Positions 1 through 34,329 of a stretch of 34,329 nucleotides of DNA are shown here, piece by piece. The DNA is from a virus: IMG/VR virus record IMGVR_UViG_3300031223_000023, positions 1-34,329 of that record, one strand, 5' to 3'. Made by a program: the position numbers and the translations under genes. Position 1 is the stretch's first letter; each line of letters starts with the position of its first letter. The notes beneath the pieces were generated by a model. The model worked only from the letters and a program-made list of their open reading frames with translations, was not told the origin of the DNA and made no database searches.

Positions 1-811
1 GTTTACTATCAATCTTTAAAACATCCCTCGTTAAGAATGGCTTAATAATATAGTAATCTGTGTTCGTGCTAATATCCGTTGAAAATCCTGCATTCATATT
101 AGCTGAGGTGTCGGAGCCTGCATTACTAACAATAGTTCTTTCTTCTACGACACCAGCACCGTTCTCTGCTCGTACTACATAGCCTTCTTTTAGGTCCGGA
201 TTAAAGTCCGTCGAGGTCCCTGTTATTGAGGCTCCTGATGTAGAACTTATTTGCCCTGCCCCTTGCTTAGTACTAACACTCACTTCGTGGATAGAACCTC
301 CATCACCTATATACAACTTATTCTCCACAATCCCTAATGGGTGGAATAATTTATCACTTAAAGACGCGATGCCTTGTAGGTCCGAGATACTGTTCTGGCG
401 AACTCCCGAGTCTCCGGCAGCGAAAAAGCCGATCTCAGTGCTCGTTGTGTAAAACATCCAACCATTAAAAGCGAGTGCGTCACGGCAAGTGTTACCAGTA
501 GCCGTGAAATCCAAGGCATAAACCGATGAATTGCTTCTGGAATATGTTTTGCCATCGTCTTGGAATAAATAGGTTTCAGACGAATCAGCATAACCATTTA
601 GACCCTTGGCAGTATGAATAATGTTTACCACATCATTGCTCAGAGTCGCTCCGCTTGCCCTGTCTAGTGCCACGCTCTGCTGAACCTTTACTACACCTGG
701 CTCCTCATGAATATTTAGCCCCTGTAATTTGTAGGAAGAATTAGCGACCCCTGAGTACTTTGAATCAGAGAGTCCTCCCAAGTGAAAGTTTTCGAGTACA
801 ACTTGTGTCAT
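1..811 (-). CDS. Phage tail/virion protein, beta-propeller-like, 3' end missing
   Basis: The reading frame opens at ATG 811-809 and stays open for 270 codons to the window edge, so the C-terminus is missing. The protein begins MTQVVLENFHLGGLSDSKY. It is rich in Gly, Ser, Asn and Thr, with short beta-strand stretches such as ALAFNGWMFYTTS and PLGIVENKLYIGDGG that recur like the blades of a beta-propeller, seen in some phage tail hub or fibre proteins. No signal peptide or membrane segment is visible. Its start overlaps the upstream stop codon (TAATG), indicating translational coupling in the virion operon. The tail role is inferred from position and composition; I recognise no specific family. 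Confidence 0.75.
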   Translation of the reverse strand, partial: MTQVVLENFHLGGLSDSKYSGVANSSYKLQGLNIHEEPGVVKVQQSVALDRASGATLSNDVVNIIHTAKGLNGYADSSETYLFQDDGKTYSRSNSSVYALDFTATGNTCRDALAFNGWMFYTTSTEIGFFAAGDSGVRQNSISDLQGIASLSDKLFHPLGIVENKLYIGDGGSIHEVSVSTKQGAGQISSTSGASITGTSTDFNPDLKEGYVVRAENGAGVVEERTIVSNAGSDTSANMNAGFSTDISTNTDYYIIKPFLTRDVLKIDSK

Positions 812-1485
812 TAGTTTTTGGGTTTCTTAGTCCATACACTAGATACCTTAGCAGATTCGCCCCAAGTAGTAACTATTTTTGCCGCCTTCGTCCATATATC
901 CAAGAGAGCGCCATTTAGCTTTAGCAAGAATGATTCAGTCAGTACCAGTGATTCCGAGAACACCTTTAGCACGAACACAGCCTTAGCGAAACCTTCTGTT
1001 AGTGTTATGGCCTCAATAAAGACCTTCAACATAAGCTTTGTAAAATTCTCTGTTACAGTTACTGCGTCTACGAAAGCCTTTTGAATAGATTTCACCATTA
1101 GATCACTTAGCACAACTCCGTCTGCCAGGACTAGTACCTTAAGAATGCTTTTTGCGAACGAATCAGTTAGGACCAGCGCCTCTGTTAGTGATTTTGCAAG
1201 AGCCTTGTTAATTAAACCTGTCAATACCACTCCTTCTACCAGAGACTTCATTACAGAATTACTTATGGCCCCAGAGACGACAAGTGACTCTGAGAACACC
1301 CTCCTCGTTACACGAAAGAAACTAACTACCTCTGCCAGAACTGTTCCATCAACTATAGACTTAATAACTCCCTTTTGTATATCCTCACTAAGGCTCACCG
1401 CATCTGCGAGGACTTGGAATATCGTTGACTGATAAACCAATTCCCCTCCATAAGCTACGCTTCCATAGGATTGTCCTGCGTACAT
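811..1485 (-). CDS. Tail-associated protein built of 18-20 residue repeats
   Basis: A 224-residue protein. From about residue 28 to 195 it consists of roughly nine degenerate repeats of 18-20 residues with the pattern (S/V)E(A/S)(L/V)VLT(D/E)SFxKSxxKxL, for example VEGVVLTGLINKALAKSL and VDAVTVTENFTKLMLKVF. Short N-terminal (MYAGQSYGSVAYGGEL) and C-terminal (WTKAAKIVTTWGESAK) segments flank the array. The alternation suggests a strand-turn-helix solenoid or a fibrous rod, which would fit a tail fibre or shaft. Similar repeats occur in uncultivated phage proteins, but I know no assigned function. It lies between the C1q-like protein and the partial propeller-like protein, and ends in a TAATG overlap with the next gene. 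Confidence 0.75.
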   Translation of the reverse strand: MYAGQSYGSVAYGGELVYQSTIFQVLADAVSLSEDIQKGVIKSIVDGTVLAEVVSFFRVTRRVFSESLVVSGAISNSVMKSLVEGVVLTGLINKALAKSLTEALVLTDSFAKSILKVLVLADGVVLSDLMVKSIQKAFVDAVTVTENFTKLMLKVFIEAITLTEGFAKAVFVLKVFSESLVLTESFLLKLNGALLDIWTKAAKIVTTWGESAKVSSVWTKKPKN

Positions 1486-1486
1486 G

Positions 1487-1555
1487 TTAAGTTTTAAATT
1501 GCTTGAAGACGAGAGTCTCTGTTAGGATGTCGGGTCTAAGTTTTTGGTATTTCAT
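1487..1555 (-). CDS. Possible 22-residue micro-ORF between two tail genes
   Basis: An ATG overlaps the stop codon of the upstream gene (TAATGA), and the frame runs 22 codons (MKYQKLRPDILTETLVFKQF then KT) to a TAA that ends one base before the ATG of the repeat protein. It fills the 69-bp gap exactly. Its LTETLVFK segment resembles the repeat unit of the following protein. It could be a real peptide, a translational bridge that keeps ribosomes moving across the junction, or a remnant of the N-terminus of the next gene. The length alone is not evidence of expression. Confidence 0.35.
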   Translation of the reverse strand: MKYQKLRPDILTETLVFKQFKT

Positions 1556-2460
1556 TATGCTGCGGCAATTAAAAATCCTGAAAAGTCAGTCCTCGCCCCA
1601 GAGTTAAGAGTTGTTGTTCCGTTGTTAGTGGATATATACAAATCAAGATAGTCTCCGACCCCCATAGTAACTAAGGTTGAAAAAGACAAAACAGGGTAAT
1701 GTGTCGCTGATATATTAGCACTAACCCTCTCTATGGCTGACCCGTTCTTCCTAATCGTGCCATCAAAATATTTCGCAGACGCAACAGCACTTTGTGAGGA
1801 AATTCTACAATTAACTTGGTAGTCACCTGCTACCGAAGCAACCCATCTTTTTAAGGTTGTATTAAAATCTGACTCAGTGTCTATAACAACATTGTCAAAA
1901 TTAATCACATTAAGTGTTACTGCTTGCGTAGATGTCATTCTAACCTTAAAACGTGGCACAACCCCTCCACCCCCTGCATCCTGAAAAGTAGGGGCTGCCC
2001 CCGCACCGTTAGAGGTCAAGACTTGATCCGCTGACCCAACCGCTACGACTGCGGGATTTCCAGCTCCGTCCCATGTAATAAGTTCTCCATCAGTGCCCGT
2101 AGCCAAATCCGACACCGCTACAGGGAAAATATCGTCTATGGTTTTTTTGGTGGGAGCGAGGATCATTTTGTAGTCCTTGCTCGCAGTATTTTTAGTCGTC
2201 GCAGTAACACCTTCTTGTCCACGAGACACCGTAAGTGTTTCCGAAGAAATAGATGTAACACGCACAATTTCCACATTAGCATCATCGCTCGGGTCTGGGT
2301 GATCCGTCGAGTTCCACCACACTAAATTAAACGCCCCTGCGCTGGATGGATCAGGCAGTTTAGCCGCTCCACCAGCAGTCAATACTACGCTTGTCGCACT
2401 GGCATCATAGCCAGTGGATACATCTACTTTCGCAAAATTCTTTACTGGATCTAAGGCCAT
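1555..2460 (-). CDS. Tail fibre-like protein with C1q/TNF-like C-terminal domain
   Basis: A 301-residue protein in two parts. Residues 1-115 hold a virion module with motifs NLVWWNSTDHPDPSDD, EIVRVTSISSETLTVSRGQE and MILAPTKKTIDDI, a pattern familiar from phage and metagenomic virion proteins. Residues 170-301 look like a C1q/TNF-like jelly roll: VASVAGDYQVNCRISS, then IRKNGSAIE, then VTMGVGDYLDLYIS and a final FSGFLI. Such domains trimerise and bind receptors or glycans at fibre tips. The start follows an A-rich leader with no Shine-Dalgarno. Receptor binding is inferred from the fold and the position in the tail gene cluster. Confidence 0.75.
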   Translation of the reverse strand: MALDPVKNFAKVDVSTGYDASATSVVLTAGGAAKLPDPSSAGAFNLVWWNSTDHPDPSDDANVEIVRVTSISSETLTVSRGQEGVTATTKNTASKDYKMILAPTKKTIDDIFPVAVSDLATGTDGELITWDGAGNPAVVAVGSADQVLTSNGAGAAPTFQDAGGGGVVPRFKVRMTSTQAVTLNVINFDNVVIDTESDFNTTLKRWVASVAGDYQVNCRISSQSAVASAKYFDGTIRKNGSAIERVSANISATHYPVLSFSTLVTMGVGDYLDLYISTNNGTTTLNSGARTDFSGFLIAAA

Positions 2461-2472
2461 GATTTGTTGTTA

Positions 2473-3174
2473 TTAAGCCGATGCGCTTGAAATGTTATAA
2501 GTAACCTGAAGATTATCGTTCTCCACAAGATTCACCGCAGTGAATACTTTTCGAGCAAACAAGCTTCCAGAAGTAGCGGCATTAAACAAGCCCACTTCAG
2601 TTATTGCCGGAGTAAATGCTCCAATTGTGAATGTTCTAATGATCGTAGCCGTGTCATTCGTAACAGTTGTAGTCGTACGACTAGCGGCTCCAGCGGCTCC
2701 TCGTGTAGAAAAAGTAGGATTGCCATCCTGATTGATCTCCGTAACAAGCGCTGTGTCTGTAGCATTTGCTGCAGTTGTTCCTGTTCCTATTCCTAGAAAA
2801 TCAAACGAAGCAGGAGAGGTCGTCCCGTTTATTAAAGACGACAATTCAGCGAGCCCTGCATTCGTTATCAAATTAGAAAAATTAAGTTCTCCTTTCATTG
2901 ATCCGGTCAACATATTTCGCAGATCAATATTCAATCTCATCAATAATCTACCAAGACCATTGTGTTGAAAGTACTTCTTTACGGCTCCGTTTTCACCTCT
3001 TACAATTACACTGATATTATCCTTTGTAGCAATCTTTGACATTGGCCCTAATTGACCCCTTGAGATATCCTTCTTACTCGTATGCTTGATAACCAAAAAG
3101 ACCGCCACAACAAGTGTGAGAGGTAATCGAAGTACGAATCCTAGAACCTTGGCAGCCGATGTGAATGTTTTCAT
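2473..3174 (-). CDS. Phage tail/baseplate-like structural protein with hydrophobic N-terminus
   Basis: A 233-residue protein whose C-terminal half carries motifs common in phage virion proteins: FLGIGTGTTAANATDTALV, then ITEVGLFNA, SLFARKVFTAVNL and LQVTYNIS. The N-terminus is unusual for a tail protein: residues 11-30 (LGFVLRLPLTLVVAVFLVIK) form a strong hydrophobic segment followed by HTSKKD. An internal Met at residue 45 (position 3042) would remove it, but an A-rich leader precedes the ATG at 3174, so I keep the long form. The hydrophobic segment could anchor or insert in a membrane during infection, or be a start-site artefact. Confidence 0.7.
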   Translation of the reverse strand: MKTFTSAAKVLGFVLRLPLTLVVAVFLVIKHTSKKDISRGQLGPMSKIATKDNISVIVRGENGAVKKYFQHNGLGRLLMRLNIDLRNMLTGSMKGELNFSNLITNAGLAELSSLINGTTSPASFDFLGIGTGTTAANATDTALVTEINQDGNPTFSTRGAAGAASRTTTTVTNDTATIIRTFTIGAFTPAITEVGLFNAATSGSLFARKVFTAVNLVENDNLQVTYNISSASA

Positions 3175-3180
3175 GGTGTT

Positions 3181-3951
3181 TTATAAGTTATAACCTGTAC
3201 CTCTGGGAACATTAGGAACGACTACTCTATCCCTGTTCATCTTTCGTAGTTTTGACTTCATTTTTGCGACCTCCATTTCATAAGTCAGGTCGAATTGATT
3301 TAATGGTACTTGATTTCCTTGTTTATACAAAATTATCGTCTTCATTGCTAGTATCTCATGGGAAGACCTAGGCAATGCCGTCGATGTTGAGTCTGCTCGA
3401 ATGGAGATATCTGTTGTCGCACCCCAATTTGCGCTTGTATAATCCTTAGGATATACAGTGGCCTTTAGATTCATTCCTCCAGACACTGCTGAAGGGATCG
3501 TTTTTGTGTATATAACGATTGAGTTTCCGTCTATGTCAAACAAAGGCGTCTCATCACTAAAATTTGCCACTATAGCAGCCTCGTTAGTCGTAGCATTAGA
3601 GAAGGTGCTGCTACCACTGAGTTTGTTATAAGGTTTAGTGACATTGGATTGAAGTAGTCTGTATGAGTTCAAATCGAACTCATCGACTCTACGCCAATTA
3701 GTGCCATCAAGCTTTATCTCTAGTAGTTTCATGCCGTAAAGCATATCCTGAGGGAATGAATATTCCCTTTGTCCTGCTATGAGGTCCGTAGTAAGAGTTA
3801 AGTCAAAAAAACTCTCTCCTTCTTGCACAACCTCCTCTGCAACCGAATCCTTTGCTATATTCGCATATTGAGTTAGTTCTGCATCCGTGAAAGACGTACT
3901 ATCTGTCCTCGTTTGAGTCCTAACAAAGCCTGCAAAATTATTGTATTTCAT
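3181..3951 (-). CDS. Probable head-tail adaptor (neck) protein
   Basis: A 256-residue protein. An N-terminal helical part (FTDAELTQYANIAKDSVAEE) precedes YSFPQDMLYGMKLLEIKLDG and WRRVDEFDLNSYRLLQ, a layout resembling the adaptor proteins that follow capsid genes in many podophage-like and siphophage-like genomes. The C-terminus is basic (MKSKLRKMNRDR), typical of a protein contacting DNA or the portal ring. Its ATG overlaps the stop of the preceding small gene (ATGA), so the two are translationally coupled. The adaptor call rests on order and general resemblance, not on a diagnostic motif. Confidence 0.6.
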   Translation of the reverse strand: MKYNNFAGFVRTQTRTDSTSFTDAELTQYANIAKDSVAEEVVQEGESFFDLTLTTDLIAGQREYSFPQDMLYGMKLLEIKLDGTNWRRVDEFDLNSYRLLQSNVTKPYNKLSGSSTFSNATTNEAAIVANFSDETPLFDIDGNSIVIYTKTIPSAVSGGMNLKATVYPKDYTSANWGATTDISIRADSTSTALPRSSHEILAMKTIILYKQGNQVPLNQFDLTYEMEVAKMKSKLRKMNRDRVVVPNVPRGTGYNL

Positions 3952-4271
3952 AATTGTTTTATGATCTGTGCCGCTGTCGATAAATCGAATCTAAGGGCTA
4001 AGAGCTTCTTTATAAGAAGTCGATCAAGGAATGTAAGTGTATTATGCTCCTTATTGGCGTGTAAGTAAATAAATAAATTATATCTCCATACACAAAAGAA
4101 CGGAGTATTGAAGAATCTAGACGCATTGACCCCTGTAAGAGCCTCTCTCACAATCTTATAGTAGGTTAGGTCGGCTTTTCTCATTTTACTTGTTCCGTTT
4201 TTGTCTTTGTATGCCTCTTCGTGAGTACATACCACACCTTCTTCGTCTACGATTTTTTGTAATAAGTCCAT
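3948..4271 (-). CDS. Small protein after the capsid gene, possible head-completion factor
   Basis: I place the start at ATG 4271 (MDLLQKIVDEEG; 107 residues) rather than at the in-frame ATG at 4307, which falls in the loop of the terminator-like hairpin after the capsid gene; a TTTAAAT stretch lies just upstream of 4271. The protein is mostly alpha-helical by appearance, with hydrophobic stretches such as FFCVWRYNLFIYLH and LLIKKLLALRFDL. I recognise no family. Its place between major capsid and adaptor suggests a connector or head-completion protein; this is inference. Confidence 0.6.
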   Translation of the reverse strand: MDLLQKIVDEEGVVCTHEEAYKDKNGTSKMRKADLTYYKIVREALTGVNASRFFNTPFFCVWRYNLFIYLHANKEHNTLTFLDRLLIKKLLALRFDLSTAAQIIKQL

Positions 4272-4291
4272 GATATTTAAATTAAGAAATA

Positions 4292-4318
4292 GGGAAGAGC
4301 TCCGCATGAGCCCTCCCC
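4292..4318 (-). terminator. Terminator-like hairpin after the major capsid gene
   Basis: In transcript sense, 11 consecutive pairs (two of them G-U) join GGGGAGGGCTC to GAGCTCTTCCC across a five-base ATGCG loop. A U-rich but interrupted tract follows. It lies 15 bases past the capsid stop codon and before the next virion gene, where a partial terminator could raise capsid transcript relative to downstream genes. The interrupted U-tract makes complete termination unlikely; an mRNA-stabilising 3' hairpin is the alternative. Confidence 0.6.
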
Positions 4319-4333
4319 TTTAACACCTTGTGA

Positions 4334-5263
4334 TTATGCACCAGGTGTACCGTAAAGATTGAACGGTTGATTCCGAATACCAGTTTTCCAGTATCCAGTA
4401 ACATTAGAACGAATCGCTTCGTTGTTCTGTACTTTTGGCTCTGACATAGATGGGAATTTGTTGATTCCAGTGTATACAGGGCTTTCTTCCATACTGTCAT
4501 CGAGCATGAACCATGCCGTACTAGATGTTAGGTAAGGAGTTTCTACAATAGTGTACTCACCTTTGTAGATATTCACATCGCCAACAGTGGTTGGGTAAAT
4601 ATCTTTGGCGAATAGTTTCTTAGCTGCGTTAGCAGCAGATCCACCAAGTTTTACTAAAATTTTAGTATAAGTCTGTGGAAAAGGATCTCCAGAGGCGTCT
4701 TTAAAGTTACCTCCTTGCAATACTGCTGCATCTACAGTGGTTGCAGATAAGGCAGCCGTAGCACCTAAATTACTCCAGGTAGCTGCTCCATCAGTGTTCC
4801 AAGTATGAGCTCCGTCGATCAAAGGTTCTCCATCTGGGGATAGGTAGGTGGCTCCGGCAAAAGCGTCATTAAATGGCGCATGAATTGTCGTAACGAATTT
4901 TTGCTTAACGCTTTTAAGCAAACGATCCCGCTGACGCATTAAGTAAGTATCGACTTTGGTTGAACCATCTTTCATTTTAACCTGGTCGTTTTCAGTGATC
5001 TCGATAGCGTTACCGTAACGAATATCAGATAGTGTCACCTCGAACCCTTCGTTAAGTTTATTAACAGAAGGCGTTTCGTGCTCGGCTAATTCAGTCGTAC
5101 CACCAAGTGATTCAGTTGAATTGTAAATCTCCGTGAATTGATCGTTGTTCTCAACAACCATAAACGGCAGGTTCATGTACGAAGACAATGTGATTTGTGT
5201 AGCGTTGTCGAAGGATTCTTTCGTCCCCTTCACTTCCATCAAAATATGATCTTGAGTGGCCAT
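4334..5263 (-). CDS. Major capsid protein
   Basis: A 309-residue protein of the size and composition of HK97-fold capsid subunits. Features include an N-terminal helical part, MRQRDRLLKSVKQKFVTTIH consistent with the long spine helix, an acidic AEHETPSVNKLNEG loop and a C-terminal domain with KILVKLGGSAANAAKKLFA. Residues around LIDGAHTWNTDG and the TGYWKTGIRNQPF ending resemble Mu-gpT-like and related capsid proteins. It follows scaffold-like and decoration-like genes and precedes adaptor candidates, the classic order. The leader TTAAACAACATG has no Shine-Dalgarno. Confidence 0.85.
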   Translation of the reverse strand: MATQDHILMEVKGTKESFDNATQITLSSYMNLPFMVVENNDQFTEIYNSTESLGGTTELAEHETPSVNKLNEGFEVTLSDIRYGNAIEITENDQVKMKDGSTKVDTYLMRQRDRLLKSVKQKFVTTIHAPFNDAFAGATYLSPDGEPLIDGAHTWNTDGAATWSNLGATAALSATTVDAAVLQGGNFKDASGDPFPQTYTKILVKLGGSAANAAKKLFAKDIYPTTVGDVNIYKGEYTIVETPYLTSSTAWFMLDDSMEESPVYTGINKFPSMSEPKVQNNEAIRSNVTGYWKTGIRNQPFNLYGTPGA

Positions 5264-5282
5264 GTTGTTTAAGTGTTATGAA

Positions 5283-5681
5283 TTAGAATAGTGGTTTGTT
5301 GATTCGGACGACAACTCCTTCGGCAGAACCTACTGTTCCAGCGTTTTCTGAGATATCAATCTTTAAAACGTCCGTAGAAGAAGCTCCAACATCAATAAGT
5401 TGAGCGGCTGTTAAGTCTACTTCTGTTCCTTTTTGTGTTACTGCGAAATCGGCATCAGCTGTTCCTTTGAGAGTAAAATCATTACCCACAGTTAGCTCAC
5501 ATACTGTTTCGCCAGCAGCAGAGCCATTAGGACACCAAGCAATAGCAGTTGTAGCCGCTACTGCATCCACTGCTAAACCAGCAGTCATTCCAGCAAAATC
5601 TCCTGCTGGGATCACGGTTCCAGTAGCAATAGCCACTCGCACTGTTCGCAATTGTTCTCCATCGACTAATGTAAAAGCCAT
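5283..5681 (-). CDS. Probable capsid decoration protein
   Basis: A 132-residue, Ala/Val/Thr-rich, beta-structured protein (VRVAIATGTVIPAGDFAGM, FTLKGTADADFAV, VVVRINKPLF), similar in look to the small capsid-stabilising proteins, including DUF2190-like ones, encoded directly before or after the major capsid protein. There is no signal peptide or membrane segment. It sits between scaffold and capsid genes with short gaps. The decoration role comes from size, composition and position. Confidence 0.65.
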   Translation of the reverse strand: MAFTLVDGEQLRTVRVAIATGTVIPAGDFAGMTAGLAVDAVAATTAIAWCPNGSAAGETVCELTVGNDFTLKGTADADFAVTQKGTEVDLTAAQLIDVGASSTDVLKIDISENAGTVGSAEGVVVRINKPLF

Positions 5682-5715
5682 TTTAAATTGAATTAAGAAT
5701 TATTTTCCACAATAT

Positions 5716-6333
5716 TTAAGCTTTCGCTGCAGCCATTGCGTCTTGTACGAACTTAGGCAAATTCTTTGGGTTGTTGTACTTCTCACTAATCACTTCTTGA
5801 GGAGTCTTCCCTTCTGTAGATGCGTGAGCACCTCCACCCATACGAAATTGACTTGATTCTTGTGACGCGGCCTTAGCTCTCTCTGCACCGATTCGGATAA
5901 ACTCAGTAGCTCCAATCGCACCAATAATGATTTCCTCAATCGGAAGACCCTTCCGAGTTGGATCGGCCATGTATTGCTTAATTTTCGCCCTATGATCTTT
6001 TAGCTCGGGATAAGCTGTGATATAATCAGTTATCGCCTCTTCTCTCTCCGCTCGTTGATCAAATAACTGCTCGACCGTAAGCGCTTCACCAGAAGGTTGT
6101 AAAATCGCACTTTCTTTCTTGGCTTCGGCAAGTTCTGCCTCAAGCTTCGCTTCGCGTGTTTTAGCTCTCTCGATGATGTAGTCTTGCGGTGTCTTCTTTT
6201 TATCCGCTTCGATTTTTGCATCTGCGGTTGCTTTATCTGCGACAACCTTATCAGCCGCTGCCTTTGCTGCTACCGCTTCTGCGCTACCTCCAGCATCGTC
6301 CCCACTTCCGTCACCAGGTTTTTGTTCTGTCAT
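5716..6333 (-). CDS. Scaffold-like capsid assembly protein
   Basis: A 205-residue highly charged, Ala/Lys/Glu-rich protein. Its low-complexity acidic N-terminus is followed by a long helical coiled-coil stretch (residues 20-95, for example AKTREAKLEAELAEAKKES), then a more globular part (YPELKDHRAKIKQYM, IGAIGATEFIRIGAERAK) and a small basic C-terminus. This organisation, directly upstream of decoration and capsid genes, is typical of phage scaffold proteins that template procapsid assembly and are then expelled. No protease motif is visible. The leader ATCAAAAAACATG is A-rich and lacks a Shine-Dalgarno. Confidence 0.75.
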   Translation of the reverse strand: MTEQKPGDGSGDDAGGSAEAVAAKAAADKVVADKATADAKIEADKKKTPQDYIIERAKTREAKLEAELAEAKKESAILQPSGEALTVEQLFDQRAEREEAITDYITAYPELKDHRAKIKQYMADPTRKGLPIEEIIIGAIGATEFIRIGAERAKAASQESSQFRMGGGAHASTEGKTPQEVISEKYNNPKNLPKFVQDAMAAAKA

Positions 6334-6342
6334 GTTTTTTGA

Positions 6343-6444
6343 TTAATTATACTCGGGTCCTGCTTGTATGACGACACAAACATTTTCCGGATTGGATAAG
6401 AGTCCAGTGCGACTTCTGTTTTTTATGGGAATCGTGGGAACCAT
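6343..6444 (-). CDS. Possible 33-residue small virion-region protein
   Basis: A short frame in the gap between the 96-residue gene and the scaffold-like gene begins MVPTIPIKNRSRTGLL and ends VVIQAGPEYN. It has a balanced composition and ends 9 bases before the scaffold ATG. The 146-bp gap otherwise has no evident content in the transcribed direction. I recognise no family; very small proteins are common between portal and scaffold genes, but chance openness is possible at this length. Confidence 0.35.
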   Translation of the reverse strand: MVPTIPIKNRSRTGLLSNPENVCVVIQAGPEYN

Positions 6445-6479
6445 TAAACAGAAACCGCTCAAGAACCTCATTCTTGTTT

Positions 6480-6770
6480 TTAGGACGACAAAGAGCTGTC
6501 CGATTCAGGATTAATCATAGTAGGGTCATATACGAATAGCAAGAAATCTTTCATAAGTCCAACCTGAGCCTGTTTCTTTTGGAACTCCATGATGTTCTTT
6601 TTCACTATTTCCCCCTCTTCATCGAACTTAAATGACCAGTTTAGTAATTTCACATTCTCCACTTCTATTTCAAGAGCCATCGCCTCTTGAATAACTTTCC
6701 AACCCTCAGTTTGGGTCATTGCCTGAAGGTTTTGTTTCTGTAGTTTATCGAGCCGTACTAATTTTATCAT
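6480..6770 (-). CDS. Small helical protein coupled to the portal gene
   Basis: A 96-residue protein whose ATG overlaps the portal stop (ATGA). The N-terminal part is amphipathic and helical (LVRLDKLQKQNLQAMTQ), the middle holds WSFKFDEEGEIVKKNI, and the C-terminus is Ser/Asp-rich (NPESDSSLSS). No known motif. Tight coupling to the portal suggests a stoichiometric partner in procapsid assembly or a vertex protein; this is inference only. Confidence 0.65.
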   Translation of the reverse strand: MIKLVRLDKLQKQNLQAMTQTEGWKVIQEAMALEIEVENVKLLNWSFKFDEEGEIVKKNIMEFQKKQAQVGLMKDFLLFVYDPTMINPESDSSLSS

Positions 6771-8644
6771 GCTGGCATTACTGATTGAGTTGTTACGCTA
6801 TTTTGTTGAGACAGATCCATACCTTGCACCAAAGGGTCTCCTTGCGGCCCCCCTTCTCCTGCCTCCTCCAATTCCGCCTTTATCTTCGGGTTCTTATTCT
6901 TAGCCAGGTACGCATCGTAATGAGCCTTGATATGAGCATCACGAGATTTGCCGTCACTAGCTTTTCCGTGTTCCTGGATATGCTTCATATCATCATCTGA
7001 TTCCAGTATTGGCACAAATTTATTCTTATTCAACTTCTCGTTTTCCCCTAGTGCCATAATCCGTTCAGCATCTGGTTTGAATACGACATTCATTTGTAAC
7101 TCAGTCAGACCCCCTAATTTAGCCCTCATCCGAACGAGCTCATTCACCTTAACTGATGGATCTTGAATTAGTATGTCGAACATGTTCACAAAATCCTGTA
7201 TCTCACGAATACGTTTAGCTTCACCAACAATACGACTATTGACCATGATATTAGGATCAACGCTCGTCATAATATCTTCTTTCTTCAGTGGCTGAAAGAA
7301 TACACCGTTAGCTCCGGTGATTCTCATTATTTTCTCATCAATTTTGTCCATGAAGTACATTTTGTACATCTTGTACCAATATCGAGCGAACCGCTTTTCG
7401 CTCCACCCTATAACCTTGGCCGACAAGCTAAAACGCGTATCGACACTATCAGAAACTGTAGCAATCTCAGTAGCTGTTTTCTTGCCCCCTGATAAAGATC
7501 CTTGCTGGATTTCCGTGGCTCCAGTGGCTGTTTGGGCCTGCCTGTCTGTATAGCTTAACATCCATTGCAGTTCTGGGCTCACTTGTTGTCTATTGATCGG
7601 CACAATTGCGTCATTAGGATTTCCGTCCACTGCAATATGTTTGTTTTGCTCAAAATCAAGGTCACTTTCATTGTGAATCTTATTCAAGTCGTAGGCACTC
7701 ATGTGATTTGCATTCGTCTCCACTATAAAAGCAGCTGCATTCGCAAGCTTGGCCTTCATCCGTTGTTTATCTTCCACAAGATCCAATACAGAAGTCCCGT
7801 CCCAACTCAAAGAGTTCGGGTGTAACGTCTGATCTACAATCCCCCATTCATCCTGATCCTTAAATTCTTTAAACCGAATGATTCGAGTGTTCTGATTCGT
7901 CAGGCTCACGAGAACTCTTTTGCCCCGAAAGATAGTCAACCAATCCATGACCACTGTTTGCTGACTCTCATCTGACAAAGACGTGTCTATTCCGTCGCCT
8001 ACAAAGCCTTGTGCCGTCTTTATTTTCTCATTCGCCTCTGTCAGGGCCTTGTTTCCCGTACCATCGAAAACCAAGTTCTTTAAATTCACATATAAGTCAG
8101 ACCTCTCTAGTTCGTTGAGTGTAAATAAACTCGGGAACCCTCCAAATCGCATAGCCCCTTTTCCATTTACACTCAGTGCATTCGGATCCCTGTACCATGT
8201 CAGCATGTTGATAACCTCGGGCTTCGGGACCATCAATTCTCTATCGAACTCCAGCATTGAAACCAATGACCGAGAAAAGAATAAAGTATTCCAAATCCAG
8301 TCGTAATCCAACTCATCCTTATTCATCAACTCACAATCATACGCATACAAAGGATTTAGATTCTCCGTCACCACCAAGTCCCCTTGGGACCGAGGTACAA
8401 AAGTCGTACTCACTTCGTCATCATACAAAGAAGCATGAATCGTATTGAAATGCACATGTACCGTAGTGTCCCCCAAAGCCGTCTCGTCCTTCGTCTGGTT
8501 GTTCAATAGCTTCAGTCGCTTATTCCACAGCGCCCACTTGGGCCCCATAAATTCCTCACTCACACTGATCTGGGTCTGACACTGCAACAAGAGTGCCTTA
8601 TAACTTTTCTCATCTAACTCCAAAGCCTTGTAATCAATTTCCAT
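6767..8644 (-). CDS. Portal protein
   Basis: A 625-residue protein in the portal position, directly after the large terminase. Segments such as WALWNKRLKLLNNQ, YDWIWNTLFFSRSLVSMLEF and TWYRDPNALSVNGKG, the later MQWMLSY-like helix (SPELQWMLSYTDRQAQTATG) and ATEIQQGSLSGGKKTATEI resemble large portal proteins whose wing and stem regions precede a helical C-terminal crown. The last 70 residues are charged and helical (KNKNPKIKAELEEAGEGG). Twelve copies would form the DNA entry ring and dock the terminase. The length is at the high end, as in P22-type portals. No protease fusion is visible. Confidence 0.85.
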   Translation of the reverse strand: MEIDYKALELDEKSYKALLLQCQTQISVSEEFMGPKWALWNKRLKLLNNQTKDETALGDTTVHVHFNTIHASLYDDEVSTTFVPRSQGDLVVTENLNPLYAYDCELMNKDELDYDWIWNTLFFSRSLVSMLEFDRELMVPKPEVINMLTWYRDPNALSVNGKGAMRFGGFPSLFTLNELERSDLYVNLKNLVFDGTGNKALTEANEKIKTAQGFVGDGIDTSLSDESQQTVVMDWLTIFRGKRVLVSLTNQNTRIIRFKEFKDQDEWGIVDQTLHPNSLSWDGTSVLDLVEDKQRMKAKLANAAAFIVETNANHMSAYDLNKIHNESDLDFEQNKHIAVDGNPNDAIVPINRQQVSPELQWMLSYTDRQAQTATGATEIQQGSLSGGKKTATEIATVSDSVDTRFSLSAKVIGWSEKRFARYWYKMYKMYFMDKIDEKIMRITGANGVFFQPLKKEDIMTSVDPNIMVNSRIVGEAKRIREIQDFVNMFDILIQDPSVKVNELVRMRAKLGGLTELQMNVVFKPDAERIMALGENEKLNKNKFVPILESDDDMKHIQEHGKASDGKSRDAHIKAHYDAYLAKNKNPKIKAELEEAGEGGPQGDPLVQGMDLSQQNSVTTQSVMPA

Positions 8645-8677
8645 TTATCAGAGTTATTCTTTTATATCTTACGCCCC

Positions 8678-10270
8678 TTAGTCAAAAGAATCAAATGTCT
8701 TTCTTTTTGACCTAACCTTACCTCCATTCGGAGTCACGACAGTTACAGCAAAAGTCAGCATAAACGCATCTGCAAAATTCGGTGATTTTATCCCCCCTTT
8801 CCGCATCCGTTCCTTGCTCATTATCTGTAACTTCCCACTCTCATTGTACCTATACCGAAGATTCAACAACTCCATCCACCGATCATCCTTCATTAATTTC
8901 CCTCCAGCCTTAATCCACTCTCTCATTTTCCAGGTCAACTCAGACCTCTTGTTCAAGAACTTAGGATCTGACGCTTTATTTCCAACATTCAAACCTATAG
9001 CCCTAAACCCAGCCAACGCCATTTCCTGCGCCACATTCGCCCCCTCCCCAAAATTATCCACCACAGTCTTCTTCGGCTTCAGATTAAATTGAGCAATAAA
9101 AGTACAGGCTCTACTCGCCACACTCTTCGGGCTACTCGTCCCTTCCTCTGCCAATATCTGCGCCACGAAATTATCTCGACCAACGAAAGCGCTCTTGTCA
9201 TGCCCTTCCCCGGCAGGGTCCACCCCCTGCACAGATACAGGATATGATCTCACCGGTGTCATAGCCGCAACAAGCTCTGCCTCCGACAATAAGGGGACGA
9301 ATCCACTGTCATCCATAGAATCAGACTTCGGAAATTCCCCGTCCACAAACACCTTATAATCATCAGAATCCAGTCCATTCTCCTCCAATTTCTCCCGAAC
9401 AAACTCCTGATTAACAACAGGACTCTCGGTTGACTTAAACGTATACTGCCTCCAATTGGACCCATCATTAAAAGCTCTCTTAAAGTGCCCAGTCAACCTT
9501 GTCGGATTAGAAAACATCAAGAACATCCAAAACGGAGCCGTCGCAATCCCCTTCCCATAATCAAATATAATATCCGGCACCCCACTCGCCTCATCTGCCA
9601 ACGCCATCACCGACTCTGCGTGTATCCCAGAAAATGCCTCTGGGTTCTCCTTCCTAGAAGTCCTAGCCCGAGCGAACCACAACTCAGGAGCCGACTTCAT
9701 CCGTATATACGACGAAGTGATGTCGAACAAATCCTTATACATATCCGGCATCTTGCTTATCCACAAAGCCACCTCCTTCCACAATACATCATTCATCTGT
9801 GAGCTCGTAGGTGCTGTACACGGAATGGCGCATTTATAAAAAGAGAACAGAAACCAAGGTATTACCCACCCGCTAACACAAGATTTCCCGATACCATTCC
9901 CACTCTTCACTGCGATCTTGTTTTTATCTGAGTAATAGGCCCCGGGGGCGACCCCCCTCCCCCATTCAGTAGTGATAGGTACTCCGGTTAGGTTTTTCTT
10001 AGCGCCACGCCTCAAACCTTCTAAAATAGCGCATTGTTGCCATGTAATATGTTTACCTTTTTGAAATTCATTCCATTTATATGAACCGTCATCTTGCTTT
10101 GTTCCAAACCATTCTGCTTTCCAGTGCTCAGGTTCAGTAGTGGTTAAGACAGCTTTATATTCTGAAAAAGGGGGCTGTGGGGTGAGCCCCCACATGCTAA
10201 ATATGAAAAAAAAAGGATCTTTGCACTTGTCTATAAAGTCTACCACTTGCTTAGTTTCTCTCTTATTCAT
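8678..10270 (-). CDS. terL: Terminase large subunit
   Basis: A 530-residue packaging motor. ATPase motifs are visible: Walker A SGNGIGKS (about 123-130), Walker B VMALADE with the catalytic acid at about 226-227, and a coupling-type SNPTR at 254-258. The RNase H-like nuclease domain follows, with acidic residues at D351 (VQGVDPAGEGHDKS), D405 (TVVDNFGEG) and D501 (SPNFADAFML), the usual metal-binding triad. It pumps DNA through the portal and cuts concatemers. The start overlaps the end of the small subunit gene by 8 bases, in a different frame. Confidence 0.95.
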   Translation of the reverse strand: MNKRETKQVVDFIDKCKDPFFFIFSMWGLTPQPPFSEYKAVLTTTEPEHWKAEWFGTKQDDGSYKWNEFQKGKHITWQQCAILEGLRRGAKKNLTGVPITTEWGRGVAPGAYYSDKNKIAVKSGNGIGKSCVSGWVIPWFLFSFYKCAIPCTAPTSSQMNDVLWKEVALWISKMPDMYKDLFDITSSYIRMKSAPELWFARARTSRKENPEAFSGIHAESVMALADEASGVPDIIFDYGKGIATAPFWMFLMFSNPTRLTGHFKRAFNDGSNWRQYTFKSTESPVVNQEFVREKLEENGLDSDDYKVFVDGEFPKSDSMDDSGFVPLLSEAELVAAMTPVRSYPVSVQGVDPAGEGHDKSAFVGRDNFVAQILAEEGTSSPKSVASRACTFIAQFNLKPKKTVVDNFGEGANVAQEMALAGFRAIGLNVGNKASDPKFLNKRSELTWKMREWIKAGGKLMKDDRWMELLNLRYRYNESGKLQIMSKERMRKGGIKSPNFADAFMLTFAVTVVTPNGGKVRSKRKTFDSFD

Positions 10271-10853
10271 GTGTATCAGTGGTTAGGTCTATTATGTCAG
10301 CTTCACGCTTAGCGAGTGCTTCATGCCCCATTCCGAACGTTTCTATAGTGTTCCCGTTACTGGTGATATCTATACCGTCCTTCATTCCATGAATAGAGCT
10401 AAGCAAGAACTTAGAGAAGCTAGGATTATATCTACCAGACAATCCACCATTTAACAGTGCATCCTTTTGTTTTGCGTCAATATGCTCTAATAATCTTTTG
10501 AAGTTTGGAAATTTCTTGCCCCAATTAGTAATGCTTTCCCCCGTTACATTTAAAACCAATGCTAAACCCGTTCGGCTTGGTAATTTAACTTCAACAAATT
10601 TCTCGTAACTGTTCGTAGTTTCCCCTCTAGTTTTGTGAAATTCTAAAATCCTGTCCTCAGCCTGCGCTATATAGTAGTGAGTCCAATCGTAAATTTCTTT
10701 GGGTAGATCTGTGCAGTGTGCAGGTATCTCAAAGAGCACTCTCTTAGGCGGTTTAACTAGTGAAAAGGTATCAGAGGCTGGTTTTTCGTCTAACTCTTCT
10801 GTATTAGCTATAAAAACTTTCCCACTTCTTAGTAAATCTTTACTTTTTGGCAT
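10263..10853 (-). CDS. terS: Terminase small subunit, gp3-package-like
   Basis: I take the start at ATG 10853 (MPKSKDLLRSG; 196 residues); an upstream in-frame ATG at 10931 would add a basic, hydrophobic extension reaching into the regulatory gap. The core matches the DNA-packaging gp3 type: a helix-turn-helix-like LALVLNVTGESITNWGKKFP (about 105-124), an AKQKDALLNGGLSGRYNPS stretch and KFLLSSIHGMKDG. The C-terminal tail is acidic (IIDLTTDTHE). It recognises the packaging site and hands DNA to the large subunit. It is the first gene of the leftward virion operon. The leader AAAACATAAAATG has no Shine-Dalgarno. Confidence 0.85.
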   Translation of the reverse strand: MPKSKDLLRSGKVFIANTEELDEKPASDTFSLVKPPKRVLFEIPAHCTDLPKEIYDWTHYYIAQAEDRILEFHKTRGETTNSYEKFVEVKLPSRTGLALVLNVTGESITNWGKKFPNFKRLLEHIDAKQKDALLNGGLSGRYNPSFSKFLLSSIHGMKDGIDITSNGNTIETFGMGHEALAKREADIIDLTTDTHE

Positions 10854-11400
10854 TTTATGTTTTCGATTAATTTTGTATCTTTTTAACCTTATCACAAGTA
10901 CTAAAATAAAGCAATTTTGGAAAGTGCTCACGATTAATTGTACTATTCATATAAATCAAATAAGTCAAATTCCCTCTAAAAAATCCCCTCAATCTAACTA
11001 CTATTATTTAGCAAAAATAAGGCTAGCGACAACTCAAGAAAAAAAGAGGTCAAAACCAGTAAGGTACAAATATGGGGTGCTAGTGTATATATTTCCCTGG
11101 TATATATATATATTTAAATTAAGATAAAAGTCTAACAACTAGTACTCTTAGACCCCATTCTAATAACCACTTGTACCCTACCAAAAAACAAGTACTTATC
11201 CTGCCTATAGATTAAAAAAGGATAAAAAAGCCATACAGTACAAAAGTGACCTGAGTTTTGCACAATCAGTAAAAAAGCCAATAATTGGCCAAGCCACCAA
11301 ATTCATTGTATTTATAAGCTTTATAGGGCAATATTCATTAAAAAGCATTGATTTATACAGTACTGTACTGTACCCTGACTAAGATAATAATAATAAAAAC
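10854..11400. promoter_or_regulatory. Divergent AT-rich control region with clustered GTAC sites
   Basis: A 547-bp gap separates the two divergent blocks and holds no convincing gene. Ten GTAC tetramers lie between 10898 and 11373, three in tandem at 11360-11373; ACAAGTACT occurs twice. An interrupted inverted repeat spans 11063-11177 (GGTACAA/TTGTACC, TGGGGT/ACCCCA, CTAGT/ACTAG) around a TATA-rich core at 11085-11137. Both operons must be controlled from here, and an origin is possible. I could not assign a clear -35/-10 pair on either strand. Confidence 0.55.
11356..11367. promoter_or_regulatory. 12-bp palindrome TACAGTACTGTA, candidate operator
   Basis: A perfect palindrome lies 33 bases upstream of the first rightward gene and runs into two further GTAC units (to 11373). 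A dimeric regulator could bind here, possibly the adjacent winged-helix protein itself. No experiment or family link supports this beyond symmetry and position. Confidence 0.45.
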
Positions 11401-11742
11401 ATGACAATTGATAAACAAATAGCACAGATTTTAGACGAGTTAGACGTGTTAAGAAAAGAAGTAAAAGAATTAAGGGTATTAGGCTCCAGAATAAGAGTTC
11501 GGCCGGCAGACAAAGAATGTGTTATAAATCTCTGGTTATTCATAATGAATAATGACGGTTGCAGTAAGAGTGATATTTACGGGATGCCGCAATTCTCAAG
11601 GAATAAGTTAACAAGGGTTCGTCAATATAAAGACTGGTTAACAGGGCTTGATTCAGTGCTTAGAGAGGAGTCTTGTCGTTTAGAAATAAAAAAAGGCAAT
11701 GACGGCAAGACAGTGAGACACTACGTTACAGAGAGTTTGTAA
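11401..11742 (+). CDS. Small winged-helix protein related to the primase middle domain
   Basis: A 113-residue protein. The N-terminus is a short coiled coil (IAQILDELDVLRKEVKELRV); residues 40-112 form a winged-helix-like unit. It aligns well with residues 408-473 of the primase-helicase at 19241-21451: CSKSDIY against CSKGDLY, FSRNKLTRVRQY against FSKNKLDRRRRY, and GNDGKTVRHYV against GPDGKTFLHSI. It is the first rightward gene and lies next to the palindromic control region, so an autoregulator, origin binder or modulator of the primase are all reasonable. It starts after a run of TAATAATAATAAAAAC with no Shine-Dalgarno. Confidence 0.8.
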   Translation: MTIDKQIAQILDELDVLRKEVKELRVLGSRIRVRPADKECVINLWLFIMNNDGCSKSDIYGMPQFSRNKLTRVRQYKDWLTGLDSVLREESCRLEIKKGNDGKTVRHYVTESL

Positions 11743-11762
11743 AAGATAATAGCACATAATGC

Positions 11763-11791
11763 TTGCACTAGGAGAAGTTTATCCCTATAAT
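11763..11791 (+). promoter_or_regulatory. Sigma70-type promoter with TAGGAGAAGT spacer motif (copy 1)
   Basis: TTGCAC (11763-11768), a 17-bp spacer and TATAAT (11786-11791). The spacer begins with TAGGAGAAGT, which also occurs directly after the -35 of two other promoters at 21764 and 28591. It would drive the small-gene array starting at 11836. Confidence 0.75.
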
Positions 11792-11804
11792 ATAAAGCAA
11801 GAAG

Positions 11805-11835
11805 TTATTTAAAAACCTTTTAACCACTACACAGC
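11805..11835 (+). repeat. Conserved 5' leader, copy A1
   Basis: The 34 bases ending in the ATG at 11836 are identical to those before the gene at 12052. The shared tail is TTTTAACCACTACACAGCATG minus its first T. There is no Shine-Dalgarno. Confidence 0.8.
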
Positions 11836-12015
11836 ATGAGAATTTCACACGTAGAAGCAATCGACCTACTGAAAGAACACGGAACGACCGCCACAATGGA
11901 TAATGACTTTATAACAGGTCAAATAGAACCCGTTGCGAATAGTTCTTTTTACGATTACCTAGGGAAGCGAGAATTTTACAATCTTAAGGCCGTAAAGACT
12001 TGGCTTGGGTACTAA
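11836..12015 (+). CDS. 59-residue phage protein ending in WLGY
   Basis: Opens at the ATG fixed by the conserved leader and runs to TAA at 12013-12015. The sequence begins MRISHVEAIDLLKEHGTTAT, continues with YDYLGKREFYNLKAV and ends KTWLGY. Short phage proteins with an N-terminal EAIDLL-type helix and a C-terminal (V)xxWLGY are familiar from other phages, with a compact helical fold by appearance, but I know no assigned function. It is the first gene after the promoter at 11763. Confidence 0.7.
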   Translation: MRISHVEAIDLLKEHGTTATMDNDFITGQIEPVANSSFYDYLGKREFYNLKAVKTWLGY

Positions 12016-12020
12016 CATTA

Positions 12021-12051
12021 TTATTTAAAAACCTTTTAACCACTACACAGC
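12021..12051 (+). repeat. Conserved 5' leader, copy A2
   Basis: Including the ATG, it is a 34-base exact duplicate of copy A1 and starts 6 bases after the preceding stop codon. Confidence 0.8.
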
Positions 12052-12171
12052 ATGAACGCAGTACAAACGAACACGGCAAGCGAAAAACTAAGCACACGAC
12101 AGACAGAACAGCTTTATAGCGAATCAGCTATTGAGTGCGGTTTAGACTCTGGTGAATGGGGCAGATTCTAA
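12052..12171 (+). CDS. 39-residue protein of unknown function
   Basis: A frame from the leader-defined ATG to TAA at 12169-12171, beginning MNAVQTNTASEKLSTRQTEQ and ending in DSGEWGRF. It is polar, with no membrane segment and no known motif. The duplicated leader in front of it is the main support that it is translated. Confidence 0.55.
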   Translation: MNAVQTNTASEKLSTRQTEQLYSESAIECGLDSGEWGRF

Positions 12172-12179
12172 AGAAGAGA

Positions 12180-12209
12180 TTATTTAAAACAATTTAACCA
12201 CTATATAAC
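12180..12209 (+). repeat. Conserved 5' leader, copy A3
   Basis: Together with the ATG this 33-base block is identical to the one before 12673 (copy A5); both end in TTTAACCACTATATAACATG. Confidence 0.8.
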
Positions 12210-12449
12210 ATGACCGCAAAAATAATTGACGAACACAAGACACTAGACGGAACGAGCTACCGAATACAGTTTGAGAATGGTTTAAAACTATGGTTTGATA
12301 CTTGGCGCAGTGACAATGAGGTCACAGGTGACTGGAACAAATATATATTTCACTTAAATAATCCTGATGATGTGATAGAAAGAGATTTTCAAAACAATAG
12401 TGATAATTTTGAGATAGCCATTAATTTAACCACTGATTTAACCACTTAA
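12210..12449 (+). CDS. 79-residue protein of unknown function
   Basis: A small acidic protein with a beta-rich look (YRIQFENGLKLWFDTWRSD, WNKYIFHLNNPDDVIE). Its last residues, NLTTDLTT, are encoded by two tandem copies of ATTTAACCACT, the leader core, so the next gene's leader has been built into this gene's 3' end. No known family. Confidence 0.65.
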   Translation: MTAKIIDEHKTLDGTSYRIQFENGLKLWFDTWRSDNEVTGDWNKYIFHLNNPDDVIERDFQNNSDNFEIAINLTTDLTT

Positions 12450-12453
12450 TAGC
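12424..12453 (+). repeat. Degenerate tandem leader, copy A4
   Basis: ATTTAACCACT occurs at 12424-12434 and again at 12436-12446, followed by TAATAGC and the ATG at 12454. It overlaps the end of the upstream coding sequence. Confidence 0.65.
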
Positions 12454-12639
12454 ATGAAAAATATAATTATACCGTCTCATTTGCTTCCAAAAGATTATTC
12501 TGGTTATAGACCACTCATAAAACCAAAGCTAACCGTTTTCGAACGGATAAGAATTACTTTAGCCTTAGCGTTACTTGTCGGACTAATTGCGATGTCAGCG
12601 GCTTATTTTGAGCTATGGCTGAGCGTTCAAGGCTTGTAG
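12454..12639 (+). CDS. 61-residue membrane protein
   Basis: A basic N-terminal half (PLIKPKLTVFERIRITLA) is followed by one membrane segment near residues 36-56 (LALALLVGLIAMSAAYFELW) and a five-residue tail. The positive-inside rule predicts a cytoplasmic N-terminus. A role in superinfection exclusion or membrane remodelling is conceivable for an early single-pass phage protein, but nothing in the sequence says so. Confidence 0.65.
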   Translation: MKNIIIPSHLLPKDYSGYRPLIKPKLTVFERIRITLALALLVGLIAMSAAYFELWLSVQGL

Positions 12640-12642
12640 AAT

Positions 12643-12672
12643 TTATTTAAAACAATTTAACCACTATATAAC
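12643..12672 (+). repeat. Conserved 5' leader, copy A5
   Basis: Exact 33-base match to copy A3 including the ATG; starts 3 bases after the previous stop codon. Confidence 0.8.
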
Positions 12673-13362
12673 ATGAGAGTAACACGAACCGCAGTCGATT
12701 TTGACCCGTTTTTATTTGGTACGAATGCACGAACCACTTTAGAAGATTACGAGTTTAGCGCTGGATATGAACCAGGCGCAAACTACTTAGAGCCTTTGCA
12801 CATAGAAACGTATTACACAGACGAGCTAGATAAAGCCTTTAGAGATACTGGTCTAGATCGTGACGAACTTATAAGCGAGCTAATTTATTCTATTGGTGAA
12901 GCTGAGCGAGCGCAATTTGAAACTGAGACCTTCCAATTAGTGAGAGATGTTACTGATTGTTTAAACGAACTACCGTTTGTAACGGTTAAGTTTAAAAATT
13001 ATGATGAAATAATTATCACCACAAACGAATCCAAAGCGATTAAATACTTTAAAGAGCTAAACGGTGCTGACATGACTCAAAATGACTTTTACGATAGTTT
13101 TAGCGATGCTTTGGCCTATGCTGATGAACTAGCAAGCGATGACCTTGGTACCGAATTATTTTACAGTCATTTTGATCGACACGAACCAGATCCAGAAAAA
13201 ACAGAAATTGAGCACTTTTTTAATGAACGGCTATGGGAGGCGGTTTATAGCCGTGACCAGTATCGAGATGTTCTAAAGACAAAGCAAGCAAAAGAGCGAC
13301 TAGCCGCAAATATCGGTAAAATAAAAGCCGGGATAAACCCTTTTAAAACAGCCCTTACTTAA
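12673..13362 (+). CDS. Acidic 229-residue early protein of unknown function
   Basis: A strongly acidic protein (YYTDELDKAFRDTGLDRDEL, HFDRHEPDPEKTEIEHFF) that turns basic in its last 35 residues (KTKQAKERLAANIGKIKAG). The middle contains FVTVKFKNYDEIIITTN. Acidic early proteins of this size include DNA mimics used against host restriction or recombination, which makes it a candidate; I see no diagnostic ArdA or Ocr motif. The start is set by the conserved leader. Confidence 0.7.
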   Translation: MRVTRTAVDFDPFLFGTNARTTLEDYEFSAGYEPGANYLEPLHIETYYTDELDKAFRDTGLDRDELISELIYSIGEAERAQFETETFQLVRDVTDCLNELPFVTVKFKNYDEIIITTNESKAIKYFKELNGADMTQNDFYDSFSDALAYADELASDDLGTELFYSHFDRHEPDPEKTEIEHFFNERLWEAVYSRDQYRDVLKTKQAKERLAANIGKIKAGINPFKTALT

Positions 13363-13384
13363 AACAATTTAACCACTATATAAC
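13359..13384 (+). repeat. Conserved 5' leader, copy A6
   Basis: TTAAAACAATTTAACCACTA followed by TATAAC and the ATG at 13385; its first bases overlap the previous stop codon. Confidence 0.8.
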
Positions 13385-13696
13385 ATGAATACAGAACGCA
13401 AAATGAAGCCAATAGTCAGACAATTGGCCAAAGATTTAGATACGATTGTAGATCAAAACGTAGCCGATATCGTCAAAGATATAAACGATATAAAGAGAGA
13501 CGAACTAAAAACTCTTAAGGTCATGAAAGCGATATCTTTTGCTTTATATGATCTAGAAACCAATAAAATTGATTGTAAACAATGCTCCATTGAATTGGCA
13601 AAAATAAGGTGCGGATTAGAGAGTAATAAGATTTGCACGGGGTTTAACACTCTTGGTCACTTGGCTCAGCTTTGTAGAGCACTCAAAAACAATTAA
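13385..13696 (+). CDS. 103-residue helical protein of unknown function
   Basis: Predominantly helical and charged (RQLAKDLDTIVDQNVADIVK, DIKRDELKTLKVMKAIS) with four cysteines in its C-terminal half (CKQCSIELAKIRCG and others). The cysteine spacing is not a standard zinc finger. No family recognised. Confidence 0.65.
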   Translation: MNTERKMKPIVRQLAKDLDTIVDQNVADIVKDINDIKRDELKTLKVMKAISFALYDLETNKIDCKQCSIELAKIRCGLESNKICTGFNTLGHLAQLCRALKNN

Positions 13697-13697
13697 T

Positions 13698-13723
13698 TTA
13701 AAACAATTTAACTACTATATAAC
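13698..13723 (+). repeat. Conserved 5' leader, copy A7
   Basis: Same as copy A6 with one change (AACTACTAT for AACCACTAT). Confidence 0.75.
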
Positions 13724-13948
13724 ATGAACACAGAAACTGCAATCGGTAAACTAAACGTATTAGAGAGACTCAAAAGCTCTTTTGTAGGCAATCCGCGCTA
13801 CCTTATTGAGATAAACGGCACGGCATACCGAACGGAACCAAACTCAAGTTTAGGCTACTCAGTAACGAATTATGACGGGGATCAAGTAAGGGCTCAGGTG
13901 CGAATTTATCGCGGCAAGTGGGCAATTCAATCAGTTAAAACAATCTAA
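13724..13948 (+). CDS. 74-residue protein of unknown function
   Basis: An N-terminal helix (AIGKLNVLERLKSSFV) and a beta-rich C-terminal part with YLIEINGTAYRTEP and RAQVRIYRGKWAIQSV, suggestive of a small beta barrel or sheet. No known motif. Confidence 0.65.
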   Translation: MNTETAIGKLNVLERLKSSFVGNPRYLIEINGTAYRTEPNSSLGYSVTNYDGDQVRAQVRIYRGKWAIQSVKTI

Positions 13949-13957
13949 TAAAACACT

Positions 13958-14344
13958 ATGACAAACAATAAGACGGCAATCAAAAACAAGTACAAGAAAT
14001 ATATAAGCCAAGGCTTTGATCTTGATCTATTAGGACTTCCAAAGAATAGCACGCCAAAAGCAAGGGCTAGTGCCTTTCTATTGACGGTTAAAAAGTGCCA
14101 AGGGGTGAATCATGGCGTGGCCGTGTTAAACCATATTCAGGGCTTAGGCCAAGGGTTATACGTTGAGTATAATTATCATGATATCCTAAAAAGGGCTAAA
14201 CGGTACGGATTAATAAAAAGTATGTTACAGGCTAAGAAATACGACACCATGAATAAAGAGAAAGCCCTTGAGCGAGTAGAGAATCAAATCTGTGATGACT
14301 ATTGGCGAGTTATCGCTACCTATATTTTACAAATGGCACAATAA
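13958..14344 (+). CDS. Basic 128-residue protein of unknown function
   Basis: A basic, largely helical protein (NKTAIKNKYKKYISQGF, ILKRAKRYGLIKSMLQAKKY) with a Gly-rich central turn (HIQGLGQGLYVEYN). The high lysine content and helices would suit nucleic-acid contact, but no motif supports this. Its leader (AATAAAACACTATG) is a weak version of the conserved one. Confidence 0.65.
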   Translation: MTNNKTAIKNKYKKYISQGFDLDLLGLPKNSTPKARASAFLLTVKKCQGVNHGVAVLNHIQGLGQGLYVEYNYHDILKRAKRYGLIKSMLQAKKYDTMNKEKALERVENQICDDYWRVIATYILQMAQ

Positions 14345-14361
14345 TTTAACCACTATATAGC
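14343..14361 (+). repeat. Conserved 5' leader, copy A8
   Basis: AATTTAACCACTATATAGC followed by the ATG at 14362. It starts within the stop codon of the previous gene. Confidence 0.75.
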
Positions 14362-14580
14362 ATGACTATAGAACAATTAACGCAATTAAATGACAAGCTA
14401 GCGGATACCCTTTGCATGACTAGCGGATTTAAAATGGCTTTAAAGTCATTTTCTACTGGTAATAAAGAGCAAAACAAAGCACTTACAGAGTTTTGTGACA
14501 TTATCACAAAAAATTTACTCGAATCAAAAAGACTTATTCATAACGAGATATCTAAACCCTTAACCACTATTAAACAATGA
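14362..14580 (+). CDS. 72-residue helical protein of unknown function
   Basis: Two amphipathic helices are suggested (IEQLTQLNDKLADTLCM and LTEFCDIITKNLLESKRLI). Its C-terminus (ISKPLTTIKQ) is encoded by the leader-like sequence that also serves the next gene, and its stop overlaps the next ATG (ATGA). Confidence 0.6.
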   Translation: MTIEQLTQLNDKLADTLCMTSGFKMALKSFSTGNKEQNKALTEFCDIITKNLLESKRLIHNEISKPLTTIKQ

Positions 14581-15278
14581 AAAATCAAACTACTTGGCTA
14601 CCGTTCTTTTCAGGCTTTTATGAGACTTACTATATTAATGATTATAATTTAGATGGGGAGGGTGATTATATTAAACAAGAATACCCGTTTTTAACAGAAT
14701 CACAGATTGAGACTATTGTCGAAAATACTGAAGTAAACTATAAAAAGGCACACTTAGATTATGCTAAGGCTTACACAGAGTCATTTTTTGATGCTTTCAA
14801 GGACGAACTAAAAGCAATCGGTATTACTAGTATTGAGTTCAAGGAAATTGATTCTCCAAAGTATTACAATTTTATAAATGATAACATTGAAGTGGATATC
14901 TCGTTTAATGAAAAGTTATTTAAAACCAAGGCCAAAGAGTATCTATTGAGCGATGACGGCAAAGAACATATAGAAGACAATTACACCAGTTACAACGGCT
15001 TTCTGTCACATCATTCTAGCGATGCTAAAGAGTGGTTAAACGAGATATTTGATTATCATAAATTTGGTGCTCTTTTGTCGGCTCTTATTGCTAAAGAGTT
15101 TAATCAAGATGATGATCTTGATCAGTTTGTTTATGAAAATATTGGGTTTAGTTTGACTGAATATATTTTAACCGACTACGATTTAGAGGCAAAAAAGCTC
15201 AACCCAAAAGAGTATAAAAAACATGAAAATTTTTTATGTCAAGCGGCAAATTCTGACACATTATTTGAAAAGGTTTAG
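14577..15278 (+). CDS. Acidic 233-residue early protein of unknown function
   Basis: An acidic, aromatic-rich protein (ETYYINDYNLDGEGDYIKQE, EFNQDDDLDQFVYENIGF) with a helical central part (KKAHLDYAKAYTESFFDAFK). Together with the gene at 12673 it is one of two large acidic proteins in the array and a possible DNA mimic or anti-defence factor; no family is recognised. ATGA coupling to the gene before it. Confidence 0.65.
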   Translation: MKNQTTWLPFFSGFYETYYINDYNLDGEGDYIKQEYPFLTESQIETIVENTEVNYKKAHLDYAKAYTESFFDAFKDELKAIGITSIEFKEIDSPKYYNFINDNIEVDISFNEKLFKTKAKEYLLSDDGKEHIEDNYTSYNGFLSHHSSDAKEWLNEIFDYHKFGALLSALIAKEFNQDDDLDQFVYENIGFSLTEYILTDYDLEAKKLNPKEYKKHENFLCQAANSDTLFEKV

Positions 15279-15293
15279 GCCGCTGACTAACAC

Positions 15294-15344
15294 TATCCAA
15301 ACGCGCACACAGTAAAAACAAAGTAATTAATAATTTAAACCACT
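15294..15344 (+). repeat. 33-bp intergenic repeat plus leader, copy R1
   Basis: Left half TATCCAAACGCGCA, then C, then right half ACAGTAAAAACAAAGTAA, followed by TTAATAATTTAAACCACT and the ATG at 15345. Confidence 0.85.
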
Positions 15345-15635
15345 ATGTCATATTTAAAATTACCAAAACGAGCATTTAACAGCCCTTGCATTGCATTTGC
15401 CAACCTTCAAGATGGAAGTCACGTAAACCTAATAAGACTCAGTAAACCATATGCTAATGGTGTCTCTTATGCGGTATATGAGACAACTAGGTCTGTTTTT
15501 TGTTCAAACGGACTATTCAAGACTTACGAACAAGCAAAAGAGAAGTTTGATTTAATGGTTACTAACGCCGCAAGCACTAGCCCTGTTAGGAACACAGATT
15601 ATACGAGCAACGCGCACACAGTAAAAACAAAGTAA
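15345..15635 (+). CDS. 96-residue protein of unknown function, C-terminus encoded by a repeat
   Basis: A small soluble protein (IAFANLQDGSHVNLIRL, GLFKTYEQAKEKFDLMV). The FKTYEQAKEKFD segment looks like the short F-T-x-x-E-A helix found in many phage small proteins. Its last eight residues, NAHTVKTK, are the translation of intergenic repeat R2 read in one frame, so the repeat supplies the stop codon. No known function. Confidence 0.65.
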   Translation: MSYLKLPKRAFNSPCIAFANLQDGSHVNLIRLSKPYANGVSYAVYETTRSVFCSNGLFKTYEQAKEKFDLMVTNAASTSPVRNTDYTSNAHTVKTK

Positions 15636-15645
15636 TTAATAATTT
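15610..15645 (+). repeat. 33-bp intergenic repeat, copy R2
   Basis: Starts at ACGCGCA (the TATCCAA part is missing), carries C at the variable base and the full right half. It overlaps the end of the preceding coding sequence in frame. Confidence 0.8.
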
Positions 15646-15659
15646 TATACACCTACAAT

Positions 15660-15902
15660 ATGAAAACCCCTTTTGAATGGATGCCAGACGTATTACACAA
15701 ATTTGCACACGAGCAACTCGATAAAGCAATCGAATCGGTGGATGATTACAGGGGCTGTACAGCAAGCCATTTGTCCATGCACACGCTACTTGATGAGGCG
15801 CTAGAAGCCACAAAAGATTTGCCAGCACACGAATTTCTAGCCGATATTAGTGACGAATATTTAATAATCGAGTTTGTAGAATCTAATAAATTTAATACCT
15901 AA
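15660..15902 (+). CDS. 80-residue acidic protein of unknown function
   Basis: A helical acidic protein (VLHKFAHEQLDKAIESVDDY, LLDEALEATKDLPAHEFL). No motif recognised. It lies between repeat copies R2 and R3. Confidence 0.65.
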   Translation: MKTPFEWMPDVLHKFAHEQLDKAIESVDDYRGCTASHLSMHTLLDEALEATKDLPAHEFLADISDEYLIIEFVESNKFNT

Positions 15903-15916
15903 TGAATGACTAGTGC

Positions 15917-15974
15917 TATCCAAACGCGCAGACAGTAAAAACAAAGTAATTAATAATTTAAACCACTATATAAC
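15917..15974 (+). repeat. 33-bp repeat joined to leader, copy R3
   Basis: A full repeat with G at the variable base, followed by TTAATAATTTAAACCACTA and TATAAC before the ATG at 15975. Here both repeated elements occur back to back. Confidence 0.85.
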
Positions 15975-16133
15975 ATGACTCAAGATAAAGTAAAAAACTA
16001 TTTTATGGCCAAAAAGGGCTACAAACTAGTAAACGGCAACGGTTTTGATTTAGTCGAAAAATATCAAAAGCTAGGGCACAACGTCACAGTCTTTTGTGCT
16101 AAGTATTTAATTTATAAAGTAAAAACAAAGTAA
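15975..16133 (+). CDS. 52-residue basic protein of unknown function
   Basis: A frame from the leader-defined ATG to TAA 16131-16133, starting MTQDKVKNYFMAKKGYKLVN. Its last residues, YKVKTK, are encoded by the right half of the repeat (copy R4). The protein is lysine-rich with alternating beta-like stretches (HNVTVFCAKYLIY). No family recognised. Confidence 0.6.
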   Translation: MTQDKVKNYFMAKKGYKLVNGNGFDLVEKYQKLGHNVTVFCAKYLIYKVKTK

Positions 16134-16160
16134 TTTAATTTAATTTAACCACTATATAAC
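16118..16160 (+). repeat. Half repeat plus leader, copy R4
   Basis: Only AGTAAAAACAAAGTAA of the 33-bp unit is present, followed by the leader TAATTTAACCACTATATAAC and the ATG at 16161. Confidence 0.75.
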
Positions 16161-16652
16161 ATGAAATCCGTAAAAAAAATGATTTCCGAACATTTGGAAC
16201 AAAATAAAATAGCCCTAGCTGAGCATGATTTTCTAGAAAAGATAGTTTTTAAAAACCTGAACAAGACGCCAGACGGAAGAGTTTTTAATAAAAAGGCGTT
16301 AGGCGATGATTTTAAAATAAGTGTAAATACTAAGGGATGCTACTCTTTTCGCTTTGTGGTACAAAATAAAGTTACGGGCAATAATCATTATTTCCCAAGC
16401 GTTCTAGGCATCGAATCATTTAGAGATTCCAACATTCCCAATTATAAGGGTTCAATTGATCGAATAGCACAATTAAAAAAGCTTGATGCAAATGATCTAC
16501 AAAAGACACTGAACCGCGCCAATAAGCATTTTGAAGCACTAAAGAGTGAGATTAAGAACATGGACTCGTTCAGCAATCCTATACACTATGACATGCTACG
16601 AGAGATTGACCCGAGCGAAAGAGCAAAAATCGGTAGCTACTTATTTATTTAA
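16161..16652 (+). CDS. 163-residue basic protein of unknown function
   Basis: The N-terminal helix (SVKKMISEHLEQNKIALAEH) is followed by a beta-like middle (CYSFRFVVQNKVTGNNHYF) and a helical C-terminal half (LNRANKHFEALKSEIKNM). No known motif. It is one of the larger genes in the repeat-bounded array. Confidence 0.65.
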   Translation: MKSVKKMISEHLEQNKIALAEHDFLEKIVFKNLNKTPDGRVFNKKALGDDFKISVNTKGCYSFRFVVQNKVTGNNHYFPSVLGIESFRDSNIPNYKGSIDRIAQLKKLDANDLQKTLNRANKHFEALKSEIKNMDSFSNPIHYDMLREIDPSERAKIGSYLFI

Positions 16653-16682
16653 AACACTATTAACAAAGGCATAAAAGCTGAC

Positions 16683-16720
16683 ATCCAAACGCGCACACAG
16701 TAAAAACAAAGTAATTAATA
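16683..16720 (+). repeat. 33-bp intergenic repeat, copy R5
   Basis: Lacks only the first T, carries C at the variable base, and continues TTAATAAATCACTACTA to the ATG at 16732. Confidence 0.85.
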
Positions 16721-16731
16721 AATCACTACTA

Positions 16732-17067
16732 ATGAAAATAAACTTCAATTTAACTATTTACGATAAAACAGAGAGGCATATCAAGACAATGAAACTGGGC
16801 CCAAGTTGGGATGATGACATAACCACTAGGGCAATATTAGTTAATATTAAAAACCATGCACCAGGGCATACTTTTGAATTATGGAAGAGCGACAATAAAA
16901 ATGCGTTCGTGTTTCTTGCCTTGCTTAAGAAAAATAATAAAAATGAGATACTAAGAGAGAGTAAACACTATTCAGGCCATAGAATCCTAAACAATTTAAC
17001 AGAGCGATTCAAGACTATTTTAACACAAGAAAGAAAGGAGAATGACCTTAATGCTCTAGCACAATGA
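16732..17067 (+). CDS. 111-residue protein of unknown function
   Basis: The N-terminal sheet-like part (INFNLTIYDKTERHIKTMKL) precedes AILVNIKNHAPGHTFELWKS and a basic helical end (NLTERFKTILTQERKEN). Its stop overlaps the next ATG (ATGA). Confidence 0.65.
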   Translation: MKINFNLTIYDKTERHIKTMKLGPSWDDDITTRAILVNIKNHAPGHTFELWKSDNKNAFVFLALLKKNNKNEILRESKHYSGHRILNNLTERFKTILTQERKENDLNALAQ

Positions 17068-17288
17068 AAAGAATCATGCACGACGGCGACAATCACCTAA
17101 AGCTCTTTACGGCTTTGGCTGAAGAGGGCGTAAGTAGAAAGCTGTTTGATGCCTTTATAGAAGAGGCTGAAGAGGGTTTATGTTTTGCGGATATTAGACA
17201 TTATGAGGAACTACTAAAGCGGCAAGATATATATTTTAGTTATGACCTAGACGGTAAGCCCTGCGATATTTATTTTATAACAGATTAA
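17064..17288 (+). CDS. 74-residue acidic protein of unknown function
   Basis: Helical N-terminal two thirds (DNHLKLFTALAEEGVSRKLF, FIEEAEEGLCFADIRHYEEL) and a short beta hairpin at the end (IYFSYDLDGKPCDIYFI). Coupled to the preceding gene by ATGA and separated from the next by one base, with no repeat between them. Confidence 0.6.
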   Translation: MKRIMHDGDNHLKLFTALAEEGVSRKLFDAFIEEAEEGLCFADIRHYEELLKRQDIYFSYDLDGKPCDIYFITD

Positions 17289-17289
17289 C

Positions 17290-17556
17290 ATGATGAACGA
17301 ACTCAAGACTATTTACGAATCACAATTTCAAGGGGCAAGCGGTAGAAAATTTAGTGTTTACAGTGATTGTCCGAGATTCACCACTATAAAGGCCATTGAT
17401 AAAAAGCGGCCTAAATCACAATTGGCAATGACTAGCACGAATTACGTTGTCACTCTTAATTGTAATCGGTATCAAGTGCAATTTGTTGACAATGCTCACA
17501 TAGGACTTCTGCCCAAACATTCTAATGGCGAAACCCTTAATCTATATGATTATTGA
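17290..17556 (+). CDS. 88-residue protein of unknown function
   Basis: A beta-rich small protein (KFSVYSDCPRFTTIKAIDKK, YVVTLNCNRYQVQFVDNAH). Two adjacent ATGs (17290 and 17293) are possible starts. It is followed directly by repeat R6. Confidence 0.6.
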   Translation: MMNELKTIYESQFQGASGRKFSVYSDCPRFTTIKAIDKKRPKSQLAMTSTNYVVTLNCNRYQVQFVDNAHIGLLPKHSNGETLNLYDY

Positions 17557-17595
17557 TATCAAAACGCGCAGACAGTAAAAACAAAGTAATTAATT
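17557..17595 (+). repeat. 33-bp intergenic repeat, copy R6
   Basis: Begins immediately after the TGA of the previous gene; has TATCAAAACGCGCA (one change) and G at the variable base. Confidence 0.85.
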
Positions 17596-17607
17596 CTATT
17601 TTTATTT

Positions 17608-17946
17608 ATGAACCGAAAAACAGATCGAAACCGTTTAAAATACAGCCAATATGAAGAGGGCAAAATAAAGTGTCCTATGTGTGATGGGTACTATAAAAAG
17701 ATTTGTTCACATGTTGTTCAGCGGCACGACATGACGAGCAAAGATTTTAAGGCTAAGTATGGCTATAATAATAAAAAAGGGGTTATGACAAAAGAGAGCA
17801 GAGAGATAGCAAGGGCAAACCTTTTTAAAAATTATGAGCAATCAGTCACAGAGAATCTACTGATCAAAGGCTTTGATACCCGTGTTAAGAAAGGACAAAC
17901 ATTTATACATAGGCCAAAGGGTAGTAAGAGTCATGCAAATAAATAA
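17608..17946 (+). CDS. Ros/MucR-like zinc-finger regulator
   Basis: A 112-residue basic protein. Residues 22-50 read CPMCDGYYKKICSHVVQRHD then MTSKDFKAKYGYN, matching the Ros/MucR pattern of a CxxC pair, a short loop with histidine ligands (HVVQRH) and the following MT-x-x-x-(F/Y)-(K/R)-x-K-(Y/W)-G helix. Such proteins bind AT-rich DNA as regulators. The rest is lysine-rich (TRVKKGQTFIHRPKGSK). The zinc site is C22, C25, H35 and H40 by my count. It could regulate the promoters in this array. Confidence 0.75.
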   Translation: MNRKTDRNRLKYSQYEEGKIKCPMCDGYYKKICSHVVQRHDMTSKDFKAKYGYNNKKGVMTKESREIARANLFKNYEQSVTENLLIKGFDTRVKKGQTFIHRPKGSKSHANK

Positions 17947-17963
17947 TACTAACCACTATAACA

Positions 17964-18158
17964 ATGAAACTAAATACAACCGAAGCACAATATTATGCCT
18001 TAGCGGGTAGATCAAAGCGAGATAAATCAGCAGTAATACACTATTATGAAAAGTGTATTCGATTGGCTCGATTTAATAACGAGTCGGTAGATAGGTTTAA
18101 ACAAGTCTTAGCTATAATGAGAAAGGTTGAGATAAGTATCCAAACGCGCACACAGTAA
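17964..18158 (+). CDS. 64-residue basic protein of unknown function
   Basis: A helical basic protein (YYALAGRSKRDKSAVIHYYE, VDRFKQVLAIMRKVEIS). Its last residues, IQTRTQ, are encoded by repeat R7 in a frame different from that at 15610. The leader AACCACTATAACAATG is a variant of the conserved one. Confidence 0.6.
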   Translation: MKLNTTEAQYYALAGRSKRDKSAVIHYYEKCIRLARFNNESVDRFKQVLAIMRKVEISIQTRTQ

Positions 18159-18170
18159 AAACAAAGTAAT
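18137..18170 (+). repeat. 33-bp intergenic repeat, copy R7
   Basis: A complete unit with C at the variable base; the TAA inside ACAGTAA is the stop codon of the preceding gene. The next ATG is at 18180. Confidence 0.85.
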
Positions 18171-18179
18171 CAATATTTA

Positions 18180-18437
18180 ATGAGCCAAAGCATAAAATCG
18201 GTAATGAAAGAATATGGATGGGAGACTGTTTCTACTGGAACCCATAGTGTGTACTATCCAAAAGAGGAACACCTCACCAGAAAGCACTGGGAAGTGATTG
18301 ATGTGTGGGAAAAATCCTACGAACGCTTTACTCTGGGGTTCTACCTGGAGGCAGGTAGACCTCGACCCCGCAAGGGGTTTAACAGAAACCTATCTCGACA
18401 AGAACTAAACATAGTTCTATTAAATTTATTATCATGA
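18180..18437 (+). CDS. 85-residue protein of unknown function
   Basis: Contains an aromatic-rich middle (VYYPKEEHLTRKHWEVIDVW) and a basic stretch (GRPRPRKGFNRNLSRQEL). No family recognised. It overlaps the next gene by ATGA. Confidence 0.65.
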   Translation: MSQSIKSVMKEYGWETVSTGTHSVYYPKEEHLTRKHWEVIDVWEKSYERFTLGFYLEAGRPRPRKGFNRNLSRQELNIVLLNLLS

Positions 18438-18748
18438 AAATCATTAAGCCGACTCCGTATTTAACAACTATTGAACTAGAGCACAGAGTGTCCTGTAGGA
18501 TCGACTCTAGCGCTTATGAGCATGGCGTGGCTAACTCAACTATCGAATCGTACAAAAGAACGCTCAGAGGAGGGTATTTCATCACAGAACTAGGCAGATT
18601 TGATCAAGGTGATGTCGAAATTGTCCTAAGTCCTGTCAATAGCACTAATCGGTTTTGTGAAGCCCTGTGGATTGCTCCTTATATGAATTACTTTATTGGT
18701 ATAGGATGCTTATCCAAACGCGCAGACAGTAAAAACAAAGTAAAATGA
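18434..18748 (+). CDS. 104-residue protein of unknown function
   Basis: A small soluble protein (TTIELEHRVSCRIDSSAYEH, YFITELGRFDQGDVEIVLS). Its C-terminus, SKRADSKNKVK, is repeat R8 read in the third frame. Coupled at both ends by ATGA overlaps. Confidence 0.65.
   Translation: MKIIKPTPYLTTIELEHRVSCRIDSSAYEHGVANSTIESYKRTLRGGYFITELGRFDQGDVEIVLSPVNSTNRFCEALWIAPYMNYFIGIGCLSKRADSKNKVK
18711..18743 (+). repeat. 33-bp intergenic repeat, copy R8
   Basis: A complete unit with G at the variable base, lying entirely inside the 3' end of the preceding coding sequence and reaching to 1 base before the next ATG at 18745. Confidence 0.85.
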
Positions 18749-19035
18749 ATAAATGCGACACTGATTCCTATTTAGATCTGATAACAAAAATGAATGACTT
18801 GTCTCGTAGCCTCAGGCAAGGCTTGGCACATGGATTGAGTGAGAACCTCTTAGACAACATTGTTTATGATATGGCTAGGGATTCAGAGCCTCATGAATGT
18901 GAGATCGTGCTGTTTCATGGGATCAGATTTCGTATGGACATATTTACATCAAGGACTCTGCATGAGATCATCTTAGATAATCATGGTGTCGATATATTTG
19001 CCACTAGCAGATACAAAATACCTGAACATTTCTAA
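18745..19035 (+). CDS. 96-residue protein of unknown function
   Basis: Helical N-terminal half (LDLITKMNDLSRSLRQGLAH) and a mixed C-terminal half (CEIVLFHGIRFRMDIFTSRT). Last gene of the array; its stop is followed by repeat R9. Confidence 0.65.
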   Translation: MNKCDTDSYLDLITKMNDLSRSLRQGLAHGLSENLLDNIVYDMARDSEPHECEIVLFHGIRFRMDIFTSRTLHEIILDNHGVDIFATSRYKIPEHF

Positions 19036-19043
19036 GGAGGTAA

Positions 19044-19076
19044 TATCCAAACGCGCAGACAGTAAAAACAAAGTAA
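19044..19076 (+). repeat. 33-bp intergenic repeat, copy R9
   Basis: A complete unit with G at the variable base. Unlike the others it is not followed closely by a start codon; the next gene opens 164 bases later. Confidence 0.85.
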
Positions 19077-19240
19077 GCAAAGAATCTCTTGCTCAAAAGA
19101 TTAAAATAAACTAGGGTGTGGTTCAAAAGTCGTTGAGTGTTCTTTGTTGGGATTGAGTGGTGGTCTTTCGTAGTGGTTAAACCATTACTTTAGTCCCTGC
19201 TAAGGACATTCAGGAAAATAAAATTAATCACTATAAAACA
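19077..19240 (+). other. Gene-free stretch with reverse complement of the leader core
   Basis: 164 bases with no gene. TAGGGTGTGG and GT-rich sequence precede TAGTGGTTAAA at 19171-19181, the exact reverse complement of the leader core TTTAACCACTA, inside a small palindrome TGGTTAAACCA (19174-19184). A GTCC/GGAC hairpin follows near 19192. It ends in a variant leader (TTAATCACTATAAAACAATG). It could be an untranslated leader or a short RNA. Confidence 0.4.
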
Positions 19241-21451
19241 ATGACATCGAATCTAGAGAAAATCGTAGGAGGCTTCCCGGCCATTAGTTCACCAGAATCA
19301 AATGAACTATTAAGGATCGGGAGCGCTTTGTTTATCTTATCTAGAATAAGTACTTTTTATAAGGTGAAAGTTAAAGATGGCAAAACCACAGACACTTTCT
19401 GTAATGTTTTCTTCTTATTTTTTGGTGGAAGTGGAGAAGGGAAAGGGAAGGTGTTAAAATCGTTTGAACAACTGGAATCCTTTCAGGAGTTCTTGTCGGT
19501 GGAGAGGGAAGAGATCCAGGGGTTCGAGAAACGGGCCCTAAAAATGTACGCAAAAGAATATTTCACGAAATATGCGACAGAAGTGGTTTTTGATGATCCT
19601 GTCGATATCATGGAAAATAAAGAGGGTGATAAAGACAAGAAAAACGAGCAAAAGAAGGCTATCACATATGCGAGAGCTAAGGTGAAGGGCATCCAGCCTA
19701 TAATGAGCGATTCTACTCGTCCCAACCTAGAGTCCACTGCGATTGCTGTTTGTGGACACGATAAAATATCGGTTTCCATAAAGAATGATGAGTTTTTGAT
19801 CTGGATGAAAAGAAAGGCTAAGGAAAGTTTCGAGTTATTCGAGTTTATGGCCGAAAGCTATGACAATGGAGACGCTATTACAAAGGGTACGAATGCAGCA
19901 AACAGAAGTGTGGACGAATCAATGATTCGGGGGTTCCCTTTGAACGCAATCTTCTTTAGCTCTGAATACCTCATGGGGGATGTTGGTATAAATGGACTAT
20001 TGAAGGATTTCTTCGTCACGGCTGGGGCCAGAAGGTTTTTGACAGCCTCTGGAGAAGAATTATCAACTCCACTCTACTCAGAGGACGACATAGAATTCTT
20101 GTTTGATGAGAAAAAAGAGGAGACGAACAAGATCATGGAGCGATTTATTCGTGGGTGCAAAGATTTTACTTCTGAGGGAGTTCTTGTGGGAGTGGATTTA
20201 AGGATCCAGATTGCGGCTGATAAAAAAAGAATTAATGAAGACCTGAAGAAAGACACTCGTCTATCTCATTTATCACGAATTGAAATTAAGGGGAGTATAT
20301 GGAGAACTCTTAAAATAGCAGGGCTATTGGCTATTTTGAATCATCCAACAAACAACGAGATCACCATGGCCGATTATGAGGAGGCAAAAAGAATTAATCA
20401 GAAGTTCATTCGTTCTTTCAAGGGCATTGTGGAAAGAAATTGGGCTGAGGACGAAGATTCTTTCGTTGATTTTATCGAGAAACACCCAAGATGTAGTAAA
20501 GGAGACTTATATCAATTAAAATTATTCTCCAAGAATAAACTCGATAGACGGAGAAGATATGATGAGCTAATAGATGTTTGTGGCGAAACGATCCAGACAC
20601 AAGGTTCCGTATTGTTGATAGAAAAAGGACCTGATGGTAAAACCTTCTTGCACTCTATTGTCGCCAAGCCCACAGATTTAAAATCGGTAGACGAGGTGAA
20701 ATTAAAATTATCCCTCTCTCAGGACATGGCAAAGGACTATAAAGTTAAAGACGTGACAATAGACCAGCTCTGTAAGGTCTTGGAAAATCAAAAAGGTATC
20801 AACTACTCAGCCGGAGAATTTAAGGACGGACACAGGAAGCAAAGTAATTGGCTTGGTGGGAATAATTGTTTAATTCTGGATATCGACAATGAAGAAGGGG
20901 AATTAACTATGGAAGCCACCCATACCATATTTCAGGATTTCAAATATGTCATCCAGCCAACAAAGAGTCACGGCATTGACAAATCGGGCCATGGTATAAA
21001 AGAGCGCTTTCGGATTATATTTCCTACGGCTGTTATGCCTAAAATGGAGGTTAAGAGATTCAGGGCTATTTATGATAAGTTTCATGAATCATTTGGTATA
21101 ACTGAATTTGGTGACATCAAAGCATCGGGGGACACTGCTAGATTCTACTATCCGTCGCCCCATAAGGCAGTTATTAATGAAGGCATAAAGATGGTGAATT
21201 GGGAATTGTATGACGAGCCGGAAGTAGTGGAGAAAATTACTCAGAAGCCAAAAGTTTTTAAAGAAGGAGCCACAAAGCCAAATGTAGATGAGTCTTTGTC
21301 GCAATACGATTATTTGGCAGTGGGTGAAAAACTGCCCATCAAATGCCCTTACCACGATGATAAGAACAAGTCGGCATTTGCTACGAGGAAAGACGAAAAA
21401 GCGGTATATGTGACATGTAGCGCCTGTGACAAAACTATGTTTTCTAATTAA
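19241..21451 (+). CDS. Helicase-like / winged helix / PrimPol primase / zinc ribbon replication protein
   Basis: A 736-residue multidomain protein. Residues 1-400 resemble DUF3987-type primase-associated ATPases: a P-loop-like GGSGEGKGK at 62-70 and the typical closing region (IWRTLKIAGLLAILNHP, EITMADYEEAKRINQKF). Residues 408-473 are a winged helix related to the protein at 11401. Residues about 505-660 look like an archaeo-eukaryotic (PrimPol-type) primase: LILDIDNEEG with the D547/D549 pair, SHGID, KERFRIIFP and DTARFYYPSP. A zinc ribbon closes it (C702, H705, C726, C729). It is likely the replication initiator or primase-helicase. The P-loop is not canonical, so ATPase activity is uncertain. 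The order ATPase-then-primase is the reverse of the common arrangement. Confidence 0.8.
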   Translation: MTSNLEKIVGGFPAISSPESNELLRIGSALFILSRISTFYKVKVKDGKTTDTFCNVFFLFFGGSGEGKGKVLKSFEQLESFQEFLSVEREEIQGFEKRALKMYAKEYFTKYATEVVFDDPVDIMENKEGDKDKKNEQKKAITYARAKVKGIQPIMSDSTRPNLESTAIAVCGHDKISVSIKNDEFLIWMKRKAKESFELFEFMAESYDNGDAITKGTNAANRSVDESMIRGFPLNAIFFSSEYLMGDVGINGLLKDFFVTAGARRFLTASGEELSTPLYSEDDIEFLFDEKKEETNKIMERFIRGCKDFTSEGVLVGVDLRIQIAADKKRINEDLKKDTRLSHLSRIEIKGSIWRTLKIAGLLAILNHPTNNEITMADYEEAKRINQKFIRSFKGIVERNWAEDEDSFVDFIEKHPRCSKGDLYQLKLFSKNKLDRRRRYDELIDVCGETIQTQGSVLLIEKGPDGKTFLHSIVAKPTDLKSVDEVKLKLSLSQDMAKDYKVKDVTIDQLCKVLENQKGINYSAGEFKDGHRKQSNWLGGNNCLILDIDNEEGELTMEATHTIFQDFKYVIQPTKSHGIDKSGHGIKERFRIIFPTAVMPKMEVKRFRAIYDKFHESFGITEFGDIKASGDTARFYYPSPHKAVINEGIKMVNWELYDEPEVVEKITQKPKVFKEGATKPNVDESLSQYDYLAVGEKLPIKCPYHDDKNKSAFATRKDEKAVYVTCSACDKTMFSN

Positions 21452-21458
21452 ATGCATT

Positions 21459-21752
21459 ATGAATGACTACGAATCGCTCCCAAGGCCAAAGACAATGAAG
21501 ATCGCGTACATCTCTATGTCAAAGGTTGTAGGAGAAATTAAGCGCACGGCCCCAGCGATGACCTGGATCTGTGCAGCCAGAGAGTTTAAGCGAGTAGCCC
21601 CTACTTCTTGGTTTAAACACGCTAAGACGGATTGGGGCGTATTTCCTAAGCCGATAGAGAATGCCTACCACAAATTACTCAAGGAATACGAGCAGATGGA
21701 CCGAATGGGACCACCTTCAATGCCAGTCAATCAGGGACTATTCAAGGAATAA
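21459..21752 (+). CDS. 97-residue basic protein of unknown function
   Basis: I start it at ATG 21459 (MNDYESLPRPKTMKIAY), 8 bases after the primase stop; an in-frame ATG at 21426 inside the primase gene is less likely. The protein is basic with a Trp-rich middle (APAMTWICAAREFKRVAPTS) and a helical end (ENAYHKLLKEYEQMDRMG). No family recognised; it may work with the replication protein. Confidence 0.65.
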   Translation: MNDYESLPRPKTMKIAYISMSKVVGEIKRTAPAMTWICAAREFKRVAPTSWFKHAKTDWGVFPKPIENAYHKLLKEYEQMDRMGPPSMPVNQGLFKE

Positions 21753-21763
21753 GTAGGAAATAC

Positions 21764-21792
21764 TTGTGTTAGGAGAAGTACTGTGCTATACT
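21764..21792 (+). promoter_or_regulatory. Sigma70-type promoter with TAGGAGAAGT spacer motif (copy 2)
   Basis: TTGTGT (21764-21769), a 17-bp spacer that begins TAGGAGAAGT, and TATACT (21787-21792). The predicted start is about 21798, at the head of the structured RNA. Confidence 0.75.
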
Positions 21793-21797
21793 GCTCA

Positions 21798-22078
21798 GGA
21801 GGAAGTTCCTCATTTCTTTCCTTCGGGATCCACACAGGGGACATTTAAATTGGTTATCACCCCTGTGTTAAAGTGTTCTTTCGAGCTTCATTACATGGTG
21901 GCTCAAGGTAAAGTGGCAAGGTAATTTGATACATGTTATGGTCAGGTGCTTGGTCATCCACCGAAACAGGGGGACTCCTATTGTGGCTCAAATCCATACC
22001 TATGTAATGAAGCTTGAGGGGATACCTCAAAAAAGTGTTTAGACCAAGCTCTCCTGGTAGCTATATACCAGGTTTAAA
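21798..22078 (+). ncRNA. Candidate structured non-coding RNA of about 280 nt
   Basis: The region has its own promoter and no gene. Visible pairings: a GAGG/CCTC hairpin at 21799-21811; a 9-bp stem ACACAGGGG/CCCCTGTGT (21832-21840 with 21860-21868); an 18-pair long-range stem joining 21881-21898 to 22000-22017 (14 or more Watson-Crick pairs in a row in its core); a TTGAGG/CCTCAA hairpin at 22014-22030, whose first bases compete with the end of that stem; GCTTGGTC (21948-21955) pairing with GACCAAGC (22042-22049), a pseudoknot; and a terminal hairpin at 22053-22072. TGGCTCAA occurs twice inside the loop, and ACAGGGG recurs at 21966-21972, so alternative folds are possible. I do not recognise it as tmRNA, RNase P, 6S or a known riboswitch. 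Confidence 0.65.
22053..22078 (+). terminator. Terminator-like hairpin at the end of the structured RNA
   Basis: CCTGGTA pairs with TACCAGG across a six-base GCTATA loop, then TTTAAAAA. The U-tract is short, so termination may be partial and downstream lysis genes could be read through. The A-rich flank could also act on the opposite strand. Confidence 0.45.
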
Positions 22079-22104
22079 AAGTTATTTAATTAATCACTAT
22101 AAAT

Positions 22105-22242
22105 ATGCGAGTACAAAAACGGCTGCCGAACGGGAGATTTAACGGAAGCAGGTTTTCACTGTGTTTCCTTAGCTTTCTTTTGGGTGTCATCGCACAATCG
22201 TTATTTTATATCGCTTTACTAATTCATGCCATTAACCAATAA
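22105..22242 (+). CDS. 45-residue membrane protein, lysis-region candidate
   Basis: A frame from an ATG that follows a variant leader (TTAATCACTATAAATATG) to TAA 22240-22242. A basic N-terminal 16 residues (MRVQKRLPNGRFNGSR) precede one membrane segment (CFLSFLLGVIAQSLFYIALL). As the first gene after the structured RNA and before the lysozyme, it is a holin or pinholin candidate, but single-segment phage proteins have many roles. Confidence 0.55.
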   Translation: MRVQKRLPNGRFNGSRFSLCFLSFLLGVIAQSLFYIALLIHAINQ

Positions 22243-22245
22243 AAA

Positions 22246-22464
22246 ATGAAACATTTATCTGTATTTTTGCCGAATGGCGAGCACTTCAAGAATTATGAAG
22301 AAGGGGCAAAAGACCCTAGTCTTGGTACAATAGAATCCATACGAAGTGTATGGGATGAAACAAGGAGAGACGCTGCTGGGTATGTAATAAGTTATACCAA
22401 CGGGAACATCTGTAGACTGGACGGGGGGCTCTGCTTTTATTTAACTGAAATCACTAAAACATGA
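22246..22464 (+). CDS. 72-residue protein of unknown function
   Basis: A soluble mixed alpha/beta protein (SVFLPNGEHFKNYEEGAKD, GYVISYTNGNICRLDGG). Its stop overlaps the next ATG (ATGA). No family recognised. Confidence 0.6.
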   Translation: MKHLSVFLPNGEHFKNYEEGAKDPSLGTIESIRSVWDETRRDAAGYVISYTNGNICRLDGGLCFYLTEITKT

Positions 22465-22556
22465 AACCACAAAATTCACTAAAAATCGTCGTCGTCGTAC
22501 TGATTGCTCTAGCAATTCATTTATCACTCGGAATTTATTTAGGACTATCACAATGA
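22461..22556 (+). CDS. 31-residue single-span membrane peptide, holin/pinholin candidate
   Basis: The N-terminus is MKPQNSLK, then one membrane segment IVVVVLIALAIHLSLGIYLG and the tail LSQ. It overlaps both neighbours by ATGA, including the lysozyme gene directly after it. A tiny membrane peptide directly before a signal-anchor-release lysozyme is the usual place for a pinholin that depolarises the membrane and releases the enzyme. The function is inferred from position. Confidence 0.6.
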   Translation: MKPQNSLKIVVVVLIALAIHLSLGIYLGLSQ

Positions 22557-23146
22557 AACACTTTAACACGTTACCGGACGAAAAGGATTTAAAATCTTTT
22601 CTACAGATCATTACTCACCCGATACTTATTATCGGAGCCATGTTTATTGTGGCAAGTCTGCTTATTCAGCCTACTAAGGCGTTTAATCTATCGAATCAGC
22701 TAACTAAACCTTTAGAGTTTGGGTTAATAGCTACGGATGATAGTTATTTAGACCAAGCTACCGAGATGATTGCAGGGCATGAAGGATTTAACCCTTATTG
22801 TTATAAGGACGGCAACGGTTATTCTCAGGGCTACGGACATAAGTGCTTAGGAGGCAAGATTAGCCAAGAGCGAAGTAAGGAGATTCTTAAGAATGAAGTT
22901 AAACGCTTAGACGATAAAGTCCGTCAGGGGTGGAAGCCTACCCAAAGAGTCGGGATTATTTCTTTCCTGTATAATCACCCAGTCAATCAAAGAACTTACG
23001 TTAATTGGTTGAATCATGACGCTGAAAGATTCCAATCAATGCTTGAATATAGAGCGAATAATCACGTCTACATTAACGGTCAAAGGCAAGGCGGTTTGTT
23101 AGTTAGACGTGCTGAAGAGTGGGAGCTAATTTATAATACATTTTAA
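22553..23146 (+). CDS. Membrane-anchored (SAR-type) phage lysozyme, GH24
   Basis: A 197-residue endolysin. Residues 18-38 (HPILIIGAMFIVASLLI) form an uncleaved signal anchor, followed by a linker and the GH24 domain: catalytic Glu at 77 (AGHEGF), D86 (YCYKDGNGY), S91 and the GYGH turn at 93-96. The spacing E-x8-D-x4-S is one residue shorter than the usual E-x8-(D/C)-x5-T, with Ser where Thr is normal. It cuts the glycan strands of peptidoglycan once released from the inner membrane, which implies a Gram-negative envelope. C83 lies in the catalytic cleft. Confidence 0.85.
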   Translation: MKHFNTLPDEKDLKSFLQIITHPILIIGAMFIVASLLIQPTKAFNLSNQLTKPLEFGLIATDDSYLDQATEMIAGHEGFNPYCYKDGNGYSQGYGHKCLGGKISQERSKEILKNEVKRLDDKVRQGWKPTQRVGIISFLYNHPVNQRTYVNWLNHDAERFQSMLEYRANNHVYINGQRQGGLLVRRAEEWELIYNTF

Positions 23147-23147
23147 A

Positions 23148-23381
23148 ATGAAAGAAATTTTAATCGGCATCAGTATTGGGGTTTGTTTCGCGTTTGGTGT
23201 CTACTCATTTGTGCAAATAGAAACTGACAAGGCTATTGACGAAATATCAGGAATGCAAACACTAACCAATACAGAGTTAGCAGGATACTGCAAGGGATTG
23301 GCAATGATAAAGTTCGTTAAAGACGGCAATGTAATCAAAGGTAACTCTTACGCTCAATGCTTAGATAAGTATAGTCTTTAA
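23148..23381 (+). CDS. 77-residue membrane-anchored protein in lysis cluster, possible spanin-like
   Basis: An N-terminal membrane segment (ILIGISIGVCFAFGVYSFVQ) is followed by a 55-residue periplasmic-type domain with two cysteines (AGYCKGLAM, AQCLDKYSL). It begins one base after the lysozyme stop. The layout resembles an inner-membrane spanin subunit, but no outer-membrane lipoprotein partner with a lipobox was found. Confidence 0.55.
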   Translation: MKEILIGISIGVCFAFGVYSFVQIETDKAIDEISGMQTLTNTELAGYCKGLAMIKFVKDGNVIKGNSYAQCLDKYSL

Positions 23382-23382
23382 A

Positions 23383-24153
23383 ATGAGATACCCAACATAC
23401 ATTTTAGTAACAATGTCATTCGCAGTGAGTGCGATGATGTCTGTTTATTTTTTACACAGCAACGCAGAGCACTGGAAGCTCCGTTATCATAATTTATATG
23501 AACAAACTGAATCAGAGGAAATAGGGCTCGGAAAATCGCCTCTGTTTGTTTATTTCGATAAAAGAAATGAGTACAACATTTCAATGTCGTGTAGTAGAGA
23601 ATCTAACTCCAACTCCTTGAACTTTGGCGCACAACTAGCACTAAAACAATTACACGAAGAAGCCTTGTTGTCAGGAATGAAGATAATGACATTTGAAACC
23701 CGGAGAGGGTTATGCCGCCAAACAGAACTTTACAAGCAGGGCACTACTAATCGACTTCACTCCGAACATCTTCTGGGTAATGCCTTTGACATAGCCTTCT
23801 TAGACCAAGACGGCAAGGCCACATGGCAATCCTCTCGCTGGGAGGATCTTGGGGCTATAGGCAAGGGTCTTGGGCTGATGTGGGGAGGCGATTTTAAAAC
23901 AATCTACGATCCCGGACACTTCGAGCTAAAACAAGAAATTAACGGATCAATGATTGACTACGAAGCCGAAGAAAAACGATATAATCAGTCACTGATCGAG
24001 AGCAAGTTTAATGAACTCGGTTGTGGTGGGGATTACGATATAAATTGTCAGCTGATGGGACTTTGCGGAGTGGCTGACTACCCTTGGGTTATACCAGGGG
24101 AACATAACTACCAGACAATATCAGAATGTATTAACCAAATTTTAGAATTTTAA
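23383..24153 (+). CDS. Membrane-anchored M15 (VanY/L-Ala-D-Glu type) peptidase
   Basis: A 256-residue protein. Residues 5-24 are an N-terminal hydrophobic anchor or signal (TYILVTMSFAVSAMMSVYFL). The domain at about 75-185 carries the LAS metallopeptidase signature: H129 and D136 in SEHLLGNAFDIAF (HxxxxxxD) and H179 in YDPGHFEL, together the zinc ligands, with a RQTELYKQG segment before them. It would cut peptide cross-links while the lysozyme cuts the glycan. The C-terminal 65 residues contain five cysteines (GCGGDYDINCQLMGLCGV and others) and are not part of the usual domain. Confidence 0.8.
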   Translation: MRYPTYILVTMSFAVSAMMSVYFLHSNAEHWKLRYHNLYEQTESEEIGLGKSPLFVYFDKRNEYNISMSCSRESNSNSLNFGAQLALKQLHEEALLSGMKIMTFETRRGLCRQTELYKQGTTNRLHSEHLLGNAFDIAFLDQDGKATWQSSRWEDLGAIGKGLGLMWGGDFKTIYDPGHFELKQEINGSMIDYEAEEKRYNQSLIESKFNELGCGGDYDINCQLMGLCGVADYPWVIPGEHNYQTISECINQILEF

Positions 24154-24154
24154 C

Positions 24155-24604
24155 ATGAAAAAAATCACACTGGCTGACGGAACGAAGTTAAGCGCAATTC
24201 AAGTAAACATGGTTCTAGACGGACTAAAGGATGTGTCATACTTAGACGAACCTAAGGAATGGCCGCAAGTGGGGGATAAGTATTGGTGTGTAGGCGGTGG
24301 GGGCGATGTTTATCACCCTGGATGGAGTGGGGATACCTTCGATATAGGTTGCCAAGAACAAAACAACATCTACCAAACAGAAAAAGAGGCTGAAATGGCC
24401 GTAATTAGGGATCGAGGTATGAAGGTTAAGAATACGGCAAAGAAAGGGGAGAATTTTTGGTGTTGGTCTTTTGAGGACAATAAACATAAGCATATTGATT
24501 CGGAATGGTATGATGTCTATACATTAGACCGCAAATTCAAAACAGAAGAAGAAGCCCAAGCATGGGGGGGCGAATACGCAGAAGCTTTTATAGCCCTTAA
24601 CTGA
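24155..24604 (+). CDS. 149-residue protein with an internal duplication
   Basis: Two similar units, about residues 40-87 and 96-140. Unit 1 has VGDKYWCV, DVYHPGWSGDTFDIG and NIYQTEKEAEMAV; unit 2 has KGENFWCW, HIDSEWYDVYT and RKFKTEEEAQAW. The F-x-T-(E)xEA-x-x-A ending is a familiar small phage domain of unknown role. No signal peptide. Its stop overlaps the next start (TGATG). Confidence 0.65.
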   Translation: MKKITLADGTKLSAIQVNMVLDGLKDVSYLDEPKEWPQVGDKYWCVGGGGDVYHPGWSGDTFDIGCQEQNNIYQTEKEAEMAVIRDRGMKVKNTAKKGENFWCWSFEDNKHKHIDSEWYDVYTLDRKFKTEEEAQAWGGEYAEAFIALN

Positions 24605-24777
24605 TGAGTGAAAAACCAGACGGCCTTCGGTACTTTACTTTAATTATAATCTGGATCGGCGTGTACGCTCTCTGTTTAAATAACGATGGGCGCGTCTTTA
24701 CGACAGGTATTGCACTTGGGATTACTCTCTGCCTAATCGCCACTAGCTTGGAACTCTTAATAAACAGAACAGAATGA
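24604..24777 (+). CDS. 57-residue protein with two membrane segments, holin candidate
   Basis: A frame from ATG 24604 to TGA 24775-24777. Segment 1 is YFTLIIIWIGVYALCL, the connecting loop is NNDGRVF, and segment 2 is TTGIALGITLCLIATSLELL; short charged ends (MSEKPDGLR and NRTE) flank them. Two-span proteins of this size near endolysin genes are often class II holins. It overlaps both neighbours. Confidence 0.6.
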   Translation: MSEKPDGLRYFTLIIIWIGVYALCLNNDGRVFTTGIALGITLCLIATSLELLINRTE

Positions 24778-25241
24778 GCCCAGAAACATTAACCGATTTC
24801 AGAAAAGCAGTCTTAGAGCGATTGCATGGGTGTAGTTATAACGAAGCAGCGCACAAAGAGAATGGGATTGGACACCTTATTGATAATTCTAATTTTAAAA
24901 AAGACGGAAGATCTATTTTTATAAACGAGTTTGATGTCAAAGATGATACACAGCAGGACTCTATAAATGTTTACAACCCTAAAACAAGAGAGATAGAAAC
25001 AATGAATGCGTACTGGCATCATTATGGAAATTTTCATGGATACCCTATCACCCTTGGTCGATTGATGGCGGCTTTAGGAACACTAAGGACTGAGATATTG
25101 ATCTCTCATGGAGTCATGGTTAGATTTTATATAGATGATTTGGGAGGTTTTTACTGGCAACTCCTAAGAGAAGACAAAACCGAGTGTGACGAAACCGACC
25201 AGACCGAAGAAACTTTAATAGCCTTAACCAATATACTATGA
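24774..25241 (+). CDS. 155-residue protein of unknown function
   Basis: Contains an N-terminal helix (TLTDFRKAVLERLHGCSYNE), a central YWHHYGNFHGYPITLGRLM and an acidic end (DKTECDETDQTEETLIAL). No known motif. ATGA overlaps at both ends indicate translational coupling. Confidence 0.65.
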   Translation: MSPETLTDFRKAVLERLHGCSYNEAAHKENGIGHLIDNSNFKKDGRSIFINEFDVKDDTQQDSINVYNPKTREIETMNAYWHHYGNFHGYPITLGRLMAALGTLRTEILISHGVMVRFYIDDLGGFYWQLLREDKTECDETDQTEETLIALTNIL

Positions 25242-25510
25242 TGAAAACAGAACTCGAATCCGTTGTAACATTTGTGAGAAAACTTAATTACGGCATCTCT
25301 GCCGAGAAGATTAATCTAGAAATATGTCTAGACGCTTTATTGGAAAACATAGAGAAGACCATAGAGTCTAATGCTGAGGCGGGAGCAATGTTTAAAAAGC
25401 AATGTCTCTGGCTTTGCTCTGAGTGGGAGTATAAAACCCCCCTCCACCTACAAAGCCCAGAACTAATAACCTTTCTATTTAATAATTTACCTAAAAATGA
25501 ACAGAGATGA
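25238..25510 (+). CDS. 90-residue helical protein of unknown function
   Basis: A helical, Leu/Glu-rich protein (VVTFVRKLNYGISAEKINLE, LLENIEKTIESNAEAGAMF) with a Trp-rich stretch (KQCLWLCSEWEY). It overlaps the next start by 14 bases. Confidence 0.6.
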   Translation: MMKTELESVVTFVRKLNYGISAEKINLEICLDALLENIEKTIESNAEAGAMFKKQCLWLCSEWEYKTPLHLQSPELITFLFNNLPKNEQR

Positions 25511-25658
25511 AATGATTGAAAGCCTAGTCATTGCGATGTGTGCTAAATCCTATCGTATTGGGGAAACCACCCTCGCCGTGGATAGCATGAAAACAATCGT
25601 CAGCCAGGCAGGAGAAATAGTAGACGCTTATAGCGATGAGATGGCAAGAGTAAATTAA
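25497..25658 (+). CDS. 53-residue protein of unknown function
   Basis: A frame from ATG 25497 inside the end of the preceding gene to TAA 25656-25658, beginning MNRDEMIESLVIAMCAKSYR and ending ARVN. It looks like a single helical domain. The A-rich context CTAAAAATG fits the starts used elsewhere in this genome. Confidence 0.5.
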   Translation: MNRDEMIESLVIAMCAKSYRIGETTLAVDSMKTIVSQAGEIVDAYSDEMARVN

Positions 25659-25705
25659 TTTTTAAAATTAACCTAAAAGAAACTATTTAATAATTTACCT
25701 AAAGC

Positions 25706-25939
25706 ATGAACGCACTTGAAATTGCTATAAGCGGATTAGTTAAAGAGAAGCACTTCATTACTACGGAGCATTTAGACGATCATGCGTATCAGTACAGAAA
25801 TAGGAAGGTAATTGCTTACGAAAAAAGGGTAACAGTGATTGACAGAGAGATAGAGAGGTTGTTGACTCTAGACTTTTACCCAAGTACTGAGAAACAAGCC
25901 AAGAACCGAGAGGAGTTTTTAAAAGAAATTACAAAATGA
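25706..25939 (+). CDS. 77-residue helical protein of unknown function
   Basis: A basic helical protein (LEIAISGLVKEKHFITTEHL, AYEKRVTVIDREIERLLTLD). Its leader AATAATTTACCTAAAGCATG is a relative of the one before the previous gene. ATGA overlap with the next gene. Confidence 0.6.
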   Translation: MNALEIAISGLVKEKHFITTEHLDDHAYQYRNRKVIAYEKRVTVIDREIERLLTLDFYPSTEKQAKNREEFLKEITK

Positions 25940-26298
25940 CATTAAAACAAGAAACGGCTGACATAATCGCGAAGTTTTCGGATAAGAGTTCGAGTTGTCA
26001 AAGTTGTGGATTTTCAATGGGTAGTGGTACACAGGCGGTATTTATCGGCACGGTGTTGAAGAAAATGCTTTCCACAGAGCTTCATGACCATGATAAAGCG
26101 GTACTACGGTTAACTTATCTTTGGGAAAACTGCGGCATATACAAAAGCCTTAACGAGATATTTGGGGGGGAGTTAATTACTCATAATTGCTCTGAGTTAG
26201 TTAAGTGTGCAATGGAGTGCGTTCATACTGACACGAGCGGAGAAAGACTCAAAGACCCTAACGCCCAAGCATTATTAGAATTTATTAAAACACTATGA
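25936..26298 (+). CDS. 120-residue cysteine-rich protein of unknown function
   Basis: Begins with a helix, then a CQSCGFSMGSGTQAV segment with a CxxC, and further cysteines and histidines (WENCGIYK, ITHNCSELVKCAMECVH) that could complete a metal site. The C-terminus is helical. No named family. It overlaps the methyltransferase start by ATGA. Confidence 0.6.
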   Translation: MTLKQETADIIAKFSDKSSSCQSCGFSMGSGTQAVFIGTVLKKMLSTELHDHDKAVLRLTYLWENCGIYKSLNEIFGGELITHNCSELVKCAMECVHTDTSGERLKDPNAQALLEFIKTL

Positions 26299-27269
26299 AA
26301 TACTTATCACTATTTAGCGGAATCGGAGGGTTCGAGCTAGGAATAACACAATCATATAATGATAATAGACCCAACATACGGAACAGGAATCAGATATTAC
26401 AAGAAACTATGCCCGACATTAAGGAGCAACAGGACAGGGTTACTTGTGTTGGTTTCTCCGAAATCGACAAGTACGCAATCGAAGTCTATCAAAAACATTT
26501 CCCTAACCACAAAAACTATGGAGACATTACAGCTATCAACGAAAGGGATCTATCAGACTTTGATCTCTTGGTCGGAGGGTTTCCTTGCCAAGCCTTCTCT
26601 ATTGCCGGAAAGAGAGGCGGATTTGAGGACACGAGAGGCACTTTGTTTTTTGACATCGCTCGGATTATTAAAGAAAAGCAGCCACGCCTTTTGTTGCTTG
26701 AGAACGTTAAAGGGCTTTTATCTCACGACAAAGGAGCAACGTTCACTACCATCATCTCAACGCTTGATGAATTGGGGTATGACTGCCAATGGCAAGTGCT
26801 TAACAGCAAAAATCACGGAGTCCCCCAGAACAGGGAACGAGTGTTCATTGTCGGACATCTTAGAGGAACAAGTAGACCAGAAGTATTTCCTTTCTCAGGA
26901 CAAAGTAACAAAAATAATACAATCGGCCAGTCAACAAAAACCACAGTTGCTAGAACTTTAACAGGAGGGGGAAACACCGGAGGTAATCACAGCGGCATGA
27001 CCATATTAAAGACACCACCTTTTATTCAGAACCCAAAAATGAATGATTATAAAAAAAAATACCAAAACAGCGTTGCAATCACGGCCAGTAGTCACAAAGA
27101 GCCACCAGTTGTAAATTCAATAAGAAGGCTAACCCCAACGGAGTGCGAACGATTGCAAGGATTTCCTGATGGTTGGACCAGTGGTTTATCAGACACTCAA
27201 AGATACAAGTGTTGTGGTAACGCGGTGACTGTAAACGTGATAGAAGACATTATTAATCGTTTAATTTAG
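26295..27269 (+). CDS. C5-cytosine DNA methyltransferase
   Basis: A 324-residue enzyme with the ordered motifs of the family: motif I LFSGIGGFELG (6-16), motif IV GGFPCQAFSIAG with catalytic C98, motif VI ENVKG (136-140), motif VIII QNRERVFIVG (178-187), and motif X GNAVTVNVIEDI near the end. RRLTPTECERLQGFPDGW precedes motif X. Between motifs I and II (VGFSEIDKYA) lies an extra stretch of about 30 residues (19-49), not usual in phage Dcm-type enzymes. It probably protects phage DNA from host restriction; no cognate restriction gene is present here. The target site cannot be read from the sequence. Confidence 0.95.
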   Translation: MKYLSLFSGIGGFELGITQSYNDNRPNIRNRNQILQETMPDIKEQQDRVTCVGFSEIDKYAIEVYQKHFPNHKNYGDITAINERDLSDFDLLVGGFPCQAFSIAGKRGGFEDTRGTLFFDIARIIKEKQPRLLLLENVKGLLSHDKGATFTTIISTLDELGYDCQWQVLNSKNHGVPQNRERVFIVGHLRGTSRPEVFPFSGQSNKNNTIGQSTKTTVARTLTGGGNTGGNHSGMTILKTPPFIQNPKMNDYKKKYQNSVAITASSHKEPPVVNSIRRLTPTECERLQGFPDGWTSGLSDTQRYKCCGNAVTVNVIEDIINRLI

Positions 27270-27270
27270 C

Positions 27271-27540
27271 ATGACAAAAACAGATTGGCGTTCGGAATTT
27301 AATGAGAAATTTGAAATCGGGACAATAAAATATTTCAAACCATTGCCTCACTTTACAATGTACACAAGGGACTTGGAAATAAAAAAATTCATCGAGCAAA
27401 CCAGAATCGAGGCGCAGATTGAAGTTCTAGAGAAAGTTTTAATTCGAGAATTTTATAAAGATGGATCAGGCTTTGAAGAAGTAAATGAGGATCGAGTTGA
27501 AAATGAAATAATCAGGCTTAAAACTCTTAAACAAAAATAA
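27271..27540 (+). CDS. 89-residue protein of unknown function
   Basis: A charged protein with an N-terminal WRSEFNEKFEIG and a long C-terminal helix (IEQTRIEAQIEVLEKVLIRE) typical of small phage proteins of unknown role. It starts one base after the methyltransferase stop. Confidence 0.6.
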   Translation: MTKTDWRSEFNEKFEIGTIKYFKPLPHFTMYTRDLEIKKFIEQTRIEAQIEVLEKVLIREFYKDGSGFEEVNEDRVENEIIRLKTLKQK

Positions 27541-27541
27541 C

Positions 27542-27727
27542 ATGGAAATCGAACGACTTGAACGGCTACCAGAGGGAGGCAGGAAACAAAGAGAAGCTAT
27601 ACAGCTTATGGGTACAACCAGAGACAGCATATCCGAAGTAGACGAACTAATAGGGCGGCACATGGCTATACGCAATAGCTTACTCCTAGAACTAGACAAC
27701 CTATTACTAATAATTGATAAAAAATAA
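27542..27727 (+). CDS. 61-residue helical protein of unknown function
   Basis: Probably all helical (RKQREAIQLMGTTRDSISEV, LLLELDNLLLIID), possibly a coiled-coil dimer. Overlaps the next start by one base (TAATG). Confidence 0.55.
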   Translation: MEIERLERLPEGGRKQREAIQLMGTTRDSISEVDELIGRHMAIRNSLLLELDNLLLIIDKK

Positions 27728-27861
27728 TGGCAAAAACTAGCTCAAACAAAAACGATTATGCAGACAAGACTCTCCGAGATATTGATCGCAACAAAGAGTT
27801 TATGCGTATTAATCGAGAACAAATCAGGATTAAAAGCGAATTTAAACAACGAAAAAAATGA
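27727..27861 (+). CDS. 44-residue basic protein of unknown function
   Basis: A frame from ATG 27727 (TAATG overlap) to TGA 27859-27861, starting MAKTSSNKNDYADKTLRDID and ending with lysine-rich FKQRKK. Helical and basic. Couplings at both ends are the main support. Confidence 0.5.
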   Translation: MAKTSSNKNDYADKTLRDIDRNKEFMRINREQIRIKSEFKQRKK

Positions 27862-28016
27862 GCAATGAAGAACGGCTGTCAGAATTGAGAAAGAAAGTTA
27901 AACACATCTGTGCTATGCACTGGAAAGAGGGGCAGAGGCGATTTCTTGTCCCAAGTGATGAAGTGAAGGGGCTAGAGGACTCTCTGATTAAAGACATTCA
28001 TAACCTTATGAAATAA
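27858..28016 (+). CDS. 52-residue protein of unknown function
   Basis: A frame from ATG 27858 (ATGA overlap) to TAA 28014-28016, with MSNEERLSELRKKVKHICAM and an acidic-to-helical end (LEDSLIKDIHNLMK). Ends one base before the next start codon. Confidence 0.5.
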   Translation: MSNEERLSELRKKVKHICAMHWKEGQRRFLVPSDEVKGLEDSLIKDIHNLMK

Positions 28017-28017
28017 T

Positions 28018-28599
28018 ATGGAAAAAGAAATTGGCATCAAGTACGATGAAGGGAAGCCTCAGTATGGACTTATTCCCCCAAGAGCGCTACTGGAGATTGT
28101 GAAAGTTCTTACTTTCGGTGCAAAGAAGTACAGTCCTGATAACTGGAAAAAGATAGAGGATATCCCATTGAGGTATTTCGATGCGATGCAGCGACACGTT
28201 TGGGATTGGAAGTCAGGAGAAAGAAAAGATCCTGATAGTGGTTATCATCACCTGGCCCACGCTGCTTGTTGCCTGTTGTTCGTAATTGCCTCTGAATTTT
28301 TTAATGAAGATAATAATGATATTAAAAGTATTGGCGGTCATGGAGAAGACGTTAAAGCAGGATCTGAAGTCGGAAATAGGACAAACCAATTTTGGGTCCC
28401 ATTTGCAGGAAGTCCAGGGTTTGATGCAGAGTTTGCGATCAGGAATTATTCTCTCGCTAACAGCAGCACAAAGAGAAACCCTATTAGTGGGGAGGGAATC
28501 AATTCAAAAGGAAGAACCATTTTCGAGCGAGGCACAAAAGAGAGTGATCAGGACCTGTCTCAAGGAAGTGGACGACTTGCTAGGAAAAGATTGACCTAG
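28018..28599 (+). CDS. dATP/dGTP diphosphohydrolase-like (DUF5664) protein with odd C-terminus
   Basis: Residues 1-100 match the dATP/dGTP diphosphohydrolase N-terminal family (DUF5664, MazG-related): KYDEGKPQYGLIPP, FGAKKYSPDNW, RYFDAMQRHVWDW and HHLAHAACCLLFVI. Family members hydrolyse dNTPs to dNMP and pyrophosphate; in some phages this shapes the nucleotide pool, including that of 2-aminoadenine phages, but no PurZ or DpoZ is seen in this window. After about residue 110 the sequence becomes hydrophilic and unlike the family (NSSTKRNPISGEGINSKG), while the +1 frame over the same bases looks more protein-like. The tail may be extended read-through of an overlapping gene, or result from a frameshift. 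Confidence 0.75.
   Translation: MEKEIGIKYDEGKPQYGLIPPRALLEIVKVLTFGAKKYSPDNWKKIEDIPLRYFDAMQRHVWDWKSGERKDPDSGYHHLAHAACCLLFVIASEFFNEDNNDIKSIGGHGEDVKAGSEVGNRTNQFWVPFAGSPGFDAEFAIRNYSLANSSTKRNPISGEGINSKGRTIFERGTKESDQDLSQGSGRLARKRLT
28340..28594 (+). CDS. Possible overlapping 84-residue helical protein in +1 frame
   Basis: The frame opens at ATG 28340 inside the preceding gene (an earlier ATG at 28304 is possible) and ends at TGA 28592-28594. It reads MEKTLKQDLKSEIGQTNFG and later SLTAAQRETLLVGRESI and EAQKRVIRTCLKEVDDLLGK, with the hydrophobic periodicity of real helices. Either this is a true overlapping gene, or it is the real C-terminal part of the hydrolase displaced by one base. It ends just 3 bases after the start of promoter copy 3. 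Confidence 0.45.
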   Translation: MEKTLKQDLKSEIGQTNFGSHLQEVQGLMQSLRSGIILSLTAAQRETLLVGRESIQKEEPFSSEAQKRVIRTCLKEVDDLLGKD

Positions 28600-28618
28600 G
28601 AGAAGTAATGAGTATGAT
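28591..28618 (+). promoter_or_regulatory. Sigma70-type promoter with TAGGAGAAGT spacer motif (copy 3)
   Basis: TTGACC (28591-28596), a 16-bp spacer starting TAGGAGAAGT, and TATGAT (28613-28618). It overlaps the stop codons of the upstream frames and points at the Cro-like gene at 28641 and the recombination genes beyond. Confidence 0.75.
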
Positions 28619-28640
28619 AGATTTATAACCAATAAAAACA

Positions 28641-28874
28641 ATGAAATTTGAAGAATGGCTATCGAGACACAAGATGAGCAAATTGGAGTTTTGCCGAAGG
28701 GCAGAGATAGATGCCAGAAATTTAAATACATGGCTATCTGGTTCTTCTGAGCCATTGATTAGTAATTTTATACCCTTCGTTGCACAGGTTTTAAAAATGG
28801 ACCCAGAGGCAAATGCCTTGTCGTTCTTTCCTTTTAATACGAAATTAATAAATGCCGAATCCTTATTGAAATGA
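28641..28874 (+). CDS. Cro/XRE-like helix-turn-helix protein
   Basis: A 77-residue protein. MSKLEFCRRAEIDARNLNTW at about 11-30 has the helix-turn-helix spacing of Cro/XRE regulators, followed by LSGSSEPLISNFIPFVAQVL. It starts 23 bases after the third TAGGAGAAGT promoter and could act on the shared motif. The leader ATAAAAACAATG is A-rich. Overlaps the next gene by ATGA. Confidence 0.7.
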   Translation: MKFEEWLSRHKMSKLEFCRRAEIDARNLNTWLSGSSEPLISNFIPFVAQVLKMDPEANALSFFPFNTKLINAESLLK

Positions 28875-29230
28875 AAGTAACAGAAATAACGGCATCATTC
28901 GGGCGAACCATTCAGTTTCAGCAGTACGAACCAGTTAATGTTCATGTGTCCCTGAAGGCTGAAGTGGGCATTGGTGACGACAATGCAGCTAGCGAGCTAA
29001 ACAATATTGCTATGGGCATAGTAAACAAGCAGGTCGATAGCCTGATGGTAGAAAGGGCAAGGCTAGATGAAGAGCGATTTGAAAAGGAGATCCCCTTGTT
29101 GGTAGCGGCTATAGAGGGATGTGATTCCAGGGAGGCTAAAACAAAGCTTTGGGAAGAAACGGCTCCGGCCCTAAGGAGAGTTCAGGTGGTGATGGCAGCA
29201 TTTAAAAACAATCAGATAACAACTAAATAA
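28871..29230 (+). CDS. 119-residue conserved phage protein of unknown function
   Basis: Begins MKVTEITASFGRTIQFQQYE and continues PVNVHVSLKAEVGIGD, the recognisable start of a phage protein family (K-x-x-S-(F/Y)-GRxxxxxxYxxxxVxVSLxAxV) often found in replication or recombination regions and not functionally assigned. The rest is helical (NKQVDSLMVERARLDEERF). Confidence 0.65.
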   Translation: MKVTEITASFGRTIQFQQYEPVNVHVSLKAEVGIGDDNAASELNNIAMGIVNKQVDSLMVERARLDEERFEKEIPLLVAAIEGCDSREAKTKLWEETAPALRRVQVVMAAFKNNQITTK

Positions 29231-29231
29231 T

Positions 29232-29723
29232 ATGACAAAATTCAAGCATGGAGATCGGGTAACGTGCGAGATTGAAGGCAAGTTTATTGACGATGCGCGG
29301 ATATTGATTGATGAGGATGATGATACGATGATCTGTTATAATAACGGGGAGGCAATTCCTAATCCTGAGTGGTTCGGCTACAGTGCAATCAAATGCGCAG
29401 TGTGTCTACCTGAGGATGATATACAGGCCTCTTATGATGCTGTCTCCCTTAAACTAAAAGAAAAAACCCTCGATAATTTAGAGGTTGGGGATATTTTAGT
29501 GAGTAAAGCTGTTTTTGACAAAAGTTATGAAAAAAAAGTACTAACTATTTGTGGGGGAGTTTACTTCCTTAGTGGTGAAGATAGTTTTACTGAATGTGGT
29601 GGCGGTTACACAATTCAAGAAATCAGAGAAGACTTCACCTTAAAGCAAGAAGAACAACCAGAAGAACTAACAATGGCGGAATTAGAAAAAGAGTTAGGGC
29701 GTAAAGTAAAAATAATTAAATAA
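29232..29723 (+). CDS. 163-residue phage protein of unknown function
   Basis: The beta-rich N-terminus (KFKHGDRVTCEIEGKFIDD) resembles the KFKVGDRV-type small barrel found in many phage proteins. A second similar unit is LEVGDILVSKAVF with GGVYFLSGE. The C-terminus carries TIQEIREDFTL and MAELEKELGRKVKIIK, a common tail in phage proteins next to recombination genes. Function unknown. Confidence 0.65.
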   Translation: MTKFKHGDRVTCEIEGKFIDDARILIDEDDDTMICYNNGEAIPNPEWFGYSAIKCAVCLPEDDIQASYDAVSLKLKEKTLDNLEVGDILVSKAVFDKSYEKKVLTICGGVYFLSGEDSFTECGGGYTIQEIREDFTLKQEEQPEELTMAELEKELGRKVKIIK

Positions 29724-29727
29724 TAAC

Positions 29728-30711
29728 ATGACAACATCAGTAACAATCGTGAAAAAAGAGGATATTGCTATTAGTGATATCAGTAGTATTGATAAGCTTA
29801 AGGCGGTATTTGCCGAGCAGGTCAAGGTGACTCAGTCTGTGTCTATCTCGAATCCTTTCGATGAGGCTGAGGTAGCCTCTGTTAAGAAAATTCGCAAGGG
29901 CTATGTGACTAATAGAGAGACTATAAAAAGAGCTTTTAAGGATGATCGTGATAAGCATACTGAACATAACAGACTGAATCTTATAGCCCAAAGAGAGATA
30001 ACTGAGGTAATGGAGGGAGAGGAGGATCGTCTAACTGTGTGTATCACTAGGGCAGAACTAGAGGCGGCAAAGGAGGAAAGAAAGAAGCTTCTTCCATTTA
30101 GGAAAGACGAGTTATCGAAATTAGATGCAGTGGTTCCTGACAATGAATTATTAGAGCTAAACGATAATGATTTCGAGAAATTGAGAATGGTTAAACAGGA
30201 AGCTTATCTCGTCGCGGAAGCAGTAAAAATAAAGGAGGATCAAATGAGGATCGAGGCAGAACAGGCTGCAGAAAAAAGTAAGAACGAAGAAATCGCAGCA
30301 GAAAAAGAACGCTCTAGGCTTGCTCTTATCGCAGCGGAGCAAGAAAAACAAGCTATAATTGATAAGGCTAAAAAAGATAAGGCTGATGCAAAAAGAAAAG
30401 CAGAAGCAGCTAAGGCCGATGCGATCATTGCTGCAGATAATGAGAAGAAGGCAATTATCCAGGCGGGGATTGATAAACTTGCTCAGGAGAAAAAGAGTGC
30501 ACTAGAAGATAAGGCCCGGCAAGAACTCGAAGTAGAAAATGCTCGCAAAAAGGAAGAGGCGAGGCAAAAAGAATTAGCTCTAGATGCCAATTACAAATCC
30601 TTTAAGAAGGATAACAAATTCAATGAAAACTCTATGGAGATTAGGTCTATTGGAAATGATACTTACGAGATCTGGACAAAGCCAGTAATGATAGCTTCTA
30701 AAACATTTTAA
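29728..30711 (+). CDS. Coiled-coil protein preceding the phage exonuclease (DUF1351-like)
   Basis: A 327-residue protein. The N-terminal 150 residues include NPFDEAEVASVKKIRKGYVT and RETIKRAFKDDRDKHTEHNR. Residues 155-280 are a long Ala/Lys/Glu coiled coil (AEKERSRLALIAAEQEKQAI). A short globular end follows (NSMEIRSIGNDTYEIWTKP). Similar coiled-coil proteins precede recombination nucleases and ssDNA-binding proteins in many phages and are thought to assist recombination, but the biochemical role is not known. One base separates it from the exonuclease. Confidence 0.65.
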   Translation: MTTSVTIVKKEDIAISDISSIDKLKAVFAEQVKVTQSVSISNPFDEAEVASVKKIRKGYVTNRETIKRAFKDDRDKHTEHNRLNLIAQREITEVMEGEEDRLTVCITRAELEAAKEERKKLLPFRKDELSKLDAVVPDNELLELNDNDFEKLRMVKQEAYLVAEAVKIKEDQMRIEAEQAAEKSKNEEIAAEKERSRLALIAAEQEKQAIIDKAKKDKADAKRKAEAAKADAIIAADNEKKAIIQAGIDKLAQEKKSALEDKARQELEVENARKKEEARQKELALDANYKSFKKDNKFNENSMEIRSIGNDTYEIWTKPVMIASKTF

Positions 30712-30712
30712 T

Positions 30713-31408
30713 ATGATTATTTACGACAAGATCAAACAAGGGACCGAGGAATGGCTGGAGCTGAAGTTGGGCATGGTTGGGGGGACTTCTTTGTCGTCAT
30801 TAACCGGGAAACTGACTACGGCAGGAGGATTAGGAGCTATGGACAAGATGTTGTTCTCGATAGTCGCAGAGCGCGACACCGGACTGCGAAAAGATAGCGC
30901 TGGGAAAAGTGCTATCATGGAAAGAGGTAACGAGGAAGAAGAGAACACACAAGATCACTTTGAGATAAGTAGTGGTCTGACTGTCTCCAATGTTGGGTTC
31001 ATAAAATCTGAAGAATTTGAAATGGTGGGGCTGTCTCCTGATGGGGTCATTTATAACGAAGAAGGGGTGATTATTGCGTCTGCTGAATACAAGAATCCTA
31101 ACTCAGATACTCATTTGAAGTATGTTTGTCACTTGTTAGGTATTCAGGCTTATCAGGATACTGAGAAGCTGTTCACTAACAAGATTCCTAGCGAATACTA
31201 CTGGCAAGTAGTTCATAACTTTGTTGTTATCGACACTATCGAAAAAGTGTACTTTATGTCACATGACGAGAGAAGTAATCTCAAAAAGAATATAATTAGT
31301 GTCGTTACTAGAGAGGAATTGGAGGACGACATAGCCCTGGCGAAAGTTCGACTAAAGATGTTTGAAGAAAAGGTTAAACAAGTAGAGGCTAAGCTAGCAT
31401 TTAATTAA
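30713..31408 (+). CDS. YqaJ-type phage recombination exonuclease
   Basis: A 231-residue protein with the lambda-exonuclease-like (PD-(D/E)xK) motifs: IKQGTEEWLELKLGMVGGTS at the N-terminus, MERGNEEE (about 69-76), GLSPDGVI with D110, AEYKNP with E125/K127, and YYWQVVHNFVV with Q165. It would degrade one strand of double-stranded ends to give single strands for annealing. It lies just before the SSB-like gene and helicase. It starts after AATATG, with no Shine-Dalgarno. Confidence 0.9.
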   Translation: MIIYDKIKQGTEEWLELKLGMVGGTSLSSLTGKLTTAGGLGAMDKMLFSIVAERDTGLRKDSAGKSAIMERGNEEEENTQDHFEISSGLTVSNVGFIKSEEFEMVGLSPDGVIYNEEGVIIASAEYKNPNSDTHLKYVCHLLGIQAYQDTEKLFTNKIPSEYYWQVVHNFVVIDTIEKVYFMSHDERSNLKKNIISVVTREELEDDIALAKVRLKMFEEKVKQVEAKLAFN

Positions 31409-31473
31409 ACCCTTATAAGATGTAAAGTATTACCAAGACGGTTTCAGCAAATAATTATTAAACTTTAAAAACA

Positions 31474-32016
31474 ATGACAAACGATTTCACAGATTTCGAC
31501 GGACAAGAAGAGGTTGAAGTAAAGTCGCTACCAACAATCCGACAATTCAAAAAAGCAGATGTATTTATCGGATTCATTAACTCGGTTAATGATAACCAGT
31601 TAGCAGAAGAAAAGGACAACGGCATGGGAGGCAAGACATGGGGAACTAAGGTTTTCAGTCTTATTGCTATTGGCGACAAGAATGTAGACCATAAATCTGA
31701 AGATGGAACGGCTACTGGTGATGCTGTGGCCAATGAAATAGTGGCAGGGGGAGAATACAAAATCTTCACGAACTATGTAGGAAAGGATTTCTTGAATGTA
31801 AACGGTTCTAAATTATCAGAACTCCCTTTGGGAGCTGTTGTTAAGATCGAAAATCTCGGTAAGAAGAAAAGCGAGAAATCTAGTTTTTCATATAAGGACC
31901 AAAGCATTATCGCTAAAAAAGATAAATCTGGAGCCTTTATGATTCATCCTGACTACACCGCTATTGATGATTTTTCAAAAGAAAAGGCAACAGCGGATGA
32001 TTTATTGGACTTGTAA
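31474..32016 (+). CDS. SSB-like single-strand DNA-binding protein
   Basis: A 180-residue protein with an acidic N-terminus, a beta-rich core (ADVFIGFINSVNDNQLAEE, TKVFSLIAIGDK, GEYKIFTNYVG, GAVVKIENLGKKKSEKSS) consistent with an OB fold, and an acidic, hydrophobic tail ATADDLLDL like the partner-binding tails of SSB and T7 gp2.5. Its place between exonuclease and helicase fits. An annealing protein of another fold cannot be excluded. The 65-bp gap before it has no clear promoter; the leader is AACTTTAAAAACAATG. Confidence 0.7.
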   Translation: MTNDFTDFDGQEEVEVKSLPTIRQFKKADVFIGFINSVNDNQLAEEKDNGMGGKTWGTKVFSLIAIGDKNVDHKSEDGTATGDAVANEIVAGGEYKIFTNYVGKDFLNVNGSKLSELPLGAVVKIENLGKKKSEKSSFSYKDQSIIAKKDKSGAFMIHPDYTAIDDFSKEKATADDLLDL

Positions 32017-32018
32017 TC

Positions 32019-33173
32019 ATGGAATTATACCCACACCAGAAACGATTCTTAGATGATAATCCCGATAAAGCTCTGGTGTGCTTCGGGGCAGGGACCGGTA
32101 AAACTTTGACTGCGATTAAGTGGCTAATAGAGAGGAAGCACTTAAAAACTATTGTTGTTTGCCCAAAGACTATCAAAGCTCGATGGGTAGAAGATGTAAA
32201 ATTCTCTGCTAACACTGACGTACTTACAAAGGAGGAATTTAAAAAAATCGACCTAAATAAGTATCAAGTAATGGTATTCGATGAATGTCACGCTGCAAAC
32301 AGTCCTTTATTCACAAAACAACGCAGCCAGATTAGTTCTAAGGTGTATGAATGGATAAAGAGTAGTAACACCAAGCATTTCTTGGGCCTCACTGCTACAC
32401 CTATCTCTAGCCAGCCCTGGAACATTCACACACTACTTACCTTCTCTGGTAAGTATATCGACCATAAGAAATTCAGGAATCACTTCTACAAGTTAGAAAA
32501 ACGAGCCTTTATGAAAGGAAGGTATGCTTGGTTCCCAAAATCAGACTGGCGACCAATGGCGAGGCAGTTAGTGGAAAAGCATTGCTATAATGCGACGATG
32601 GCAGATGTTGTTGATCATACCCCTGAGCAGCACGAAGAGATTGTCTATTTGAAGCCCACAAAGTCAGAACAAGAAATGATCGACTTTCAGCCAGAGAACC
32701 CAGATCACGATAGCGATGTTGGTGTCTGGTATGCACAGCACCGACTCGAACAGGTGAAAGCTAAGATTGCGAAGATAAAGGAATTATCTGCTGGTCACAG
32801 TAAGGTGGTTATCTTCGCTAAATACCGAGAACAGATCGAAGCTATTGAAAAAGCCCTCAAAGGAGATCGTCAGGTTTACGTTATGAACGGAAGCACGAAA
32901 GACCAAGGCGCTGTTATAAAGCAGGCACAAGAGGATTCGGAATGTTTCTTTGTCGTACAGGCCGATATTTCTGAGGGCTACGAGTTACCGGACTTCACTT
33001 GCGTTATCTACGCGAGCCAGTCCTGGAGAAAAATTGCAGATGTCCAAAGTCGAGCGCGAGTCCAGAGGATTAATAACCTTAAATCAAATTGGTATTACTG
33101 GCTCCTTGCGGGCGACAAAGACAAGACCGTATTTAAGGCGATCGAGAAAGGAGAAGATTTTTTAATTAAATAA
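32019..33173 (+). CDS. Compact SF2 (SNF2/DEAD-like) helicase
   Basis: A 384-residue helicase. LYPHQKRFL is at the N-terminus (Q-like), Walker A GAGTGKT at 23-29, motif Ia VVCPKTIKARW, motif II DECH at 88-91, motif III TATP at 125-128, motif V ISEGYELPD and motif VI QSRARVQRI (about 343-351). It is short for the group, with minimal insertions, as in phage SNF2-like helicases. It may unwind recombination intermediates or open the origin with the primase. It starts 2 bases after the SSB-like stop. Confidence 0.9.
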   Translation: MELYPHQKRFLDDNPDKALVCFGAGTGKTLTAIKWLIERKHLKTIVVCPKTIKARWVEDVKFSANTDVLTKEEFKKIDLNKYQVMVFDECHAANSPLFTKQRSQISSKVYEWIKSSNTKHFLGLTATPISSQPWNIHTLLTFSGKYIDHKKFRNHFYKLEKRAFMKGRYAWFPKSDWRPMARQLVEKHCYNATMADVVDHTPEQHEEIVYLKPTKSEQEMIDFQPENPDHDSDVGVWYAQHRLEQVKAKIAKIKELSAGHSKVVIFAKYREQIEAIEKALKGDRQVYVMNGSTKDQGAVIKQAQEDSECFFVVQADISEGYELPDFTCVIYASQSWRKIADVQSRARVQRINNLKSNWYYWLLAGDKDKTVFKAIEKGEDFLIK

Positions 33174-33176
33174 CAG

Positions 33177-33353
33177 ATGGACGAAGACACTTCGGTTACA
33201 GAGAATGGACGAATAAGAGTCGGAGATGTTGTCTCTTTTAACCACGATAAAGACCTTGGATTCAAAGTGTCCAGTATAAATATTTCAGGAGAAATGATTA
33301 AACTAGAAGGAATGGCGGGCGAATATAATCAGGGGTTATTCATATCCAAATGA
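33177..33353 (+). CDS. 58-residue protein of unknown function
   Basis: A frame from ATG 33177 to TGA 33351-33353. GRIRVGDVVSFNHDKDLGFK and the beta-strand content suggest a small SH3-like barrel. It begins 3 bases after the helicase stop and overlaps the next gene by ATGA. Confidence 0.6.
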   Translation: MDEDTSVTENGRIRVGDVVSFNHDKDLGFKVSSINISGEMIKLEGMAGEYNQGLFISK

Positions 33354-33712
33354 CTGGACTAGAAATCTCAACCGACCTTCCAAACCTACCACGAGTCCTT
33401 AAAAAAAGAGAAGCGGCTATCACCCCAAGAATTGAGAAGTGGCTCATGGAGAACTGGATTCCGGCTTATGCCTATGAAATTAAAATCAAGGGCAACAAAG
33501 AGGAGGTTCACCAGAAACGAGAGCTTAACAAAGCTGTCAGAGGAAGGGCTTCCTGGAAGATGTCGGATGCCACCATCGGAAAACTGGCTTTTGATGGTTT
33601 TGGAGCTGGTAGACACGGCATTGACGCCCTCGTTATAACTTACGACCCCAAAACGAAATATATGTCTATACTAAGAATGAATACTGGAGTTACTAAAACT
33701 TTTAAGCTATGA
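33350..33712 (+). CDS. Holliday-junction-resolvase-like nuclease
   Basis: A 120-residue protein. YEIKIKG (E43-x-K45), a following helix, then SWKMSDATIGKLAFDGFG with D82 and IDALVITYDP, fit the short phage resolvase-like pattern E-x-K ... (W/K)xSD ... (P/A)FDxF ... DAxVV. Its place after exonuclease, SSB and helicase agrees. The fold assignment is by pattern only and moderate. Overlaps the deformylase start by ATGA. Confidence 0.6.
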   Translation: MTGLEISTDLPNLPRVLKKREAAITPRIEKWLMENWIPAYAYEIKIKGNKEEVHQKRELNKAVRGRASWKMSDATIGKLAFDGFGAGRHGIDALVITYDPKTKYMSILRMNTGVTKTFKL

Positions 33713-34161
33713 AACAGATATTACCTCGACACCCTAAAAAGCACTCTAGATCAGTCCTAAAAGAAGACCTACAAAGGGTCATGGCTGACGCAAAAGAACT
33801 ACATAGAATTTGCTTCGAGAAGCATGGAGTTTATTTCGGTGCCGTAGCAATGGCTCATGTTCAGATAGAAGCAAATGACCCGCTTAGGTTCTTTGTAAAA
33901 AAAGACGGAACGATTATATGTAATCCTATAATCGTACAAAAAGACGAATTATATACACACAAAGAAGGCTGTATGAGCTATTCGTTCAGAGGTGTTAAAA
34001 AAGTTATTCGCTATAGACGTATCAAGGTGTCCTGTTTTATTTCCCATGTAGACAACGAATCTATCGACTTACTAGATAGACGATACCTGGACATTGAAGA
34101 TCTAGAGGCGGCTATTTACCAACACGAGATTGGACATTTCAATCTTAATACTATCTACTAA
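33709..34161 (+). CDS. def: Peptide deformylase
   Basis: A 150-residue protein with the family motifs in order: AVAMAHVQ (45-52; usual GxGLAAxQ, with both Gly changed to Ala but Gln kept), CNP at 71-73 (usual NP), EGCMS with metal ligand C88, and HEIGH with H139, E140, H143. It removes the formyl group from N-terminal Met of new proteins. It ends 7 residues after the HExxH, without the C-terminal helix of bacterial enzymes, as in other phage deformylases. Altered motif 1 could affect specificity. Confidence 0.9.
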   Translation: MKQILPRHPKKHSRSVLKEDLQRVMADAKELHRICFEKHGVYFGAVAMAHVQIEANDPLRFFVKKDGTIICNPIIVQKDELYTHKEGCMSYSFRGVKKVIRYRRIKVSCFISHVDNESIDLLDRRYLDIEDLEAAIYQHEIGHFNLNTIY

Positions 34162-34166
34162 TACAC

Positions 34167-34329
34167 ATGCAAAACAACGCACTGGCCCCGATCTACTATG
34201 GTGACGAACTCACCAGAGAAGCTTACTTGGGTAGCTCTGTAATCCAAAACTGGCTCCCGACAGAGACTCATCCTTACCACGAAAGAATCCAGGAGAACCA
34301 AGAACGTGACGGAAAGACTTCTACCAGAA
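34167..34329 (+). CDS. Partial gene cut by window end
   Basis: An open frame from ATG 34167, 5 bases after the deformylase stop, to the window edge: MQNNALAPIYYGDELTREAY, then SSVIQNWLPTETHPYHERI and a charged stretch. About 54 residues are visible, too few to assign a family. Confidence 0.55.
   Translation, partial: MQNNALAPIYYGDELTREAYLGSSVIQNWLPTETHPYHERIQENQERDGKTSTR

Follow-up and report, generated by a model that had tools for sequence, protein, structure and literature searches.

The timing of phage lysis has been studied mostly through proteins, the holins and antiholins. RNase III-processed phage leaders are also known, among them the lambda N leader and the T7 early processing sites, and the put RNA of HK022 needs no phage protein for its action, in which it binds RNA polymerase to suppress termination. 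In HK022, putL lies just downstream of PL, and the putRNAs are ~70 nt long with two stem-loops (PMC9378689). GOLLD RNAs are often >800 nt in length, and both GOLLD and ROOL are often found near tRNA islands (PMC12286853).

Here, we analyzed the IMG/VR virus record IMGVR_UViG_3300031223_000023 in full (the window; 34,329 bases, positions 1–34,329). Between its primase-helicase gene and its lysis genes lies an element which, judged from its sequence, would on balance be the structured 5′ leader (~306 nt) of a lysis-led operon, acting in cis.

Results

Genomic setting of the element

The first 10.9 kb carry structural and packaging genes (tail fibre, capsid, portal, terminase) on the minus strand, and all other genes of the record lie on the plus strand. 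The original prediction placed a structured RNA in a gene-free stretch, and 21753–22104 indeed holds no convincing gene. The genes 3′ of the element encode small membrane proteins, an endolysin and an M15 peptidase (Table 1); the first of them, a 45-aa protein, is a possible holin. Further plus-strand genes encode a C5 DNA methylase, a YqaJ recombinase and a deformylase-like protein (PF01327; 33709–34161). ARAGORN found no tRNA or tmRNA in the window.

Inspection of the start-codon contexts of the phage genes indicated that Shine-Dalgarno sequences are nearly absent from them. Bacteroidetes have no such sequences (PMC6847099), and flavobacterial promoters carry a TAnnTTTG −7 box (PMC9723704), but this box with its partner occurs only once per strand in the record. 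Within 11805–16164, TTTAACCACTATATAACATG or a close variant of it stands directly at start codons in about nine places and may represent a translation-initiation context for genes without Shine-Dalgarno sequences. Separately, the early region carries eight copies of a ~52-nt repeat (ATCCAAACGCGCASACAGTAAAAACAAAGTAATTAAT) within 15284–19089, which make up a repeated intergenic module; the majority directly precede a small gene's start codon.

Table 1 Features of the element and its surroundings, with positions in the window.
Feature	Position	Strand	Remarks
Sister promoter	11763–11791	+	Heads early operon; ~38-nt leader; no RNA element
Primase-helicase	19241–21451	+	Upstream of the RNA element
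Promoter	21764–21792	+	TTGTGT-TAGGAGAAGT-...-TATACT; one of three motif copies
Predicted first transcribed bases and 5′ hairpin	21799–21811	+	GAGGA-AGU-UCCUC; 7 bases downstream of −10; MFE fold; putative start site
9-bp hairpin	21832–21868	+	ACACAGGGG/CCCCTGTGT; 19-nt loop; pair probabilities 0.87–1.0
5′ arm of 26-pair helix	21873–21898	+	
Enclosed domain, 101 nt	21899–21999	+	Repeats GTGGCTCAA (×2) and CAAGGTAA (×2)
Loop side of proposed pseudoknot	21948–21955	+	GCTTGGTC; not significant alone
3′ arm of 26-pair helix	22000–22025	+	
Alternative hairpin	22014–22030	+	TTGAGG-GGATA-CCTCAA; exclusive with outer part of helix, overlaps 3′ arm
Downstream side of proposed pseudoknot	22042–22049	+	GACCAAGC; not significant alone
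3′ hairpin	22053–22072	+	CCTGGTA/TACCAGG; arms 22053–22059/22066–22072; no U-run after
AT-rich start-codon context	22079–22104	+	AAGTTATTTAATTAATCACTATAAAT; resembles leaders of other genes of the phage
First gene of downstream operon	22105–22242	+	45-aa protein; one predicted transmembrane segment
Endolysin	22553–23146	+	Phage_lysozyme PF00959; N-terminal membrane segment; in downstream operon
M15 peptidase	23383–24153	+	Downstream of the element
Sister promoter	28591–28618	+	~16-nt leader; no RNA element

The promoter belongs to a three-copy motif

A promoter had been proposed ahead of the element, and the sequence there, TTGTGT-17-TATACT with an extended −10 (TGCTATACT), agrees with this and proved to be part of a repeated motif. 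The promoter has a TG ahead of its −10 box. By consensus alone it is mediocre, and it is absent from the promoter scan listing; it is credible because TTGNNNTAGGAGAAGT together with a −10 box recurs at 11763 and 28591. These two sites and 21764 are the only exact copies of TTGNNNTAGGAGAAGT in the record. All three lie on the plus strand in intergenic or gene-end positions, and each is followed by a −10 box (TATAAT, TATACT or TATGAT) 16–17 bases past the −35 hexamer, giving the phage promoter motif TTGNNNTAGGAGAAGT N6–7 TATRAT. The three copies constitute a family of phage promoters in which the block separating the −35 box from the −10 box is conserved, and this shared 10-mer may be an operator or activator site specific to the phage. 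The leader downstream of the 21764 promoter would measure ~306 nt, versus about 38 and 16 nt at the sister promoters. The gene 3′ of the third copy (28641–28874) has a 77-aa product without a Pfam match, which resembles a small regulator of the helix-turn-helix type.

The 3′ end and a probable leader of the lysis-led operon

The RNA had also been expected to close with a hairpin and a terminator-like end. The hairpin is present, but the terminator is not supported: taking an intrinsic terminator as a G+C-rich hairpin followed by a U run, none was found at 22053–22078, where the tail after the last hairpin, TTTAAAAA, holds three U and TTTAAAAAGTTATTT falls short of even a lax U-run threshold, although unusual tails may terminate in the host. 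Beyond the hairpin, the DNA at 22073–22104 is AT-rich, and AAGTTATTTAA...YCACTATAAA stands immediately ahead of the ATG at 22105, as it does at 11801–11836 and ahead of the primase gene. AAGTTATTTAA also recurs in the operon leader downstream of the sister promoter at 11763, and CACTATA-type contexts precede many plus-strand genes. With no U-run and a gene start-codon context directly after the last hairpin, there is no support for a ~280-nt RNA that stands alone and has a terminator of its own, and the 5′ leader of the next operon is favoured for the same reasons. In the simplest reading, the RNA domain either has been inserted into a 5′ leader or extends one. Counting against a leader is the observation that both sister promoters work, as far as can be told, without such an element.

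Less probably, though still with some claim to attention, the locus would encode a separate trans-acting phage RNA of ~280 nt that ends at the 22053–22072 hairpin and has host or phage messages, or a protein, as its target. Its own promoter and the compact set of helices with a final hairpin at 22072 would suit such an RNA, and a hairpin by itself can be enough to stop or to stabilise a 3′ end after processing. However, no U-run follows this hairpin, and the usual gene leader begins at once. Furthermore, when four RNA segments were compared with 62 start-codon regions of the phage, the loops were no more complementary to them than shuffled loops were, which lends no support to a trans role on phage messages.

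By analogy with HK022, the nascent RNA might instead bind the transcribing polymerase so that a long operon is read to its end. Like putL just downstream of PL (PMC9378689), the element lies close to its promoter, where a long rightward run of genes begins. Such put-like antitermination is nonetheless unlikely, since the element is about four times longer than the ~70-nt putRNAs and has one long-range helix in place of two stem-loops (PMC9378689). In addition, a scan of the downstream operon found no strong terminators that would need to be overridden.

A strand-specific 26-pair helix

The long-range stem, originally given as 18 pairs, turned out to be longer, with 26 uninterrupted pairs (20 Watson–Crick and six G·U) around a loop of 101 bases. 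Neither strand of the 34-kb record has a longer helix, the next one having 17 pairs. None of 2000 shuffles of the region (maximum 21) and none of 40 shuffles of the whole record (maximum 19) reached 26 pairs, and the longest helix in the reverse complement of the region, the minus strand, has 13. In a further 595 kb of sequence from phage and bacterial contigs, the longest helix has 24 pairs and is a repeat on both strands, that is, a DNA-type element. The 26-pair helix is beyond chance.

Without its wobble pairs, the long stem shrinks to 13 bp (outer pair 21884–22014), a length that is not unique in the record, as a second 13-bp inverted repeat is present at 14896. The six G·U pairs would become A·C mismatches in RNA of the opposite strand, and the outer half of the helix relies on wobble pairs of the plus strand; the evidence therefore points to the plus-strand RNA and not to a DNA palindrome. 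Together, the strand-specific helix and the three-copy promoter motif support the predicted structured plus-strand RNA with its own promoter, and we consider it very likely that this structured RNA is real.

The location downstream of the primase-helicase gene, the short direct repeats in the loop and the AT-rich stretch at 22073–22104 could also be taken to mark a DNA element beside the replication gene (a replication origin or a cruciform) rather than an RNA. This reading is highly improbable: half of the helix forms only via G·U pairs and only on the plus strand, there is no iteron array, and the GC skew turns near 11 kb and not at the element. An origin of replication at the element was rejected on this strand asymmetry and skew.

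Minor helices and folding energy

Among the smaller parts of the predicted fold, the 9-bp stem (21832–21840/21860–21868) and the second ACAGGGG at 21966 were both found. A pseudoknot had been proposed between the loop and the downstream sequence; the 8-bp complement exists, but it lies within chance (stems of at least 8 bp have a shuffle mean of 0.69) and brings no gain in stability. Freeing the two strands costs 4.2 kcal/mol, against which the duplex gains 12.3 if no pseudoknot penalty is counted; with the usual penalty, the pseudoknotted fold and the MFE fold are about equal in stability. It had also been suggested that the RNA may switch folds; the competing hairpin at 22014–22030 exists but is disfavoured at equilibrium, the fold containing it being 8 kcal/mol worse (−83.5 vs −91.5 kcal/mol). 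In predicted folds of truncated RNAs, the 5′ end is initially paired with the loop, from which it would be displaced when the 3′ arm has been made.

The folding energy of 21790–22085 has a z-score of −3.35 versus shuffles. This bulk value proves little alone, because several coding windows in a genome-wide z-scan of the record reach the same value or fall below it. The reading that ordinary intergenic DNA folds here by chance, which would be compatible with these coding windows and with a pseudoknot within chance, deserves almost no credence, as the 26-pair helix lies far beyond all controls.

Search for relatives

The original prediction could not match the RNA to a known class, and a covariance-model search of the window against Rfam 15 likewise matched no family, none reaching its gathering score. 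A lax search (E up to 5) returned UPD-PKib only, at chance level (18.6 bits vs a gathering score of 39; E = 1). With blastn, no DNA relatives of the element were found in the phage collection, and the plasmid collection yielded one 34-base chance match only. Exact RNA core patterns were found in 40 IMG/VR contigs and two genome contigs, none of them similar beyond the pattern. By terminase, the phage has relatives on five other contigs (37–100% identity) and on one more at 40%; these contigs are short or lack the region of the element. Primase relatives reach only ~22–24% identity. No credible match to the element was present in the five terminase-relative contigs or the primase relative, and no relative was found for the 96-aa protein encoded just upstream of the element. 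Rfam, the phages, the plasmids and the IMG/VR pattern scans thus gave no homologue of the element, and hence no sign of a conserved position or structure.

In one distant relative (contig L006), the region upstream of the terminase gene (800–1060) contains a dense cluster in which AACACGC is repeated in both orientations and a 24-bp inverted repeat occurs, and this cluster looks like a DNA operator or origin. The inverted repeat was considered as a similar element and rejected, being a two-strand DNA repeat of another kind.

Discussion

Based on these data, we propose a plausible course of events for a cis-acting leader. Transcription would start near 21799 from the three-place phage promoter family, and the element would make up the first ~280 nt of a ~306-nt leader that continues into the operon from 22105, so that the RNA would be co-transcribed with the lysis genes. 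The 5′ part would fold locally during synthesis. When the polymerase has moved beyond about 22025, closure of the 26-pair helix is predicted to lock the 101-nt domain, which would leave the AU-rich start-codon context outside the fold. The leader might then act in cis on the operon, either by setting how its message is processed or how stable it is, a 26-pair duplex being a natural substrate for RNase III, or by modifying the polymerase as it transcribes.

We further suggest, quite tentatively, that the element could represent a previously undescribed class of phage RNA, in which a long-range-helix domain between a promoter and a lysis-operon leader refolds co-transcriptionally and times lysis in cis. 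A structured leader before the lysis genes, if true, would add an RNA layer to lysis timing in a phage without Shine-Dalgarno sequences. The analysis also indicates that an orphan RNA can be supported without homologues by one strand-specific helix set against whole-genome shuffles, which bulk folding energy cannot do.

Among known systems, putL and putR of HK022 are reminiscent of the element in being structured RNAs near the 5′ end of a transcript, close to the promoter and before a long gene run, but they differ from it in size and fold, with two stem-loops in ~70 nt as against ~280 nt built around a 26-pair long-range helix. What the lambda N leader and the T7 sites share with it is a long duplex located upstream of a gene in a phage message, through which processing and translation can be controlled; the helix of the element, unlike theirs, encloses a 101-nt domain. 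GOLLD and ROOL are, like the element, phage-encoded structured RNAs, whereas the element is ~280 nt long, lies in a record without tRNA and has no Rfam match. As far as its sequence goes, the element probably counts among the structured phage RNAs, a broad and known kind, while standing outside every described family.
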